A DNA stretch of 64,000 nucleotides, from contig VXQO01000001.1 in NCBI GenBank assembly GCA_009838975.1, positions 1 to 64,000 of the forward strand, written 5' to 3'. Of the stretch, positions 1-64,000 are shown in pieces. The notes under the pieces were generated by a model that worked only from the letters and a program-made list of their open reading frames with translations, was not told where the DNA came from and did not search any database. The DNA comes from Gemmatimonadota bacterium. GTDB taxonomy: Bacteria > Gemmatimonadota > Gemmatimonadetes > Longimicrobiales > Gaopeijiaceae. A program made the position numbers and the translations under genes. Numbering within the stretch: the first letter of the stretch is position 1; the number at the start of each line of letters is the position of its first letter.

Positions 1-2239
1 CCCCCACCCCCTTCGCCCCCAGCGGATGATGCGGCGACGGCGTCACGGTATGCCCAGTCTCCCACGCCGGCGTCTCCACCGCGGTCGGCACGAGATAGTC
101 CATGAACGACCCGGCGAGATTATTCCCGTCCTCGTCATACGGAATCTCCTCGTACAACGCCGGTCCCAGCCCCTGGGTCAATCCGCCATGGATCTGCCCC
201 TGCACGATCATCGGATTGATGATGTTCCCACAATCATCCACCGCCACGAACCGGCGCACGCTCACCTCGCCCGTCCCCCGATCAATGTCCACCACGCAGA
301 TGTACGTCCCGAACGGGAACGTCAGGTTCGGCGGGTCGTAGTAGTTCGTCGCCTCCATGCCCGGCTCCAGGCCCTCCGGCAGGTTCGTGTACGCCGCGAA
401 CGCGCAGTCCTGGATCGTCACGCTCTTATCCGGCGCACCCTTCACCGAGAACGTCCCGGGCTCCCAGTCCAGGTCCTCTTCGCTCACCTCCAGCAGGTGC
501 GCGGCGATCTTCGCCGCCTTGTCGCGGATCTTCCGCGCGGCCATCGCGCCCGCCGCCCCCGCCGTCGGGGTCGACCGGCTGGCATACGTCCCCAGCCCGT
601 ACGGCGCCGTGTCCGTGTCGCCCTCCTCCACCTGCACGTGCGCCGCCGGCAGCCCCAGCTCCTCGGCAATAATCTGCGCGTACGTGGTCTCGTGCCCCTG
701 TCCCTGTGACTTCGTGCCGAATCTGGCTATTGCCTTGCCCGTCGGGTGCACACGCACCTCGGCCGAGTCGAACATCTTGATGCCCAGGATATCGAAGTCC
801 TTCGACGGCCCCGCCCCCAGCACCTCGGTGAAGCTGCACACACCGATCCCCATCAGCTCGCCGCGCTCGCGCTTCTCGGCCTGCTCCCGGCGCAGGTCGT
901 CGTAGCCGATCATCTCCTTGGCCTTGTCCATCGCGGCCTGGTAGTCCCCGCTGTCGTACTCCCAGCCCAGCGGCGACTGGTACGGGAAGGCCTCCTTCGG
1001 AATGAAGTTCTCCTCGCGGAGCGTCGCGGGGTCCTTGCCCACCTTGTGCGCCAGCGTGTCCACGATCCGCTCCATGCAGTGCACGGCCTCGGTCACGCGG
1101 AACGAGCAGCGGTACGCCACGCCCCCCGGCGGCTTGTTCGTGTAGACCGCGTCCACCTCGGCGAACGCCTGCTCCATGTCGTACGAACCCGTGCAGATCG
1201 AAAACAGCCCCGCGGGCCACTTGGACGGCGCAGCCTGCGCGTCCGAATACCCGTGGTCGGCCAGTGTTTTGATTCTCAGAGCGCGGATCCTGCCGCTGGA
1301 ATCGGCCGCAATCTCGGCGTCCATGTGGTAGTCACGCGCGAAGGAGTCCGCCTGGAGGTTTTCCATCCGGTCCTCGATCCACTTGACCGGTTTGCCCAGC
1401 ACAACCGACGCGGCAATCGCGATCACGTACCCGGGGTACACCGGGACCTTCCCGCCGAAGCCGCCGCCAATATCGGGCGACACCACGCGGATCTTCTCCT
1501 CGGACAGCCCCACGTGACCCGCCACCAGGGCCAGCACGGTGCGGATCGCGTGCGGGGCCTGCGTGGTCATGTACACGGTGAGGTGTCCCTCGACCGCGTT
1601 GAAGTCGGCCAGGCACCCGCACGTCTCGATCGACGCCACGTGGATGCGCGGCACGTGCATCTTCTCGCGCACCACCACGTCGGCCTCGTTGAAGATCTTG
1701 GCGGTCGCCTCCTTGTCGCCGGCCTCCCAGTGCCAGATCCGGTTGTCCTCCTGGCCCTCCTTGTCGACTCGGAGCACGGGCGCGTCGTCGTCGAGCGCCT
1801 GGAACGGGTCGATCACGGGCGTCATCGGCTCGTACTCGACCTCGACCGCGGCCACCCCGTCGGCGGCCGCATAGCGCGACGTCGCGATCACCCCCGCGAC
1901 CTCCTGGGACTGGTACATGACCATATCGGTCGGCAGCACCATCTGGGTGTCCGACATGAGCGTCGGCATCCAGTGCAGGTTGTAGGCCTCGAGGTCCTTG
2001 CCCGTCAGCACGGCGAGCACGCCCGGCACCTCGAGCGCCCTGGACGTGTCGATGTTGACGATCTTCCCGTAGGCGATGGGGCTGCGCACGATGTCGAGCC
2101 ACAGCATCCCCGGCAGGGTGAAGTCGTCGATGTAGTTGCCCTTGCCCTGCAGGAAGCGCGGGTCCTCCTTGCGCTTCATGGAGTGGCCCATGCCGCAGAT
2201 CTTGGCGGAAGTCCTGGGTGCGTTGGTCTCGTTGGCCAT
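1..2239 (-). CDS. coxL: Aerobic CO dehydrogenase large subunit, form I (3' end cut by window)
   Basis: Molybdenum-copper subunit that oxidises CO to CO2. The reading frame is open from the ATG at 2239 to the window edge, giving 746 codons of a family usually near 800 residues. The active-site motif AYRCSFR lies at residues 375-381 (bases 1097-1117). That Cys-containing loop is the signature of form I, true CO dehydrogenase; form II has AYRGAGR. A glycine-rich molybdopterin-binding segment IGGGFGG lies further upstream in the protein. The last visible residues read LGAKGVG, so the expected catalytic Glu is just outside the window. The start overlaps the coxS stop by one base (TGATG), so the two are translationally coupled. 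The order M-S-L is also that of form I operons. I am confident of the family; CO as substrate is inferred from the motif. Confidence 0.95.
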   Translation of the reverse strand, partial: MANETNAPRTSAKICGMGHSMKRKEDPRFLQGKGNYIDDFTLPGMLWLDIVRSPIAYGKIVNIDTSRALEVPGVLAVLTGKDLEAYNLHWMPTLMSDTQMVLPTDMVMYQSQEVAGVIATSRYAAADGVAAVEVEYEPMTPVIDPFQALDDDAPVLRVDKEGQEDNRIWHWEAGDKEATAKIFNEADVVVREKMHVPRIHVASIETCGCLADFNAVEGHLTVYMTTQAPHAIRTVLALVAGHVGLSEEKIRVVSPDIGGGFGGKVPVYPGYVIAIAASVVLGKPVKWIEDRMENLQADSFARDYHMDAEIAADSSGRIRALRIKTLADHGYSDAQAAPSKWPAGLFSICTGSYDMEQAFAEVDAVYTNKPPGGVAYRCSFRVTEAVHCMERIVDTLAHKVGKDPATLREENFIPKEAFPYQSPLGWEYDSGDYQAAMDKAKEMIGYDDLRREQAEKRERGELMGIGVCSFTEVLGAGPSKDFDILGIKMFDSAEVRVHPTGKAIARFGTKSQGQGHETTYAQIIAEELGLPAAHVQVEEGDTDTAPYGLGTYASRSTPTAGAAGAMAARKIRDKAAKIAAHLLEVSEEDLDWEPGTFSVKGAPDKSVTIQDCAFAAYTNLPEGLEPGMEATNYYDPPNLTFPFGTYICVVDIDRGTGEVSVRRFVAVDDCGNIINPMIVQGQIHGGLTQGLGPALYEEIPYDEDGNNLAGSFMDYLVPTAVETPAWETGHTVTPSPHHPLGAKGVG

Positions 2240-2748
2240 CAGTCGGCCTCCTCGGCGGCGGGGGCGTCGGCGTCGGCCCCGGCCATTTTCGCGGCGGCGT
2301 ACTGGACCGCCTTGACGATGTTCACGTATCCGGTGCAGCGGCAGAGATTCCCCGATATCGCCTCGCGGATCTCGGCTTCGCTGGGGTTCGCGTTGGCGGC
2401 GAGCAGCGCGGTCCCGGTCATCAGCATGCCGGGGGTGCAGAAGCCGCACTGGAGGCCGTGCTCCTGCATGAAGCCCTCCTGGAGCGCGCTCATGCCGTTG
2501 GCGTCGGCGAGCCCCTCGACCGTGCCGATGTCGGCGCCGTCGGCCTGGACGGCCAGCACGGTGCACGACTTGGTGGGCACGCCGTCGACCAGCACGGTGC
2601 ACGCGCCGCAGTGCGTGGTGTCGCAGCCGATGTGGGTGCCGGTGAGCGCGAGTTCGTCGCGGATCAGGTGGACGAGGAGCAGCCGCGAGTCGACCTCGCG
2701 CGAGTGCGCCTCGCCGTTGACGGTGACGGTGACGCTGTGTCTGGCCAT
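2239..2748 (-). CDS. coxS: CO dehydrogenase small iron-sulfur subunit
   Basis: Carries two [2Fe-2S] clusters that pass electrons from the Mo-Cu site of CoxL to the FAD of CoxM. The 169-residue length is normal. A plant-type ferredoxin domain at the N-terminus has Cys42, Cys47, Cys50 and Cys62. The helical C-terminal [2Fe-2S]-binding domain shows CGFC at 101-104 and CRC at 136-138. The gene sits 4 bases after coxM and overlaps coxL by one base. All expected cluster ligands are present, so the subunit looks intact. Confidence 0.96.
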
Positions 2749-2752
2749 GTGA

Positions 2753-3706
2753 CTACCCTCCCGCCGGCGAGTTGGCGGCGGCGGCGCGCTCCAGCGCCTT
2801 GCGGATGGCCCGGCCGGTCAGCACGCGGGCCATGTTCCTCTTGTATTCGACCGAACCGCGGCGGTCGGCGACGGGATCGGTGGCGTCGGCGGCGGCCTGT
2901 GCGGCGGCAGCGATGACGTCGTCGGCGTCGGGGGCGCGCGCGAACGCGTCCCGCACCTTGTCGATCGCCCCGCGCAGTCCGCCCCGCTCCACGAGCCGGG
3001 CGCCGGTCAGCACCTCCTCGGCCGCAGCGGCCCGGATGGGCGCGAAGCCGAGGTTGGTGAGGCCGATCCCGGCCTGCGTGACCGTGCCGCCGTCGTCGAG
3101 CGTCAGCTGCACCGCCGAGCCCGCGACCGCGTAGTCGCCGACCTTGCGCTCCAGCTTGAGGTAGGCGCCGCCGGTGTGCGCGCCGGGCGCGGGGATCCGG
3201 ATCTCGGTCAGGATCTCGCCGTCCGCGAGCGCCGTCATGAAGAGGCCGTGGAAGAAGTCGTCCACGCCGATGGTGCGCTCGCCGTCGGGCCCGGTCGCGA
3301 CCATCTGCGCCCTGAGTGCGAGCATGGTGGCCGGGTGGTCGTTGGCCGGGTCGCCGTGCGCGACGTTGCCGCAGATGGTGGCGCGGTTCCGCACGAGCGG
3401 GTCGGCGATGACCTTCGCCGTGTCGAGCAGGATCGGGTAGCGCGCGGCGACGGTGGCGTCCTCCTCCAGCGCGGTCTCGGTGACGAGCGCGCCGATGTGG
3501 AGGAAGCCACCCTCTTCGCCGAGCTGGTCGAGGCCGGGTATGCGCCCGATGTCGACGATGTTGGCGGGCGTCGCCAGGCGCAGCTTCAGCATGGGCAGCA
3601 GGCTCTGGCCGCCCGACATGACCTTGGCGTCATCGAGGCTTCCCAGCAGGCTCAACGCTTCGTCGAGGCTGCCGGGTGCGTGGTAGTCGAACTGCGGCGG
3701 AATCAT
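2753..3706 (-). CDS. coxM: CO dehydrogenase medium FAD-binding subunit
   Basis: Flavoprotein subunit that takes electrons from CoxS and delivers them to the respiratory chain. It has 317 residues starting [12 protein letters not shown]-contact motifs of the family are visible: [13 protein letters not shown] near residue 35 and [14 protein letters not shown] near residue 110. The ATG at 3706 was chosen over longer in-frame extensions because it makes a four-base ATGA overlap with the coxG stop and matches the family N-terminus. It lies between coxG and coxS in a tight operon. Confidence 0.95.
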
Positions 3707-4146
3707 CCTAGCTCCTTCTCCAGAACTTCTGTGAACTCCTTGAACATCTTTTTGCTGACGTGCTGCATCATGCCGCGCCCGAGCTGGGCGAGAATGCCGG
3801 TCACCGTGAGCTTGGCCTCGACCGTGACCTCGGTCTCGCCGTCGCCGAGCGACGCGACGCGGCTGGTCATCTTCATGTCCGCATTGCCCATTCCGGCCTT
3901 GCCCTGCCCCCTGGCGTGCACGACCGCCGCGCGCGCCTCCTCGTCGAGGTCGAAGGCGACGGTGCCGGTGTAGGCGGCGGCGAGCGGTCCGACCTTGACC
4001 GACATGCCGCCCTTCCAGGTGTTGTCGTCGATCCGGTCGGTTATCTCGGCCCCGGGGAGCGCCGATGCGACGCGTTCGGGGTCGGTCAGGAAGGCCCATA
4101 CCTCTTCGGCGGGGGCCGCCACGGTGAACTTTTCTTCGATTCTCAC
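3703..4146 (-). CDS. coxG: CoxG-like carbon monoxide dehydrogenase accessory protein (SRPBCC fold)
   Basis: A 147-residue protein of the polyketide cyclase/SRPBCC superfamily, typical of CoxG. The N-terminus MRIEEKFTVAAPAEEVWAFL is the characteristic first strand and helix. CoxG proteins are associated with membrane recruitment of CO dehydrogenase or quinone handling in other organisms; here that role is inferred from family and position. It is the first of four overlapping genes (G-M-S-L) and overlaps coxM by four bases. A 51-bp gap with TTCGCTTCGC-like repeats separates it from coxE. Confidence 0.9.
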   Translation of the reverse strand: MRIEEKFTVAAPAEEVWAFLTDPERVASALPGAEITDRIDDNTWKGGMSVKVGPLAAAYTGTVAFDLDEEARAAVVHARGQGKAGMGNADMKMTSRVASLGDGETEVTVEAKLTVTGILAQLGRGMMQHVSKKMFKEFTEVLEKELG

Positions 4147-4197
4147 TGGTTCTCCGGTTGGAGTCGGTCGGTTCGCTTCGCTTCGCCTCGGTTCGCG

Positions 4198-5481
4198 TTA
4201 CAGCAGGTCCACCAGCCTTTCAAGGGACTCCAGATTGTGAGCCGGCACAAGGTGGTCCACGTGGGGCAGCGCGGTCCTCATGCCCCGGGCTTCGGGACGG
4301 TACCGCGGATCGCCCATGAGGGGGTTGAGCCAGATCACCCGGCGGGCCCTGCGCCGGATCGCCAGAAGCGCCTGTTCCAGCGCCCCCGTGTCGCCCCGGT
4401 CGAGCCCGTCGCTGAAGATCAGGACCGATGTACCACCGGTCACCGTCTCCCGCAAGTAATCGTGCACGAACGCAGCCAGGCAGCGGCCGATGCGGGTGCC
4501 TCCCGACCAGTCCTCGACCTCGCGCGCGAACCGGCTGAGCGTGGCCGCGACGTTGCCCGCGGTGATCCACGGCGTGAGCCGCGTGAGCGACGTGTTGAAG
4601 GCGAACGTCTCGGTGCGGCGCGCCACCTTGCCCAGCGACAGCACGAACGTGAGCAGCAGGCGCGAGTAGGGGTCCATCGAGCCGCTGGTGTCGCAGAGGA
4701 CGACCATCCGCGGGAGTTCGACGGCGCGGGTGCGGCGGGCGAGGTCGATCAGTTCGCCGTCGCGCGCGAGTGAGCGGCGGAAGCTGCGGCGCAGGTCGAT
4801 GGCGGGGCCGGCGGGCGCTGGCACGAGGCGCCGGCTGCGGCGGGTGGCGAGTTTGCGGGCGACCTGGGCGAGGAGCCGCTCCATGGCGGCGAGTTCGTCG
4901 TCGGTGCACTGCTCGAAGGACTTGCGGCGGAGCAGGGCGCGGGGGCTGTAGCCGGGGCGTCCGGTGTCGGTGCCGGTTGTGTCGGCGTCGTCGAGCGGTC
5001 CGACGCGTCCGTGTTGCGCGATCGTGCGCGCGAGTTCGGAGAGCGGGTTGCCGTGGCCCGGCCAGGTGCGGGGGGCTCGGCGGTTGGTGGGCCGTTGGGA
5101 GTCGCGCGGGGGCGTGGGTGGCCCGCCCGGACGCCAGTGGAGCCCGAAGAGGTGGTCGAATAGGGGCCAGGCGCGGTGTTCGACCTTCAGGCTCGTCCTG
5201 AGCGCGAGCCGGACCTCGCCGCGATCGGTGAGGTCGATGTGCACGAGGGAGCCTGCGGCATCGATCTCGTCGCCGAGCGCGATGGCGACCCCGGCCTCGC
5301 GCAGCGCGGCGGCGAAGCGGGTGATGTGCGTGATGAGGTCCGTGGGGGGGATGGTGGGTGCGGTGGGTGCGGTGGGTGCGGGCAATGTGTGCGCGGTGGT
5401 GGCGGCGGGCGGCGGCGGGAGCGGCGCGGTGACGGAACGTTGACCGCGTGCGCTACCCTCCGCTCTCGGAACGGTTCGCAC
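4198..5481 (-). CDS. coxE: VWA-domain CoxE-like protein
   Basis: Predicted 427-residue von Willebrand A protein that pairs with the MoxR-type ATPase CoxD in maturation of the copper-molybdenum centre. The metal-ion-dependent adhesion motif DTSGSMD sits in the C-terminal half, followed by a GGTRIG segment and FSDGLDRGD, as expected for a VWA fold. The N-terminal ~50 residues are a Pro/Ala/Thr low-complexity stretch (PTAPTAPT). The start is uncertain: the GTG at 5481 gives the longest form, but conserved sequence begins near ITHITRFAAALREAG. Its ATPase partner is about 7.5 kb upstream, beyond the Uma2 array and frd operon. Confidence 0.9.
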   Translation of the reverse strand: MRTVPRAEGSARGQRSVTAPLPPPPAATTAHTLPAPTAPTAPTIPPTDLITHITRFAAALREAGVAIALGDEIDAAGSLVHIDLTDRGEVRLALRTSLKVEHRAWPLFDHLFGLHWRPGGPPTPPRDSQRPTNRRAPRTWPGHGNPLSELARTIAQHGRVGPLDDADTTGTDTGRPGYSPRALLRRKSFEQCTDDELAAMERLLAQVARKLATRRSRRLVPAPAGPAIDLRRSFRRSLARDGELIDLARRTRAVELPRMVVLCDTSGSMDPYSRLLLTFVLSLGKVARRTETFAFNTSLTRLTPWITAGNVAATLSRFAREVEDWSGGTRIGRCLAAFVHDYLRETVTGGTSVLIFSDGLDRGDTGALEQALLAIRRRARRVIWLNPLMGDPRYRPEARGMRTALPHVDHLVPAHNLESLERLVDLL

Positions 5482-5516
5482 ACACTAGGGCCCGGAGGTA
5501 TGATGTGTCCACCATG
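5475..5516 (+). promoter_or_regulatory. Repeated Uma2 leader module, copy 1
   Basis: TTCGCA at 5475-5480 is followed 18 bases later by TATGAT at 5499-5504, resembling a -35/-10 pair. GGAGG (5494-5498) lies just ahead of TATGAT. The ATG at 5514 is 9 bases past TATGAT, and an in-frame GTG at 5505 is 6 bases past GGAGG. The element therefore reads either as a near-leaderless promoter or as a Shine-Dalgarno for the GTG start. The run from GGAGG through ATGCAG is identical upstream of two other Uma2 genes in this window. Confidence 0.5.
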
Positions 5517-6095
5517 CAGATCACCAAACCGACCACGTGGGAAGACGTCCTGCGGATGCCCGACGACGGCAACCGCTACGAGTTCATCGGGGGGCGGCTG
5601 TACATGACGCCCGCCCCGGTGATCCGGCATCACGACGTCTCGCACAGGCTGGAGGCGGCACTGAGACGGGTTCTGGAGCGGACCGGCCACGGCAGAGTCT
5701 TCGACGCTCCGGTTCTGGTCGAATTCCCGGGCACCGGGGATCGTGTGCAACCCGATATCCTGTTCGTGTCCAGAGAGCGCCGGGGAATCGTCGGTGAGAA
5801 GCAGGTGACCGGCGCACCCGACCTTGTCGTCGAGATCCTCTCCCCATCCACCGCTCACCGCGACCGCGGCGTCAAGCTCGATCTGTACGCGCGATGCGGC
5901 GTGCGGGAATACTGGATCGTGGACCCGGAGGACGATGTGGTGGACGTTTGGCGATTCGGGGACGATCCGGGGCATGAACGCTTCGAGGGCGAGCTTCCCG
6001 TCCGGATCGGCGCCCAGCACGTGGGCGCTATCGACCTCGACGAGGTCTTCTCGCGCCACCTGGACCGTTGGGGGACCGGGAAGCCCCAGACTTGA
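5514..6095 (+). CDS. Uma2-family endonuclease, copy 1
   Basis: A 193-residue protein of the Uma2 (DUF820) family, a PD-(D/E)XK nuclease-like fold whose cellular role is mostly unknown. Visible hallmarks are RYEFIGGRLYM near the N-terminus, RVQPDILFV, the core PDLVVEILSPST, and the C-terminal GVREYWIVDP with the expected D, E and K. The ATG at 5514 is used; an in-frame GTG at 5505 with better Shine-Dalgarno spacing would add three residues. It is first of four paralogues on this strand and is probably cotranscribed with copy 2, which begins 8 bases after its stop. Its C-terminal tail WGTGKP is shared with copy 3. Confidence 0.9.
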   Translation: MQITKPTTWEDVLRMPDDGNRYEFIGGRLYMTPAPVIRHHDVSHRLEAALRRVLERTGHGRVFDAPVLVEFPGTGDRVQPDILFVSRERRGIVGEKQVTGAPDLVVEILSPSTAHRDRGVKLDLYARCGVREYWIVDPEDDVVDVWRFGDDPGHERFEGELPVRIGAQHVGAIDLDEVFSRHLDRWGTGKPQT

Positions 6096-6103
6096 GCTTC
6101 GCG

Positions 6104-6667
6104 ATGCAGATCACCACACCGACCACATGGGAAGATGTTCTTCGGATGCCGGACGACGGCAACCGCTACGAGTTCATCGGGGGACGGCTGTACATGACAC
6201 GCGCCCCCGTGATCCGGCACCAGCGCATTTCGGGACGGCTCCATTCAGCGCTAATGCTGGTTCTGGAACACCCCGGGCACGGAGAGGTGTTCTACGCACC
6301 GGTCCTGGTCGAATTCCCGGGCACGAGCGATCGTGTGCAACCCGATATCCTCTTCGTGTCCAACGAGAGGAGAGGGATCATTGCCGAGAAGGCGGTGACA
6401 GGCGCTCCCGACCTTGTCGTCGAGATCCTCTCCCCCTCCACCGCTCACCGCGACCGCGGCGTGAAGCTCGATCTGTACGCTCGATGCGGCGTGCGGGAGT
6501 ACTGGATCGTGGACCCGACTGAGGACGTGGTGGATGTCTGGCGATTCGGGGACACGCCGGGGCATGAACGCTTCTCGGACGAGCTTCCCGTCCGGGTCGG
6601 CGCTGAGCCCGTGGGCGCCATCGACCTCGACGAGGTATTCTCGCGCCACCTGGACCGTTGGGTCTGA
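6104..6667 (+). CDS. Uma2-family endonuclease, copy 2
   Basis: A 187-residue Uma2 protein closely similar to copy 1, with the same N-terminal block, VQPDILFV, PDLVVEILSPST and REYWIVDP motifs. It is the only one of the four without the repeated promoter/SD leader; it starts 8 bases after copy 1 and probably depends on that transcript. It differs from copies 1 and 3 in the SNERRGIIAEKAV segment and ends HLDRWV rather than with the GTGKP tail. In that segment it resembles copy 4, so the array may mix two sub-lineages. Confidence 0.88.
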   Translation: MQITTPTTWEDVLRMPDDGNRYEFIGGRLYMTRAPVIRHQRISGRLHSALMLVLEHPGHGEVFYAPVLVEFPGTSDRVQPDILFVSNERRGIIAEKAVTGAPDLVVEILSPSTAHRDRGVKLDLYARCGVREYWIVDPTEDVVDVWRFGDTPGHERFSDELPVRVGAEPVGAIDLDEVFSRHLDRWV

Positions 6668-6727
6668 GGCAGATGATCCGCTGATCCAGTGCTGATGACA
6701 CCATCGCATCTTCCCCGCTCAGAGCAC

Positions 6728-6769
6728 CTCGCGCACCCGGGACATGGGAGGTATGATGTGTCCACCATG
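6728..6769 (+). promoter_or_regulatory. Repeated Uma2 leader module, copy 2
   Basis: The CTCGCG box is followed by an 18-base spacer and TATGAT, with GGAGG immediately before TATGAT and the ATG 9 bases after it. The last 25 or so bases before and into the gene are identical to the leader of Uma2 copy 1, although the upstream spacer has diverged. Conservation is confined to the -35/-10/SD/start region. Confidence 0.48.
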
Positions 6770-7342
6770 CAGATCACCACACCGACCACATGGGAAGATG
6801 TCCTGCGGATGCCCGACGACGGCAACCGCTACGAGTTCATCGGGGGGCGGCTGCACATGACGCCCGCCCCCTCGATCCGGCACCATAGCGTCTCGCACAG
6901 GCTGCAATCGGGACTGAGGCAGGTTTTGGAGCGGACCAGCCACGGCCGGGTGTTCTACGCACCGGTCCTGGTCGAATTCCCGGGCACCAGCGATCGTGTG
7001 CAGCCCGATATCCTGTTCGTGTCCAGAGAGCGCCGGGGAATCGTCGGCGAGAAGCAGGTGACCGGCGCACCCGACCTGCTCGTTGAGATCCTCTCCCCCT
7101 CCACCGCCCACCGCGACCGCGGCGTCAAGCTCGATCTGTACGCGCGATGCGGCGTGCGGGAGTACTGGATCGTCGACCCGGACGAGGACGTGGTGGACGT
7201 GTGGCGATTCGGGGACACGCCGGGGCACGAGCAGTTCGCGGGCAAGTTGCCCGTCCGGATCGGAGCCCAGCGCGTGGGCGAGATCGACCTCGACGAGGTC
7301 TTCTCGCGCCACCTGGACCGTTGGGGGACCGGGAAGCCGTAG
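6767..7342 (+). CDS. Uma2-family endonuclease, copy 3
   Basis: A 191-residue Uma2 protein. It shares with copy 1 the SRERRGIVGEKQVTGAPDL segment, the GTGKP C-terminus and the complete leader, so it looks like a recent tandem duplicate of copy 1. All core nuclease-fold motifs are present (VQPDILFV, EILSPST, REYWIVDP). It is separated from copy 2 by about 100 bases and from the Fic gene downstream by another 100 bases containing one inverted ATCGTGTCA box. Confidence 0.89.
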   Translation: MQITTPTTWEDVLRMPDDGNRYEFIGGRLHMTPAPSIRHHSVSHRLQSGLRQVLERTSHGRVFYAPVLVEFPGTSDRVQPDILFVSRERRGIVGEKQVTGAPDLLVEILSPSTAHRDRGVKLDLYARCGVREYWIVDPDEDVVDVWRFGDTPGHEQFAGKLPVRIGAQRVGEIDLDEVFSRHLDRWGTGKP

Positions 7343-7381
7343 ACTTGGCCGTCCGCCCACAGCCGGATCTTTTCACCAGCC

Positions 7382-7483
7382 TGACACGATAGCTTGACGG
7401 AACCGGCGTCAACGTGCGATCTTCTCGGACATTCGTTGCACCAATGTCGGATAATCGTGTCATGTTGACCAGAGATCGTGTCA
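7382..7483. promoter_or_regulatory. Three ATCGTGTCA boxes at the Fic gene start
   Basis: ATCGTGTCA occurs as direct repeats at 7454-7462 and 7475-7483 (21 bases apart, two helical turns; the match extends to ATCGTGTCAT) and in inverted orientation at 7382-7390. The boxes surround the possible start codons of a gene whose product has an N-terminal winged helix, so they are candidate autoregulatory operator sites. The two direct copies also encode R-V-M and R-V-I, so coding constraint is an alternative for those two. Confidence 0.4.
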
Positions 7484-8769
7484 TTCTGTCGTACGTGGCG
7501 AACCACCCCGGGTGCGCCCGCTCGCAGATCCGCCGCGAAGCCGCCCCCGACGCGAGCGCGTCCACGGTATGGAGATCGCTGCGCAGACTCGTGGATGCGG
7601 GCAGGCTGGAGGTTGTGGGGGAGGGACGGGCGACCAGGTACCGGGCGGTGGGCCGGGAGGTGGTGCTTGCTCATCTGGACGTTCCTGTGAACATGCGACA
7701 GCCCATGCCCTACCGTCCGGAATTCGCCGGTGGCTACATCCCGAACGAGTCCCGCTACCTGACGGACCCCGATCGGGCGGAACTGAGGAAAGCGGGCACT
7801 CCGGCCCCGGATCCCTTTCTGGCCACTCAGGGAGTGACCTTCGCTCGGCGAGTGCTCGAAGAACTCGAGATCGACATGTCGTGGGCATCGTCGCGGCTGG
7901 AGGGCAACAGCTACGACCTTCTGGAGACGGATCGGCTGATCCGATACGCCCGTGAATCCCCGGGCAAGCCGGGACGTGACGCCACGATGATTCTCAACCA
8001 CAGGAACGCGATTCGGTATGTCGTGGAAAACCTCGACGATATCGAGATCGGGTGGCCGGACCTGCGCAACATACACGCGCTTCTGTCGCACGGGTTGATT
8101 CCGGATCCCACGCTCCGCGGAGGCCTGCGGAGGCTGCCGGTGGCGATCGGCAAATCCGCCTATACGCCTCTCGAGGATCGCTTCACGCTTCAGGAAGAGT
8201 TCGATGCGCTCGTGTCCAGGGCAGAGCGGATCACCGACCCGTTCGAACAGTCGTTCTTCCTCCTCGTCCACATTCCCTACCTGCAACCGTTCGCGGACGT
8301 GAACAAGCGCACATCGCGGATCGCCGCGCTCATTCCCCTGCTGAAGGCCGACCTGGCTCCGATGTCGTTCTTTGGCATCAACGACCGCGAGTACATTCGG
8401 GGACTGATCGGCGTGTACGAGCTCAATGACGTATCGCTCATGCGCGAAGCGTTCGTCAACGGCTACATCGCGACGGCGCAACGGTACCGGTACCTGCGAC
8501 CTAAAGCGATCAATCCAGCAAAGGGAGACCTGGAGTACCGCTTCTTCACGAGCCGTGCGATGCAACGCTGCGTCCTCAAGTGGCGTGCATTCGAACCGAC
8601 GCGAGTCCGTCGCATGATAGAGCGGGCAAACATCCCTCTGGAGGACCGCGATCACCTGTTGGAACACGTGGGACTGTGCTTTCGTGGACTCACCCCCGGC
8701 AACGCGATTCTCTACGGACTCAAGCCGGACGCGCTGGAGGGGTTGGAAGGCATTGCCGGCGATGAATGA
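7444..8769 (+). CDS. Winged-helix/Fic-domain protein with Gln at the catalytic His position
   Basis: A 441-residue protein. Residues ~7-75 form a winged-helix HTH of MarR/ArsR style. A Fic domain follows, with an N-terminal inhibitory motif SSRLEGN (Ser149, Glu153, Gly154) that matches the class II [S/T]xxxE[G/N] rule. The Fic loop reads LQPFADVNKRTSR: canonical HPFxDGNGRxxR has His where this protein has Gln281, while Asn287 and the Arg residues are kept. Loss of the catalytic base suggests altered or absent AMP transfer; from memory some annotated Fic relatives also have Gln here. The start is uncertain (GTG 7414, ATG 7444 or ATG 7462; no clear ribosome site). The gene sits between Uma2 copies 3 and 4 and could regulate itself through the nearby boxes. 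Confidence 0.85.
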   Translation: MSDNRVMLTRDRVILSYVANHPGCARSQIRREAAPDASASTVWRSLRRLVDAGRLEVVGEGRATRYRAVGREVVLAHLDVPVNMRQPMPYRPEFAGGYIPNESRYLTDPDRAELRKAGTPAPDPFLATQGVTFARRVLEELEIDMSWASSRLEGNSYDLLETDRLIRYARESPGKPGRDATMILNHRNAIRYVVENLDDIEIGWPDLRNIHALLSHGLIPDPTLRGGLRRLPVAIGKSAYTPLEDRFTLQEEFDALVSRAERITDPFEQSFFLLVHIPYLQPFADVNKRTSRIAALIPLLKADLAPMSFFGINDREYIRGLIGVYELNDVSLMREAFVNGYIATAQRYRYLRPKAINPAKGDLEYRFFTSRAMQRCVLKWRAFEPTRVRRMIERANIPLEDRDHLLEHVGLCFRGLTPGNAILYGLKPDALEGLEGIAGDE

Positions 8770-8832
8770 ACGCCCTGACGAACCGCTGACTGCACCTTCG
8801 TACACTTCCCGCTCGCACGGATTCGCGCACCC

Positions 8833-8863
8833 GGGACCGGGGAGGTATGATGTGTCCACCATG
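8833..8863 (+). promoter_or_regulatory. Repeated Uma2 leader module, copy 3
   Basis: TTCGCG lies just upstream, then CACCCGGGACCGGGGAGG, TATGAT and, 9 bases later, the ATG of Uma2 copy 4. Spacing is identical to the other two modules, and the GGAGG-to-ATGCAG run is the same sequence. The Fic gene stop is at 8769, so the module lies wholly in a 91-bp intergenic gap. Confidence 0.48.
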
Positions 8864-9433
8864 CAGACGACCGCACCAACCACGTGGGAAGATGTCCTGC
8901 GCATGCCGGACGACGGCAATCGCTACGAGTTCATCGAGGGGCGGCTGTACATGACGCCCGCGCCCGTGCTCCGCCACCAACGCATTTCGAAACGTCTCGA
9001 AATGGCCCTGATGTCGATTCTGGAGGACGCCGGACACGGAGAGTTGTTCCGTGCTCCATGCCTGGTCGAGTTCCCGGGCACCGGCGACCGCGTGCAACCC
9101 GACATCCTGTTCGTGTCCAACGAGCGACGGGGGATTATCGGGGAGAAATCCGTGCAGGGTCCCCCGGATCTCGTCGTCGAGATCCTCTCCCCTTCCACTG
9201 CCCACCGGGACCGCGGCGTAAAGCTCGATCTCTATGCGCGGTGCGGCGTGCGGGAGTACTGGATCGTGGACCCGGAAGAGGACGTGGTGGACGTCTGGCG
9301 GTTCGGACGCACCCGGGGGCGCGAACGCTTCACGGGCGAGCTCCCCGTCCGGCTGGGCAACGAGCGGATGGGTGTGATCAACCTTGCCGAGGTCTTCTCG
9401 CGCCACCTGGATGTATGGGAAGAGTCGGGATGA
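8861..9433 (+). CDS. Uma2-family endonuclease, copy 4
   Basis: A 190-residue Uma2 protein and the most diverged of the four, for example QGPPDL in place of TGAPDL and RTRGRERFTGEL near the C-terminus. It retains RVQPDILFV, VVEILSPST and REYWIVDP. It carries its own copy of the leader module and is transcribed independently of the first three, since the Fic gene intervenes. The stop at 9431-9433 faces the frd operon end, with about 50 bases between them. Confidence 0.88.
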   Translation: MQTTAPTTWEDVLRMPDDGNRYEFIEGRLYMTPAPVLRHQRISKRLEMALMSILEDAGHGELFRAPCLVEFPGTGDRVQPDILFVSNERRGIIGEKSVQGPPDLVVEILSPSTAHRDRGVKLDLYARCGVREYWIVDPEEDVVDVWRFGRTRGRERFTGELPVRLGNERMGVINLAEVFSRHLDVWEESG

Positions 9434-9435
9434 GG

Positions 9436-9488
9436 TAGCGGTCCGCACGCGCGGAAGGGCGCGGCGGCTTGCTCGGCTGCTACCGCTA
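9436..9488. terminator. Possible bidirectional terminator between Uma2 copy 4 and frdD
   Basis: TAGCGGT (9436-9442) and ACCGCTA (9482-9488) are complementary arms around a GC-rich interior that can itself fold. It sits between converging genes, and the second arm overlaps the frdD stop. There is no T-run, so this is weak. Confidence 0.25.
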
Positions 9489-9863
9489 AATCCCCCAGAG
9501 CACCAGCGCCAGCCACACGGTCCCCGCCAGCGCGCCGCCGTAGCAGGGGAGCTTGAGGAAGCCGGCCAGGCGCCGCATTCCCACGTCCATGAGGGTGTGG
9601 CGGATTCGATGTGCGCAGTGGAAGAGGGAGAGCGTGATCACGCCCAGCAGCACCAGCTTCACCGGCCACCAGCCTGCGAGGGCGGCGAGGCGTTGGGCGC
9701 CCTCGGCCGCCGCGGCGGGGTCGCCGCTCGGGAGGAGGAAGCCAGTGGCCAGGATGAAGGCCGGGACGAAGATCGCCGCCATCACTCCGCCCGCCGAGAA
9801 GAGGGCCCACCAGAAGGCCTCGCCGGAAGGCCGGGTGGGGCGGCCGCTCTTTCCTCTGCTCAC
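9486..9863 (-). CDS. frdD: Quinol:fumarate reductase membrane anchor subunit D
   Basis: A 125-residue integral membrane subunit that, with FrdC, anchors the FrdAB catalytic dimer and forms the quinone site. The N-terminus (RPSGEAFWWALFSAGG) and the segment LFHCAHRIRHTLMDVG match the E. coli FrdD family. Three hydrophobic helices can be seen: AGGVMAAIFVPAFILATGFLL, LVLLGVITLSLFHC and GGALAGTVWLALVLWG. The GTG at 9863 was chosen because it overlaps the frdC stop as GTGA; no ATG is available in this frame close to the conserved start. Confidence 0.88.
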   Translation of the reverse strand: MSRGKSGRPTRPSGEAFWWALFSAGGVMAAIFVPAFILATGFLLPSGDPAAAAEGAQRLAALAGWWPVKLVLLGVITLSLFHCAHRIRHTLMDVGMRRLAGFLKLPCYGGALAGTVWLALVLWGI

Positions 9864-10249
9864 CGGAGCACCCCCCAGAGGATGATCGCGGTTGCGGTCA
9901 GCCAGGGGCCGTAGCCCATCACGATCTTGGCGATCGGGTCGGGCAGGCGGTCCTCGCCGATGTAGATCGGCATGGCCTGCGGGACGGCCGCGAAGAAGGT
10001 GATCGTGTGCCAGACCGTGGCTGCGAGGGCCACCGCGTGCGCCACCTTCCAGCCTGTGGTGCTCAGCGCCTGCAGCCACTCGGCCGCCGCCGCCTCGCCG
10101 ACGCCAACCTTCGCGAGAGTGACGATCAGCACGATCAGGTAGGCCGCCATGAAGAAGCTCGTCACCTCACGGATCATGAAGCGGATGTAGGCGGGGCGCT
10201 CCATGAACCACGCCCGCCGGTGGGGTCGGTGGTACTGTCCGCCGCTCAT
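9860..10249 (-). CDS. frdC: Quinol:fumarate reductase membrane anchor subunit C
   Basis: A 129-residue membrane subunit. After a basic cytoplasmic N-terminus (YHRPHRRAWF...RFMIREVTS) come three hydrophobic helices, FFMAAYLIVLIVTLA, VAHAVALAATVWHTITFFAA and WLTATAIILWGV. His residues in the second helix could contact quinone or heme. The ATG at 10249 overlaps the frdB stop (ATGA) and the gene overlaps frdD at its own stop. It resembles the four-subunit E. coli-type enzyme, not the single-anchor type. Confidence 0.88.
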   Translation of the reverse strand: MSGGQYHRPHRRAWFMERPAYIRFMIREVTSFFMAAYLIVLIVTLAKVGVGEAAAAEWLQALSTTGWKVAHAVALAATVWHTITFFAAVPQAMPIYIGEDRLPDPIAKIVMGYGPWLTATAIILWGVLR

Positions 10250-11016
10250 GCGCCCGCTCCCTTCGTTGCGCCCGCTCCCTTCGGCATCACGAAGCGCTTG
10301 AAGTACTCCTGGGCGCCCATCGCCTTGGCCTGCTGGATCGCGCCCGCCGGATCGACGTGCTTGGGGCAGACGACCGTGCATTCGCCGACGAAGGTGCAGC
10401 CCCACATGGCCTCGCTTCGCAGCATGACCTCGAGGCGCTCGGACTGGCCCTGGTCGCGCGAGTCCTTGTTGTAGCGGTGGCCGAGCGCGAGCGCCGCGGG
10501 GCCGAGGAAGTCGTCCTCGTGGCCCACCACCGGGCACGCGGAGTAGCAGAGCATGCAGTTGATGCACATCGAGTACTGCTTGTACTGCGCGAGTTCGGCG
10601 GGGGTCTGCAGGTACTCGCCCTCGGACGTGTCGTTGACATCGTCGCGGATGATGTACGGCTTCACGTCCTGCAGCTTGTCCATGAAGCCTTCCATGTCGA
10701 CAACCAGGTCGCGCTCCACGGGGAAGTTGACCAGCGGCTCCACCTTGATCGGGAACGGGTAGTAGTTCTTGAGGAAGGCGGCGCAGGTCAGCTTGGGCTC
10801 GCCGTTGACCATCATGCCGCAGCTTCCGCACACGCCCATGCGGCAGCTCCAGCGGTGGGTGACCGAGCCGTCGACGTAGTCCTTGATCCAGTTGATCGCG
10901 TCGAGGACCACCCAGTCCTCGTCGTAGGGGACCTCGTAGGACTGGAATCGCGGCTCGGAGTCGGTCTCGGGGTGGTACCGGAACAGCTCCAGCGTGATGG
11001 TCTTCGTTTCGGCCAT
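10246..11016 (-). CDS. frdB: Succinate dehydrogenase/fumarate reductase iron-sulfur subunit
   Basis: A 256-residue electron-transfer subunit. The [2Fe-2S] site is CRMGVCGSC with a later Cys in PKLTC. The [4Fe-4S] motif is CINCMLCYSACP. The [3Fe-4S] cysteines lie in WGCTFVGEC and VVCPKHVDP. The C-terminal AGATKGAGA tail is low-complexity. It lies 13 bases after frdA and overlaps frdC by four bases. The motif set suits either direction of the fumarate/succinate reaction. Confidence 0.95.
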   Translation of the reverse strand: MAETKTITLELFRYHPETDSEPRFQSYEVPYDEDWVVLDAINWIKDYVDGSVTHRWSCRMGVCGSCGMMVNGEPKLTCAAFLKNYYPFPIKVEPLVNFPVERDLVVDMEGFMDKLQDVKPYIIRDDVNDTSEGEYLQTPAELAQYKQYSMCINCMLCYSACPVVGHEDDFLGPAALALGHRYNKDSRDQGQSERLEVMLRSEAMWGCTFVGECTVVCPKHVDPAGAIQQAKAMGAQEYFKRFVMPKGAGATKGAGA

Positions 11017-11029
11017 GGCTTGTTCCCGC

Positions 11030-12832
11030 CTATTCCCGCTTGAGCCCCGAGTCGGCGCCGTAGGTGCGGGCGCCCGGAGGCCACTTGGTGATCGTCACGG
11101 GACTGTACTCGATCCTGGGCGCGCTGCCGTCCTCCCGGTGGAAGGCGAGCGAGTGCGCGAGGAAGTCGTCGTCGTTGCGCTCGGGGTGGTCGAGGCGCTG
11201 GTGCGACCCGCGCGATTCGGTCCGCTCCATGGCCGAATGGGCCATCGACTGCGCGACGTCCAGCAGCGAGGACAGCTCGAGCGCGGCCGTCAGCTCGGTA
11301 TTGAAGCTGTTGGTGTGGTCGTCGAGTGCGATGTTGGCGTAGCGCTCCCACAGCTCGGCGATCTTGTTGCAGGTCGCCTCCAGCGAGTCCGCGTTGCGGT
11401 AGATCCCGGCGCCCTCCTCCATGGAGTCGTGGAGTTCCTTGCGCAGAACCGCGATCCGTTCGCCGCCGGACTTGGCGGGGGAGGAGAAGTACGTCCGCCT
11501 TATGCGGTCGCGCTCGTCGTCCGCCTGCGCCACCAGTCCGGACACGTCGTAGTCGGGATGGTCCATCGCAAAGCGCGCGGCGTGAGTCCCCGCCTGGCCT
11601 CCGAACACGAGCAGCTCGGTCAGCGAATTCGACCCCAGCCGGTTCGCCCCGTTGATCGACACGCAGGCGCACTCTCCGGCCGCGTAGAGCCCGGGGATGT
11701 TGGTGGCCGAGTCGCTGTCGACGTCGATCCCGCCCATCACGTAGTGGACGACCGGACGCACGGGGATCGGCTGGTACACCGGATCGATCCCGGCATAGCT
11801 GCGGGCGAGTTCGCGCACGAACGGGATCCGCTTGTCGATCTTCTTCTCGCCCAGGTGGCGCAGGTCGAGGTGGACCGCGTCGCCGTCCTTCGTCTTGATC
11901 GTGCGGCCCGCCCACATCTCCTTGATGAAGCACTGGCTGAGCTTGTCGCGCGGCCCCAGCTCCATCGTGCGCGTCTGCGGGTGGCGGGGGTCGTCCACCT
12001 CGAGCGGCTGGCCGAGGTCGTAGTCCTGCAGGTAGCGGCGGCCGTCCCTGTTGACCAGGATCCCGCCCTCGCCGCGCGACGCCTCGGTGATCAGGATGCC
12101 CGTGCCCGGCAGCCCCGTCGGGTGGTACTGGATGAACTCCATGTCCTTGAGCGCCACCCCCGCGCGGTAGGCCATCGCCATCCCGTCGCCGGTCTTGATC
12201 GCGCCGTTGGTCGTGAACGGGAACGCCTTCCCCGCCCCGCCCGTGCAGATGATCACCGACTTGCCCAGCACCGCGCGCACGGTCCCGGTCCGCAGCTCGA
12301 TCGCCGCGCATCCCCGGCACCGCCCCTCGTCGTCCAGGAGCAGCTTCGTGGCGAAGTGCTCGTCGTAGCGCACGATGTTCCCGTACTTGAGCGTCGTCTG
12401 GAAGAGCGAGTGCAGCATGTGGAACCCGGTCTTGTCGGCCGCGAACCAGGTGCGCTCGATCTTCATGCCGCCGAAGGGCCTGACCTGCACGGTCCCGTCG
12501 GGCCGCCGGCTCCACGGGCAGCCCCAGTGCTCCAGCTGGATCATCTCCTCGGGCGCGCGGTTCACGAAGTACTCGACCGCGTCCTGGTCGGCGAGCCAGT
12601 CCGCCCCGCTCACCGTGTCGTAGATGTGGTCTTCCAGACTGTCGTTGTCCTTGATCACCGCCGCGGCGCCGCCCTCGGCGGTCACCGTGTGGCTGCGCAT
12701 CGGGTAGACCTTCGACACGCAGGCGACGGAGAAGTCGGGGTTCTCCTCGGCGATCGCGATGGCGGCGCGCAGTCCGGCCCCGCCGCCTCCGATGATGACC
12801 ACGTCGTGGTGGTGCGAGGATACGTGGCTCAT
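11030..12832 (-). CDS. frdA: Fumarate reductase/succinate dehydrogenase flavoprotein subunit
   Basis: A 600-residue catalytic subunit. The FAD-binding motif [16 protein letters not shown] is at residues ~10-25 and the covalent flavin-attachment region SHTVTAEGG is near residue 47. The dicarboxylate site shows [20 protein letters not shown] and [10 protein letters not shown]. With FrdCD of E. coli type the complex is most likely a quinol:fumarate reductase, though sequence alone does not fix direction. First gene of frdABCD; a 150-bp upstream gap holds a 16-bp direct repeat. Confidence 0.95.
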
Positions 12833-12848
12833 GGCTGGCGAAGCCTGC

Positions 12849-12894
12849 GGATGGCGCGCGGGCGGGCAGCGCGGGGACGGATGGCGCGCGGGCG
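12849..12894. repeat. 16-bp direct repeat upstream of frdA
   Basis: GGATGGCGCGCGGGCG occurs at 12849-12864 and 12879-12894, starts 30 bases apart, in the promoter-side gap of the frd operon. It may be simple GC-rich duplication or spaced regulator sites; no promoter hexamers are clear. Confidence 0.35.
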
Positions 12895-12983
12895 CACAGG
12901 GCGCGATGGATTCATGGGGTCAGGCCGGGGGAAGGCTGGGGGTGGGACACGGCGTCGAAGTTAAAGGAGCCGGGGACGGAGGA

Positions 12984-13937
12984 TCAAGGGTGGACCGCCG
13001 CCCCAACCAGCGCCGCGATCTCGCCGCGCTCCAGTTCCCGCATGTCGTGCCGGTCCTTGACCAGGCACCCGAGCGTCTCGCCGACGATCTCCGCATCGAG
13101 CCGGTCCCTGTGCAGCGTGATCAGCGCCCGCGCCCAGTCCAGCGTCTCGGCCACCCCCGGCGGCTTCATCAGCGACCGCTTCCGCAGCGCCTGCACGAAG
13201 TGCGTGATCTCGATCGCCAGCGCCTCGGCGATGCCCGGCACCTTCGTCCGGACGATCTCGACCTCCTTCTCGAAGGGCGGATGCTCGATGTACAGGTACA
13301 GGCACCGCCGCCTGAGCGCGTCCCCGATCTCGCGCGTCCGATTCGACGTCAGCAGCACCAGCGGCCGGTGCGCCGCCCGAATCGTCCCCAGCTCGGGAAT
13401 CGTCACCTGGAAGTCCGACAGCACCTCGAGCAGAAACGCCTCGAACCCCTCGTCGGCCCGGTCGATCTCGTCGATGAGCAGCACCGCGCCCGCGTCCGGC
13501 CGCGTGATCGCCCGCAGCAGCGGCCGCTCGAGCAGATAGCCCCGCCCGAAGATCAGGTCTTCGAGGTCGTCGGCGTCGGCGTGCGCGTCGGCGGCGTGCG
13601 CGTCCGTTTCGTGCGCGTCCGTTTCGTGCGCGTCGGCTTCGTGCGCGCCCCGCTCGTCCGCCGCGATCCGCAGCCGCAGCAGCTGCTTCTGGTAGTTCCA
13701 CTCGTAGAGTGCCGTGTTGACGTCGAGCCCCTCGTAGCACTGCAGCCGGATCAGCTCGGTCCCCCGAATCGCGGCCATGACCTTCGCGATCTCGGTCTTC
13801 CCGACCCCCGCATCGCCCTCGATCAGCAGCGGCTTCTCCATCGCCCGCGCCAGGTGCACCGCGGTCACGATCGACGGCTCCGCGACATACCCCTGCTCGC
13901 GCATCAAGCCCTGCAGCCGGCGGATTTCGGGCCTCAT
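12984..13937 (-). CDS. coxD: MoxR-family AAA+ ATPase, CoxD-like
   Basis: A 317-residue AAA+ ATPase that acts with a VWA protein (CoxE, 4198-5481) in assembling the CO dehydrogenase active site. Walker A is GDAGVGKTE near residue 42, Walker B is LLIDEIDRAD and sensor 1 is LLTSNRTREIGDAL. Between strand 2 and the Walker B region there is an unusual acidic-histidine insertion, roughly residues 96-122, built of AHExD-type pentapeptides encoded by a tandem ~15-bp repeat (13565-13650). It lies 21 bases after the XdhC gene in the same operon. Confidence 0.92.
   Translation of the reverse strand: MRPEIRRLQGLMREQGYVAEPSIVTAVHLARAMEKPLLIEGDAGVGKTEIAKVMAAIRGTELIRLQCYEGLDVNTALYEWNYQKQLLRLRIAADERGAHEADAHETDAHETDAHAADAHADADDLEDLIFGRGYLLERPLLRAITRPDAGAVLLIDEIDRADEGFEAFLLEVLSDFQVTIPELGTIRAAHRPLVLLTSNRTREIGDALRRRCLYLYIEHPPFEKEVEIVRTKVPGIAEALAIEITHFVQALRKRSLMKPPGVAETLDWARALITLHRDRLDAEIVGETLGCLVKDRHDMRELERGEIAALVGAAVHP
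13565..13650 (-). repeat. Tandem 15-bp coding repeat in coxD
   Basis: Imperfect 15-bp units of the type GTGCGCGTCCGTTTC repeat in tandem and encode Ala-His-Glu-Thr-Asp-like pentapeptides. The interval also includes the more degenerate AHADADD end. Period 15 keeps the frame, so unit number could vary between strains. Confidence 0.7.
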
Positions 13938-13958
13938 CGGGCCGCTCGCCGTCCGCAG

Positions 13959-14909
13959 CTACACATACGCGGCCGGATCCGCGTCGAAGCGCGCGCGACA
14001 GCCGGGGCAGCAGAAGTACACGGTCTCGCCCTTGTAGGTGGAGGAGGGCCGCGATCCGTCCGCGGGCACGGTCATGCCGCAGACCGGGTCGGTTGCATGC
14101 TCATTTGCGCCTGCGGGAGCGGCCGCCGCCTCGGCCCGGGCCGTCTCCGGCGCGCCGACTCCCTCCTCGGCCGCCCGGCCGCGCTCGGCCCCCAGGGCCA
14201 CGATCTCCGCCAGGATGCTGACCGCGACCTCCTCCGGACTCTCGGCCCCGATGTCCAGCCCGGCCGGGCCGTGCACGTCGGCGACCCTGCTGCCGCATAT
14301 CCCCTGCCCCGTCAGGTGGTCGCGCACCTGTACCATGCGTTTCGGCGAGGCGACGACGCCCAGGTAGTCCGGCCGCGCGGCCAGAAGCTGCTCGACCGCG
14401 TCCTCGTCCCCCTGGCCCATCGTCGCGACGACGGCGTACAGGCGGCTGCCCTGCGACCGTTCGCGGCGCGCGCGCTGCATCGCGTCGTCGCCCGTGGCGA
14501 CCCGGTAGCCCATCGCGCCGCCGAGCCGCGCCACCGCGTCGGCGATCGGCGACGACCCCACCACCACCATCTCGGGAGCCGGGAACACCGGATTGATGTG
14601 CACCTCCACCTTCCCTTCGCTGCCGCAGGTCATGGGTACCGGAACAATATCCTCGCGTTCGCCCGGCAGCGCACCGAATCCGAGCAGCCGCGGCCTCCCC
14701 TCGGCCAGCGCGGCCAGCGCGTGGCGAACGACCTCGGGCTGCGTGCAGCTGCCGCCGATCCACCCGTGCACCTCGCCGTCGCCGGTGATCACCGCGGTGT
14801 TGCCGGGACTCGCCGAACTGGGGCGCTCGCGGCGCACGACGGTCGCGATCGCGTAGGCGCGCCGCTCGTCGAGGAGCCGGGCGGCCACGCGGAGCAGCCG
14901 GCTATTCAT
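13959..14909 (-). CDS. XdhC/CoxF-family molybdenum enzyme maturation factor with C-terminal YHS domain
   Basis: A 316-residue protein. The N-terminal XdhC domain has PSSASPGNTAVI and GWIGGSCTQPEV, and a Rossmann-like domain follows (MVVVGSSPIADAVARLGG). XdhC proteins bind molybdopterin cofactor and help insert the sulfurated cofactor. After an Ala-rich linker, residues ~265-316 form a YHS metal-binding domain with DPVCGMTV and FCCPGCRARFDADP. A Cys-rich metal domain on a CO dehydrogenase maturation factor suggests copper or iron handling (inference). The ATG at 14909 was chosen over upstream in-frame extensions because the family begins with this helix. Confidence 0.85.
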   Translation of the reverse strand: MNSRLLRVAARLLDERRAYAIATVVRRERPSSASPGNTAVITGDGEVHGWIGGSCTQPEVVRHALAALAEGRPRLLGFGALPGEREDIVPVPMTCGSEGKVEVHINPVFPAPEMVVVGSSPIADAVARLGGAMGYRVATGDDAMQRARRERSQGSRLYAVVATMGQGDEDAVEQLLAARPDYLGVVASPKRMVQVRDHLTGQGICGSRVADVHGPAGLDIGAESPEEVAVSILAEIVALGAERGRAAEEGVGAPETARAEAAAAPAGANEHATDPVCGMTVPADGSRPSSTYKGETVYFCCPGCRARFDADPAAYV

Positions 14910-15546
14910 GGGCGGCGCTCCCTGCCAGCGGACTCTCCGCCCTCGCGGTCCGCGCGCCCCCCAGCTCCCGCCGGGCGTCCGAATAGTCCGATGGGCGGTC
15001 CAGGTCGCGCATCGCTTCGCGGGGCCAATCGACCACGACCGCTTCCGCGCGGTGCCGCTGTACCACCTGGCGGCCGCACTGCCGGTCCACACGGGTGAGT
15101 TCGGGAAAGAGGCGCCGGGCGTAGAGGATCGGCGGAGCCATCGTATCGCCGCCGTAGTGCGAAACGACCAGGGGGGCGCCGGTCTCGGCGTGGCGGTCAG
15201 CGATCGTGCGCAGCATCCCGGCGGTCACGAACGGCATGTCCGCCAGGATCACGATCGCCGCGGCGCAGTCCCGGTCGAGCGCCGCGACACCCGCGCGGAC
15301 CGAGGTGTGCTGGCCGAGTGCGTGCTCACCATTAAAGACAGCGCTGCACTGCAAATCGTGCAATTCGGCTTCCACGGCCTCGCGCTGGTGACCGGTCACG
15401 ACCACCACCGGATCCAGCGCCGCGGCACGCGCGATCCGCACGGCGCGCCGCACGACGGTCTCGCCGCCCAGTTCGAGAAGCAGCTTGTTGCGTCCCATGC
15501 GGACGGACGATCCGGCCGCTAGCACGACGCCTGCGACACCGCTCAC
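14902..15546 (-). CDS. MocA-like molybdenum cofactor cytidylyltransferase
   Basis: A 214-residue NTP-transferase-fold protein. The N-terminal LAAGSSVRMGRNKLLLELGG is the nucleotide-binding signature of the MobA/MocA family, and DMPFVT is the metal-binding loop. It likely makes molybdopterin cytosine dinucleotide, the form used by CO dehydrogenase. The GTG at 15546 was chosen because it overlaps the preceding stop (GTGA). It overlaps the XdhC gene by 8 bases. Confidence 0.85.
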   Translation of the reverse strand: MSGVAGVVLAAGSSVRMGRNKLLLELGGETVVRRAVRIARAAALDPVVVVTGHQREAVEAELHDLQCSAVFNGEHALGQHTSVRAGVAALDRDCAAAIVILADMPFVTAGMLRTIADRHAETGAPLVVSHYGGDTMAPPILYARRLFPELTRVDRQCGRQVVQRHRAEAVVVDWPREAMRDLDRPSDYSDARRELGGARTARAESPLAGSAAHE

Positions 15547-16517
15547 GCGTCCGGGCCGCCGCGCGACGGCTCGTCGGCGCTTTCGAGCCAGGCCGAAAAC
15601 CAGAGCGCGGCCAGCATCTGCCCGCCGGCCGCGATCCGCGACGCCGCGAACTCGACCGTGGCCGGCTGGGCCGGATCGTCGGGATCGAAGCCGATTTCGC
15701 GCTCGAGGCGATACAGCGCCTCCACCAGATGGTGCGCCTGCAGGATGTGCGCGAGGACCGCCTCCTTGGCCCACCCGACCACCGGCGTCGGAGGACCCGA
15801 GCCCATGAATCCGGCCACGTCCGCGTCGGTCACGTGGGCATCCACGAAATAGCGTTCGAAGCGCGCGTGAAAGCGCGGGTCCCGGGTGAAGCGCTCCGGG
15901 TTCGGGGCTCCGAGCGCCCATCCGTTGAAGTGGATGGTGGTGTGGTGCGGCTGCGAGGCGTCGGTCACGTAGTGGCCCAGAATGCCCGCGTCGTTGATGA
16001 TGCGCTGGGCGATCCATTCCCGCCGCACGGGGTCCTCCTCGGCCCGCCACAGCCGCCATTCGGTCACGAGACGCTGGTAGATCTCAAGGATGCGGTAGGG
16101 AAGGAACCCCACGTCCCGCTCGGGCTGCGGGATCCCGGCGTCGTAGAGGATGCTCAGGAACGCGAAGCGGTTGGGGGCATCGAGCGCGCCCTGCGGCACG
16201 TTCTCCATGTCGATGTAGTGGTCGTAGGCGAACGCCTGGTCCATTTCCTCGTGCGCGGAGATCCGCCAGCGGTCCGGCTCCGGGTTCAGGTAGACGAGCT
16301 GTTCGCCCGCCTCGCGGAAGAACGCGGGAATCTCCTCGGGGAGCACCGATACGGCGGCGCGGGCAGCCATGCGATGCCCTCCGGCACCCCAGGGGGGCGC
16401 GGGCGACGCGGGCGCGGGCGCGGAAGCGGACCACGGGGGCATGGCCGCGGGCCAGAGCAGCGGCAGAGCCGCGAGGCCGAGGAATGCTGCTGATATGTGT
16501 GTGCGGCGGCTCACCAT
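15543..16517 (-). CDS. Secreted S1/P1-nuclease-like zinc-dependent protein
   Basis: A 324-residue protein with an N-terminal signal sequence (hydrophobic core SAAFLGLAALPLLWPAAM). The predicted mature start PPWGAGGHRMAARAA resembles S1/P1 nucleases, whose N-terminal Trp and a nearby His bind zinc. Further candidate ligands lie in YDHYIDMEN and GHYVTDASQPHHTTIHFNGW. Hydrolysis of nucleic acid or phosphoesters outside the cytoplasm is inferred from the fold. A strong AGGAGG lies 3-4 bases before ATG 16517. Its stop overlaps the cytidylyltransferase start, so it is transcribed into the cox accessory genes, an unexpected partner. Confidence 0.75.
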   Translation of the reverse strand: MVSRRTHISAAFLGLAALPLLWPAAMPPWSASAPAPASPAPPWGAGGHRMAARAAVSVLPEEIPAFFREAGEQLVYLNPEPDRWRISAHEEMDQAFAYDHYIDMENVPQGALDAPNRFAFLSILYDAGIPQPERDVGFLPYRILEIYQRLVTEWRLWRAEEDPVRREWIAQRIINDAGILGHYVTDASQPHHTTIHFNGWALGAPNPERFTRDPRFHARFERYFVDAHVTDADVAGFMGSGPPTPVVGWAKEAVLAHILQAHHLVEALYRLEREIGFDPDDPAQPATVEFAASRIAAGGQMLAALWFSAWLESADEPSRGGPDA

Positions 16518-16532
16518 GGTCCTCCTGTCCTT

Positions 16533-17309
16533 CTAGCTCTCGCGCGCGAGCACGTAGGGCGACCTCTGCACCGTCGGCATCATTACCAGGTGCAGCACGT
16601 TGACGTGCGGCGGCGTGTTGAGCACGTAGCATACCGCGTCCGCTATATCCTCGGCCACGAGCGGCGCGGTCCCCTCGTACACGTCGCGGGCGCGGTCCTC
16701 GTTGCCCCGGAAGCGCACCACCGAGAACTCGGTCTCGGCCAGCCCCGGGTCGACGCTCGACACGCGCACATTCGTGCCGACGACGTCCACGTTGGTGCCC
16801 TCGGTCAGCGCCCTCACGGCATACTTGGTCGCGCAGTACACATTGCCCTTTGGATACACCCAGTGGCCCGCAATGCTCCCCAGGTTGAGGACATGCCCCG
16901 AGTCCCGCTCGATCATGCCCGGCAGGATGGCCCGGGTCATGTTGAGCAGCCCCTTGACGTTGGTGTCGATCATCTCGTCCCAGTCGTCGTGGCTGCCCTC
17001 CTGCACGGTGTCCAGACCGCGTGCCAGCCCCGCGTTGTTGACCAGGATATCGACGGCCACGTCCCGGTCGTCGAGCCAGGCCATGAACCCGTCGATGGCG
17101 GCGCGGTCGCGCACGTCGAGCGTGTGGACGAGGGGAGGGATCGCGCCCGTCTTCGCGGCGATGTCGGCGGCCAGCGCGGCCAGCCGATCGCTCCTGCGGG
17201 CTGTGAGGACGACCCGCGCGCCCATTGCGGCCAGCGAGCGGGCGCACGCCTCGCCGATCCCGGCGGTGGCGCCGGTGACGACCGCGGTCTTGCCTCGAAT
17301 TCGGTTCAT
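16533..17309 (-). CDS. Short-chain dehydrogenase/reductase, YdfG-like
   Basis: A 258-residue NADP-type SDR. The cofactor motif is TGATAGIG near residue 12, then NNAG, and the catalytic Ser and Y-x-x-x-K are in SIAGHW and YCATK. NAGLARGLDTVQEG and GNVYCATKYAVRAL most resemble YdfG-type 3-hydroxy-acid/malonic semialdehyde reductases. The ATG at 17309 fits the family start. It is the first of five closely spaced minus-strand genes running into coxD. One copy of the dispersed palindrome lies 37-53 bases upstream. Confidence 0.88.
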   Translation of the reverse strand: MNRIRGKTAVVTGATAGIGEACARSLAAMGARVVLTARRSDRLAALAADIAAKTGAIPPLVHTLDVRDRAAIDGFMAWLDDRDVAVDILVNNAGLARGLDTVQEGSHDDWDEMIDTNVKGLLNMTRAILPGMIERDSGHVLNLGSIAGHWVYPKGNVYCATKYAVRALTEGTNVDVVGTNVRVSSVDPGLAETEFSVVRFRGNEDRARDVYEGTAPLVAEDIADAVCYVLNTPPHVNVLHLVMMPTVQRSPYVLARES

Positions 17310-17345
17310 GGGAGGAGTCACGAACTCCTTGGGAGCAGTGCTGAA

Positions 17346-17362
17346 ACGTTCCAGCTGAAACG
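17346..17362. repeat. Dispersed palindrome, site A
   Basis: ACGTTCCAGCTGAAACG is one mismatch from the perfect copy at 37932-37948. GCTGAAACGTT also appears twice here, at 17340-17350 and 17354-17364. It lies 22-38 bases past the stop of the regulatory-domain gene and upstream of the SDR gene. Confidence 0.6.
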
Positions 17363-17383
17363 TTGCCGACAGTCGCGGGGATT

Positions 17384-19213
17384 CTACCGGAGCCGGTTGT
17401 CGCCAGCAAGACGAAGGGCTGACACTTCCAGGGTCATCATCACAGCGCCCTGGCCGGGTGGCACGAACAGCGTCTCCAGGGCGAGCGGCGTGCCGGGCGC
17501 CTCGGCGGTGGCGCCTTCCGCGTCCTCGGCCCGGGTCACTGCCACTCGCACCCGCGAGCCCTGCGGGACGTTGCACAGCAGGAAGAGGCCGCGCTCATCG
17601 GTGGAGGTCTCGGCCGTGGCATAGTGCCCGTCGCGGCCAGGCGTCCACACGGCTCCCGCGTCCGCCGCACGATCCGCGTCGTCGTCAGGGCGCAGCGGCG
17701 CCGCGACCGGCGCGGGCGCATACCCCGTTGCGGCGGGCCACCTGGCGCGAATCCGCAGCCCTGCCGTAGCCGCGCCGTCGATCGTGACGATGCGTCCCAG
17801 CACGCTGGCCGTCCCCTCCGGGCGCGCGCCACCACCGCACGAGTAGGCCAGCACGTCGTCCAGCGACGGCGCGCGCAGCCGCACGTAGGCGACCTCGCCG
17901 ATTTCCGCCCGGACCGGCGTCTGCGGTACGGCCATGCCCAGGTCCGAGAAACGCGGCGCCACGACGCGCACGCCGTGCGTTCCCGGGGCCAGATCGCTGA
18001 ACAGGAAGGAACCGTTGGTGTCCGACAGTGTCATGCGCCTCGTGCCCACGATTTCCAGGCCCCTTGCATCGGGGGGAGGCGCGGTTCCGACCGAGTCTAT
18101 CACGACACCGAACACTGTCGCCGAGCGCGCATCGAGTACCTTGCGGCCGCGTGCGTCCCTGATCACATCGGTGATGCCTCCTTCTTCCCGGTACCCCAGG
18201 CGCGATACGTGCCACGGCGTCAACTCGGCCAGCACGGGCATCCTGATTCTCCACTGACGGACGATCCAGGCACCGTCGGGCAGCCGGGCGAAATACACCT
18301 CGCCGCCGGGCTCCCCGATCTCGGGGGACCGAAGCAGGTTGACATACTGGAACACCAGCCGGTCGAGTTCGGCCGTGGCCTCGTCCAGCCAGAGCGCACC
18401 CACGATGTCCGGAACCCGCCGGCCCTCGATCGGCTCGAAGGTCAGACCGATCAATCCCTCGGCTTCGTCGGTGAGGCCGAAGCAGTGCGTGTCGAGAAAG
18501 GGGTCCGACAGGAGCGCCTCCGCATCGGGGGCGTAGTACACGGTCATCGAGTCGCCCTCGGCCTGCACGAACCCCTGCTCCGCGAGCGTCTCGATCGCCA
18601 CCGAGGCGAAGGCCGCGTCGCGATCATCGGCGATCTCCGAGAGATCCGAGAGCACGTTCTCGGCTTCGCGGTCCAGCCTGCGTTCGAACCTCAGCAACGT
18701 GTAGCGGTAGAGCCCGGCCTCGCGCGTCCACGCCTCGGCCGCGAGAGCCTTGCGGACCTCTTCCCACACCTGGGCCGTCGCGCGCCCCTCTTCCGGCCTG
18801 ACCTCGCAGCGCCGTCCCGCGGTGACGTCCAGCCGCCGCAGCAGAATCGCCTCCACGGGCACCTCGATGGTCATGAGGTCCCGGCCTGACGCCGGATCGA
18901 AACGGGGGGTGGTCAGGTTCGCGTAGCCGATGCGCTCGACGGTGATGTAGTGGGGCCCGGGCAGGCGCGGCTCCAGGGCAAAGCGGCCGGCGGCGTTGGT
19001 TAGCATGCGGTCGACCCGGTTGCCGCCGTCGTCGAAAAGGACGACCATTGCGCCGGAAACCGGCAGCGCGTTGCCCTCTTCGACGACGATGCCGACGATG
19101 GGCTGGGCGGCCGCGGTGTTTGGGGCGGCGGGGGCGACGGCCGTCACCCCGAGTAGCAGGACGATGGCCCGCGCGGGGCCGAGGCTACGAAAGTTCCGGG
19201 CGAATGGCCTCAA
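17384..19213 (-). CDS. Secreted carboxypeptidase-regulatory-like domain protein
   Basis: About 609 residues with a signal sequence (ARAIVLLLGVTAVAPAAPNTAAAQ). Right after the signal comes a carboxypeptidase-regulatory-like beta-sandwich (PIVGIVVEEGNALPVSGAMVVL...GRFALEPRLPG). A second similar unit follows at ATVFGVVIDSVG...TRRMTLSDTNGSFLFSDLAPG and a third, less regular, near the C-terminus. The middle has no recognised catalytic motif. No ATG fits near the signal peptide, so the TTG at 19213 is a tentative start; the frame stays open upstream. It is divergent from the beta-propeller gene across 150 bp. Probably a cell-surface or periplasmic protein of unknown substrate. Confidence 0.7.
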   Translation of the reverse strand: MRPFARNFRSLGPARAIVLLLGVTAVAPAAPNTAAAQPIVGIVVEEGNALPVSGAMVVLFDDGGNRVDRMLTNAAGRFALEPRLPGPHYITVERIGYANLTTPRFDPASGRDLMTIEVPVEAILLRRLDVTAGRRCEVRPEEGRATAQVWEEVRKALAAEAWTREAGLYRYTLLRFERRLDREAENVLSDLSEIADDRDAAFASVAIETLAEQGFVQAEGDSMTVYYAPDAEALLSDPFLDTHCFGLTDEAEGLIGLTFEPIEGRRVPDIVGALWLDEATAELDRLVFQYVNLLRSPEIGEPGGEVYFARLPDGAWIVRQWRIRMPVLAELTPWHVSRLGYREEGGITDVIRDARGRKVLDARSATVFGVVIDSVGTAPPPDARGLEIVGTRRMTLSDTNGSFLFSDLAPGTHGVRVVAPRFSDLGMAVPQTPVRAEIGEVAYVRLRAPSLDDVLAYSCGGGARPEGTASVLGRIVTIDGAATAGLRIRARWPAATGYAPAPVAAPLRPDDDADRAADAGAVWTPGRDGHYATAETSTDERGLFLLCNVPQGSRVRVAVTRAEDAEGATAEAPGTPLALETLFVPPGQGAVMMTLEVSALRLAGDNRLR

Positions 19214-19364
19214 ACCGGACCGCCGCTTCTCTTTGCAGGTTTCCCGTCGCGCCCGGAAGCCCGACCGTGCAAGCCGACGCTCCGGGGTGCGTAGGTAAGA
19301 AGATACGATGTAGGCTTCGATTGATGACTCGCGATCGACGACTACCTGGAGAAAGCGACGGACG

Positions 19365-20525
19365 ATGACACACGCGGGTGCTGCGCTCGCAATCCTGCTG
19401 GCGCTGAGCTTGCCGACGCTATTCAACGGCGTGTCCGCTGCCCAGATTGACGGCCCGGACCTGATCCTGCTGGACAGCCTCGTGCTGGAAGAGACGGGCG
19501 AGCACCACATCGGGAACCCACTGGGTCTGTTCGTCGGTGCCGATGGGTCGGTACTGGTTTCGGACGGCTTCGCCCAGACCGTTCTCCGCTACGACACGAC
19601 CGGTCGGCTGATCGGGCGATTCGGGCGAGGCGGCCAGGGACCCGGTGAATTCATGAATCTGGGTGGGGTGGGATTCGTCGCAGCGACTGTCGCGGGATTC
19701 CTGGACGAAAGCGGCAGGCTGGAGCTGTTTGGGTTGGCGGACGGCGCTCAATCCGGGCGCGTGCGGATGGATATGAACAATCGGACCTCCTCTTTTGCGG
19801 TCACGGAGGACTCCCTCTGGTATGCGGGGATCAACCCGGTGTCTTCGGCTACGTTCGGGGCGGTCGCCATTCCCGACCTGCTGAATGCGGTGCGGGCCGA
19901 CGAGCAACCAGCGCCCATCCTCCTGAACCGTGGGGTTGCGCCGGCGCCGTACGCGGAAGCGCATGCCCTGGCGAGGTCGCTGTCGCATGCTTTCATCGAC
20001 GTCGGGGACGACGACGTGGTTCTCGGGTTCACCGCGAGTCGCTTCCTCCTGCGTACCGATCATGCGGGAGATGGGGTCGACACGGCGTGGATCGCCCCCG
20101 GAGGTCGGCGCGGCGAGCCCGCTGAAGACGAATTCATCGCAGCCATGCGGAGCGACCGGGCAACAAGCCAGCGGGACCTGCGATCATGGATGTTGGACTT
20201 CTTCGAGAGCGTCTCGTTCGTTCGCGATCTGTCGAGGGACGAGCACGGCAATGTCTACACGGTTCACCAGGACGCCGACCGCGACGACGAGGGCTCCATG
20301 ACCGGGGTGAGGCTCTACCTGGCCGTGTCCCGCTTCGACGGCGAGGACGGCTGCGCGGACACCCTGATTCCGACCTCGGACATCGGGGCCCCGGTTCCGT
20401 TTCTGGAGGACAGCACGCTATGGATCCTCGATCGGCGGTTGGCGGGCGCGGCAACCTCGGGGCTCGCAACGGTGGTGAGACGCTTCGCGATCGACGCGGA
20501 GCAATGCACGGGGAGGGTCCGATGA
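19365..20525 (+). CDS. Secreted 6-bladed beta-propeller-like protein
   Basis: A 386-residue protein with a signal peptide (LAILLALSLPTLFNGVSA). The early repeats read LGLFVGADGSVLVSDG and GRLIGRFGRGGQGPGEF, the signature of NHL/6-bladed beta-propeller proteins, and later blades include DEHGNVYTVHQD. Such propellers are usually binding or scaffolding modules; no catalytic motif is evident. The stop overlaps the next start as ATGA, so it is cotranscribed with the GLPGLI-type gene. Confidence 0.75.
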   Translation: MTHAGAALAILLALSLPTLFNGVSAAQIDGPDLILLDSLVLEETGEHHIGNPLGLFVGADGSVLVSDGFAQTVLRYDTTGRLIGRFGRGGQGPGEFMNLGGVGFVAATVAGFLDESGRLELFGLADGAQSGRVRMDMNNRTSSFAVTEDSLWYAGINPVSSATFGAVAIPDLLNAVRADEQPAPILLNRGVAPAPYAEAHALARSLSHAFIDVGDDDVVLGFTASRFLLRTDHAGDGVDTAWIAPGGRRGEPAEDEFIAAMRSDRATSQRDLRSWMLDFFESVSFVRDLSRDEHGNVYTVHQDADRDDEGSMTGVRLYLAVSRFDGEDGCADTLIPTSDIGAPVPFLEDSTLWILDRRLAGAATSGLATVVRRFAIDAEQCTGRVR

Positions 20526-21349
20526 GGGCGCTGCCGGGATGTGCGCTGGCGCTGGCGCTGTCGTTCGGGGGTGCGGAGGGGCAGAGCGGCACGATCGTGT
20601 ACAACTGGGTGGCGCCGCTGGAGGTCGATGCGCCCGGCGAAATGGCGGCCGTGCGCGAGGCCTTCGAAACCCGCAGGGTGCCGTTCGTGCTTCACTTCAC
20701 CGCCTCCGAATCCCTGATGGTGAGAGACTCGGTTCCGATCGAGCATCAGATGTCACGTTCAACATTTCGTGCGACCAGCGGCAACCTGGACGTAGTGGGC
20801 AGGATCCTCGAGGCCTGGTTCGCGTCGGAACCGCACATCGTGCAGCAGGCCTACGTCGGGGAGGACGGATCGGGCGTCGCCATCAAGAGTTCGCTGGGTG
20901 GCGGCGTGCATCGGGTCGACCGCCGGGCGGTTCAGGTCGAGTGGAGCGTTACCGAGGAGCAGCGGGAACACCTGGGCTACCCGGTACTGGTGGCCATCGG
21001 CGAGGTCCTCGGCGAGGAGGTGGAGGCGTGGTTTGCTCCCGCCATACCCGTATCGGGCGGTCCGGCGTTTTTCGGTGGACTTCCGGGGATGATTCTGGTG
21101 CTGTCCCTGAACGGAGGCCTGACAACCTATGCCGCGACCGGGATTTCGCTCGAGGGCGTGGAGGAGGGACTGATCCGCATGCCGGAGGTCGGCGAGGTGA
21201 CGTCGCCTGAAGAGTACCGGACGATCATCGCCGAGAACATCAGGGATTACACGCAGGGCATTCGCCGCATGGTCAACGCGTACGGCAACGTGAGATGTAC
21301 CGTCGGTGTGCCGGGTGTTGCTCTCCAGTGCAACCAGGTGCGTGAGTAG
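20522..21349 (+). CDS. GLPGLI-family secreted protein
   Basis: A 275-residue protein with a signal peptide. The segment AWFAPAIPVSGGPAFFGGLPG matches the defining GLPGLI motif of a family found mostly in Bacteroidota, here as GLPGM. Function of the family is unknown, and it is often next to TonB-linked or regulatory-domain proteins. The start overlaps the preceding stop by four bases. Two Cys near the C-terminus could form a disulfide. Confidence 0.72.
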   Translation: MRALPGCALALALSFGGAEGQSGTIVYNWVAPLEVDAPGEMAAVREAFETRRVPFVLHFTASESLMVRDSVPIEHQMSRSTFRATSGNLDVVGRILEAWFASEPHIVQQAYVGEDGSGVAIKSSLGGGVHRVDRRAVQVEWSVTEEQREHLGYPVLVAIGEVLGEEVEAWFAPAIPVSGGPAFFGGLPGMILVLSLNGGLTTYAATGISLEGVEEGLIRMPEVGEVTSPEEYRTIIAENIRDYTQGIRRMVNAYGNVRCTVGVPGVALQCNQVRE

Positions 21350-21374
21350 GGCGGCCCCCGGGCCCGCCGCCTTT
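21350..21374 (+). terminator. Possible intrinsic terminator after the GLPGLI gene
   Basis: GGCGG (21350-21354) and CCGCC (21367-21371) flank a CCCGGG-rich centre and are followed by TTT. The stem is short but GC-rich; the T-run is minimal. Confidence 0.3.
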
Positions 21375-21465
21375 CAAATCGGGCGGGGCCGTTACAGATT
21401 GGGGGCCTTGCGCCCGGGCCCGGAGCCGCGCGGGCGCCTCACACCTTCCTGTTAAGGAGCTTTTC

Positions 21466-21894
21466 ATGAGCGACTCGCCGGTCCGCCACTACCGCGTCGC
21501 CGATCAGCCGAGGGAGACACTCAATCCCCTCATCTCACGCAGCCTCATTACAGGGGAGCGGGCCATGCTCGCGCATGTCTACCTGAAGAAGGGCGCGGTC
21601 GTGCCGATGCACTCGCACGACAACGAGCAGATCACGTACGTGATCGAGGGCGCGCTCAGGTTCAGGATCGGCGATGGCGGGCCCGACGGGCTCGTGGTGC
21701 GGACGGGCGAGGTGCTGCACCTGCCCAGCAACGTGCCGCACGAGGCCGAGGCGCTGGAGGACACGATCGACGTGGACGTGTTCACGCCGCCCAGGCAGGA
21801 TTGGCTGGACGGGACCGATTCGTACCTGCGGGACGCGGGCGCGGGGGCGGCGGCGGGCGCGGGGGACGGCGACACCACCGGCGACGAGGGCTAG
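21466..21894 (+). CDS. Cupin-domain protein
   Basis: A 142-residue single cupin. The two metal-binding motifs are visible: HSHDNEQITYVIEGALRFRIG and LHLPSNVPHEAEALEDT. Predicted to bind a divalent metal through two His pairs. The C-terminal 20 residues are Ala/Gly/Asp low-complexity. AAGGAG lies 7 bases before the ATG. It is 4 bases ahead of the aminotransferase gene and probably cotranscribed. Substrate unknown. Confidence 0.85.
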   Translation: MSDSPVRHYRVADQPRETLNPLISRSLITGERAMLAHVYLKKGAVVPMHSHDNEQITYVIEGALRFRIGDGGPDGLVVRTGEVLHLPSNVPHEAEALEDTIDVDVFTPPRQDWLDGTDSYLRDAGAGAAAGAGDGDTTGDEG

Positions 21895-21898
21895 CGGC

Positions 21899-22825
21899 AT
21901 GTCCGGCAAGCTGGAGGGCAGCCCCTGGATCTGGAAGGACGGCGAGTTCATTCGCTGGGAGGACGCCAACGTCCACATTCTGAGTCTCGCGGTGCAGTTC
22001 GGGTCGTCGGTCTTCGAGGGCGTCCGGTGCTACGAAACGCCCAACGGTCCGGCGGTGTTCCGGCTACACGACCACTACCGCCGCCTGATGTCGTCGAGCC
22101 GCACCTACCGCATGCAGCCGTCGTACACGATCGACGAGCTGGTCGACGCCACGCTGGCGACGATCCGCCGCAACGAGCTTACCGCGTGCTACATACGCCC
22201 CATGGTTCTGCGCGGGTACGGGGCGGCGAGCATGCGTCCCGACTTCAGCCCGATCGAGACCTACATCCCGATGTGGCCGTGGGGCGAGTACCTGGGCGAA
22301 GGGGCGCTGGAGCGCGGCGTCGACGTGTGCGTGTCGTCGTGGAACCGGCCGGCGCCGAACACGATCCCGAGCGGGGCCAAGTCGGCGGGCAACTACATCC
22401 TGTCGACGCTGATGGTGATGGAGGCGACCGCGCACGGGTACGCCGAGGCGATCGGGCTGGGTCCCGGCGGGCTCGTGAGCGAGGGGAGCGGGCAGAACCT
22501 GTTCCTGGTCATGGACGGCGAGGTGGTGACACCGATCCTGGACGGTACCTCGCTCTGGGGGATCACCCGGCACAGCGTGCTCAAGATCGCCGAGGAGCTG
22601 GGGCTGACCGTGCGCCAGCAGCTGGTGCCCCGCGAGATGCTCTACAGCGCGGACGAGATGTTCTTCACCGGCACGGCTTCCGAGGTGACGCCGATCCGGT
22701 CTGTCGACGGGCTGCAGATCGGTACGGGCCAGCGGGGGCCGGTGACGGAGCGGATCCAGCGGCGGTACCTGGAGCTGGCGAGCGGCGAGGGGCCGGATCC
22801 GTGGGGGTGGCTGACGTACCTCTGA
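21899..22825 (+). CDS. ilvE: Branched-chain amino acid aminotransferase
   Basis: A 308-residue class IV PLP aminotransferase that exchanges amino groups between Leu/Ile/Val and 2-oxoglutarate. FGSSVFEGVRCYE and GLVSEGSGQNLFLV are family motifs; the PLP lysine lies in PSGAKSAGNY. Length matches IlvE. The ATG at 21899, after the cupin stop, is preferred over an upstream in-frame start inside the cupin gene. Confidence 0.92.
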   Translation: MSGKLEGSPWIWKDGEFIRWEDANVHILSLAVQFGSSVFEGVRCYETPNGPAVFRLHDHYRRLMSSSRTYRMQPSYTIDELVDATLATIRRNELTACYIRPMVLRGYGAASMRPDFSPIETYIPMWPWGEYLGEGALERGVDVCVSSWNRPAPNTIPSGAKSAGNYILSTLMVMEATAHGYAEAIGLGPGGLVSEGSGQNLFLVMDGEVVTPILDGTSLWGITRHSVLKIAEELGLTVRQQLVPREMLYSADEMFFTGTASEVTPIRSVDGLQIGTGQRGPVTERIQRRYLELASGEGPDPWGWLTYL

Positions 22826-22826
22826 G

Positions 22827-24155
22827 TCATCCCGCCGAATCCAGGGCCAGCACCGACCCCAGCAGCACGTTGACCCCGCGGGTGATGTCGTCCGGGGCTG
22901 AGTATTCGTCCGGCGAGTGGCTGATGCCGTTGCGGCTGGGCACGAAGATCATCCCGACCGGACCCAGTTCGGCCATGCTCTGGGCGTCGTGGCCGGCGCC
23001 GGAGGGCATCCGCACGTTCGTGTAGCCGAGCCCGTTCGCCGATGCTTCGACGATGTCGCGGAATCGCGGGTCGGTGGGAGCGGCGAGGGTTTCGTAGAAG
23101 GGATCGAGGGCGATGGTGACTTCGCGGTCGGACTCGATCGCGCGGACCCGCCTCTGTATCTCGGCGAAGATGAGAGAGATCCTGCCCATCTCGAGGTCGC
23201 GGATCTCGATCGTGGCGCGCACCACGCCCGGCACGACGTTCGGCGCGCCCGGCACGGCCTCGATCCTGCCGACCGTGGCGACCTGGCGGCCCGGCATGGT
23301 GTTCGCGACCTCGTTGACGGCGAGGATGAGGTCGGCGGCGGCGACGAGCGCGTCGCGGCGCTGTGGCATGGGGGTCGTCCCAGCGTGGTTCTGCATGCCC
23401 GTCACGGTCACGGCCCAGCGACGGATGCCGACAATGCCCTCGACGACGCCGATCTGGATGCCGTCGGTTTCCAGAAACGCGCCCTGCTCGATGTGCACCT
23501 CGAGGAAGCCCGCGATGCTGCCCGGCTCGCGCTGCGCTTCGGCGATGCGCGCGGGGTCGCCGCCGATGCGGGCCGTGCCTTCGCCGATGGAGAAGCCCGA
23601 CGCGGTCACGACGTCGAGCTCGAAGGGGGCGACCCGGCCGACCAGCGCACGGCTGCCCGTCTTGCCGCCCTCCTCGTTCGGGAAGATGATGACCTCGAGC
23701 GGGTGGCGCAGGGCGATGCCGCGGTCGTTCAGGGTGAGCGCGACCTCGATGGCCCCGGCCGAGCCTACGTGGCCGTCGTAGCTGCCTCCGGCCGGCACGG
23801 TGTCGATGTGCGATCCGACGACGATGGGCAGCGCGGCGGGGTCGGTGCCGGGGCGGCGGCCGATCAGGTTGCCGCCGAGGTCGATGGAAACCTCGAGACC
23901 GGCGCGTTCCATGACGCCCGCGCAGTATTCGCGGCAGGCGAGGTCGTCGTCGCTGTAGGCGAGCCGCGTGGTGCCGCCGTCGGGCGTGCCGCCGAACCGG
24001 CGGAAGTCGGCGAGGATGGCGTTGACGCGGTCGCCGTCCACGGTTGGGGGCTGGGGGGCGCGGGGGATCGCGAGGAACGCAGCCGCGACGGCGGGGGAGG
24101 CTTTGACGAAGTCGCGGCGGGAACACCCTACCCCGACCGGCTGCCGAACGATCAT
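22827..24155 (-). CDS. Tat-exported M20-family N-carbamoyl amino acid/allantoate amidohydrolase
   Basis: A 442-residue zinc hydrolase of the hydantoinase/carbamoylase family, which removes carbamoyl groups from N-carbamoyl-L-amino acids or allantoate. A twin-arginine motif SRRDFVK with a hydrophobic stretch lies at residues ~11-30. Metal-ligand regions visible are GSHIDTV, NEEGGKTGSR, VHIEQG, NHAGTTPMPQRRDAL and SHSPDEY, all intact. The ATG at 24155 keeps the Tat signal. Export is unusual for this mostly cytosolic family. It converges closely on the aminotransferase gene, with stops one base apart. Confidence 0.85.
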   Translation of the reverse strand: MIVRQPVGVGCSRRDFVKASPAVAAAFLAIPRAPQPPTVDGDRVNAILADFRRFGGTPDGGTTRLAYSDDDLACREYCAGVMERAGLEVSIDLGGNLIGRRPGTDPAALPIVVGSHIDTVPAGGSYDGHVGSAGAIEVALTLNDRGIALRHPLEVIIFPNEEGGKTGSRALVGRVAPFELDVVTASGFSIGEGTARIGGDPARIAEAQREPGSIAGFLEVHIEQGAFLETDGIQIGVVEGIVGIRRWAVTVTGMQNHAGTTPMPQRRDALVAAADLILAVNEVANTMPGRQVATVGRIEAVPGAPNVVPGVVRATIEIRDLEMGRISLIFAEIQRRVRAIESDREVTIALDPFYETLAAPTDPRFRDIVEASANGLGYTNVRMPSGAGHDAQSMAELGPVGMIFVPSRNGISHSPDEYSAPDDITRGVNVLLGSVLALDSAG

Positions 24156-24212
24156 CTTCTCTATCCTGGTGCGGGATTCACGAAGCTCCCAACCTACAGC
24201 GGGATCACGGCA

Positions 24213-24914
24213 TTGGACGAGGAAGCCTTCAACTTCGACGGCGACTACGGGCAGGGCTACGAAGCCCTCGCCCGCCAGGTCATTCCGGGATACCTGACGC
24301 TGTTTCCGATGGTCAGCGCGGTCATCGATCCGGAGCTGCCGCAGGGAGCGCGCGTGCTCGTGGTCGGGTGCGGGACCGGGATCGAGCTCGTCACCTTCAG
24401 GGAGATCCGGCCCGATCTGCGGCTGCACGGCGTCGATCCGTCTGCTCAGATGCTCGATCTTGCGAGGCAGCGGGTCGCCCGGACGGGTGACGCCGAGGGC
24501 ATCTCCTTCCAGCTCGGATACGCCGCCGACGTGCCGCTCGCGCCCCGTTTCGACGCGGCCACCCTCATCAACGTCCTGCACTTCGTGCCGGACGATGGGG
24601 GCAAGGCTGCGTTGCTGCGCGACATCGCGCGCCGGCTGAAGCCCGGCGGCGTGTTCGTGCTCTTCGACCTGCACGGCGACCCCGGCTCGGAGGAGCACGA
24701 GCGCTACATGCCGGCCTGGGAGCGCTACTGGAGGATCCGGGGAATGTCCGCCGAGGAAATGGCCGCGTTCAAGGATCGTATTCGGCACGGAATCCACTTC
24801 GCTCCGGCCGAGCGCGTCGTGGAGCTGGCGCGGGAAGCGGGCTTCGCGGAGCCGCGGCGCTTCTACAGGAGCCTGTTGTACGGGGGCTGGACCTTTCGTC
24901 TGCAAGGAGGATGA
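24213..24914 (+). CDS. Class I SAM-dependent methyltransferase
   Basis: About 233 residues. SAM-binding motif I is VLVVGCGTGIEL, with HGVDPSAQMLDLA as motif II and a later LKPGGVFVLFDLHG. The acceptor is unknown. No ATG or GTG in frame lies near the conserved start, so the TTG at 24213 is tentative; the open frame continues upstream as a shadow of the divergent gene. AAGGAGG for the next gene sits inside its 3' end. Confidence 0.8.
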   Translation: MDEEAFNFDGDYGQGYEALARQVIPGYLTLFPMVSAVIDPELPQGARVLVVGCGTGIELVTFREIRPDLRLHGVDPSAQMLDLARQRVARTGDAEGISFQLGYAADVPLAPRFDAATLINVLHFVPDDGGKAALLRDIARRLKPGGVFVLFDLHGDPGSEEHERYMPAWERYWRIRGMSAEEMAAFKDRIRHGIHFAPAERVVELAREAGFAEPRRFYRSLLYGGWTFRLQGG

Positions 24915-24918
24915 GACC

Positions 24919-26730
24919 GTGGTGAGCATCGGCAGAGTGTTGCTGTATCTTGCGGTGGCCGCGACGGGTACGGCGTGCGCGGACCTGGCGCTCGAGCCGG
25001 ATCAGGTCCCGGAGTCCCTGCGGATCTCTCCCGAGGACGCCCGCGTGAAGGTCGGGGATGCGGGGGAGTTCACCGCAACCGTCTTCGACGCGGACGGACA
25101 GGTCATTCCGGGACCTCCGTCGTGGGCGCCGGTCGATTGGGAAGTCTCCGACCCCTCGATGGTCGAGGTCGGCCCGGGCGGCGGTTTCACGGTGCTCGAC
25201 AACGGCGAGGCCAGGATCGGTGCCCGCACCGCCGGGCTGATCGCTCGCACCACGCTCCTGATCAGCCCGAGCCAGGTGCGGCTGTCGGCACCCGTCGTCT
25301 ACCTGAACCAGGTGGTTCAGAATCTCCAGGGCAATGTGCCGCTGATCGCGGGGCGCGACGCGCTGCTTAGGGTGTTTGTGACCGGTGACGAGGTGAGCTA
25401 CTACGAACCGCGGGCCTACGCCGAGTTCCTGCGCGACGGGCAGGTCGTCCACACGGCCGCGATGGAGGCACCGCATCTGATTCCCGACGCGGTTGACGAG
25501 AAGTGGCTCTTCCAGTCATTCAACGCCGCAATTCCCGGAGACGTGATCCAGCCCGGCGTCAGGATGTTCGTCGAAATGGATCCCGACGGGGCGGTTCCCC
25601 TGAGCCCCGGCAGCCAGCGCAGGGTTCCGGCGGAGGGAACTGTGGATCTCAACGTGATCGAGCTTCCCGTCCACCGGCAGACGCTGGTTCCCGTAATCGC
25701 CGCGACCGACCCCCGCGAGCAGATCCGCATCTGGGCGCAGGACCTGACCGCGGAGCACGAGTGGCTTCAGTTTGCGCGCACCGTGCTCCCGATCGGCGAG
25801 ATGCACCTGACGGTGCGCGAGCCGTTCTACACCTCGGTCGACTTGAACAGCTTCGACGGCTGGCTGCAGCTCATCAGCGACATCAGGGCATTGAGGAGAA
25901 TGGAGAATGGCACCGGGTACTACTACGGAGCCTTCCATCGCGCCAACCTCACGGGGATTCTCGGACTGGGCTACATCGGGTTTCCGGTCAGCATCGGGTT
26001 GAGTCAGGACGATACCTTCGCGCACGAAGTGGGACACAACATGAGTCTCCGCCACGCCCCTTGCGGCGGCGCGGGAGGACCGGACCCGAACTTCCCCTAC
26101 AGGGATGGCGGTACCGGAGTGTGGGGGTACGAACCGGTGTACGGGAGCATCGTCGACCCGGACCAGCATTGGGACCTGATGGGGTATTGTAACCCCGACT
26201 GGGTGAGCGACTACAGCTTCCTGCGGGCGCTGAACTGGCGCATCCGGACCGAGCGCGCGCGGGACGGCGGGGAGCCGGCGAGCGATCTCGAGCCGGCCAG
26301 GCAGACGCTCATGGTGCGCGGAAGAGCGGTCAGGGGCGAGCTCGTGCTCGAGCCCGCCTTCCTGGTGGAGACGCATCCGGTCCTGCCAACGGCGGGAGGC
26401 CCCTACCGCCTGGAGGGATTCGGTCCCGGCGGCCGCATCGTCTTCTCCTTCGACTTCACGCCGACGCCGCTGGAGTTCGGCGGCGGAGACTTCCTCTTCG
26501 CCGTGCCCTACGACGCGGCCGTGAACGGCGCGCTGGAACGGGTGGTCCTGTCGGGACCCGAGGGCGAGTTCGTGCTCGGTCCGTCGAGCACCAGCCCGAT
26601 GGCGATCATCATCAACCGCGACAACGGGCAGGTGAGGGCCATTTTGCGCAACTGGAACGGCGGCCTCAATCTTCTGGATGGAACCACGGAGATCATGGTC
26701 AGCGACGGTTTGCCCGACGGCGTGGGGTAG
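24919..26730 (+). CDS. Lipoprotein zinc metalloprotease with N-terminal Ig-like region
   Basis: A 603-residue protein. Signal and lipobox end in TGTAC (Cys ~19). Residues ~30-115 form an Ig-like segment (SLRISPEDARVKVGDAGEFTATV). The metalloprotease motif is HEVGHNMSLRH (HExxHxxxxxH), with a downstream DLMGYCNPDWVSDY Met-turn, as in metzincin-like or M66-type proteases. The start is the first of two tandem GTG codons, 8 bases after a perfect AAGGAGG. Gap to the methyltransferase is 4 bases. Likely anchored at the outer surface and cuts unknown proteins. Confidence 0.82.
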   Translation: MVSIGRVLLYLAVAATGTACADLALEPDQVPESLRISPEDARVKVGDAGEFTATVFDADGQVIPGPPSWAPVDWEVSDPSMVEVGPGGGFTVLDNGEARIGARTAGLIARTTLLISPSQVRLSAPVVYLNQVVQNLQGNVPLIAGRDALLRVFVTGDEVSYYEPRAYAEFLRDGQVVHTAAMEAPHLIPDAVDEKWLFQSFNAAIPGDVIQPGVRMFVEMDPDGAVPLSPGSQRRVPAEGTVDLNVIELPVHRQTLVPVIAATDPREQIRIWAQDLTAEHEWLQFARTVLPIGEMHLTVREPFYTSVDLNSFDGWLQLISDIRALRRMENGTGYYYGAFHRANLTGILGLGYIGFPVSIGLSQDDTFAHEVGHNMSLRHAPCGGAGGPDPNFPYRDGGTGVWGYEPVYGSIVDPDQHWDLMGYCNPDWVSDYSFLRALNWRIRTERARDGGEPASDLEPARQTLMVRGRAVRGELVLEPAFLVETHPVLPTAGGPYRLEGFGPGGRIVFSFDFTPTPLEFGGGDFLFAVPYDAAVNGALERVVLSGPEGEFVLGPSSTSPMAIIINRDNGQVRAILRNWNGGLNLLDGTTEIMVSDGLPDGVG

Positions 26731-26785
26731 CGCGCCGGCCGGACGCGGTAGCCCCGACGGCCAACCACCGGAAGTGAGGTTTGCC

Positions 26786-28072
26786 ATGTCCGGAGTCAGC
26801 AGCAGAGCACGTTTCGTGGCGACCGTTCTCGCCCCCTTCGCACTGGTTGTATCGGCGGGAGCCTGCGATGCGGGATCGGACGCGCCGGCGTCCAGCGCGG
26901 TCGCCTTCGAAGGCGCGCGGGTCATCGTGGGGGACGGCTCCGTGATCGAGGACGCCGTCTTCGTCGTGGACGGAGACGGCTTTGCGCAGGTGGGGGCGGC
27001 GGGCGAGGCGGAGATCCCCGAGGGTGCTGCCCGGGTGGATCTGAGCGGCAAGACCGTGATGCCGGCCATCGTGAACGCCCACTTCCACCTCAATCCCGAG
27101 CGCGAGGCGCGCACCGAGCAGCTGCAGCACTCGGCGTACTACGGGACCGCGCTCGCGGTGAGCCTGGGGCTGGACGAGGGTGAAGCCTCTTTCCAGATGC
27201 GCGACGAAGTGCTTGCCGACGGCGCGCGCTCGCAGACCGCGGGGCGCGGGATCACGTCTCCGGAGCCGGGCCGCAGCGAAGTGCCCCACTGGGTCACGAC
27301 CGAGGAGGAGGCGCGTGCGGCGGTGCGGGAGCTGGCTGCGCAGCAGGTGGACATCGTGAAGATCTGGGTGGACGACCGCGGCGGGCAGTACGAGAGGCTC
27401 TCGCCGGAGCTCTACGGCGCCGTCATCGACGAGGCGCACGCGCACGGCCTCCGCGTGACCGCCCACGTCTTCCGCCTGGAGGACGCGAAGGGACTGCTGC
27501 GGGCCGGGGTGGATGCCTTCGCACACGGCATCCGCGACATGGACATCGACGACGAGCTGGTCGAGCTGTGGCGCGAGCGCGCGCACGTCGTGCTGGTCCC
27601 CAACCTGCCCGGACCGGGCGTGGCCGAGACCTTCGACTGGCTGTCGGGGACGGTGTCCGCGGAGCGGATCGCCGAGATGAACGAGGGCTCGACCGACCGC
27701 CTCCAGGCGCAGGAGTTCTTCGGGATCCAGGCGCGCAACATGATGCGGCTGCACGGGGAGGGCTTCCCGGTCTCGTTCGGCACCGACGGCGGCTCGCCGT
27801 GGGCGGTCCACCAGGAACTCGCCGACATGGTGCGGGCCGGGATGTCGCCGGCCGACGTGATCGTGGCGGCGACGAGCACGTCGGCAGAGTTCGTGGGTGC
27901 CGGCGCCCTGGGCACGATCGCGGCCGGCAAGAGTGCCGACTTCATGGTGCTGGACGCGAACCCGCTGGACGACATCACCAACACGCGGGCGATCAGCGCG
28001 GTGTACCTGCGTGGGGTGGCGCTGGACCGGGAGGGGATGGGCGAACGCTTTCGGGCGGCGGACTCCGGATAA
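26786..28072 (+). CDS. Lipoprotein amidohydrolase-family metalloenzyme
   Basis: A 428-residue amidohydrolase. A lipobox-like SAGACDAG marks export. Metal ligands are visible: HFH in NAHFHLN, the carbamylated Lys in DIVKIWVDD, His in TAHVF, His in AHGIRD, and Asp in FGTDGGSP. The C-terminal SADFMVLDANPLDDITNTR closes the small beta-sandwich typical of imidazolonepropionase-like amidohydrolases. GAGG lies upstream of the ATG. Substrate unknown; prolidase-like activity on Xaa-Pro dipeptides is possible. It follows the metalloprotease by 55 bases. Confidence 0.85.
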   Translation: MSGVSSRARFVATVLAPFALVVSAGACDAGSDAPASSAVAFEGARVIVGDGSVIEDAVFVVDGDGFAQVGAAGEAEIPEGAARVDLSGKTVMPAIVNAHFHLNPEREARTEQLQHSAYYGTALAVSLGLDEGEASFQMRDEVLADGARSQTAGRGITSPEPGRSEVPHWVTTEEEARAAVRELAAQQVDIVKIWVDDRGGQYERLSPELYGAVIDEAHAHGLRVTAHVFRLEDAKGLLRAGVDAFAHGIRDMDIDDELVELWRERAHVVLVPNLPGPGVAETFDWLSGTVSAERIAEMNEGSTDRLQAQEFFGIQARNMMRLHGEGFPVSFGTDGGSPWAVHQELADMVRAGMSPADVIVAATSTSAEFVGAGALGTIAAGKSADFMVLDANPLDDITNTRAISAVYLRGVALDREGMGERFRAADSG

Positions 28073-28096
28073 ACTATAGTTGAACTTCCCCCAACT

Positions 28097-30445
28097 TCAG
28101 CCCCCCGGCCCCGTAATCCTGTACTCGCTCGGCGGCACCTCGCCGCGCAGGTGCTCGATGAAGTAGTCCCAGGTCCGGCGCACCACGTAGGGCTCGTTCG
28201 CGTAGCCGTGGTTGCGGTTGGGAAGGACGAACATGTCGAAGTCCTTGTTGTGGGCGATCAGTTCGTCGATCACGCGGACGGTCATGTTGGGGTGCACGTT
28301 GTCGTCCAGCGTTCCGTAGTGCAGCAGCAGCTTGCCCTTCAGGTTCGCGGCCAGGTTCTGATTGGCCTGGTTGTCGTAGTTGTCCGTGCCGTCTTCGTTC
28401 TCCACGAGCAGCCCCTGGTACTTCTCCGCCCAGGGGAAGTGATAGCCGCGGTTGTCGTGGTTGCCGGCGCCCGACACGGCCACCTTGAAGAAGTCGGGCC
28501 AGCGCAGGATCGCGTCGGTCGACGAGAAGCCGCCGCCGGAGTGGCCGAAGATGCCGACGCGGTCGAGGTCCATCTGGGGGTAGCGGCCGGCCAGCTCCTT
28601 GAGCGCCGAGATGTGATCGGGGATGCCGTTGTCGCCCATGTTCGCATAGTAGGCGTCGTGGAACGCCTTGGAGCGCAGCGGCGTGCCGAAGGCGTCGACC
28701 GCGAAGACGATGAAGCCGAGTTCGGCCAGCGCACGGCCGTTCCCGCGCCCGGCAGCCGAGAAGTCGTAGCGGGTGACGGCGCCGATCTGAGGACCGGGAT
28801 AGATGTAGTCGACGACCGGATAGCTTGCGGCGGGGTCGAAGTCGGAGGGGAACCAGAGCAGGCCATACACGCTGGTGGTGCCGTCGCGCCCCTTGGCCTC
28901 GAAGGGCACGGGCGGGATCCAGCCGGCCTCTTCGAGACGGGAGATGTCGGCGGTCTCGATGGTTTGCACGATCCGGCCGTCGCGCCCACGCACGACTGCC
29001 GTGGGCGCCATCCCGGGGGTCGAGTATTGGTCCACGAAGTAGCGGCCGCTGGGCGCGGGCGTGATCTGGTGCACCGCGTCCTCGGAGCTGAGCAGCTGCA
29101 GGCCGGATCCGTCCAGGCCGACGCGGTACAGGTGGAGGTGATAGGGATGGCGGCCCTCCTCGCGGCCCGCCGCCGTGAAGTACACAGTGCGCGAGGCCTC
29201 GTCCACCTGCAGGAGCTGCGCGACCAGCCAGGGGCCAGAAGTGACCCGGTTCTTGAGGTTCCCGTCGCCATCGTAGAGGTACAGGTGTCCGAAGCCGTCC
29301 CGCTCGGACCACCAGAGGAACTCGGAGCCGTTGCCGAGCACCTGCCAGGCGGGCGGGAACGAGGTGAAGTTGTTGAGTTCGACATAGGTCGGCCCGGTCT
29401 CTTCCAGCAGTTCGGTCGCGCTGCCGGTGGCGGCGTCCACGCGGAAGAGCCGGTAGCTCTTGAAGTCGCGGCTGCGGTGCGTGTAGAACACGTGGCTGCC
29501 GTCCGCGGTCCACTGGACATCGGCGAAGGCGGTGTCGCCGCGGGCGAAGTTGCCCGGCTGGGGCGGGATGTCGGCGCGGACCGACGTGCCGGCCTCCGCG
29601 TCGAGGATCCACAGCTCCGACGTGGGGACGATCGAGTCGCCCGGGAGCGCGTAGGCCCACGAGTGCAGAATCGGGCGCCCGTCGGCGGCTTCGAGCAGGT
29701 GAAAGCGCTCCACCTCGCGCTCGTCGTAGCGGTGGGTGGCGATGCGGCGTGAATCGGGGGACCACTGCATGAGTGGTGAGCGCTCGCGGTTGGCGCGGCG
29801 GCTGGTGATCTCCTGGCAGCAGCCTTCGGGGATCGCGCCGTAGCCGAAATCGGTCTCGCCGTCGTGGGTGAGCTGCGTTTCCGCTCCGCTGGCGGCATCG
29901 CGCACCCACAGGTTCTCGTCGCGGGCGAAGGCGATCCAGCGGCCGTCGGGTGAGGTGCGGTCCGCGTCGGAGGGGGCGGTGGCGTTGGTGGGCCCGGCGC
30001 AGGTGTACGCGCCGATGTCGCAGGTCCACTGCACGGAGTCGGCCACCTGGAAGCGGATGGCGGCGCCCCCGTTCACGAAGTCGAATTCATCGAAGGGGAG
30101 GGTGCGCCCTTCGTACGCCGTGTCGGCAGCGACCGAGAGCGCCGCGGCCAGGCGCACGTGGTCGAAGGCGGGCTGGCGGGTGGCGGCGGCGGGGTCGACC
30201 ACGACGAACTCGTGGCCGGACGAGGTGCGGCTGCGGAACCAGAAGCGGTCGCCGTCGAAGAACTCGGGCACGACCTGGTCGCCGGAGATCAGGTTGGCCG
30301 CGTTCCAGGGCAGGAACTGCTCGGCGCGGGCGTAGGCGCTTTCGGTGACCTGCTGGGCGGCGAGCTCCGGGGCCGTGGTGGCCGTGGGGGCCAGGAGGGC
30401 GAGCGCGGCCGTGATGTGCGGGAGTCTGTGAAGGAGCGTGGGCAT
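28097..30445 (-). CDS. S9-family dipeptidyl peptidase (DPP-IV-like)
   Basis: A 782-residue secreted serine peptidase. A signal peptide ends near ELAAQQ. An eight-bladed-propeller DPPIV N-terminal domain follows and then an alpha/beta hydrolase domain. The nucleophile is in GHSGGG, the acid Asp in HYGTLDDNVHP, and the His in NRNHGY. The ATG at 30445 was chosen because GAGG sits 5-6 bases upstream; an ATG 21 bases earlier is possible. It cleaves dipeptides from N-termini (family). It is divergent from a paralogue at 30587. Confidence 0.9.
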   Translation of the reverse strand: MPTLLHRLPHITAALALLAPTATTAPELAAQQVTESAYARAEQFLPWNAANLISGDQVVPEFFDGDRFWFRSRTSSGHEFVVVDPAAATRQPAFDHVRLAAALSVAADTAYEGRTLPFDEFDFVNGGAAIRFQVADSVQWTCDIGAYTCAGPTNATAPSDADRTSPDGRWIAFARDENLWVRDAASGAETQLTHDGETDFGYGAIPEGCCQEITSRRANRERSPLMQWSPDSRRIATHRYDEREVERFHLLEAADGRPILHSWAYALPGDSIVPTSELWILDAEAGTSVRADIPPQPGNFARGDTAFADVQWTADGSHVFYTHRSRDFKSYRLFRVDAATGSATELLEETGPTYVELNNFTSFPPAWQVLGNGSEFLWWSERDGFGHLYLYDGDGNLKNRVTSGPWLVAQLLQVDEASRTVYFTAAGREEGRHPYHLHLYRVGLDGSGLQLLSSEDAVHQITPAPSGRYFVDQYSTPGMAPTAVVRGRDGRIVQTIETADISRLEEAGWIPPVPFEAKGRDGTTSVYGLLWFPSDFDPAASYPVVDYIYPGPQIGAVTRYDFSAAGRGNGRALAELGFIVFAVDAFGTPLRSKAFHDAYYANMGDNGIPDHISALKELAGRYPQMDLDRVGIFGHSGGGFSSTDAILRWPDFFKVAVSGAGNHDNRGYHFPWAEKYQGLLVENEDGTDNYDNQANQNLAANLKGKLLLHYGTLDDNVHPNMTVRVIDELIAHNKDFDMFVLPNRNHGYANEPYVVRRTWDYFIEHLRGEVPPSEYRITGPGG

Positions 30446-30517
30446 TGTGACCTCGGTGGCTTTCATGCAGGCGCGAATGTGAAGGGGCGGTGGCTGGTTG
30501 GGCGACCACGCCGCCGA

Positions 30518-30523
30518 TATAGT
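30518..30523 (+). promoter_or_regulatory. Possible -10 box for the plus-strand S9 peptidase
   Basis: TATAGT in the 141-bp gap between the two divergent S9 genes. A TTG-containing hexamer lies upstream but at a short spacing, so support is limited. Confidence 0.25.
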
Positions 30524-30586
30524 GACTTCGGGCTGGTTCCCAAGCCAGTCCCTCCCTGCCGTTTGCAATCCACCTGGAGTCCGGTC

Positions 30587-32914
30587 ATGCGCCTCGCCGC
30601 CTGCTTCCTCACTCTTTTCAGCGTCCTCGCGCCGGTCACCGCCGCCGCCCAGGAGTCGCTCGACCCCGAGCGGGACGCGATGTACGCCCGCTACATGTCG
30701 ATCCCGAGCCTGATCGAGGGAGGGGTGATCTGTCCGGATGTCGGGCCCCTGGGAGGGGCCGCGTGCGCCGTCAACTGGATGGCCGACGGGCAGAGTTTCT
30801 GGTTCGCCGAGGGGCAGCCCGATCAGACGGTGATCCACCGGACGGATCCTGCGACCGGCACCACCGAACCGTTCTTCGACACCGAGCGGCTACGCGACGC
30901 GCTGACGCCGGTGCTGGGGCACGAACCGCCGTACCAGGGGCTGCCGTTCGACAGCTTCACGTTCGCCGGGGAGGGCGGCCAGGGCGAGGGCGAGCGCACG
31001 GTGCGCTTCACGGTCGAGGATCGCGGCTTCGAGCTGGACCTCGACGACTACTCTGTGAGCGCCCGGCCGCCCGCCGAGGCCGAGGCTGCGGCGCGTGCGG
31101 CTCCCCGGGTGGTGCGGGAGGGATTCACCAGCGGGGCGCCCGCGGTCATGGAGGTGCCCTCGCCGGACGGTCGCTGGCTGCTGACGGAGAAGGACCACGG
31201 CCTCTGGGTGCGTGCGACGTTCGACGGGCGCGAGCATCCGGTCGTGGAGGATGGCGAGGAGGGCTACGCGTGGAGCGTCGAGGGGGCAAGGTGGGCGCCG
31301 GATGGGGGCCGGGTCGTGGCCACGAAGGAGGACAGCCGCCACATGGAGCGGGTGCCGATCCTGCACTGGCTGAAGCAGACCGAGGAGGTCGAGTACGCGC
31401 CGTACGCGAAGGCGGGCAATCCGATGCCGCGCCAGGAATTGCACATCGTGGACGTCGTCGGGCGTCGGGCGGTCCAGGTCGATGTCGGCGAGGACGAGCA
31501 GATCCTGAATCCGGTCGGGTGGCTGCCGGACGGGTCCGAGTACCTCTTCCAGCGGATGTTCCGGAGCTACCAGACCCTGCACCTGGTCGCCGCCGATCCC
31601 GCCACGGGCGAGACGCGCGTCGTGCTGGAAGAGACTCAGCCCACCTTCATCAAGGGAATCGGAACGACGCCGTCGTGGCGCGCCCTGGCCCGCCCGCTCA
31701 CGGATGGCGAGCGGTTCCTCTGGATCAGTGAGCGCGACGGCTGGGACCATATCTACCTGTACGGCATGGACGGCGGGCTCATCCGCAGGCTCACCGCGGG
31801 CGAGTGGCCGGTGCTCGGGATCGTTCACGTCGACGAGGCCGCGGGTTTCGTCTATTTCAACGCTCATATGGAGGAGGAGAGGCCGTACGACACGCACCTC
31901 TACCGCGTCGCGCTCGACGGCGGCGACGTGATGCGCCTCACGGAGGGAGAGGGTCAGCACAGCGCCACGGTGTCACCCAGCGGCGCGTACATCGTCGACA
32001 CGCATTCGAGCACGAGCCGCCCGCCCCGCACCGACGTGCGCACGACCGACGGCGAATTCGTGTACACCGTGACCGAAGCCGACGTGAGCGCGCTGGACGA
32101 ACTCGGCTGGATCCCGCCCGAGGAGTTCGTCGTGAAGGCCGCCGACGGCGAGACCGACCTCCACGGGGTCATCTACAAGCCGCACGACTTCGACCCCGCG
32201 CGGAAGTACCCCGTCATCGACTACATCTACAACGGGCCCTTCATCAGCTGGGTCCCGAAGACGTTCACCGACGGGCGCGGCTTCAGCCAGGCGGCGTTGG
32301 CGCAATTGGGGTTCGTCGTGTTCATGGTCGACGGGCGCGGCACCAACGAGCGCGGCAAGGCCTTCCAGGACGTGGCCTACCGCAACTTCGGCCGCAACGA
32401 GATCCCGGACCACCGGGCCGCGATGGAGAACGCCGCCGCGACCCGGCCCTGGATGGACCTCGACCGCGTCGGCATCCACGGCGGTTCGTGGGGCGGCTAC
32501 ATGACAGTGCGCGCGCTCGTCCTCGAGCCCGACTTCTACGACGTCGGCGTGGCGGTGAACGGCGTCTTCGACATCCACGACCAGAACGCGTGGGCCATCG
32601 AGCCGTACATGGACCGTCCCTGGGAGAACCCCGAAGGCTACGAATACGGCTCGAGCCTGCGCCTGGCCGACCAGCTCCAGGCGAAGCTGCTGCTGATCCA
32701 CGGCACGAGCGACGTCAACGCCACCTTCTCGGCCACGATGAAGCTGGTCGAGGCGCTGATCCGGGCCGGGAAGCCGCATGATTTGATCGTCGTGCCCGAG
32801 CAGCCGCACTGGTTTACGGGGCAGAGCGCGGAGTTCACGGACGCGGCCCGGCGGCGGTACTTCCAGGAACACCTGCTGGGGATGACGGGGAGGGAGCGGG
32901 AGGTGGTGCCGTAG
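30587..32914 (+). CDS. S9-family dipeptidyl peptidase (DPP-IV-like), paralogue
   Basis: A 775-residue secreted S9 peptidase. The signal peptide is LAACFLTLFSVLAPVTAAAQ. The nucleophile is in HGGSWGGY, the Asp in HGTSDVNATF, and the His in EQPHWF. It is clearly paralogous to the gene on the other strand: both have a DELGWIPP- or EEAGWIPP-type start of the hydrolase domain. GGAG precedes the ATG by 8 bases. It probably feeds dipeptides to uptake systems outside the window. Confidence 0.9.
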   Translation: MRLAACFLTLFSVLAPVTAAAQESLDPERDAMYARYMSIPSLIEGGVICPDVGPLGGAACAVNWMADGQSFWFAEGQPDQTVIHRTDPATGTTEPFFDTERLRDALTPVLGHEPPYQGLPFDSFTFAGEGGQGEGERTVRFTVEDRGFELDLDDYSVSARPPAEAEAAARAAPRVVREGFTSGAPAVMEVPSPDGRWLLTEKDHGLWVRATFDGREHPVVEDGEEGYAWSVEGARWAPDGGRVVATKEDSRHMERVPILHWLKQTEEVEYAPYAKAGNPMPRQELHIVDVVGRRAVQVDVGEDEQILNPVGWLPDGSEYLFQRMFRSYQTLHLVAADPATGETRVVLEETQPTFIKGIGTTPSWRALARPLTDGERFLWISERDGWDHIYLYGMDGGLIRRLTAGEWPVLGIVHVDEAAGFVYFNAHMEEERPYDTHLYRVALDGGDVMRLTEGEGQHSATVSPSGAYIVDTHSSTSRPPRTDVRTTDGEFVYTVTEADVSALDELGWIPPEEFVVKAADGETDLHGVIYKPHDFDPARKYPVIDYIYNGPFISWVPKTFTDGRGFSQAALAQLGFVVFMVDGRGTNERGKAFQDVAYRNFGRNEIPDHRAAMENAAATRPWMDLDRVGIHGGSWGGYMTVRALVLEPDFYDVGVAVNGVFDIHDQNAWAIEPYMDRPWENPEGYEYGSSLRLADQLQAKLLLIHGTSDVNATFSATMKLVEALIRAGKPHDLIVVPEQPHWFTGQSAEFTDAARRRYFQEHLLGMTGREREVVP

Positions 32915-32984
32915 GCTGGTCGGTGATCGGGCGCGAGATTCTGCGAACGATGCCGTTGACAGGACGGCCCCGGCGGTCCTTGTC

Positions 32985-33765
32985 CAAAGATTCAAGGAAA
33001 ACTACAGACGTTCCGAGTTGGTTGGCCGCTACATATCGGCCCTGGCCAATTCTGCCGCCTTACACGACAAGCTACACGGCTACGTCCTGTGGGGGGTCAG
33101 GAACAGCACCCACGAAATGGTGGGAACCGACTTCCTACCCGGCGACAGCAAGAAGGGCAACGAACTCATCGAACCTTGGCTTGCACGGCTTCTGGACCCA
33201 CATGTCCGTTTTCAATTCGAGGAAACCAAGGTCGACGGATCGCGGATCGTACTACTCCAGGTCGAACGCGCGACGAGCCAGCCGGTGGCCTTCGAGCGGA
33301 CCGAGTTCATTCGCATTGGCAGCTCGACGCGCAAGCTGCGGGACTTTCCTGCCAAGCAAAGGCAGCTGTGGCAGATCTTCCTGGCTTTCCCGTTCGAAGA
33401 CGGCGTCGCGGCCGAGCATCTCACTGACCAGGACACTCTGCAGGCGCTCGACTACCCGGCGTACTTCCGTATTCGAAAGGCCTCCGGGATCCACGAGAGC
33501 TCTTCTGTTCGCCCACAAGCCACTCCGCGAAATGGACCGCCAGGAGCGCCTCCACGCCTGTTACATGCACGCCTGCCTCCGCTACGTGACCCAGCAGCCC
33601 ATGACGAACTCCTCTCTGCGGGAACGCTTCGGGATCGCCGACAAGAACGCTTCGACGGCGTCCCGCATTCTCGCCGATGCAGTGGAGGAAGGATTGATCG
33701 TGGTTGCGGACGCGGCAGCGGGGCTCCGCCTGCGGCGATACTGGCCGTTCTGGGCGCGGTCCTGA
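32985..33765 (+). pseudogene. Decayed Schlafen/AlbA_2-type ATP-binding protein gene
   Basis: Two pieces in different frames match one family as I know it. Bases ~32985-33487 encode an AlbA_2-like N-terminal domain (GRYISALANSAALHDKLHGY, LWGVRNSTHEMVG, VAFERTEFIRIGS). Bases 33487-33765 in another frame encode the family's C-terminal winged-helix end (RALLFAHKPLREMD, MTNSSLRERFGIADKN, RYWPFWA). The central ATPase-like region expected between them is missing, and the join is a frameshift. No good start codon exists for the first piece; the first in-frame candidate is a TTG at 33018. Likely a non-functional remnant with an internal deletion. Confidence 0.75.
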
Positions 33766-33953
33766 TACCTCCAATTCGGCTCCGCCGCAGGGAGTTTGTT
33801 TGATCGGCAACCCGCCGAATCGACAATAATTCTCATAAGTCGTTGGCGCACAACGAATTGTTTTCTTGACGGGCATTTGATCGATACTAAATCACTTGGT
33901 TTACTAAATCGAAGCCGCAGTGGCCGGCCATTCAACCAGAATCGCCGGGCGGT

Positions 33954-33970
33954 ACGTTTCAACTGAAACG
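33954..33970. repeat. Dispersed palindrome, site B
   Basis: ACGTTTCAACTGAAACG, one mismatch from site C. It overlaps the soxG stop codon (33959-33961), that is, the 3' end of the sox operon. Confidence 0.6.
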
Positions 33971-34624
33971 CTTCGCCTGCGAAAACGCCTGATTGAACAC
34001 CCTCTCCCCTCCCGCCCGCAGCCCCGCGATCGCCCGCGATTCCAGCGCCGCCTCGGCAAACGTCTCTCCATAGCCGCGCGCGAGCGTCATCACCACGAGG
34101 TCGGTCGCGAAGGTGACCACCTGGCAGGGGACGTGCAGGATAGGTCCCTGGGTGAGGAAGGGGGTGGTGCGGGCCGGGTCGAAGAGGTCGAGCGCGGTGA
34201 GGTGTTCCAGGACCTCCGGGACGCCCGCGCCCACGAACGCGAGCATGCAGTGGCCGTCGCCGGTGTCGGTGAAGCCGGGCTCGGGCGGTGTCGACGGCGG
34301 CGGCCCGTCGCCGAGGTGCCAGATCGCGACCTGGGTGCGGTTCATGCGGTTGATGACGAGGCGGCCGTGCACGCCTACCCCGCCGAAGCGCTCCGGAACG
34401 GGCAGTCCCATGGGCCGATGGGTCGCGACGCGGCTGTCCTGGTGATCCCAGCGCGGGCGGTGGGAGAGGTCGACGAGGAACGGGCCCGGGTGGTCGCCCT
34501 CGCCTTCGTAGCGCAGCACCACGGTCCAGCCGTCGCGCGATTCGGTGGCCGCGGGACGCGCGCCGAAGGACACCGGGGAGCGACGGAAGGCGGGCCGGAG
34601 CCGTGCGGTCGTCTCGGTCCTCAT
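33959..34624 (-). CDS. soxG: Sarcosine oxidase gamma subunit
   Basis: A 221-residue SoxG-like protein, the least conserved subunit of heterotetrameric sarcosine oxidase. It starts 4 bases into the end of soxA (overlap 34621-34624). FATDLVVMTLARGYGETFAEAALE near the C-terminus resembles the GcvT-like fold of SoxG. The stop overlaps a palindrome. Assignment depends partly on its place after soxBDA. Confidence 0.75.
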   Translation of the reverse strand: MRTETTARLRPAFRRSPVSFGARPAATESRDGWTVVLRYEGEGDHPGPFLVDLSHRPRWDHQDSRVATHRPMGLPVPERFGGVGVHGRLVINRMNRTQVAIWHLGDGPPPSTPPEPGFTDTGDGHCMLAFVGAGVPEVLEHLTALDLFDPARTTPFLTQGPILHVPCQVVTFATDLVVMTLARGYGETFAEAALESRAIAGLRAGGERVFNQAFSQAKRFS

Positions 34625-37605
34625 GCACGCAACCTTGTGCCCCTGGGATCGTAGAAGTGCGGCGGTATCGCCGTGGCAGAAAACGTCGCTCTCTTCCCCG
34701 GCTTATGCTCTTCCTGGAGGGATAACGTCGCCCCCTTCGCGGCATGTCCGTCGCACACGAGCGCCATCCCGTACTGCCACCCGAGCGCCTCGCTGCGGCG
34801 CGTGGTGCACACGTAGCCCACGATCTCGGCGCCGTCGACGACCAGCGCGCCGTCGCGGGGAGACCCCTGCCCTTCGTCGACCCGGAATCCCACCAGCTTC
34901 ATGCGGCCCGGCTGCTTTTCGCAGGCGCGCAACGCGGGGGCGCCGACCTTTTTCGACGCGGTGTCTTTGCGGTCCCACATCCAGCCCATCCCGATGTCGG
35001 TGAGGGTGACCCGCGCCTCGGATTCGGCCCCGATGATGATGTGGCCCTTCTCGGCGCGCAGACAGTACTGGGCCTCCAGGCCGAACGGCCGAATGCCGAG
35101 GTCCGCGCCGGCTTCCATGAGCAGATCCCACAGGTAGCGCGAATAGCTGGATGGGACATGCAGCTCGTATGACAGTTCGCCCACGAAGCCCAGCCGCAGA
35201 CACCGGGCCCGGACGCCGTCGCCCACGGTGATGGGCCTGCAGGCCATGTACGGGAACGCCTCGTTCGTGACGTCGTCCGTCGTGACGCGCTGGAGCACCT
35301 TGCGCGCGTTGGGGCCGGCGATGTTCAGCGAGCCCAGCACGTCGGTCAGGTTGACGAGGTTGTAGTCCCAGCCGTCGTGGCGGGTGTGGAAGCGGAACCA
35401 CTCGACGGTGGCGCCCGCGCGGCCCGAGCTCGTGGTGAAGTAGTAGTCGTCCTCGCCTTCTTCGACGATGACCCCGTCGTCGAGGAGGTGGCCCATGTCG
35501 TTGCACATCGCCGAGTACTTGCAGCGGCCGGGGCGGGTCTTGCGCATATCGGATATGTAGACGCGTTGGAGCGCGTTCAGGGCGTCGGGGCCGAAGATGC
35601 GGAACTTGCCGAGCGGCGAGCTGTCGAGGATGCCGACGTTGTTGCGGACGTTTCGGATCTCGGCGCGGCAGGTCACGTCGTCGCTGAAGTAGCGGGCGCG
35701 CTGCCAGGGACCGGCGCGGCGGAAGACGGCGCCATGCGCGGCCTGCTCTGCGTGGAGCGGGGTGCGCTTGTGCACGTCGTGGCCGGGTCCCGCCAGCGTG
35801 GCGAGGCTGGGTGGCGCCAGCGGGGGTCTGACCGTGGTCGGGGTGGCGGTCTCGATCGGGTCGCCCCTCAGGTCGGCCATGATCATGGCCAGGTTCTGTC
35901 CGGTGACGCGGTACTGGCCCGGCCCGAGGCCGAATCCGCCGAAGCGCTTGGCGAGTTCGGGCACGTCGAAGCCCTGCGCGGCGGATTCCTTGACGTTCTT
36001 GTAGGTGCCGTCCTCGTCGAGGTCCACGAAGGCCTTGGCGCCGCGTCCGATGCCGGAGCCATGGCGAATGTCGCAGCCGGCAACCGGGCCGGGGAGGGCG
36101 TCGGCGTCGCGCCGGGCGGTGTCGGTCCGCCGGTCGCTGGCGGCTCCGCTGGCCAGATCCGCGGCACGACAACCGGCGAGCCTCCCCGACCCCTCGATGG
36201 ACCGCGGATCGCGGAGGCCGGTCATGCTCCCGGCGGCGAAGACGCCCGGCGGCAGTTCGGCGGGCTGGTAGGTGTGGGTGTGCGTGCAGTAGGCGAGCCT
36301 GGCCTTGGCTGTGGCGAGGACCCCGATGCGGGGCTGCATCCCCCCGTTGGCGACAAGCAGGTCACACTGGAAGTGACTGGAGCCGCCGCCGTCGAGCGGC
36401 CGGAGTTCGCACGCCCTGACCCGCCGGCGGCCCATCGCCCGCGAGACTGCCCATCCGGGTAGCAAGGGGATGCCTCGCTTTTCGAGCGCGGCGACGAGTT
36501 CGGGGTCCTGGCGCCCGGCTTCGCGCGCGTCGGCCACCCCCCGCACCTCGACTCCGAGGTCCGACAGGTCCACCGCGGCCTCCAGGCTCTGGTCGTCGGC
36601 GACGCTGAAGACCGCCGCCCATCCCGGCCTGACCGCGCAGGTGCGCGCGAGCCGCCAGGCCGCCCCCGCCTGCATCACGCCGGGGCGGTCGTTGTGGTTG
36701 AAGACGAGCGGGCGGTCCATGCACCCCGCGGCGACGACGACGGTCGCTGCGCGGCACTCCCAGTGGCACTCCCGGAACGGGTCGTCCTCGGTGCCGATTG
36801 TGAAGCCGGTCACGAGGTTCTCGCCCCACACGCCGGTTACCGGCGAGTTTGTGAAGACTTTCACATTCTCCGCAGCACGCAGCCGCCGGGCCAGTGCTTC
36901 GGCCCGCGCGTGAAGCGGCTCGCCCTCGAAATCGCGCACCCGCCAAGCAAGGTGTCCTCCCAGCCACGGCCGCCGCTCGAAAAGGCAGACCCTGAGCCCG
37001 CTCTCGGCCGCAGCCAGCGCCGCAGACATGCCCGCCGCGCCGCCGCCGACAATCGCAACCTCCGCGTTCATGTAGCGCTCGGCGCGCAGCCCGTCGCGGC
37101 CGTGGTCGTGCTGCGTATCCAGCACACCGGTCCCCGCCATCCGCCTCAGCCCGTTCTGGAAGAGGGGCCAAAGGCCGTACGGTCGGTGGAAGAGCCGGTA
37201 GTAGAACCCCGCCGGCATCAGCCGGTCGAAGGGGTCGATGAGGCCGAAGAAGTCGGTGCGCGGGTCGCCTCGCACGTTCTGGGCGCGAACCGACATCCCG
37301 GCGCGCAACCGGGTCGTCTCGGCGCACTCGTTCGGCACCCCGTCGATCGCCATGAAGGTGTTCGACGACTCGCCCTCCATGCTGTAGAGGCCACGCGGCC
37401 GGTGGTACTTGAGGCTCCGCCCGAAGGTCCGCACGCCTGCGGCGTAGAGCGCCGAGGCCACGGTGTCGCCCGCGAATCCGCGGACGCCGCGGCCGAGGAA
37501 GGTGAAGTCGAGCGGCCGGGAGAAGTCGACGCGGCAGGTCGGGCCGGGCGGCAGGCGGCCGGGCGGTGGGCTGCGCTCAGCCGACGGCGCTTCACTCATC
37601 GCCAT
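34621..37605 (-). CDS. soxA: Sarcosine oxidase alpha subunit
   Basis: A 994-residue subunit. Order: a BFD/ferredoxin-like N-terminal region (RPLDFTFLGRGVRGFAGDTVASAL), a Rossmann NAD-binding domain (AEVAIVGGGAAGMSAALAAAESG), then a C-terminal GcvT-like aminomethyl/folate domain (LKLGFVGELSYELHVP-like segment, PGRMKLVGFRVDE). It works with SoxBDG to oxidise sarcosine to glycine and transfer the one-carbon unit to tetrahydrofolate. Three ATGs (37611, 37605, 37599) lie after GGAGG; 37605 has the best spacing. It overlaps soxD. Confidence 0.93.
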   Translation of the reverse strand: MAMSEAPSAERSPPPGRLPPGPTCRVDFSRPLDFTFLGRGVRGFAGDTVASALYAAGVRTFGRSLKYHRPRGLYSMEGESSNTFMAIDGVPNECAETTRLRAGMSVRAQNVRGDPRTDFFGLIDPFDRLMPAGFYYRLFHRPYGLWPLFQNGLRRMAGTGVLDTQHDHGRDGLRAERYMNAEVAIVGGGAAGMSAALAAAESGLRVCLFERRPWLGGHLAWRVRDFEGEPLHARAEALARRLRAAENVKVFTNSPVTGVWGENLVTGFTIGTEDDPFRECHWECRAATVVVAAGCMDRPLVFNHNDRPGVMQAGAAWRLARTCAVRPGWAAVFSVADDQSLEAAVDLSDLGVEVRGVADAREAGRQDPELVAALEKRGIPLLPGWAVSRAMGRRRVRACELRPLDGGGSSHFQCDLLVANGGMQPRIGVLATAKARLAYCTHTHTYQPAELPPGVFAAGSMTGLRDPRSIEGSGRLAGCRAADLASGAASDRRTDTARRDADALPGPVAGCDIRHGSGIGRGAKAFVDLDEDGTYKNVKESAAQGFDVPELAKRFGGFGLGPGQYRVTGQNLAMIMADLRGDPIETATPTTVRPPLAPPSLATLAGPGHDVHKRTPLHAEQAAHGAVFRRAGPWQRARYFSDDVTCRAEIRNVRNNVGILDSSPLGKFRIFGPDALNALQRVYISDMRKTRPGRCKYSAMCNDMGHLLDDGVIVEEGEDDYYFTTSSGRAGATVEWFRFHTRHDGWDYNLVNLTDVLGSLNIAGPNARKVLQRVTTDDVTNEAFPYMACRPITVGDGVRARCLRLGFVGELSYELHVPSSYSRYLWDLLMEAGADLGIRPFGLEAQYCLRAEKGHIIIGAESEARVTLTDIGMGWMWDRKDTASKKVGAPALRACEKQPGRMKLVGFRVDEGQGSPRDGALVVDGAEIVGYVCTTRRSEALGWQYGMALVCDGHAAKGATLSLQEEHKPGKRATFSATAIPPHFYDPRGTRLRA

Positions 37606-37855
37606 CGCCATCGCCCTCCACCTCGAGGTTCGTCCCCGGATCCCTCGTGGTCCTGAACCACACACCGCACCCCTGGGCGTGATACCACCACTCCTCCTGC
37701 GGCTCGCAAGGGATCATGCGGAACTGCATCCAGCGGAAGTGGTCCTCCGCGCTCAACTCCTCCTGCTCCGGCCTCGGGCCCCGCTCCTGTCCTCCGAAGG
37801 TGAACTCGTAGACGTCGCGCTTGCCGCAGACGGGGCAGGTCAGGCGGAAGGTCAT
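37592..37855 (-). CDS. soxD: Sarcosine oxidase delta subunit
   Basis: An 87-residue zinc-binding small subunit. CPVCGKRDVYEFTFGG supplies the CxxC, and a later Cys/His cluster (HAQGCGVWF) completes the site. EEWWYHAQGCGVWFRTTRDP is the standard SoxD C-terminus. It lies 13 bases after soxB and overlaps soxA by 8-20 bases depending on the soxA start. A repetitive GDGDGDE tail ends the protein. Confidence 0.93.
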   Translation of the reverse strand: MTFRLTCPVCGKRDVYEFTFGGQERGPRPEQEELSAEDHFRWMQFRMIPCEPQEEWWYHAQGCGVWFRTTRDPGTNLEVEGDGDGDE

Positions 37856-37868
37856 GGCGACTCGTGCC

Positions 37869-39107
37869 TCAGTCCCAGTGCCCGTATTTCATGACCGCCG
37901 CCGTCTCGCCCGAGTAGCGGCCCTCCAGGAAACGTTTCAGCTGAAACGCCTCGAGGATCTCCGGCCGCTCGCCCGTGGCCATGTAGTCCGCCATGTACTT
38001 GCCCGCGACGGGACCGGACTTGAAGCCGAAGTACCCCCAGCCGGCGTCGAGGTAGAGGTCGTCGTAGCGCAGGTGACCCTCCATGATCGGCGCCATGTCC
38101 GGTGTCATGTCGGCGAGACCCGCCCAGATGCGCATGAACCGCACCCCGCGCAGCACCGGCATGAGATCGACGAGCGCCTCGGCCTGGTGCTTCAGGTAGT
38201 ACGCGGTGGCGTCGTTGGTGTAGTTGACCTGAGGATCCATGTGCGCGCCGGTCGCGATTTCGCCCTTCAGCGTCTGGTTGGCGTAGACGTGGTACGCGCC
38301 GGAACTGAAGACGTGGTGCAGGAAGGGCTTCAGGGGATGGGTGACCATTGCCTGGATGGTGAGGGGGTGGATCGGAAGCTCGATCCCCACCATGGCGGCC
38401 ACGGCCGTGCTGTAGCCCCCCGCCATGATCCCGAGGCGGTTGCAGCGAATGGTCCCCAGGCTCGTGCGAACGCCGGTGACGCGGCTGCCGTCCGTGTCGA
38501 TCCCCTGGACTTCACAACCCTGGTGAATGTGCACGCCGTGCGCGGCGGCACCCTTGGCCAGCCCCCAGACCACCGCGTCGTGGCGCACTACCCCCCCGGG
38601 GGGGTGGTACAATCCTGCCTGGATCGGAAACGCGGGACGGTCGGAGATGTCGAGCCCCGGAATCAGTTCCGCGCACTGCAGAGGATCCAGCACCTCGGAC
38701 TTCACGCCCAGGAGGTTGTGGGTGCTGGCCAGCATCCGGTATCCGTCGACGGCGGCCTCGCTGTGCCCCAGCATGAGGGTCCCGCAGTTGAAGAACATGA
38801 GGTTGAAGTCGAGCTCGTCGGTGAGGGTGCGCCAAAGCTTCAGCCCCTCGTCGTAGAGGCGCACGTTCTCGGGCGTACGCTGGTTGGCGCGCACGATCGC
38901 CGTGTTGCGTCCCGACCCGCCGAAGCCGATGTAGTGCGACTCCAGGACCGCCACGTCGCGGATGCCGTGTGCGCGCGCGAGGTAGTAGGCGGTCGCGAGT
39001 CCGTGGATGCCGCCGCCTATGATGACGACGTCGTAGTGTCGCCTGACCGGCGCGGGACGCCAGAGGCGCCGGAGCCGCAGCCAGTTGAAGCTCGGTTTGA
39101 CGGTCAA
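37869..39107 (-). CDS. soxB: Sarcosine oxidase beta subunit
   Basis: A 412-residue FAD subunit with VVIIGGGIHGLATAYYLAR as the dinucleotide motif and GFGGSGRNTAIVRANQ nearby, a SoxB feature. The C-terminal DAGWGYFGFKSGPVAGKYMA closes the flavin site. The TTG at 39107 overlaps the previous stop as TTGA and fits the family N-terminus. Bases 37932-37948, in the last 27 codons, hold a perfect 16-base palindrome core. Confidence 0.92.
   Translation of the reverse strand: MTVKPSFNWLRLRRLWRPAPVRRHYDVVIIGGGIHGLATAYYLARAHGIRDVAVLESHYIGFGGSGRNTAIVRANQRTPENVRLYDEGLKLWRTLTDELDFNLMFFNCGTLMLGHSEAAVDGYRMLASTHNLLGVKSEVLDPLQCAELIPGLDISDRPAFPIQAGLYHPPGGVVRHDAVVWGLAKGAAAHGVHIHQGCEVQGIDTDGSRVTGVRTSLGTIRCNRLGIMAGGYSTAVAAMVGIELPIHPLTIQAMVTHPLKPFLHHVFSSGAYHVYANQTLKGEIATGAHMDPQVNYTNDATAYYLKHQAEALVDLMPVLRGVRFMRIWAGLADMTPDMAPIMEGHLRYDDLYLDAGWGYFGFKSGPVAGKYMADYMATGERPEILEAFQLKRFLEGRYSGETAAVMKYGHWD
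37932..37948. repeat. Dispersed palindrome, site C
   Basis: ACGTTTCAGCTGAAACG; bases 37933-37948 form a perfect palindrome. It lies inside soxB, 61-77 bases before the end of its stop codon, and encodes FQLKR. Two near-identical copies are at 17346 and 33954. Confidence 0.65.
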
Positions 39108-40411
39108 CCGATCACCGAATACGAGGAATCCGGGTTCAGCGAACGCCGCCGGCTGAAGAAGCCGATGTCGCAGCTCCTGCGGGTGTACGTGAGCGGCATG
39201 GTGACCGGGTCGAGATCGTGGTCGCGGCCGCCCTCCACCTGCTCGATCAGCTCGGCCATGAGCTTGCCGGCCACCGGCGCGTTCTTGAACTGGTTGCCGG
39301 AGGTGCCCACCGCCATGTAGAAGCCCGGCAGGTCGGACTTGTCGTAGATCGGGATCCAGTCGTCGGAGACGTCGTAGAGGTCGACCAGCCCGCCGGTCTG
39401 GCCGGGGATGCCCAGGCCCTGCAGCCGCTGGGCCTCGCGCATCACCTGCGTCTCCCACTGGTGGGTGAAGTTGGTGTTGTAGTCGTCCGGGTCTTCGACC
39501 CACTCGAGCACGTCGCAGGGCGGATCTTCGGAGCCGATCAGGATGTGGTTGCCCGTGGTCGGCCGCGAGTAGCACCCGATGTCCCCGTCCGAGATGAGGG
39601 GCGCGAGCTGGTGGTAGTCCATGCCGGCGGGGGCCGGGACGTAGCAGACCTCCTGCTTGAGGGCGCGGGTGCTGATGTTCATGCCGTCGAGAACGCCGGC
39701 CATTCCGTTGATGATCGCCGAGTGGGGTCCGCCCACATTCACCACCACCGGCGCGTGGATGCGGGTGCCGTCGGCGAGGCGTATTCCCGCGACGCGGCCG
39801 TCGCTCTTCAGAACCTCTACAACCTCTGCGTTGAAACGGTACTCGCCGCCATGTGCCTCGTTCGCCCGCTGGAGGTTGTGGCATGCGAGGGTGGGATCGT
39901 CGATGTAGCCGGACTCGGGGATGTAGACGGCCCCGCGGATATGCCCGCCCGTGGGCTCGCCGAAGCGCTCGTCGTCGGTGGTCACGGGCGGGCCGTAGGT
40001 GCGGGTGTCGATCCAGGGGAAGCGCGTGCGGACTCCGTCGGCGGTGAGGTCCTCGTAGGCGACGTGCAGCTCGTCGAGCGAGGCCATCACGTTGACGAGG
40101 TTCTTGTTGCGATCGTTCTTGATGACGAGGCAGCCGGTGTTGACGTACTGGGCAAGCCCCATCTCGTCGGCCACGCCCAGGTAGCGGCCCCAGTCGAGCC
40201 AGTAGAAGTAGCTCTCGCGGGCCATCGCGCAGCCGTCGGGCGTGGAGTAGTGCAGGCGGATGATCGCGCAGGTGTTGCACGTCGAGCCGGAGCCGGCGGT
40301 CGGCTGCTTGTCCACGTTGAGCGTGCGGTAGCCGCGCTTGGCGAGCTCGAAGCCGGTGGCGGTGCCGATGACTCCCGCGCCGATGATGATTGCGTCGTAG
40401 TCGTGGTTCAT
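39104..40411 (-). CDS. FAD-dependent DAO-family oxidoreductase, sox-operon associated
   Basis: A 435-residue SoxB/glycine-oxidase-like flavoprotein. AIIIGAGVIGTATGFELAKRG is the FAD motif; STCNTCAIIRLHY follows. It differs from the soxB-encoded subunit in length and active-site segment, so it is a separate enzyme. It may oxidise a related N-methyl or secondary amine such as dimethylglycine (inference). AGGAA lies 5-6 bases before the ATG. First gene of the operon running into soxBDAG. Confidence 0.85.
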   Translation of the reverse strand: MNHDYDAIIIGAGVIGTATGFELAKRGYRTLNVDKQPTAGSGSTCNTCAIIRLHYSTPDGCAMARESYFYWLDWGRYLGVADEMGLAQYVNTGCLVIKNDRNKNLVNVMASLDELHVAYEDLTADGVRTRFPWIDTRTYGPPVTTDDERFGEPTGGHIRGAVYIPESGYIDDPTLACHNLQRANEAHGGEYRFNAEVVEVLKSDGRVAGIRLADGTRIHAPVVVNVGGPHSAIINGMAGVLDGMNISTRALKQEVCYVPAPAGMDYHQLAPLISDGDIGCYSRPTTGNHILIGSEDPPCDVLEWVEDPDDYNTNFTHQWETQVMREAQRLQGLGIPGQTGGLVDLYDVSDDWIPIYDKSDLPGFYMAVGTSGNQFKNAPVAGKLMAELIEQVEGGRDHDLDPVTMPLTYTRRSCDIGFFSRRRSLNPDSSYSVIG

Positions 40412-40677
40412 GGGGGTTCCTGTAGCTGACCGGGCAGGAGGCGCAAACCGGTAACATAGCCCACATCCAGTTCGTCGCGCCGGACCCCCCAGACATGGGT
40501 GGCGGTGACGTCGCGGGGTTCGAACGACTCCGGCGCGGTGATCCTTCGGACCGGGCCGCCCTCCGATCCCCTGCGGACGGCGTACCAGACGCCCGGGGTG
40601 TCCGCGCCCTCCTCCGCGCACGCCAGAAGCATCCACGGGGCGAACGCCCAGAGATCCCGAACCCGTGTCCGCGCCAT
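40408..40677 (-). pseudogene. Possible remnant of a beta-propeller protein C-terminus
   Basis: An 89-codon reading frame ending ITAPESFEPRDVTATHVWGV and RRDELDVGYVTGLRL. The WGVRRDELDVGYV pattern resembles the last blade of 6-bladed beta-propeller proteins (from memory of the family). The N-terminal blades are missing, and upstream in-frame sequence is not convincing. The frame overlaps the next gene's start by 4 bases. It could instead be a small real gene. Confidence 0.4.
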
Positions 40678-40770
40678 ACGATGCATTCTCTCTTGTTCAG
40701 ACCGCGGCCGACGGCCATGGTGATCGACACAGACTCTCGACCACAGCCCTATTCTGCAAGGATCTGGACC

Positions 40771-42717
40771 ATGAAGACGAGTCCGCTTCCGGTCATCGCC
40801 GCGATGGCAGCCGCGCTGATCCCCGCCACCACGCCCCTCGCGGCCCAGTCTCCCGAGGTCGTCGTTGGTCCCAACCTCCGCGTGGGGCCCGGGCAGTTCA
40901 ACGAGCCCTGGATCGCGGCGAGTCCGGAAAACCCCGACTTCCTGATCGCGGTCACCCAGACGGCCGGGATGAGCTTCCCGGATCCAACGATGGCCCTGAC
41001 GCTGTCCACACGCAGCAACGCCGCCTTCGTGAGCCGCAACGGCGGCGTCGCGTGGGAGCCGATCACGCTGCCGGGCGACGAGACCGGCGCCTTCGACCCG
41101 ATGGTGGTGCCGGGTCCGGACGGCCGGATGTGGATCCTGTACTGCTATGTCGGCGCGAACACGATGGGCGGTCTGCTGCCCGATCAGCCGGTGCGCAGCG
41201 AGGGCACGATCATGGTGTGGTCGACCGACGACGAAGGTGCCACCTGGACCGGCCCGGCGCGTCTGCGCAGCCCCGTGCCGCCCGACCACGCCCGCATCGC
41301 CGCGGACTGGAGCGACGGCCCCAACCGCGGCCGCCTCTACGTGGTGTGGAATGACGTGCGCGACTCGTTCATCCGGGACGACTTCCAGCTCTTCCTGCAT
41401 ACGCTCGACGACGGGGGCAACACGGTGAGCGAGCCGGCTCTGCTGGCGACGATCCCCGGCGGCAAGCTGGTGGCCACCGAGCCCGTCGTGCTCTCCGACG
41501 GGACGCTGCTAGTCACCTTCTACCAGTACTTCTTCCCGCTGAGCGACGAGGCGAACGCCCGGATGCCGTTCTTCACCATGCGGTCGGAGGACGGCGGCGA
41601 GACCTTTACCGAGCCCGAGGTCGCGTTCCGGGTGGGCACCCACTCCTGGCCCTACGCGCAGACCGAGATGACCAGCGCGTTCACGCTGCCGATCGTGGCC
41701 TGGGACCGGACGGACGGTCCGCACGCCGACAACATCTACGTCGTGTGGGACGGCGTGACCGGAGGGGACGCGGCGGCCGGCGCCACCTCCGACATCTGGT
41801 TCCGGCGCTCCACCGACGGCGGGCGGAGCTGGTCGGACCAGACGCGGCTCAACGACAACGACCGGCCGGCGCCGGGCGACCCGCTCGATGACCGCATGCT
41901 TCCGGTGGTCGAGGTCAACCGGGACGGGGTCGTGGGCGTCGCGTGGTACGACCGGCGCCGCGACGATACGCGCCGCTGCTGGGAGCTGTTCTTCACGTCG
42001 TCGTCGGATGGCGGCGAGACCTTCGCCGCGAACGTCCCGGTGGCCAGCGCACCGTCCTGCCCTCCGCCGGCGCACGCCCCCGTGGCGCGCGTCCACAACG
42101 TCGCGGCCGACCCCGACGTGAAGGACCTTACCGAAGAAGAGATCGCGCAGATGGACCTGGTTCAGCGCATGACCGTGGTGATGGCCCAGCAGAGCCGCAA
42201 TGCCAGGGCGGAATATTTCGGCGATCTGGGCCACGCCAGCCTGGAGGTCTCCTTCGACAACGCGCGGGGCAACCAGCCCGGTCATTACCTGGGACTCGCG
42301 GGTGACGCGAACGGCGTCTTTCATCCCCTGTGGATCAGCCGCCGGAACGGAATCGACGAACTGTTCACGACGACGGTGGAAGTGACGGCAAGCGCCCCCG
42401 CCGCCCCGGCCGGCGAGGAGACGGACGTTACCGGCGAACTGCTCGTGGTGGCCGGGCCTGTCGACTACGACGCGGCCGGTGGCACGGCAACGGTCGAAGT
42501 GCAGCTCCGGAACGTGTCGGACGGCGTTGTGCACGGTCCCGTGCGGCTGCGGGCGGTGGGCGGGGAGGGCGGCGAATGGTCGTTCGAGGGCCGGATGGGC
42601 TCGCACGACCGGCTTCCGCCGGGGGGCTTGAGCGAGCCGGTGAAAGTGGAGCTGACGACGGGGCCGGGGATGGACGCGAGGCTGGACTTCAGGGTCTACG
42701 GGAGGGTTGGCGGGTAG
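40771..42717 (+). CDS. Secreted sialidase/BNR-repeat protein
   Basis: A 648-residue secreted beta-propeller. A signal peptide (PVIAAMAAALIPATTPLAAQ) is followed by Asp-box repeats SEDGGETFTEP, STDGGRSWSD and SSDGGETFA. The C-terminal ~100 residues form a separate beta domain (VTGELLVVAGPVDYDAAGG). The catalytic Arg triad and Tyr of true sialidases could not be identified with certainty, so glycosidase activity is unproven. The ATG at 40771 begins the signal peptide. Confidence 0.78.
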   Translation: MKTSPLPVIAAMAAALIPATTPLAAQSPEVVVGPNLRVGPGQFNEPWIAASPENPDFLIAVTQTAGMSFPDPTMALTLSTRSNAAFVSRNGGVAWEPITLPGDETGAFDPMVVPGPDGRMWILYCYVGANTMGGLLPDQPVRSEGTIMVWSTDDEGATWTGPARLRSPVPPDHARIAADWSDGPNRGRLYVVWNDVRDSFIRDDFQLFLHTLDDGGNTVSEPALLATIPGGKLVATEPVVLSDGTLLVTFYQYFFPLSDEANARMPFFTMRSEDGGETFTEPEVAFRVGTHSWPYAQTEMTSAFTLPIVAWDRTDGPHADNIYVVWDGVTGGDAAAGATSDIWFRRSTDGGRSWSDQTRLNDNDRPAPGDPLDDRMLPVVEVNRDGVVGVAWYDRRRDDTRRCWELFFTSSSDGGETFAANVPVASAPSCPPPAHAPVARVHNVAADPDVKDLTEEEIAQMDLVQRMTVVMAQQSRNARAEYFGDLGHASLEVSFDNARGNQPGHYLGLAGDANGVFHPLWISRRNGIDELFTTTVEVTASAPAAPAGEETDVTGELLVVAGPVDYDAAGGTATVEVQLRNVSDGVVHGPVRLRAVGGEGGEWSFEGRMGSHDRLPPGGLSEPVKVELTTGPGMDARLDFRVYGRVGG

Positions 42718-42726
42718 GGGGGGCGC

Positions 42727-43899
42727 TCACCAGGTGAGGTCGAGGAGGCGGTTCCAGGGGACGACTTCCGCATCACCGCGTGACTGGCGGCGGTCGCCCC
42801 CGTAGACCACACGGCGCTCGATCGCGAATCCGGCGCCGGCGAGTTCGCGCCCGAGCCTGCGAATGCCCGCGAGAAAGCGCGGCGTTACGGTGCTTCCCGA
42901 CTTGGCCTCGGTGAGGATCAGCGCGGATCCCGTGTCGACGATCAGATCGACTTCGGTACCGGCCGCCCTGTAGTGGTGCATCCACGGCTGAACCCCGCGG
43001 TGCGTTGCGGCCTTGAAGATCTCGGAGGCCACCCAGCTCTCGAAGATCGCCCCGCGTAGCGGGTGGTGGCGCAGCTCCTCCGGGGACCGAATGCGGAGCA
43101 GGTGGCACACGAGCCCTGAGTCGAGGAAGTGGAGTTTCGGCGCCTTGATCTGGCGTTTGCGGATGTTCCTGCGGAAGGCGGGCAGGCGAAAAATCAGGAA
43201 GCTCGCGTCGAGCACCGACAGCCAGGCGCGAATCGTATTGTGACGCACACCGATATCGCCCGCCAGCGCAGACAGGTTGATTTCGGAAGCGGTACGCCCG
43301 GCGGCCATTCGCACGAAAGCCGAAAACGCCTCCAGGTCGGTGACATTGCGAAGCGACCGGACATCGCGCTCGACATACGTGGCGAAGTAGTCGCGCAGCC
43401 ACACGTCGGGGGGAATGCGGCGGTCGTGAATCCGCGGGTATGCGCCGGTCCACAGCACTTCCAGCAGGCCCGGCGCCGGCTCTCCGAAGCGGGCCAGCTC
43501 GTCGAGCCCGGGCGGCAACAGGTGGAGCACGCCAACGCGGCCGGCCAGTGACTGACTCACCGCCTCGGTCAGCCCGAAGTGTTGCGAACCCGTCAACACG
43601 AAGCGGCCCGGGGTCGGATCCTCGTCCACCAGCTCCTGGAGGTATGACGTCAGGTCCGGAGCGCGCTGCACCTCGTCGATCACGGCACCGTCGCGGTATT
43701 CGCGCAGGAAGCCGCGGGGGTCCTCGCGGGCGTAAGCGCGCATGTCCATTCCCTCGAGCGAGACGTAGGGCCGGTCGGGAAACACCGTGCGGCACAGCGT
43801 GGTCTTGCCAGATTGTCGAGGTCCGGTGACGGTGACGACCGGGTAGCGGCGCGTCCGATTGAGGAGTGGTCCCGCCAGGTTGCGATCGATGACAGGCAC
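42727..43899 (-). CDS. DUF4143-type AAA ATPase
   Basis: A 390-residue P-loop ATPase of the DUF4143 group. Walker A is GPRQSGKTT and Walker B region AVIDEVQRAPDL, followed by FVLTGSQ. The C-terminal DUF4143 domain includes a PD-(D/E)XK-like core, EVDLIVD...LTEAKSG. Cellular role is unknown; such proteins are often in accessory or defence-like regions. A perfect 8-bp inverted repeat lies 69-91 bases upstream. Confidence 0.88.
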   Translation of the reverse strand: MPVIDRNLAGPLLNRTRRYPVVTVTGPRQSGKTTLCRTVFPDRPYVSLEGMDMRAYAREDPRGFLREYRDGAVIDEVQRAPDLTSYLQELVDEDPTPGRFVLTGSQHFGLTEAVSQSLAGRVGVLHLLPPGLDELARFGEPAPGLLEVLWTGAYPRIHDRRIPPDVWLRDYFATYVERDVRSLRNVTDLEAFSAFVRMAAGRTASEINLSALAGDIGVRHNTIRAWLSVLDASFLIFRLPAFRRNIRKRQIKAPKLHFLDSGLVCHLLRIRSPEELRHHPLRGAIFESWVASEIFKAATHRGVQPWMHHYRAAGTEVDLIVDTGSALILTEAKSGSTVTPRFLAGIRRLGRELAGAGFAIERRVVYGGDRRQSRGDAEVVPWNRLLDLTW

Positions 43900-43967
43900 T
43901 GCGGCTCCGGGGTTCAGAACGAATCAAATGGGCTACGGAGGTGCCAAAGTGTGGCGACAGACTTGCA

Positions 43968-43990
43968 GATTGTCAATCCAAATGACAATC
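43968..43990 (-). promoter_or_regulatory. Inverted repeat overlapping a TTGACA box upstream of the DUF4143 gene
   Basis: GATTGTCA (43968-43975), 7-base spacer, TGACAATC (43983-43990). On the minus strand TTGACA runs 43976 to 43971 within it and could be the -35 of the ATPase gene. No T-run follows on either strand, so an operator is favoured over a terminator. Confidence 0.45.
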
Positions 43991-44019
43991 GGCAGGCCTC
44001 CGACTCGCCCGCGGCCCCC

Positions 44020-45831
44020 CTACGACACCGGCCGCCTCCTCACCGGCACGCTCAGCCGGCTCTGATAATCGCCCCCGTGATGGAACGTGATCGTGGCCGT
44101 CCGCGCGTCCGCCCCCGACTCGTGCGTGACCCGGCCGCCGCTGTTGTAGTTCTTCTGGAGCCACACGGAGTTGGGTGAGTTCAGGATCAAGCGCAGGCGG
44201 CTGCCCGCCGCGATCCGGCGCGCGAAGAATTGGAAGCCGTCGAAGCGGTACAGGTCGACCTCGCCCGGGGTCACCAGCTCCTCGGCCGTGCGCGAGTTGC
44301 GGTAGCGGGCGCGCATGATGTCGCCCGTCAGGAAAATGCTGGTGCCGTCGGGCATGATCTCGTAGACGGTGACCATGAAGTCGGTGTCGGGCACGTCGAG
44401 GCTGATCCACGCATCGAACTCCATGAAGCCCGCGAGGTCGGTCTCGGTCTCGAACGGCTCGGTGTGGTAGACGAGGCCGTTGTCGAACATGTTCAGCGCA
44501 AAGTGCTGGTTGAGCGGCTGCTCGCCCCAGAAGAAGTGTGAGAGGTTGTTGCCGGATTCGGAGCCTTCGAAGTGCCCGGGGCGGGTGTCGAGGGGGTCGT
44601 AGACGTAGGAGTCGGCCGGCGTGTTGCCGGTGGGCTCCGGGGCGAGCGTCCCCGAGCGAAAGACGTCGTTGGGGCGGCCGTCCGCGGAATCGAAGTAGTA
44701 GACGAGCTGGTCGTTGGCGACCTCCTCCAGCGCGTCCGCGTACTCCCAGGCGTCGCGGCCGGCGATATAGACCGCCACGCGCTTTTCGAGGAACCAGGGG
44801 CGCGGGCCGTCCTTCAGCGTCCAGTCGTACCACGCCTTGCGCAGCGAGTCCTGGGGGAGCAGCGCGTTGGGGCCGAACTCGAGCCCGCCCACGGACCCGA
44901 CCGAAGTGCCGACGCCGCCGTGGTTCCACGGGCCGATCACCAGGTAGTGCCCCGCCTTCGCCGCCTCGTTGCCGTGGCGCATGTGCATGCGGTAGTGCTG
45001 GAGCGCCCCGCGCTGGTCGCCGTCGTAGTGCCCGGTGATCGTCAGGATGGGGATGTCCATCGCCGCGAGCTGTTCGGGGTTGGGCGCGGACGCCAGCCAA
45101 TACTCGTCCGGCGTGGGGTGCTCCATCCACGTCTGGAAGCGCGTGGTGAGGTTGCCGACGATCTGGTCGAGCTCCGCGAAGGGGCGGTGGCTGAAGTACC
45201 GCTCGCCGAACGCGTCGGCCCACAGCTCCGCGTCGCCGAAGATGGTGCTCTGCGCGGCCTTCCCGCTGGTGAACGTCAGCCAGGTCATGTTGTAGGGCAC
45301 GTATACGTTGTGCACGAACGGGAAGTCGGTGCCGAGATAGGCCGCGGCGGCCGGCACGATCGACTCCAGGCTGGGCGGCAGCTCCTTGGCGGTCGCCCAC
45401 TGGTCCCACCCGCCGTACGACGCCCCGTACATCGCCACCTTCCCGTTCGACCATGGCTGTGCCGCGAGCCACTCGACGACGTCATGGCCGTCCTTGTCGG
45501 CGTCGTGGAAGGGCTCGAACACGCCGTCCGAGTTGCCGCGGCCACGCACATCGACCGCGGCGAAGACGTAGCCGCGGCGGGCGTAGTACCTCGCCTTCCC
45601 GTGGTACACATCCGCGATGTAGGGCGTGAAGCCCAGGATCACCGGCAGCGGTTCCGTCTGGTCCGCCGGCCGGTAGATTGTGCCGCGCAGTTCGGTGCCG
45701 TCCCGCACGGGTATGGTTACGCCCCACTCCATTTGCACGTCTGAGAGCTGCGCGCCCGCGGGAAGCGGCGTGACTGGCACGGCAGCGCTCAGTGCGGCCG
45801 CCACGCAAACAAAGAATCGCCCGAATGACAT
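44020..45831 (-). CDS. CocE/NonD-family secreted hydrolase
   Basis: A 603-residue X-Pro dipeptidyl-peptidase/CocE-type hydrolase. Signal peptide, then an alpha/beta hydrolase fold with nucleophile motif GASYGGW, Asp in GHYDGDQRG, and His in GPWNHGG. The C-terminal jelly-roll domain typical of CocE is present (ADSYVYDPLDTRPG onward). GAGG lies 5 bases before ATG 45831, favouring it over an upstream ATG at 45864. It acts on esters or acyl-peptide-like substrates; precise substrate unknown. Confidence 0.88.
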   Translation of the reverse strand: MSFGRFFVCVAAALSAAVPVTPLPAGAQLSDVQMEWGVTIPVRDGTELRGTIYRPADQTEPLPVILGFTPYIADVYHGKARYYARRGYVFAAVDVRGRGNSDGVFEPFHDADKDGHDVVEWLAAQPWSNGKVAMYGASYGGWDQWATAKELPPSLESIVPAAAAYLGTDFPFVHNVYVPYNMTWLTFTSGKAAQSTIFGDAELWADAFGERYFSHRPFAELDQIVGNLTTRFQTWMEHPTPDEYWLASAPNPEQLAAMDIPILTITGHYDGDQRGALQHYRMHMRHGNEAAKAGHYLVIGPWNHGGVGTSVGSVGGLEFGPNALLPQDSLRKAWYDWTLKDGPRPWFLEKRVAVYIAGRDAWEYADALEEVANDQLVYYFDSADGRPNDVFRSGTLAPEPTGNTPADSYVYDPLDTRPGHFEGSESGNNLSHFFWGEQPLNQHFALNMFDNGLVYHTEPFETETDLAGFMEFDAWISLDVPDTDFMVTVYEIMPDGTSIFLTGDIMRARYRNSRTAEELVTPGEVDLYRFDGFQFFARRIAAGSRLRLILNSPNSVWLQKNYNSGGRVTHESGADARTATITFHHGGDYQSRLSVPVRRRPVS

Positions 45832-45974
45832 CGAAGCCTCGCTTTTGACGGATTTGGAGGGCAATGGTGTGAGTCGGCCATTGCGGCGACCACGCCGTTC
45901 AAGCTCGGGCGCACCCGTGCGGCGTGCAACGAATGGTCGCGCTACAGGCTCCTGCTACATTTCCCGACCCGCTC

Positions 45975-47471
45975 ATGCATACGCTCGCAGCCCCCATGCA
46001 CGCCCTCCCCCTGGACGTCATGCGCGTCCTGGCGGGTGGCGTCCTCTTCTTCTACTTCCTGAACGCGCTGCGGCAAGCCGGCGATTTCAGCGACTCCGAC
46101 GGCCTGATCGACCACCGGCTGTCCTCCCGGCTGTTCCCCCCGACCCGGATCAGCCTTTTCCAGCCAGGGATGCCCGGGTGGATCTTCCGCGCCGTCCAAG
46201 TGGGCGCATGCGTCGCGTCGCTGCTGGTGATCGTCGGGTACCACCCCCGGCCCGCGGCTGCATACCTCTTCGCAGCGGCCGTATCGACCTACCGCTGGAA
46301 CGCCCTCGTCGCCTATCTGGACGACAGCATCGTCCACGTGTTCTGCCTGTGGCTGCTCCTGCTGCCCATCGGCAGCACCCTGAACCTGCCCGACCTCCTG
46401 GACGCCGGCGCGGCCACAACCGCAGCAGCATGGACGGCGGCCATCGCAGACTGGTCCACCGCAACCGTTCCCGGCACCGCACCCCGAGCTTTCATGGCCA
46501 ACATGGCGCTCATCTATCTGGTGGCCGGGCTGTACAAGTTCTCCAGTCCCATGTGGCGGGGCGGCTCCGCCTTGCACGCCGCGCTGAAGATGCCGATCGC
46601 CCGCGCTCCGGGCTTCTGGACGATCCGCCACCGAACCTTCCTGCGTCTGGTGACCCACGCCGCGCTGATCCTGGAACCGCTGTTCGTCCTGATCTTCGTG
46701 CTTCCCGCCAACTCGCCCGCCAAGTGGGCGCTCCTGGCGGCCGCGATCGTGTTTCACGCAGGCATCATCGCGACCCTGAAGATCCCGTACTCGAACGCGC
46801 TCATGCTGGCCGCGTTCGCGATCCCGTTCGCGCCGGAACTCATGCAGGGCGGGCTGCAACCCGCCGGGCCAGCGTCCATCGCCACAGCCGCGCCCGGCAA
46901 CGGGCCGGCGGCAGCCGCCGCGATCACTCTCGTCGCCCTCCTGGCGATCATGAGCGTCTGGCAGGCGACCAGGGCCTGGCTCCAGCTCCCCGGACCGGGT
47001 CAGCCGTACTCCTCCAACCGCTGGGCGAACCCCGTGCGCGCGCTCCTCTGGCTTGTGGGGATCTTCCAGAGCTACCGCCTCTTCGACTGGGTCGATGCGC
47101 GCAACTACCATGTCCGTTACGAGGTGTGGAAGCTCTCCTCGCAGCGTACCGAACGCGTCGAGCCGCGCACACTTTTCCCGGACAGCATGCGCCACCTTCT
47201 CCTCCAGTCCTATTTCATCGACAACATCTGGCTGCAGATGGGAGCCGAGGAGCGCGAAGCCGTGCGCAGGTCTCTGCTGGAGAGGCACGCCCGCAGATTC
47301 GCGCGCGCCCACCCCGACGCGGGCGAGATCGAAGCGGTCGCGGTCGTCCAGCGGATCACCCCGGACAACCTGGAGTTGACCCGGGGTGAGGAGCTTCCGC
47401 TGATGCGCTTCACCTGCGCCGGCGGCCGGGCCGAGGTGCGGTTCCCCGACGACCCCGACCCCCCCACCTGA
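45975..47471 (+). CDS. HTTM/vitamin-K carboxylase-like membrane protein
   Basis: A 498-residue polytopic protein with about ten hydrophobic helices in residues ~10-340 (e.g. ALPLDVMRVLAGGVLFFYFLNAL, LLVIVGYHPRP, WALLAAAIVFHAGIIA). FMANMALIYLVAGLYKFSSPMWRGG is the HTTM (horizontally transferred transmembrane) family signature, related to vitamin K-dependent gamma-glutamyl carboxylase. The C-terminal ~120 residues are soluble. No clear Shine-Dalgarno precedes the ATG. It ends 7 bases before an asparagine synthetase, so the two form an operon. Confidence 0.82.
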   Translation: MHTLAAPMHALPLDVMRVLAGGVLFFYFLNALRQAGDFSDSDGLIDHRLSSRLFPPTRISLFQPGMPGWIFRAVQVGACVASLLVIVGYHPRPAAAYLFAAAVSTYRWNALVAYLDDSIVHVFCLWLLLLPIGSTLNLPDLLDAGAATTAAAWTAAIADWSTATVPGTAPRAFMANMALIYLVAGLYKFSSPMWRGGSALHAALKMPIARAPGFWTIRHRTFLRLVTHAALILEPLFVLIFVLPANSPAKWALLAAAIVFHAGIIATLKIPYSNALMLAAFAIPFAPELMQGGLQPAGPASIATAAPGNGPAAAAAITLVALLAIMSVWQATRAWLQLPGPGQPYSSNRWANPVRALLWLVGIFQSYRLFDWVDARNYHVRYEVWKLSSQRTERVEPRTLFPDSMRHLLLQSYFIDNIWLQMGAEEREAVRRSLLERHARRFARAHPDAGEIEAVAVVQRITPDNLELTRGEELPLMRFTCAGGRAEVRFPDDPDPPT

Positions 47472-47478
47472 ACCACCG

Positions 47479-49422
47479 ATGTGTGGAATCGCCGCAATCC
47501 TGTCCCCCGACGGCCCGGTCCCCGCACAGGCACTGCGCCGCGCCACCACCGCGCTGCGCCACCGCGGGCCCGACGGAGAGGGCACCTGGATCGCTCCGTC
47601 CGGACGCGCGGGCCTGGGTCACACGCTCCTCGCCATCACGGATCCCGAAGGCCAACAGCCGATCGCGAGCGAGGACGGACGCCTGCACATCATCCACAAC
47701 GGCCAGTTCTACGACTACCGGCGCATCCGCGCGTCGCTCGAGGCGAGGGGCCACCGGTTCCGCACACGCTCGGACAGCGAAATCGCGCTCCACCTGTACG
47801 AGGACCTGGGTCCGGAGTGCCTGGAGCGCCTGCGGGGACAGTTCGCTTTTGTGATTTGGGATGAAGAGAGCGGCGTCCTCTTCGCGGCGCGCGACCGATT
47901 CGGCCTGAAGCCGCTCTTTCATGCCGAGAAGGAAGGCCGCCTCTATCTTGCGTCCGAGGCCAAGGCCCTGGTGGCCGCCGGTATCGCGCCTTCCTGGGAC
48001 TCGCGGGGCGTCTACCACGCACTCCACGCCTGCCCCGACGAGCGACTCTCGCTCTTCCACGGCATCTCCCAGGTGCCACCGGGGCATTTTCTGCAGGCGG
48101 ACGGATCCGGCGTGCGCCTGAAACGCTACTGGGATCTGCCGCTGACGCCCGGCCGCTCCCGGGCCGCCCGATTTCGCCGCGCGCAGCACCCCGCACCGAC
48201 ACCGGACGCCGCCATCGAGCGGGTCCGTGAACTTACCGAGGAGTCGGTAGCGCTGCGCATGGTGGCCGCCGTGCCCGTGGGGTGCCTGCTGAGCGGCGGG
48301 CTGGACTCGTCGGCGGTGCTCGGGGTGGCGGCATCCTGCACCGACGAGGCCGTCGCCGCCTTCACGGTCGGATTCGAGCGCCTGGACTACGACGAGAGCA
48401 CCGGGGCCCGCGAGGCGGCCGCGGCGGCCGGGGGGAACCATACCGTGGTCACCGCTTCGGACGGCGACCTGGCCGATCACTTCGTCGACGCCGTGTTCCA
48501 CGCCGAGACGCTCCAGTACAACACGCACGGCGCGGCGCGGTATTTGCTCAGCCGTGGCGTCCGCGACGCCGGCTACAAGTCGGTGTTGGCGGGCGAGGGC
48601 GCCGACGAGGCCTTCTTCGGCTACGAGTTCCTCCGTGCGGCGGCGGGCGCAGCCCGTGGCTCCGGCGCCGGTGCCCTCCCACGCGTTCTCGCCCGTCTCC
48701 CCCGTATCGCCGCAGCCCTGCTGCGCTCGCCTTCGCGCCACCAACCCGGCCTGGCCGCCGCCTCACCCTGGCTCGCGCGCCTCGCGCTCCTGCTTCCGGC
48801 GGCGCCCTCGCTCTTCACCCGCCTCGCGCGCGGCCTCGGCCACATCCGCGCGGTGTGCTCCCGCGACTTCCTGGACGACTTCGCCGGGTACGACCTCTAC
48901 CGCGCGTACTACCGCCGCTGCCGGCGGACGGCCGACCTGTCACGGCGCGAACCCGCCCGGCGACTCCTCTACCTCTGGCTGCACTCCCTATTCGCCAACT
49001 ACCACCTGGCCGCCGACCGCCTCGACATGGCGCACGGCGTCGAGGTTCGCCTCCCCTTCCTCGACCACCACCTCTTCGAATACACGAACAGGCTCCCCGT
49101 CTCCCTTCTCGCCCACCATCCCCGCGAGAAGCACCTGCTGCGCGAGGCCATGCGCCCGTACATCCCCGACCCCGTCTACGACCGCGTAAAGCGTCCGTTC
49201 ATGGGACCATCGGCGGTCGGCACGGACGGCCCGCTCCACGACTTCCTGCAGGACACCCTGCGCGGGGAGGCCGTGCGCGCGGTCCCGTTCCTGGATCACC
49301 CCGCGGTCGCGCGCCTGCTGGACCGGTTGCCCGCGCTTCCCGCCGAAGACCGCCCTTCGCTCGATTCGCTCATGCTCATGCTGGCGTCGGTGGCGGTGTT
49401 GCAGGAGCGGTATCGGCTGTAG
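47479..49422 (+). CDS. asnB: Asparagine synthetase (glutamine-hydrolysing), AsnB-type
   Basis: A 647-residue amidotransferase. The N-terminal class II glutaminase has Cys2 (MCGIAAIL) and HRGPDGEG, NGQFYDY. The C-terminal synthetase carries the PP-loop SGGLDSSAV near residue 271, with EGADEAFFGYEF and AHGVEVRLPFLDH. Long, AsnB-like proteins also act in exopolysaccharide, peptide or natural-product clusters. The linked HTTM gene suggests a specialised role rather than simple asparagine supply (inference). Confidence 0.9.
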   Translation: MCGIAAILSPDGPVPAQALRRATTALRHRGPDGEGTWIAPSGRAGLGHTLLAITDPEGQQPIASEDGRLHIIHNGQFYDYRRIRASLEARGHRFRTRSDSEIALHLYEDLGPECLERLRGQFAFVIWDEESGVLFAARDRFGLKPLFHAEKEGRLYLASEAKALVAAGIAPSWDSRGVYHALHACPDERLSLFHGISQVPPGHFLQADGSGVRLKRYWDLPLTPGRSRAARFRRAQHPAPTPDAAIERVRELTEESVALRMVAAVPVGCLLSGGLDSSAVLGVAASCTDEAVAAFTVGFERLDYDESTGAREAAAAAGGNHTVVTASDGDLADHFVDAVFHAETLQYNTHGAARYLLSRGVRDAGYKSVLAGEGADEAFFGYEFLRAAAGAARGSGAGALPRVLARLPRIAAALLRSPSRHQPGLAAASPWLARLALLLPAAPSLFTRLARGLGHIRAVCSRDFLDDFAGYDLYRAYYRRCRRTADLSRREPARRLLYLWLHSLFANYHLAADRLDMAHGVEVRLPFLDHHLFEYTNRLPVSLLAHHPREKHLLREAMRPYIPDPVYDRVKRPFMGPSAVGTDGPLHDFLQDTLRGEAVRAVPFLDHPAVARLLDRLPALPAEDRPSLDSLMLMLASVAVLQERYRL

Positions 49423-49440
49423 AAACCCTATCCAAACGAA

Positions 49441-49457
49441 CATAAGCGGCTTATGAT
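49441..49457 (+). promoter_or_regulatory. Palindrome overlapping a TATGAT -10 box before the AbiEii-type operon
   Basis: CATAAG-CGG-CTTATG (49441-49455) is a perfect 6-bp inverted repeat. TATGAT at 49452-49457 overlaps its right arm, and the ATG is 6 bases further on at 49464. This arrangement fits a leaderless promoter repressed by a protein bound to the palindrome. Confidence 0.45.
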
Positions 49458-49463
49458 GTCTGC

Positions 49464-49730
49464 ATGGAAAGCGACATCCGGAGATACCTGGCCGAAATCG
49501 GCCGGAAAGGGGGCAGGAAGAGCCGTCGCTCTCTCGACCCCGAGATGGCCCGGGCAATGGTACGGGTCCGCGAGGCCCGACGGGCGTTTCGCGAGTTTCA
49601 CGCCACGTGCTTCTGGTCCTATCGCAAGGATCTGGAAATCGGCCCGGCCGATGTGGACTGGGTGGCCGAGACGCTGAAGAAGAACGGCGACATGAGGGCG
49701 TGGCGGATGGCGGGGCGACTGTGCCGCTAA
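49464..49730 (+). CDS. Small putative partner (antitoxin-like) of an AbiEii nucleotidyltransferase
   Basis: An 88-residue basic-to-neutral protein, mostly helical, with GRKGGRKSRRSL near the N-terminus. I do not recognise a named family. It is too short for AbiEi and has no clear HTH. Its stop overlaps the start of the nucleotidyltransferase gene by 10 bases, the usual arrangement of toxin-antitoxin pairs, so an antitoxin role is inferred from position. Possible autoregulation through the upstream palindrome. Confidence 0.55.
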   Translation: MESDIRRYLAEIGRKGGRKSRRSLDPEMARAMVRVREARRAFREFHATCFWSYRKDLEIGPADVDWVAETLKKNGDMRAWRMAGRLCR

Positions 49731-50557
49731 CCCGTCTACAGCAGGAAGTGTTGGCGTTGTTGGCGCGCTCCAGAGATTCGGATGGCTATCTGGCGGGGGG
49801 AACGGCGTTCAATCTTGCATCGACGTCGCGCCGCTTCAGCGACGACATCGACTTCTTTCACGACTCCGTCGAGGCCGTGGCGGAATCGTTCGCACGTGAT
49901 CGCAGCATGCTGGACACAGCTGGCTACCGCCTCGAGATCCGGCTCAGCCAACCCGGTCATATCCGCGCGCTCGTCAGCACTGATGATCAGTCAACGCTGA
50001 TCGACTGGGCCCGCGACTCGGCATGGCGTTTCATGCCCCTGGTCGAGGAGGAGACGGGCGGCCTGCTGCTGCACGAGGTGGACCTGGCGATCAACAAGGT
50101 TCTGACCCTCGCCGGTCGCGATGAGATACGGGATTTCGTGGACATCATGCAGGCGCACGAGGATGTCCTGCCCCTGGGGGCCATGATCTGGGCGGCCGTC
50201 GGGAAGGACCCTGGCTTCACTCCGATGTCGTTGCTCGAGCAGTTGAAGCGACGCGGTCGCTACCGACCCGAGGACGTGGCACGACTAGTCCTTGCCGTGC
50301 CGTTCGATCTCAACAAAGCCAGGACAGCGTGGCGAGCGGCACTCGCCGAAGCGGACAGTTTCATCCGCGAAAGGCCGCACGACGAGGTCGGGTGCCTCTA
50401 CTATTCCTCAAGGCGAGATCGTTTCGCCGCGCCGTCTTCCGGGCTCTCCCTGGAGGAACAGGGGTTGGTGACCCACTTCGGTGAGCCAGGAGGGATCCTG
50501 CCGAGGGTTGCGGCAGCCGAGCGCCAGCTCACTGTCCCCCGCGACGAAGCCAAATGA
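49721..50557 (+). CDS. AbiEii-type nucleotidyltransferase, putative toxin
   Basis: A 278-residue nucleotidyltransferase of the AbiEii/type IV toxin family. The motif GGTAFNL is followed by FSDDIDFFH, the DxD metal site. The GTG at 49721 was chosen because it overlaps the previous stop and starts the conserved helix LTRLQQEVLALL. Family members transfer nucleotides to RNA or other targets and give phage-defence or growth-inhibition phenotypes; neither was tested here. Its 3' end overlaps the convergent gene by 29 bases. Confidence 0.8.
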   Translation: MPLTRLQQEVLALLARSRDSDGYLAGGTAFNLASTSRRFSDDIDFFHDSVEAVAESFARDRSMLDTAGYRLEIRLSQPGHIRALVSTDDQSTLIDWARDSAWRFMPLVEEETGGLLLHEVDLAINKVLTLAGRDEIRDFVDIMQAHEDVLPLGAMIWAAVGKDPGFTPMSLLEQLKRRGRYRPEDVARLVLAVPFDLNKARTAWRAALAEADSFIRERPHDEVGCLYYSSRRDRFAAPSSGLSLEEQGLVTHFGEPGGILPRVAAAERQLTVPRDEAK

Positions 50558-51623
50558 GAACCACGCCGCACGAGGAGCCGGTCCCCCAGTACTGCGGTGG
50601 TATCCCCGCCGTGTTGCGATAGACCTCGACGCCAGCTACTGCGGAGGGGTTCACGATATCGTCAATCCCGGCCGGGTCACGGCCACCGCCAATCCTGATA
50701 CCTTCGAGGTAAACGGTCGGAATGCACTCCGTACCCATCCTTCGAAAGGCAAGAAACCCTCGACTTGGCATGTCCGGATTGGGCACTGTCGTCACACCGG
50801 GAAACCGCATCAACGCAGCGGTAAGCTGGACCGGATTCCAGAACTCAATGTCCTCGCGATCCAGAAAATCGCCCCAGCCGTCCTCTTCGCGCTGGTAGAA
50901 TCCCACCCGGCGCAGGTTCCTGTCCTGTCTGTCCACCGTCACCTCGATCGGGTCCAGCGCGATCGCGTCGACAGCGAGTGCAATGTGGAGCTTGACGACA
51001 TGCTCCGTCTCCACCTCGATCGACTCCGTGCGCGGCCGGTATCCCAGATGGGAAAACACGACATCGTGGCGCCCGGGGATCAACTCGGAAAGAGTGAAGC
51101 GGCCGTCCTCGTCCGTAGTCGCCACACGCCCGATTCCGGCGACGTTGACGACGACGTCGGGAACCGGCTGCCCGTTCACCTGATCCGTGACGATCCCCAC
51201 GATCCCGGTGATCATTCCGTCGCTGGGCTCCCCGATGGGCGTCAGGCCGAGGAAGAACTCCCCAGGCCGGTCGATCGTCAGGTCCCCGTCCAGGGGCTGG
51301 TAGTCCCGGTGAACCAGCCCGAGGTTGTACACACCGTGCGGAACGCTATCGAGAACGAACTGGCCCTGGTCATCAGTCACCACGGTCAGGCCCAACGCTT
51401 CCAACACGACGACCACACCGGCGACGGGTTGTCCGTTGGCGTCGTTCACCACGTTGCCGGTCACCGTCACCGTGCCGGCTTCCTGTGTCTCCTGCGCAAC
51501 CGTGGTTGGCACGTACAGGGCGCTGACCAATGCAAGAAGGAGGATCAGTCGGCGAAGAGACACGGCTCTTTTCGCTCTGTCGCGAGGCGTCGTGCGGCCG
51601 TCGCAGCCTGCGCGGGCGGACAT
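50529..51623 (-). CDS. Secreted carboxypeptidase-regulatory-like/TonB-plug-like protein
   Basis: A 364-residue secreted protein. Signal peptide (LRRLILLLALVSALYVPTTVAQ), then two carboxypeptidase-regulatory-like repeats (TVTGNVVNDANGQPVAGVVVVL and ITGIVGIVTDQVNGQPVPDVVV). The C-terminal ~110 residues resemble a TonB-receptor plug-type beta domain (TVYLEGIRIGGG, AGVEVYRNTAGIPPQY). There is no long beta-barrel, so it is not a complete receptor. Third gene of a likely operon with the two upstream minus-strand genes. Confidence 0.72.
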   Translation of the reverse strand: MSARAGCDGRTTPRDRAKRAVSLRRLILLLALVSALYVPTTVAQETQEAGTVTVTGNVVNDANGQPVAGVVVVLEALGLTVVTDDQGQFVLDSVPHGVYNLGLVHRDYQPLDGDLTIDRPGEFFLGLTPIGEPSDGMITGIVGIVTDQVNGQPVPDVVVNVAGIGRVATTDEDGRFTLSELIPGRHDVVFSHLGYRPRTESIEVETEHVVKLHIALAVDAIALDPIEVTVDRQDRNLRRVGFYQREEDGWGDFLDREDIEFWNPVQLTAALMRFPGVTTVPNPDMPSRGFLAFRRMGTECIPTVYLEGIRIGGGRDPAGIDDIVNPSAVAGVEVYRNTAGIPPQYWGTGSSCGVVLIWLRRGGQ

Positions 51624-51640
51624 CCCAAGGCCCCTACGCA

Positions 51641-52645
51641 CTAGGTCGCCGCCGGCCTCACCACGACCCTGACCTCGACATCCGCCAGCAGTCCACCGTC
51701 GTCCGCGCGGCCCCGCACTACGTAGGTCCCCGGCCGGTCGAAGGTCACGTTGACGGTCCACCGGCCGTCTTCGGGCAGCTCGGGCGGTACCCAGAGCGGC
51801 GACCAGGGTGAGTTGGCCCCGGTGCGGGTGTCTTCCCACACTTTGATCTGGGGTGGATCGAAGGTGACCGAGGCATCCGCTTCGAGGCCGTCTGCGCCTT
51901 CGTTCCGGCCCCTGTAGAGGAACCACGACATGAACAGCCCGTTCACCTTCTGGACGGTGATCCGCGATGGCGGCGTGATCTGTCTGCGGCTGAATGTCGG
52001 GGGTGCGTTCCAGATCGAGTCGGCGCGCGCGGAATCCTCGGCCGTTTCGGGTGGCGGGGGCGGCGGTCGGCGACGGGATCGGAGCAGCCCGTCGTCCTCC
52101 ACGAGTGCCGTGATCGTGATCGGGACGCCCACGCTGGCTTCGCGCTCGGCCGGCCCCTCGAGGGTGATGGTCGGAGGCTGGTTGCCGCGCACCGTCGCGT
52201 TGCTGGACCCGGCTCCGAGGGCGCCCGTCTCGGACATGATCACCATATTGTCCACGACGTAGTCGGGCCGGAGCGTCGCGTACGCCCGCTCGGTGACTCC
52301 GTTGCTGGTCAGGGTCCACACCAGTTCCCGGTCGCCCCAGTCGGCGGGCACACGGACCTTGAAGACGAAGCGGTTGCGGCGCGGCAGGAAGTGGGTCGGC
52401 TGTCCCCGGTCGGCGGGGCCGGGAGAGAAGCTGTTGTCCTCGCCGACCGGCACGTCGATCCTCTCGAGCCAGTTCCGGTTCATGTAGCCGAAGAGGAAGC
52501 TGAACGAGCCGTCCTCGTTGCGCTCCCAGCCCTCGAATGCGGGGGCGACGTTCTGGCCGTGCTGGTAGGTCTGGCCGGCGACCGGGTCGGAAGCGGGCCA
52601 GGCGCCGAGCAGGAGCAGCGCCGCTGCCGCAACCCTTCCTCCCAC
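51641..52645 (-). CDS. Secreted Ig-like protein of unknown function
   Basis: About 334 residues from the GTG at 52645. N-terminal hydrophobic segment VAAAALLLLGAWPASDPVAGQ, then beta-rich segments. FDRPGTYVVRGRADDGGLLADV near the C-terminus is Ig-like. A Pro-rich linker (RRRPPPPPPE) is in the middle. An ATG at 52729 would lengthen it by 28 residues but overlaps the preceding gene by 80 bases, so the GTG is preferred. I do not recognise a specific family. Confidence 0.6.
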   Translation of the reverse strand: MGGRVAAAALLLLGAWPASDPVAGQTYQHGQNVAPAFEGWERNEDGSFSFLFGYMNRNWLERIDVPVGEDNSFSPGPADRGQPTHFLPRRNRFVFKVRVPADWGDRELVWTLTSNGVTERAYATLRPDYVVDNMVIMSETGALGAGSSNATVRGNQPPTITLEGPAEREASVGVPITITALVEDDGLLRSRRRPPPPPPETAEDSARADSIWNAPPTFSRRQITPPSRITVQKVNGLFMSWFLYRGRNEGADGLEADASVTFDPPQIKVWEDTRTGANSPWSPLWVPPELPEDGRWTVNVTFDRPGTYVVRGRADDGGLLADVEVRVVVRPAAT

Positions 52646-52649
52646 GCCG

Positions 52650-54161
52650 CTACCGGTTCCCGCGGCCACGGTTCGCGCCCGACGAATTGCCGGCCTGGTC
52701 GCTCTGGCCTCCGGCCCCTCCATCCCCATCCACGTAGTAGCGCGGATTGCCGTTTGCGGGGATCACCATGCAGAGCGGACACCCGATCACGTGGTCGTTG
52801 GGACCGAGTGCGAGACTCTCGCGGCGGAGTGCCATCTCCTCGACGAACTGCTCGTCGGTGAGCGCGACGCGCATGCCGAGGTCGATGAACATGTTGGCCA
52901 CCGAGCGGTTTCCGGAGCCCTGCCAGTTGCGGGTGTCGGGCACGTTGCGGTTGGACTCGGAGGTGTCCATGTAGCCGATGATGTGCAGGACCGTGCCCTT
53001 GGGCAGCAGCGGCTGGTGATCCTGCTCGTAGGTGTAGCCGCGGACCCAGTTGTGGTCGTAGCCGACGCAGTTGATGGTCTCGACGTTGAAGCCCCAGATC
53101 GCCTCGAGGCACATGCGCATCCCGGGGGCGTGGAGGTGGGGTTCGAAGGTGACGATCTTGGTGTGCTGGTTGAGGACCTGATAGGCGTGGAGTTCCTGGC
53201 CGGACTCTCCGGCGCGGATGTCGATGTCGCTCGCGTTGCCCAGGCCGAAGAATGCGCGCCGGTACTTCGGCATGTAATCCGGCGGATGGAAGCGGAAGCC
53301 GATTTCGAGGTGGGCGCGGGTGTCGCGTCCGTTCGAGTGCAGGTGGAGCGAGTTCGAAACGACCGAGGAGCCTGCGCGGAGGAGGCGCCCGGCGTCTTCG
53401 TCGAAGAGGTCGGGCTCGCGGCCTACTTCGTGGACCGGCCAGCTTGTGGAGGAGGGACCGTCGCCCGCCTCGCCCTCCGGCACGCGGGTGCTCCAGATCA
53501 TGTGGTGGACCACGAAGCGGCCGCCGACGGTGTGGCGCCCCTCGTGTCCGCCTTCCTCGTTCCGTCCGACGTCGTTGACCTCGCGGATCTCGACGGACTT
53601 CACGTAGCGGTCTTCGGTGAGGCCGGTCGGGATGGGCTCGATGTCGCCCCACCAGTCGGGAACGTCGCCTTTGACGAGCACCTCGGGAAGCTTCACGATC
53701 AGGTCGGGTTCGCCGGCGACCCACACCACGTCGTCGTCGAACTCCAGCGGAGGCGGGAGGTCGGCGGGGTCGCCTTCCGGCGTTCCGGCGCGCCACCATT
53801 GCTCGATCGCGTCGATCTCCCGGTCGTCGAGAGACATGTCGTCCTTGAAGTGCTGGATGCCGACGTCCTTCTCGACGTACCAGGGCGGCATCGCGCCCAT
53901 GCGGTCGCGGATCTGCGTGCGGCGGACGATGCGGCTCGCGTAGTCCTTCACCTCGTCGAAGTGGACGAGGGACATCGGGGCTACGCCGTTGTCCCGGTGA
54001 CAGCGCACACAGCCGCGTTGCATGATGGGCGCGATGTCGCGGGTGAAGGTGACGTCGTCCTGGGCGGCGGGCGTTTGCGCGGCGAGTGGGTGCGGCGCGA
54101 GAGCCGTGGCCGCGAGGACACCCGCCAACAGTGAGGTTCCGGTCAGTTTCGCGATCGACAT
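52650..54161 (-). CDS. Periplasmic c-type cytochrome with PHM-like copper-monooxygenase core
   Basis: A 503-residue secreted protein. Signal peptide, then a heme-binding CVRCH motif near residue 51. A two-domain beta core follows with several His clusters: FVVHHMIW, LHLHSNGRDTRAHLEIGF and EPHLHAPGMRMC. These resemble the copper-binding His of ascorbate-dependent (PHM/DBM-type) monooxygenases. A CPLC motif near the C-terminus is another metal- or disulfide-site candidate. Substrate unknown; oxidation of an organic compound with heme and copper is inferred. First gene of a three-gene set. Confidence 0.72.
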   Translation of the reverse strand: MSIAKLTGTSLLAGVLAATALAPHPLAAQTPAAQDDVTFTRDIAPIMQRGCVRCHRDNGVAPMSLVHFDEVKDYASRIVRRTQIRDRMGAMPPWYVEKDVGIQHFKDDMSLDDREIDAIEQWWRAGTPEGDPADLPPPLEFDDDVVWVAGEPDLIVKLPEVLVKGDVPDWWGDIEPIPTGLTEDRYVKSVEIREVNDVGRNEEGGHEGRHTVGGRFVVHHMIWSTRVPEGEAGDGPSSTSWPVHEVGREPDLFDEDAGRLLRAGSSVVSNSLHLHSNGRDTRAHLEIGFRFHPPDYMPKYRRAFFGLGNASDIDIRAGESGQELHAYQVLNQHTKIVTFEPHLHAPGMRMCLEAIWGFNVETINCVGYDHNWVRGYTYEQDHQPLLPKGTVLHIIGYMDTSESNRNVPDTRNWQGSGNRSVANMFIDLGMRVALTDEQFVEEMALRRESLALGPNDHVIGCPLCMVIPANGNPRYYVDGDGGAGGQSDQAGNSSGANRGRGNR

Positions 54162-54311
54162 TCGGCGCGCCTCGCTGTGATGAGGTCGGTATGGTCACGG
54201 TCCAGTCTACCCGGCCCGTCGCCTCGGCGCAAAGCCGCAGTTGACCGGCAGCCAGAGGACGCCAACCTTGTGTCCCACACACACCCGCGCCCCACCAGCC
54301 CCGGGAATCCC

Positions 54312-55289
54312 ATGCATCGCACCATCTTCGCCACCACCGTTTTTCTGCTTCCCCTGTTCGCCGCATGCGGTCCCGGCGAGGGCGGCTCGGGCGACGCTGC
54401 CCCGGCCGAGGCTCCCGACGCAGCTGTCGCGCCGCTCCCGGAAGGCGCCGAGGCCATTTCGCTGCTGGGTGAGCCGCTCTACCCCACGCCGGCCCCCGCC
54501 GAGGTGGCGGCCCAGCAGGCGGAGGACATCGACGCAGCCCGCGCCGACTACGAGGCCGACCCCGACGATGCGGACGCGATCATCTGGCTCGGCCGCCGGA
54601 TCGGGTATACGAGCCACTACCGCGACGCGATCGAGGTCTTCTCGGAAGGCACGGCCAAGCACCCCGAGGACGCGCGCATGTACCGCCACCGCGGGCATCG
54701 CTGGATCAGCGTGCGCGAGTTCGACCGGGCGATCGAGGACCTGTCCCACGCCGCCGGGCTCGTGGCAGGTGAGCCGGACGAGGTGGAACCGGACGGTCAG
54801 CCGAACGAGCGCGGGATTCCGACGAGCACGCTGCAGTCGAACATCCACTACCACCTGGCCCTCGCCCACTACCTGAAGGGCGACTTCGAGACCGCGCTGC
54901 AGTCATACGAGGACTACTTCGCGGTGACGACGAACCCCGATCAGCTCGTGGCGATCTCGCACTGGTGGTACATGGCCCTGCGCCGGCTGGGACGCGACGA
55001 CGAAGCTGCCGCGGTCCTTGAGCGCATCACGGCGGATATGGACGTAATCGAGAACATTCCCTACCACCGCCTCCTCCTGATGTACAAGGGAGAGATTGAA
55101 GCGGACGAGCTATGGGATCCTGAAAGCGAAGACCCGTCCGGCGTGGCCATCGCCTACGGGGTCGCGGCGTGGCACCTCTACAACGGGCGCGCGGAGCAGG
55201 CCGAGGAGATGTTCCGCCGCATCCTGGAAGGCGCCGGCTGGGCGGGCTTCGGCTACATCGCGGCGGAGGCCGAAATCGCGCGGCTCTAG
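54312..55289 (+). CDS. TPR-containing lipoprotein
   Basis: A 325-residue lipoprotein; lipobox LFAACGPG gives Cys19. An acidic/Ala-rich linker follows, then several TPR-like helical repeats (DADAIIWLGRRIGYTSHYRDAIEVFSEG, FDRAIEDLSHAAG, HYHLALAHYLKGDFETALQSYEDY). TPRs bind proteins; no enzyme motif is present. It is divergent from the cytochrome gene and overlaps the end of the M28 peptidase gene by four bases. Confidence 0.85.
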   Translation: MHRTIFATTVFLLPLFAACGPGEGGSGDAAPAEAPDAAVAPLPEGAEAISLLGEPLYPTPAPAEVAAQQAEDIDAARADYEADPDDADAIIWLGRRIGYTSHYRDAIEVFSEGTAKHPEDARMYRHRGHRWISVREFDRAIEDLSHAAGLVAGEPDEVEPDGQPNERGIPTSTLQSNIHYHLALAHYLKGDFETALQSYEDYFAVTTNPDQLVAISHWWYMALRRLGRDDEAAAVLERITADMDVIENIPYHRLLLMYKGEIEADELWDPESEDPSGVAIAYGVAAWHLYNGRAEQAEEMFRRILEGAGWAGFGYIAAEAEIARL

Positions 55290-56617
55290 CGCACGCTGGC
55301 CCCCGTCAGCTGCGCGATCGCGGCCAGCGTCGTCTGCGCCGCGTTCAGCCCGAGACGGAAGTCGTCATCCGTGTACGTGGTCCACACGTCGGTCGGCTGG
55401 TGCCAGTTCGGATTCCACCCGGCCCCGACCTGAGCGCCCCGCTCGTTCTCCCGCAGGCTGATCGCCGGGACGATGTTCATGAAGGGCGTTGAATCGGTGT
55501 TGGTCATGTGCGGGCCCACCGTGGCCGGGTAGTCGGTGGCATAGCGCGCGTTTGCGAACTTGAAGTGGAACGCCAGATTCATCGATTCCTGGACCATGTC
55601 CGAGTTCCACTGGAATTCGATGTTGACGTCGGCCTCCGGCCGCTGATTGCGGCTGACCCGCCCGTCGGGCCCCGGCGCCCCGTGATCCCAGAGCATCATG
55701 TCGTGCTGGATCATCCCCAGCCAGCGCGGCTCGGGATACTGGCCGGAGCCCGGCGGATCCTCGATGCCCTGCAGCTCCTGGCGCTGCTCCACGTACGCCC
55801 GCGCGCCGTTGAGCCCCGTCTCCTCGTTGTTCCATAGCGCGAAGCGGATCGAGCGCTCGGTCTGCACGTCCGGGGAACTGAAGATGCGCGCGAGCTCCAT
55901 GACCAGCGCCGTGCCGGATCCGTCGTCGTCCACCGCCTCATTGACGCCGTGGCCGTCCATGTGCGCGCCGAGGATGTACATCTCGTCGGGGCGCGTGGTG
56001 CCAACCTTGGTGCAGTAGACCTGGGAGCGCTCGCCGTCGACCGGCTCCTCGCGGTTGAGCTCGCGGATCCGCTCGTCTGGTTGCGCCATCAGGCCGCGGT
56101 TGACGCCCGTGCGGCCGCGGTGGCCGAAGATGGTGCTGCCGCCGGAGCCGGATCCGCGGCGGCCCACGAGGCCTCCGGTCGTCGTGGTCAGGTCGTCGCT
56201 CTCCTGGCGGGCACGGCGGGCGGCGGCCTGGGCCGGATTGGGTGCGCGGCGCGGCGGGTCGGCGAACCGCATCGGCGCGTACTCGTAGTGCACGCGCTCG
56301 GTGTTCGTGCATCCCGCTTCCTGCAGCCAGGCCTCGATCCAGTCCACTGCGTCGCGGTTGCGCTGCGTGCCCTGACGGCGGTCCCCGAACTGCGTCAGTC
56401 CCTTCAGCGTGGTCTTGTATTCGCCGAGCGTGAGCCGGGCCACGAGTTCGGCTACCGGGTCCGCCGTCTCCTCCTGCTCCTGCGCCTGGACAGATGACGC
56501 GGCGCATCCGGCGGCGAGGGTTGCGGCGAGCAGTCCGTGGATGAGCCCGCGGGAGCACCGGAAGTCGCGAGGGGCCGGGCCGGCAGGGAGTCTGGCTGCG
56601 GGGCGACGCCTGAACAT
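55286..56617 (-). CDS. M28-family zinc aminopeptidase, lipoprotein
   Basis: A 443-residue exported peptidase with a lipobox-like LAAGCAAS. Metal ligands: His and Asp in GAHMDGHG, Asp in EAVDDDGSG, Glu pair in WNNEETGLNG, Asp and His in the later segment TNTDSTPFMN and GWNPNWHQPTD. It removes N-terminal residues from peptides (family). A region near residues 130-170 is Arg/Gly-rich and disordered. Likely complements the S9 and CocE hydrolases. Confidence 0.88.
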   Translation of the reverse strand: MFRRRPAARLPAGPAPRDFRCSRGLIHGLLAATLAAGCAASSVQAQEQEETADPVAELVARLTLGEYKTTLKGLTQFGDRRQGTQRNRDAVDWIEAWLQEAGCTNTERVHYEYAPMRFADPPRRAPNPAQAAARRARQESDDLTTTTGGLVGRRGSGSGGSTIFGHRGRTGVNRGLMAQPDERIRELNREEPVDGERSQVYCTKVGTTRPDEMYILGAHMDGHGVNEAVDDDGSGTALVMELARIFSSPDVQTERSIRFALWNNEETGLNGARAYVEQRQELQGIEDPPGSGQYPEPRWLGMIQHDMMLWDHGAPGPDGRVSRNQRPEADVNIEFQWNSDMVQESMNLAFHFKFANARYATDYPATVGPHMTNTDSTPFMNIVPAISLRENERGAQVGAGWNPNWHQPTDVWTTYTDDDFRLGLNAAQTTLAAIAQLTGASVR

Positions 56618-56686
56618 TGGGTTTCTCCATGGCTGGGCCCGGGCTGCGTTTCTGGGCCGCCCCGGCGCGGATGGCTGTTGCGCAAC

Positions 56687-56704
56687 GGTACCGTAGACGG
56701 GGAC
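56687..56704. promoter_or_regulatory. Two overlapping 10-bp palindromes upstream of the amino-acid dehydrogenase
   Basis: GTTGCGCAAC (56687-56696) and ACGGTACCGT (56695-56704) are each perfect palindromes sharing two bases. They lie about 150 bases upstream of the dehydrogenase start and 70 bases before the divergent peptidase start. A candidate regulator site; no -10 is certain. Confidence 0.35.
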
Positions 56705-56851
56705 CGGGGCAACCGCAAGCAGTCCGGCGGGAATCCCGCAATGGGCTTAGCTTAACGGTGCTGATTCTCAGGCCCTCCGCACTCCGCCCCAGGCGATTCG
56801 AGTGCGCCCCGACCCCCACAACCGGACCAGACACAGGAGTTCCGCGAGCCT

Positions 56852-57901
56852 ATGCAGGTGTTCCAGCAACTTGGCGAATACGACTACGAAAAGGTGGTCT
56901 TCTGCAACGACAACGACTCGGGCCTCCGGGCCATCATATCCATACACGACACGACGCTGGGCCCCGCGCTGGGCGGCGTGCGCATGCTGCCCTATCCCAC
57001 CGAAGAACAGGCGCTGGACGATGTGCTGCGCCTGTCGCGCGGCATGACCTACAAGGCCGCGATCGCGGGCGTGAACCTGGGCGGCGGCAAGTCTGTCGTG
57101 ATCGCCGACGCCAGAACCCAGAAGAACCCGGCCATGCTGCGCGCGCTGGGCGAGTTCATCGACGAGATGGGCGGCGAATACATCGCGGGACAGGACATCG
57201 GGACCAACTCGCACGACATGGCGGTGATCCGCGGCGCCACCAGGCACGTCGCCTGCGTGAACGAATCGGCGGGCGGTGCGGGTGATCCGTCGCGGACTAC
57301 CGCGTATGGCGTGTCGTGTGGCATCCGCGCCGTGCTGAAGGCCACGACCGGCAACGACTCCTTCGGTGGCAGACATATCGTCATCCAGGGCCTCGGCAAC
57401 GTCGGCTACGCGCTGGCCCGCTTCTGTTACGAAGCTGGCGCCCGCCTCACCGTGACCGACATCGCCGACGCGGTGCTGGGCAAGGCCGCCCGCGAGTTCA
57501 AGGCCGATGTCGTCGCGCCGGACGCGATCTACGACGTCGAGTGCGACGTCTTCTCACCCAACTCCATCGGCGCCGTGATCAACGACGACACGATCCCGAG
57601 GCTCCGTTGTCCCGCAGTCGCGGGCGGGGCCAACAACATCCTCGCCGAGCCGCGCCACGGCGACGCCCTGACCGAACGCGGGATCATCTACGGACCCGAT
57701 TTCCTGGTGAACTCGGGTGGCCTGATCCGATGCCAGGAAGAGGTGCTGGGCAAGGCGACCGAGGACTTCACGGTTTACGCCAAGGTCTCGAACATCTACG
57801 AGCAGACGCTGCATGTGATAGGGATGGCGGAGGAGCTGGGCGTCAGCACGGCGGCGGCGGCCGATTGGATCGCCGAGGAACGGATCGCGGGAGCCAGATA
57901 G
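56852..57901 (+). CDS. Leu/Phe/Val-type amino acid dehydrogenase
   Basis: A 349-residue NAD-dependent dehydrogenase that deaminates branched-chain or aromatic amino acids. Substrate-site motif GPALGGVRM, catalytic Lys in RGMTYKAAIAGVNLGGGK, cofactor motif GLGNVGYA, and GGANN. Length fits leucine dehydrogenase. It could work opposite the branched-chain aminotransferase at 21899. The leader holds paired palindromes, so it is probably regulated. Confidence 0.9.
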   Translation: MQVFQQLGEYDYEKVVFCNDNDSGLRAIISIHDTTLGPALGGVRMLPYPTEEQALDDVLRLSRGMTYKAAIAGVNLGGGKSVVIADARTQKNPAMLRALGEFIDEMGGEYIAGQDIGTNSHDMAVIRGATRHVACVNESAGGAGDPSRTTAYGVSCGIRAVLKATTGNDSFGGRHIVIQGLGNVGYALARFCYEAGARLTVTDIADAVLGKAAREFKADVVAPDAIYDVECDVFSPNSIGAVINDDTIPRLRCPAVAGGANNILAEPRHGDALTERGIIYGPDFLVNSGGLIRCQEEVLGKATEDFTVYAKVSNIYEQTLHVIGMAEELGVSTAAAADWIAEERIAGAR

Positions 57902-57928
57902 CCGGGAGAACCCGGCGCGGCGACCTCG

Positions 57929-58786
57929 TCAGCTCTTGTGCACGTGCTCCGGCCCGGGGTACACGCCCGTGCGCACCTCTTCCGAATAACGCGACACCGC
58001 CGAGCGCACCTCGGCACCCAGTTCGGCGTACCGCTTCAGGAAGCGTGGCTCGAACGACTCGTTCATGCCGAGCATGTCGTGGAGGACCAGCACCTGCCCG
58101 CTGCAGTGCGAGCCCGCGCCGATGCCGATCGTGGGGATGGAAAGGACGTGCGTGACCTTCTCGGCGATGCGCTCCGGCATCAGCTCCAGGACGACCGAGA
58201 ATGCGCCCGCGTTCTCCAGCGCCCTGGCATCGCGGATGAGCTTCTCCAGCGCGCCCTTGGCGCGGCCCTGAACCCGGTGACCGCCCAGCGCGTGCACCGA
58301 CTGGGGGGTGAAGCCCAAGTGGCCCATGACGGGGATGCCGGCCCTGGTCAGCGCCTCGACGGCGGGCGCGAAGTCGGCGCCGCCCTCGAGCTTCACCGCG
58401 CCCGCACCCGTCTCCTTGAGGATTCGGCCGCCGTTCCGCACCGCCTGTTGCGGTGAGACCTGGTAGCTCATGAACGGCATGTCCACGATCACGAGCGCCC
58501 GCTCCGCCCCGCGGCACACCAGACGTCCGTGATAGATCATCTGGTCGACCGTGGCCGACAGGGTGGTCTTCTCACCGCACAGCACCGAGACCACCGAGTC
58601 GCCGACCAGGATCGCATCCACGCCGGCCGCGTCGACGAGCGAGGCGAAGAGCGCGTCGTAGCCGGTGATCATCACGATCGGCTCGCCGGCCTTCTTGCGG
58701 CGCGCGAAATCGAGGACGGTGACGGGGCGGGTGGGCCTGTCCTGCGGCGGGTCGGCGCCGGCGCTGGAGATGGTCGAGTACGCCAT
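57929..58786 (-). CDS. panB: 3-methyl-2-oxobutanoate hydroxymethyltransferase
   Basis: A 285-residue ketopantoate hydroxymethyltransferase, first step of pantothenate synthesis. Motifs: MITGYDALFASLVDAAGVD, ILVGDSVV, KLEGG, MGHLGFTPQSVHALGG and IPTIGIGAG. The substrate 2-oxoisovalerate comes from valine metabolism. panC is not in the window. It converges on the dehydrogenase gene with 27 bases between. Confidence 0.95.
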   Translation of the reverse strand: MAYSTISSAGADPPQDRPTRPVTVLDFARRKKAGEPIVMITGYDALFASLVDAAGVDAILVGDSVVSVLCGEKTTLSATVDQMIYHGRLVCRGAERALVIVDMPFMSYQVSPQQAVRNGGRILKETGAGAVKLEGGADFAPAVEALTRAGIPVMGHLGFTPQSVHALGGHRVQGRAKGALEKLIRDARALENAGAFSVVLELMPERIAEKVTHVLSIPTIGIGAGSHCSGQVLVLHDMLGMNESFEPRFLKRYAELGAEVRSAVSRYSEEVRTGVYPGPEHVHKS

Positions 58787-58802
58787 GGCTATTAGGTCGC
58801 GA

Positions 58803-59039
58803 TCATGGAAAGAGGGTCTCGCCGGTGTCGGCGTCGCTGACGCTTATCGCCCCTGTGGGGCAGTTCTCGGCGGCGTCCAGGATTTCTTCCCGGCTGCCGC
58901 CCTTCGGGTTCGCCACCTCGGACTGCCGGGACTCGTTGTGCGCGAAGACACCCGGGGCGAGCGCCAGGCACATCGCGTTGCCGACACAGCACAGATGGTC
59001 GACCTCGATGCGAAGGCGTGCATTCGGCTTTGCGTTCAT
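58803..59039 (-). CDS. Small 3Fe-4S-type ferredoxin
   Basis: A 78-residue ferredoxin. Cysteines in the pattern CCVGNAMC (CxxxxxC-type) and CPTGAI near the C-terminus fit a [3Fe-4S] or [4Fe-4S] P450-partner ferredoxin. The ATG at 59039 overlaps the P450 stop (ATGA), so it is cotranscribed and likely the redox partner of that enzyme. An in-frame GTG at 59048 is an alternative start. Confidence 0.88.
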   Translation of the reverse strand: MNAKPNARLRIEVDHLCCVGNAMCLALAPGVFAHNESRQSEVANPKGGSREEILDAAENCPTGAISVSDADTGETLFP

Positions 59040-60265
59040 GCAGTCCACCTCACGGGCAGTGACTTGACGGATCTGAACTGAAGGCTGGGCTGATACTCGA
59101 TCGGCCGCCCGGCCAGCTCGAACCGCTCGAACCGCTCCGCGAGTGCGCGGAAGACCTCCTGCCCCTCGACCCGCGCCAGGGTGGCACCGAGACAGTAGTG
59201 GATCCCCGAGCCGAAAGAGAGGTGCGGATTCGGCTGCCGCCCGATGTCGAACTCGTCGGCGCGCGAGAACACCTCAGGATCGCGGTTCGCGGCGGCCATG
59301 ATCCATCGGATGCGCTGCCCCTTCCGCATGGTCCGCCCCCCCAGGTCCACGTCCTCCGCCACGATCCGCTGGGTGGACTTCACGGGGGGGTCGTAGCGCA
59401 GGCATTCCTCCGTTGCCAGCCGCGCCATCCCTTCCGGATCGGCCCGCAGCCGCTCCCACTGCTCCGGATGCCGGATCAAGGACAGCAAGCCGTTGCAGAT
59501 CAGGTTCATGGTGGTCTCGTGGCCCGCGAAGAGCAGCAGCCCGGTATTGACGAGCACCTGGTGCCGGGTGAACACGCCGCACGTCTCGCCTCCCGCCAGC
59601 ACCGAGATGAAGTCGCTGCCTTCGCCGCCGATCCGCTCTTCGACCAGGGGCGCCGCGTAGTCGACGATGCCGCGGATCGCCTCGACCAGAGGCCGGAAGC
59701 GGTACGGCTCGCCCCGGTTGATGTAGAGGATCCCGTCGGCCATCGCCCGCAGGCGGTCGCGGTCCTCGTACGGCACGCCCATCATCTCGGCGATAATCCG
59801 CACCGGGAGCGGTGCCGCCAGTTCGGTCAGCACGTCCATCGCGCCCTTCGGCTGGATGTCGTCCAGCAGCTCTTCCACGGCCGCGCGCACGAATGGCCGC
59901 CATTTCTCCATCGCCTTCGGCGTGAAGTAGCCGTGAACCACGCTCCGCTGATCGAAATGCTCGGGCCGGTCCTTCTCGACCAGCTGGTCCGCGCGGAAGT
60001 CGCGAATCTCGTCGAAGAGGGGCACGTCGGCCGGATCGACCGGCGGATACGGCGGCGCCGCGGCGTCCCTGATCACAGCGGACGAGAACAGTTCGTTGTG
60101 GCGCAGGATCCACACCAGTTCGTCGTACCCGGTCACGAGCCAGAGGCTGAACCGCTCGTTCCAGTGGACCGGCTCGATCTCGCGCAGGCGCCCGAAGTAG
60201 GTGTAGGGGTCGGCGATCACCTCGGGGGCAAAGAGATCGTCGGTCAGGGTGGCGGTGGCCGGCAC
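59036..60265 (-). CDS. Cytochrome P450
   Basis: A 409-residue bacterial class I P450. Oxygen-activation helix AGHETTMNLI, EECLRYDPP, ExxR-type helix, and heme ligand loop FGSGIHYCLGATLAR. It hydroxylates an unknown substrate using electrons from the adjacent ferredoxin. No reductase is in the window. Confidence 0.94.
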   Translation of the reverse strand: MPATATLTDDLFAPEVIADPYTYFGRLREIEPVHWNERFSLWLVTGYDELVWILRHNELFSSAVIRDAAAPPYPPVDPADVPLFDEIRDFRADQLVEKDRPEHFDQRSVVHGYFTPKAMEKWRPFVRAAVEELLDDIQPKGAMDVLTELAAPLPVRIIAEMMGVPYEDRDRLRAMADGILYINRGEPYRFRPLVEAIRGIVDYAAPLVEERIGGEGSDFISVLAGGETCGVFTRHQVLVNTGLLLFAGHETTMNLICNGLLSLIRHPEQWERLRADPEGMARLATEECLRYDPPVKSTQRIVAEDVDLGGRTMRKGQRIRWIMAAANRDPEVFSRADEFDIGRQPNPHLSFGSGIHYCLGATLARVEGQEVFRALAERFERFELAGRPIEYQPSLQFRSVKSLPVRWTA

Positions 60266-60274
60266 TTGTCCGCC

Positions 60275-61771
60275 CTAATCCTCCACCCGGCTGAACCGCA
60301 GGTTCTTGACGCGGCCCGCGTCGACCATCATCGCCTGGTAGCGGCCGTCCTCCAGCGCCGAGAAGCGCAACGTCATGCCGCGCCGGCCGGAGAGAACGCC
60401 TTCGGAGACCGCGAGCAGCAGGGACGGGTCGAGTCGGCCCGCGTGGAGCACGAGCCCGGCGCCGCCCTCTCCCCGCAGGTGATAGGTCGTGTTCAACTCG
60501 GGGCTGTGGAAGGATCCGGCGTAACGCGTGCGGTCCGGGATGTCGGGGCCGGGTCGATCCTGCGGAGCGTCATCCACCTCTGAAGGCTCCGCCTGTCCAT
60601 TCGGCGCCGCCGTCTGTGCGGCGGGCGTCATCCTGTCCTCCAGGTAGACTTCCGCAGTGCTTGCGATGAGTGCCATGGGGTCGATCTGCGCGCCATTGCA
60701 GATGGCCACGAACGAATGGCCGGTCTCGGGATACCGCGACATGCCCGCCCGGTAGCCCACCCACGAGCCACCGTGTCCGACCGTGGCCAGCCCCCGGTGC
60801 TCGCCGTGCGTGATGCCGAAGGCGTAGGGGATGGTGTCGCCCGAATTCAGCACGCCGCGCGTGTGCATGAGTTCCAGCCAGGCGTCGCCGCCGACCGTGC
60901 CCTCGGTCAGGTTGCGGTCCCACGCGACCCACTCCTCGACCGAGGTGAAGATGCCGCCGTCGCCGACCATGTCGAGAGTGGTCACGTTGATCCGGAAGCC
61001 GTCACCGGTGGGCGCGTAGCCGGTCGCGCGGTCGGGGACGATCTCGCTGTGGTCGTCGTGGAAGTGGGTGTGGGTCATCCCCAGCGGGACGAAGAACTCG
61101 TCGTGCGCGAACTGGCGCAGGCTCCGGCCCGACACCCGCGCCACGACTTCGCCGAGCAGGAAGTAGCCGGCGTTGCTATACAGGAACTCGGCGCCCGGCG
61201 TGAAGTTGAGTTCGCGCTGCCGGTTGATCGCGTCCAGAACCTCCTGGTTGGTGTAGAAGTCCTCGTTCCGGTTCCCCGCCAGGGCCATGAGCACGATGTA
61301 GTCGCGCACGCCCGACGTGTGGTGTACGAGGTGTCTGATGGTGGGAGGGTCGGGGTAGTCGGGGAATTCGGCGATGTAGCGCTGGACGGGAGCATCGAGG
61401 TCCAGCTCCCCGCGGATGGTCAGGAGGGCGATCGCGGCAGCCGTGAATTGCTTGGAGACCGAGCCGACCCGGAAGATGGTCGCGGGGCCGTTGGCGATTC
61501 CGTGGTCGAGGTTGGCGGTGCCGTAACCGGTGGCGTTGACGAGGCGGCCGTCCCGGATCACGCCAAGGGAGCACCCGGGCCCGTCGAGGCCGGCGTAGTC
61601 GGCGAACACGGCGTCGACGCGGGCGAGGATGGCCGGGTCGCTGCCGGACCGGGTGGCATCGTTGCCGGTGGGGGCGCAGGCGGGGAGGGCGGCCGTGGCG
61701 AGGGCCGCCGTGAGGGTGCCGGCGCGCGCCGTGCGGAGCGGGGAAGTGCCTGGTGAGATGATTAGCTTCAT
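60275..61771 (-). CDS. Class C beta-lactamase-like serine hydrolase
   Basis: A 498-residue exported hydrolase. Lipobox-like ALPACAPTG. Nucleophile SVSK, YSN, and HGG in GHGGSWVGY align with the SxxK/YxN/KTG-equivalent motifs of class C beta-lactamases and esterases. The C-terminal ~120 residues form an added beta domain. It is probably a peptidase/esterase, not an antibiotic resistance enzyme. The ATG is only two bases from the divergent ATG at 61774. Confidence 0.85.
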   Translation of the reverse strand: MKLIISPGTSPLRTARAGTLTAALATAALPACAPTGNDATRSGSDPAILARVDAVFADYAGLDGPGCSLGVIRDGRLVNATGYGTANLDHGIANGPATIFRVGSVSKQFTAAAIALLTIRGELDLDAPVQRYIAEFPDYPDPPTIRHLVHHTSGVRDYIVLMALAGNRNEDFYTNQEVLDAINRQRELNFTPGAEFLYSNAGYFLLGEVVARVSGRSLRQFAHDEFFVPLGMTHTHFHDDHSEIVPDRATGYAPTGDGFRINVTTLDMVGDGGIFTSVEEWVAWDRNLTEGTVGGDAWLELMHTRGVLNSGDTIPYAFGITHGEHRGLATVGHGGSWVGYRAGMSRYPETGHSFVAICNGAQIDPMALIASTAEVYLEDRMTPAAQTAAPNGQAEPSEVDDAPQDRPGPDIPDRTRYAGSFHSPELNTTYHLRGEGGAGLVLHAGRLDPSLLLAVSEGVLSGRRGMTLRFSALEDGRYQAMMVDAGRVKNLRFSRVED

Positions 61772-61773
61772 CC

Positions 61774-63645
61774 ATGCAACATCATGGTCGCCGAGAGGGC
61801 GCCGCAAGCACGTCACCCGCAGCCACCTACGCGGAGCGCGCGCAGCGGTTCGACAGAGAAGCAGCCGAACGGCTCGGCAGGGTCCGTGTGTACGGGAGGT
61901 TGCGGCTGGCCCTCTTCGCGGCTGCTTTGGTGGGTGCCTGGTGGCTGTTCGCATCGGAGCGCGGCGGGGCGGCGTGGTTGCTGCTGGCCGCGGCCGCGTT
62001 TGTGTTCGGGGTCCTCGTCGCGCGACAGCGGGCCGCCCGGCGGCGGATGCGGCGCAGCGAACTCATGGCCGACTTCAACCGCGAGGGAATCGCCCGGGTC
62101 GAGAGGCGGTGGGGCGACCTGCCGTCGGTGCCCGGCGCCACGGCCGCGCGGGACCACGACTACGCGGTCGACCTCGACCTCTACGGCGACGCTTCCCTGC
62201 TGCAGTTGCTTGGTGTATGTGGAACCGCCCCCGGCTGGACCACGCTGCAGGCGTGGATGCTCGGGGGCGCTGACGCGGACGAGATCGCGCTGCGCCAGGA
62301 GGCGGTGCTTGAGATGGCCGGGGCGCTGGACTTCCGCGACCGGCTGGCGGCGGAGGGTCGGCTTGTGGCCTCGGGCGATTCCGGTGACACCGATGCGTCG
62401 GCCGATCGTTTCCTTCGCTGGGCCGAGGGCGATTCCTGGCTTCAGGGGCAGCGATGGCTACGGATCGCCGGTCTGGTGCTGGCGCCGATCAATGTGGCCG
62501 CCATCACCTTGGTCTCGCTGGGTGCGGTGCCCACCCCTGTGATGGCCTGGCCGCTCGTGATCTCGGCTCTGGTCCTGGTGCCGACGTGGAAGGCGATGCA
62601 CGCCGTGTTCGCGGAAGCGGATGACGGTGAATCCGGTGTCCGGCAGTTCGGTCCGCTGCTCCGTCACATTCACAACGCATCCCTCAGGTCGCGCCATGCG
62701 GTTGCCATCCGACACCGCCTCGGCGCAGGCCCGCGAGTCGCGCACGAAGAGATGAACGTCCTTCGCCGCCTCCTCGACATGGCGGATGTGAGGAGGTCGC
62801 CCCTGTTCCACATTCCTCTCGCGCTCGTGCTGCACTGGGACGTTCATGTGCTGGTCGCCCTCGAGCGCTGGAAGGAGCGGTCCGGTCACCGGGTAGGGGA
62901 CTGGCTCGACGCCACGGGCGAAGCCGAGGCGCTGGCGGCGCTCGCCGCCCTGGCGGCCGATCACCCCGACTGGACGATGCCGGCGCTGGATCCCGATGCC
63001 CACACCGTCGAGGCCCGTGCGCTCGGTCACCCCCTCATTGCACCCGGCATCTGTATTCGCAACGACGTCGAGATCGGGCCCGCGGGCTCGTTCCTTCTCG
63101 TCACGGGCTCGAACATGTCGGGCAAGTCGACCTTGCTGCGGGCGCTCGGGCTCAACGCGGTGCTTGCCCAGGCCGGCGGTCCGGTATGTGCCGCACGGCT
63201 GCGGATGCCCCCGTTGCGCGTCGTCACAAGCATGCGTGTCGACGATTCCCTCGCCGAAGGCGTGTCCTACTTCATGGCGGGGCTGCAACGACTGAAGATG
63301 GTCGTGGAAGCGGCTCGGTCGCCCGGCGGCGTCACGCCGCGAACGCTCTACCTGCTCGACGAGATCCTGCAGGGCACCAACAGCGCCGAGCGCCGAGTCG
63401 CGGCGCGCACGGTGCTGCGGCATCTGCTCGAGACGGACGCGATCGGCGCGGTGACCACGCACGATCTCTCCCTCGCCGAGGCCGACGACCTGACAACCCG
63501 CGGAGTCGCGGTCCATTTCACGGAATCGGTGGACGATGGGGCCGAGGGACTGGCGTTCGACTATCGGCTGCGGTCCGGTATCGCCAAGTCGACGAACGCG
63601 CTGAAGCTGCTGGAGATGGCGGGGCTGGGGGGATCGCCCAGGTGA
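61774..63645 (+). CDS. Membrane-associated MutS-like ATPase
   Basis: A 623-residue protein. Two N-terminal hydrophobic helices (LALFAAALVGAWWLF, AAWLLLAAAAFVFGVLVA) and another pair near residues 225-270. The C-terminal ATPase has Walker A GSNMSGKST and DEILQGTNSAERRVAART, as in MutS domain V. It lacks the mismatch-recognition N-terminus, so it is a MutS-family paralogue of unknown function. The start lies two bases from a divergent gene. Its stop overlaps the next start. Confidence 0.85.
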   Translation: MQHHGRREGAASTSPAATYAERAQRFDREAAERLGRVRVYGRLRLALFAAALVGAWWLFASERGGAAWLLLAAAAFVFGVLVARQRAARRRMRRSELMADFNREGIARVERRWGDLPSVPGATAARDHDYAVDLDLYGDASLLQLLGVCGTAPGWTTLQAWMLGGADADEIALRQEAVLEMAGALDFRDRLAAEGRLVASGDSGDTDASADRFLRWAEGDSWLQGQRWLRIAGLVLAPINVAAITLVSLGAVPTPVMAWPLVISALVLVPTWKAMHAVFAEADDGESGVRQFGPLLRHIHNASLRSRHAVAIRHRLGAGPRVAHEEMNVLRRLLDMADVRRSPLFHIPLALVLHWDVHVLVALERWKERSGHRVGDWLDATGEAEALAALAALAADHPDWTMPALDPDAHTVEARALGHPLIAPGICIRNDVEIGPAGSFLLVTGSNMSGKSTLLRALGLNAVLAQAGGPVCAARLRMPPLRVVTSMRVDDSLAEGVSYFMAGLQRLKMVVEAARSPGGVTPRTLYLLDEILQGTNSAERRVAARTVLRHLLETDAIGAVTTHDLSLAEADDLTTRGVAVHFTESVDDGAEGLAFDYRLRSGIAKSTNALKLLEMAGLGGSPR

Positions 63646-64000
63646 CGCCGGTAGAACTCCACCATATGCCGGGCGGCGTCGATCGCGCTCCCGCAACCCT
63701 CACCCTCGTCATCCTCGCCGCAGGCCGCTCCACGCGGTTCGGCCGCCTCAAGCAACTTGCACCGGTAGGTCCCGGCGGCGAGGCGCTGCTCGACTACGCG
63801 CTCTACGACGGCGCGCTCGCGGGATTCACGCGCTTCCACCTCGTCATCCAGGAGACGCTGCGACCCGATTTCGACGCCCACCTGGCGCCCGCGCGAGCCG
63901 CCGGCCTCGACGTCCGCTACGCCTTTCAGCGCATGGCACACCCCGGCCTCGTGGACGCGCCGCCCCCCGACCGCAGCCGCCCCTGGGGCACGGGCCACGC
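63642..64000 (+). CDS. NTP-transferase-fold protein (3' end outside window)
   Basis: The start of a nucleotidyltransferase: TLVILAAGRSTRFGRLKQL is the nucleotide-binding loop, and WGTGHA near the window edge is typical of sugar nucleotidyltransferases. The GTG at 63642 overlaps the MutS-like stop as GTGA; ATG 63666 is also possible. 119 residues are visible. Confidence 0.8.
   Translation, partial: MTPVELHHMPGGVDRAPATLTLVILAAGRSTRFGRLKQLAPVGPGGEALLDYALYDGALAGFTRFHLVIQETLRPDFDAHLAPARAAGLDVRYAFQRMAHPGLVDAPPPDRSRPWGTGH

What the first reader, a model, noticed from the sequence alone, without database searches (positions are those of the whole stretch)
5475..8863. Shared leader with TATGAT and GGAGG at three of four Uma2 genes
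Exact conservation is confined to the last ~25 bases (GGAGG to ATGCAG), with a -35-like box at constant 18-base spacing, while spacers vary. Selection or gene conversion keeps this module. Copy 2 lacks it because it follows copy 1 by 8 bases.
Basis: seen in the sequence. Interest (0 to 1): 0.6.

Follow-up and report, generated by a model that had tools for sequence, protein, structure and literature searches.

The report
Shared promoter abutting Uma2 start codons
Three of four neighbouring copies of a putative nuclease gene (Uma2) carry the same short control sequence against their start codon; related bacteria keep it at nearly every copy, and it looks like a promoter whose RNA starts almost exactly at the gene, which is a new instance of a known arrangement rather than a new mechanism.

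Summary
GGAGGTATGATGTGTCCACCATGCAG is identical before Uma2 copies 1, 3 and 4 (0 expected by chance), with a -35-like box exactly 18 bases upstream of TATGAT each time. Copy 2 starts 8 bases after copy 1 stops and lacks it. In this Gemmatimonadota genome the core occurs five times, all at Uma2 (one a pseudogene). The genus yields 35 sites, 34 at Uma2. On the Uma2 tree the 20 bases before ATG change 0.5 times per site, against 4.3 at fourfold sites, so selection, not recent copying, holds them. Two conserved blocks flank a fast-changing spacer of fixed length, as in a -35/-10 promoter. Coding, RNA-structure and general-leader explanations fail. TATGAT ends 9 bases before ATG, placing the inferred RNA start 0-3 bases from the gene: a near-leaderless mRNA. 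GGAGG is therefore probably not a ribosome site; it also lies outside this genome's Shine-Dalgarno range. Two Uma2 copies without the module both directly follow another gene. Why GGAGG, the 9-base linker and an early coding stretch are also constrained is unexplained; a shared operator is possible. Transcription was not measured.

The parts
5475..5485 (+). -35-like block of copy 1 (TTCGCACACAC)
   Evidence: 18 bases upstream of TATGAT; block -39..-29 conserved in genus; only Uma2 leader here that passes the sigma-70 consensus scan
5494..5513 (+). core module of copy 1: GGAGG + TATGAT (-10, 5499-5504) + GTGTCCACC
5514..6095 (+). Uma2 copy 1 (193 aa)
   Evidence: PF05685 E 7.6e-37
6104..6667 (+). 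Uma2 copy 2, no module, 8 bases behind copy 1
6728..6738 (+). -35-like block of copy 3 (CTCGCGCACCC)
6747..6766 (+). core module of copy 3 (TATGAT 6752-6757)
6767..7342 (+). Uma2 copy 3
   Evidence: PF05685
7450..7455 (+). GATAAT, possible -10 box 6 bases before the Fic gene start (second promoter-like hit of the region)
   Evidence: only partly kept in relatives
7462..8769 (+). Fic-domain gene between copies 3 and 4; found with Uma2 at this locus in relatives
   Evidence: PF02661 E 7.7e-08
8822..8832 (+). -35-like block of copy 4 (TTCGCGCACCC)
8841..8860 (+). core module of copy 4 (TATGAT 8846-8851)
8861..9433 (+). Uma2 copy 4
   Evidence: PF05685 E 1.1e-35

Best explanation
The module is a dedicated, strongly conserved promoter of Uma2 genes in one Gemmatimonadota genus. 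Shown: two blocks (TTCGCRCACCC and GGAGGTATGATGTGTCCACC) at fixed distance under purifying selection, placed before Uma2 start codons and absent where Uma2 directly follows another gene. Inferred: RNA polymerase with a sigma-70-type factor uses TATGAT as -10 and TTCGCR as a weak -35. Transcription would start about 7 bases after TATGAT, at the A of ACC-ATG or at the ATG itself, giving an mRNA with a 0-3 base leader that the ribosome reads from the 5' AUG. GGAGG would then be promoter DNA, not a ribosome site. Copy 2 would be read from the transcript of copy 1.
For: Core diversity 0.046 against 0.386 at fourfold sites in 28 genes; 0.5 against 4.26 parsimony changes per site, P 8e-8. -10 hexamer 0.17 changes per site, spacer -28..-21 4.6, yet no length change. 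Same-locus genes with third-position identity as low as 0.48 keep core identity 0.85-1.00. The core pattern occurs 5 times in the 4.5 Mb genome, all at Uma2; the two genomes of the genus without the module also have no Uma2. The two module-less Uma2 copies examined, in G000 and G009, follow a gene directly. In 1.27 Mb of this genome SD-like tetramers peak at -14 to -9 and are at background near -20, where Uma2's GGAGG begins. TANNNT at -16..-11 is modestly over-represented before ATG starts, 16 against 6.2, P 7e-4; none of the 16 is a Uma2 gene, so a small leaderless class is plausible. One diverged relative has TATATT at the same place with GGAGG gone (L082). TANNNT about 12 bp upstream of starts marks leaderless genes in bacteria (PMC3160421); -10 motifs next to ORFs drive leaderless mRNAs in Deinococcus (PMC12340547).
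Against: No transcription data. TTCGCA and TTCGCG match TTGACA at only 4 and 3 of 6 positions. GGAG and the linker GTGTCCACC are more conserved than a plain promoter needs. The 9-base gap is longer than the 6-7 bp typical in Deinococcus (PMC12340547). The leaderless class in this genome is small. Gene starts came from a simple home-made caller. L082, the GGAGG-less case, is a short gene fragment.
Confidence: 0.68

Rival explanations
1. The module is chiefly an operator: a repressor, perhaps Uma2 itself or a partner, binds GGAGGTATGATGTGTCCACC over the -10/start region and controls all Uma2 copies together.
For: An ungapped stretch of about 20 bases is almost invariant, including linker bases a promoter alone would not need. 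It is restricted to Uma2.
Against: No clear inverted repeat seen; no regulator identified. Compatible with the best explanation rather than exclusive.
Confidence: 0.15
2. Ordinary leadered gene: transcription starts upstream (for example near the semi-conserved TGACGGAACC...TACCCT region at about -86 to -57) and GGAGG is a Shine-Dalgarno site with unusually long spacing.
For: GGAG is invariant in 28 genes. An upstream semi-conserved segment exists in most relatives. This genome does use SD sites.
Against: GGAGG begins at -20, outside the SD range of this genome. The upstream segment is absent or scrambled in L039 and L041, which keep the core. It would not explain the conserved -10-like hexamer and -35-like block at fixed distance.
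Confidence: 0.1
3. The leader is translated: the real start lies upstream and the protein begins ...FAHPxxGRYDVSTMQ; or GGAGG serves an overlapping +1-frame ORF starting at ATGATG.
For: The frame upstream of ATG is open for at least 27 codons at all 35 sites. GGAGG is placed close to the out-of-frame ATGATG, whose frame is open for about 35 codons in most copies.
Against: No third-position excess: core 0.113/0.020/0.058 and -39..-22 0.252/0.174/0.261 for codon positions 1/2/3, against 0.158/0.115/0.342 in the gene. TAT and GAT are kept in a 68% GC window. Single- and two-base indels break the frame further upstream. The +1 ORF loses its usual end in L063, L067 and L044.
Confidence: 0.04
4. The identity is a by-product of recent duplication or gene conversion, with no function.
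For: Copies do duplicate with their leader: two 99.3% identical 1.2 kb units in G002.
Against: The window copies differ at roughly 10-20% of coding bases and more upstream, and same-locus genes of different species keep the core.
Confidence: 0.03

Closest known systems
Leaderless (TANNNT / '-10 motif adjacent to ORF') promoters of Actinobacteria and Deinococcus-Thermus (PMC3160421, PMC12340547)
   Same: -10-like hexamer just before the start codon, no usable SD, expected 0-3 base leader
   Different: Here in Gemmatimonadota; gap of 9 rather than 6-7 bases; the flanking 14 bases are also conserved; confined to one gene family and only a minor class in this genome
Canonical sigma-70 promoter with Shine-Dalgarno leader
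   Same: -35/-10-like blocks with 18-base spacing; GGAGG present
   Different: GGAGG lies upstream of the -10 box, not between transcription start and ATG
Uma2 family (PF05685, COG4636; predicted PD-(D/E)XK endonuclease, proposed solo toxin, PMC2701414)
   Same: All four genes match; solved relatives exist (9y1l, 6okh, 3ot2, 1wdj)
   Different: I found no described shared leader for this family in the papers searched

Membership tests
Leaderless / -10-adjacent promoter | TANNNT-like hexamer roughly 6-10 bases before the start codon | tested here: met
   TATGAT at -15..-10 in the three window copies; of 35 sites only L076 (TACGAT) and L082 (TATATT) vary, and both still fit TANNNT
Leaderless / -10-adjacent promoter | no Shine-Dalgarno site at usable distance | tested here: met
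   GGAGG begins at -20; the genome's SD-like tetramers peak at -14..-9 and are at background near -20
Leaderless / -10-adjacent promoter | transcription starts at or within a few bases of the start codon | not testable with these tools
   needs 5' RACE or dRNA-seq
Sigma-70 promoter | -35 and -10 blocks at 16-18 base spacing | tested here: met
   constant 18 bases, spacer variable in sequence
Sigma-70 promoter | -35 close to TTGACA | tested here: inconclusive
   TTCGCA matches 4 of 6, TTCGCG 3, CTCGCG 2; only copy 1 passes the scan
Uma2 (PF05685) | profile match above curated cut-off | tested here: met
   119-127 bits against a cut-off of 27 for the four copies

The most novel reading that the evidence does not exclude
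A Uma2-specific control system: one recognition sequence at the -10/start region, shared by all dispersed Uma2 copies of a genus and bound by a common regulator or by Uma2 itself, together with a second constrained DNA stretch in the early coding region, so that gene copies are jointly silenced or recognised.
Probability: 0.15. Interest if true: 0.55.

Novelty: new member of a known kind. Interest (0 to 1): 0.35.

Why it matters
Uma2 proteins are a large, expanding family of unproven function. A conserved, family-specific promoter gives a concrete handle on their regulation. It also suggests a leaderless class in Gemmatimonadota; one full-text search for 'leaderless' plus 'Gemmatimona' returned five papers, none about it by title. 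It warns that a GGAGG near a start codon need not be a ribosome site.

Tried and rejected
General leader module: rejected, the core is found only at Uma2 in the genome. Translated leader: rejected by codon-position diversity and frameshifting indels. RNA structure over -20..+130: consensus fold no better than shuffled columns, no compensatory changes; single folds unremarkable; no Rfam match. Module in other families of the order: none within 3 mismatches; Uma2 genes there have unrelated leaders.

Full report
What is there. The window lies on contig C99 of a 4.5 Mb genome; the nearest named relatives are Gemmatimonadota MAGs. I did not fix the genus name. Four Uma2 genes (PF05685) lie at 5514-6095, 6104-6667, 6767-7342 and 8861-9433, with a Fic-domain gene at 7462-8769. 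GGAGGTATGATGTGTCCACCATGCAG is exact before copies 1, 3 and 4, with none expected by chance. The -35-like hexamers lie 18 bases from TATGAT in each case. Copy 2 begins 8 bases after copy 1 and has no module.

How specific it is. TATGATNNNNNCACCATG occurs five times in the whole genome: three times here, at one Uma2 gene on C95 and at one Uma2 pseudogene on C150. Among 21 genomes, the module (up to 3 mismatches) occurs in 11 of the 13 of the same genus and in none of the 8 of other families of the order. The two genus members without it also have no Uma2 match. Pooling all fetched loci gives 35 distinct sites. Thirty-four precede Uma2 reading frames, some of them broken or cut. One precedes a 2OG-Fe(II) oxygenase gene directly behind an Uma2 remnant, a possible promoter capture.

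Selection. In 28 intact genes the mean pairwise diversity of -20..-1 is 0.046, against 0.386 at fourfold sites and about 0.69 beyond -90. The profile shows two conserved blocks, -39..-29 and -20..-1, and a variable spacer at -28..-21. On the Uma2 gene tree the mean number of changes per site is 0.17 in TATGAT, 0.4 in GGAGG, 0.78 in the linker, 2.0 in -39..-29, 4.6 in the spacer and 4.26 at fourfold sites; core against fourfold sites P = 8e-8. The interval between the SDH operon and a vWA-domain gene holds Uma2 in several species. Seven genes taken as residents of this locus keep core identity 0.85-1.00 while third positions are 0.48-0.81 identical; for L083 the placement was not checked by synteny. 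Recent copying or conversion inside one genome cannot produce this.

What it is not. The frame upstream of ATG is open, and FAHPxxGRYDVSTMQ looks conserved, so I tested whether it is coding. Codon positions 1/2/3 differ by 0.113/0.020/0.058 in the core and 0.252/0.174/0.261 in -39..-22, against 0.158/0.115/0.342 in the gene, and indels break the frame further upstream. It does not behave as coding sequence. A consensus RNA fold of the region is no better than shuffled columns.

How it probably works. Fixed spacing with a free spacer is the anatomy of a -35/-10 promoter. TATGAT ends 9 bases before ATG, so a start about 7 bases downstream falls at the A of ACCATG or at ATG: a leader of 0-3 bases. 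This step is inference. In 1.27 Mb of this genome, SD-like tetramers peak at -14..-9 and are at background at -20, so the GGAGG of Uma2 is not where this organism places ribosome sites. TANNNT at -16..-11 is modestly enriched before ATG starts, 16 against 6.2 (P 7e-4; none of the 16 is Uma2), and several candidate starts in that list have TTGAC about 17 bases upstream. Leaderless genes marked by TANNNT near the start are known in many bacteria (PMC3160421), and the -10-adjacent arrangement is common in Deinococcus-Thermus (PMC12340547). Where Uma2 directly follows another gene the module is missing: copy 2 here, and in G009 a copy whose start overlaps the stop of a Fic gene.

What stays open. 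GGAG and the linker are more conserved than a promoter alone requires; an operator is possible. Codons about 12-33 (alignment columns 15-36) have reduced synonymous diversity, the lowest window of the gene (permutation P 0.025), not explained by RNA structure. Uma2 function is unproven; a solo toxin role was proposed (PMC2701414).

Verdict. The better reading is a near-leaderless promoter dedicated to Uma2, a new example of a known arrangement. The transcription start remains to be measured.

Noticed in passing
window 5547-5612 (Uma2 codons about 12-33) and the same codons in relatives: This stretch shows the lowest synonymous diversity of the gene; RNA structure does not explain it.
   Followed up: partly
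L030:1500-3023 (G002:C124): The module precedes a 2OG-Fe(II) oxygenase gene directly behind an Uma2 remnant; a possible promoter capture.
   Followed up: partly
window 7450-7464: The Fic gene has GATAAT 6 bases before its ATG and no SD, so it may also be leaderless; relatives keep AATCGTGTCATG or similar.
   Followed up: partly
L031 (G000:C150), L030, L054, L082: Several Uma2 genes of the genus are shortened or broken by internal deletions or frameshifts while the leader is largely kept.
   Followed up: no
window 4198-5481 and 9486-12832; L198-L203: The interval between the SDH operon and a vWA-domain gene is a variable spot in the genus: Uma2 and Fic come and go.
   Followed up: partly
L205:4888-8690: Two 99.3% identical 1.2 kb units with Uma2 and leader, a recent duplication.
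   Followed up: partly
about -86 to -57 upstream of Uma2 starts in relatives: A second semi-conserved segment TGACGGAACC...GCACC...TACCCT of unknown role.
   Followed up: partly
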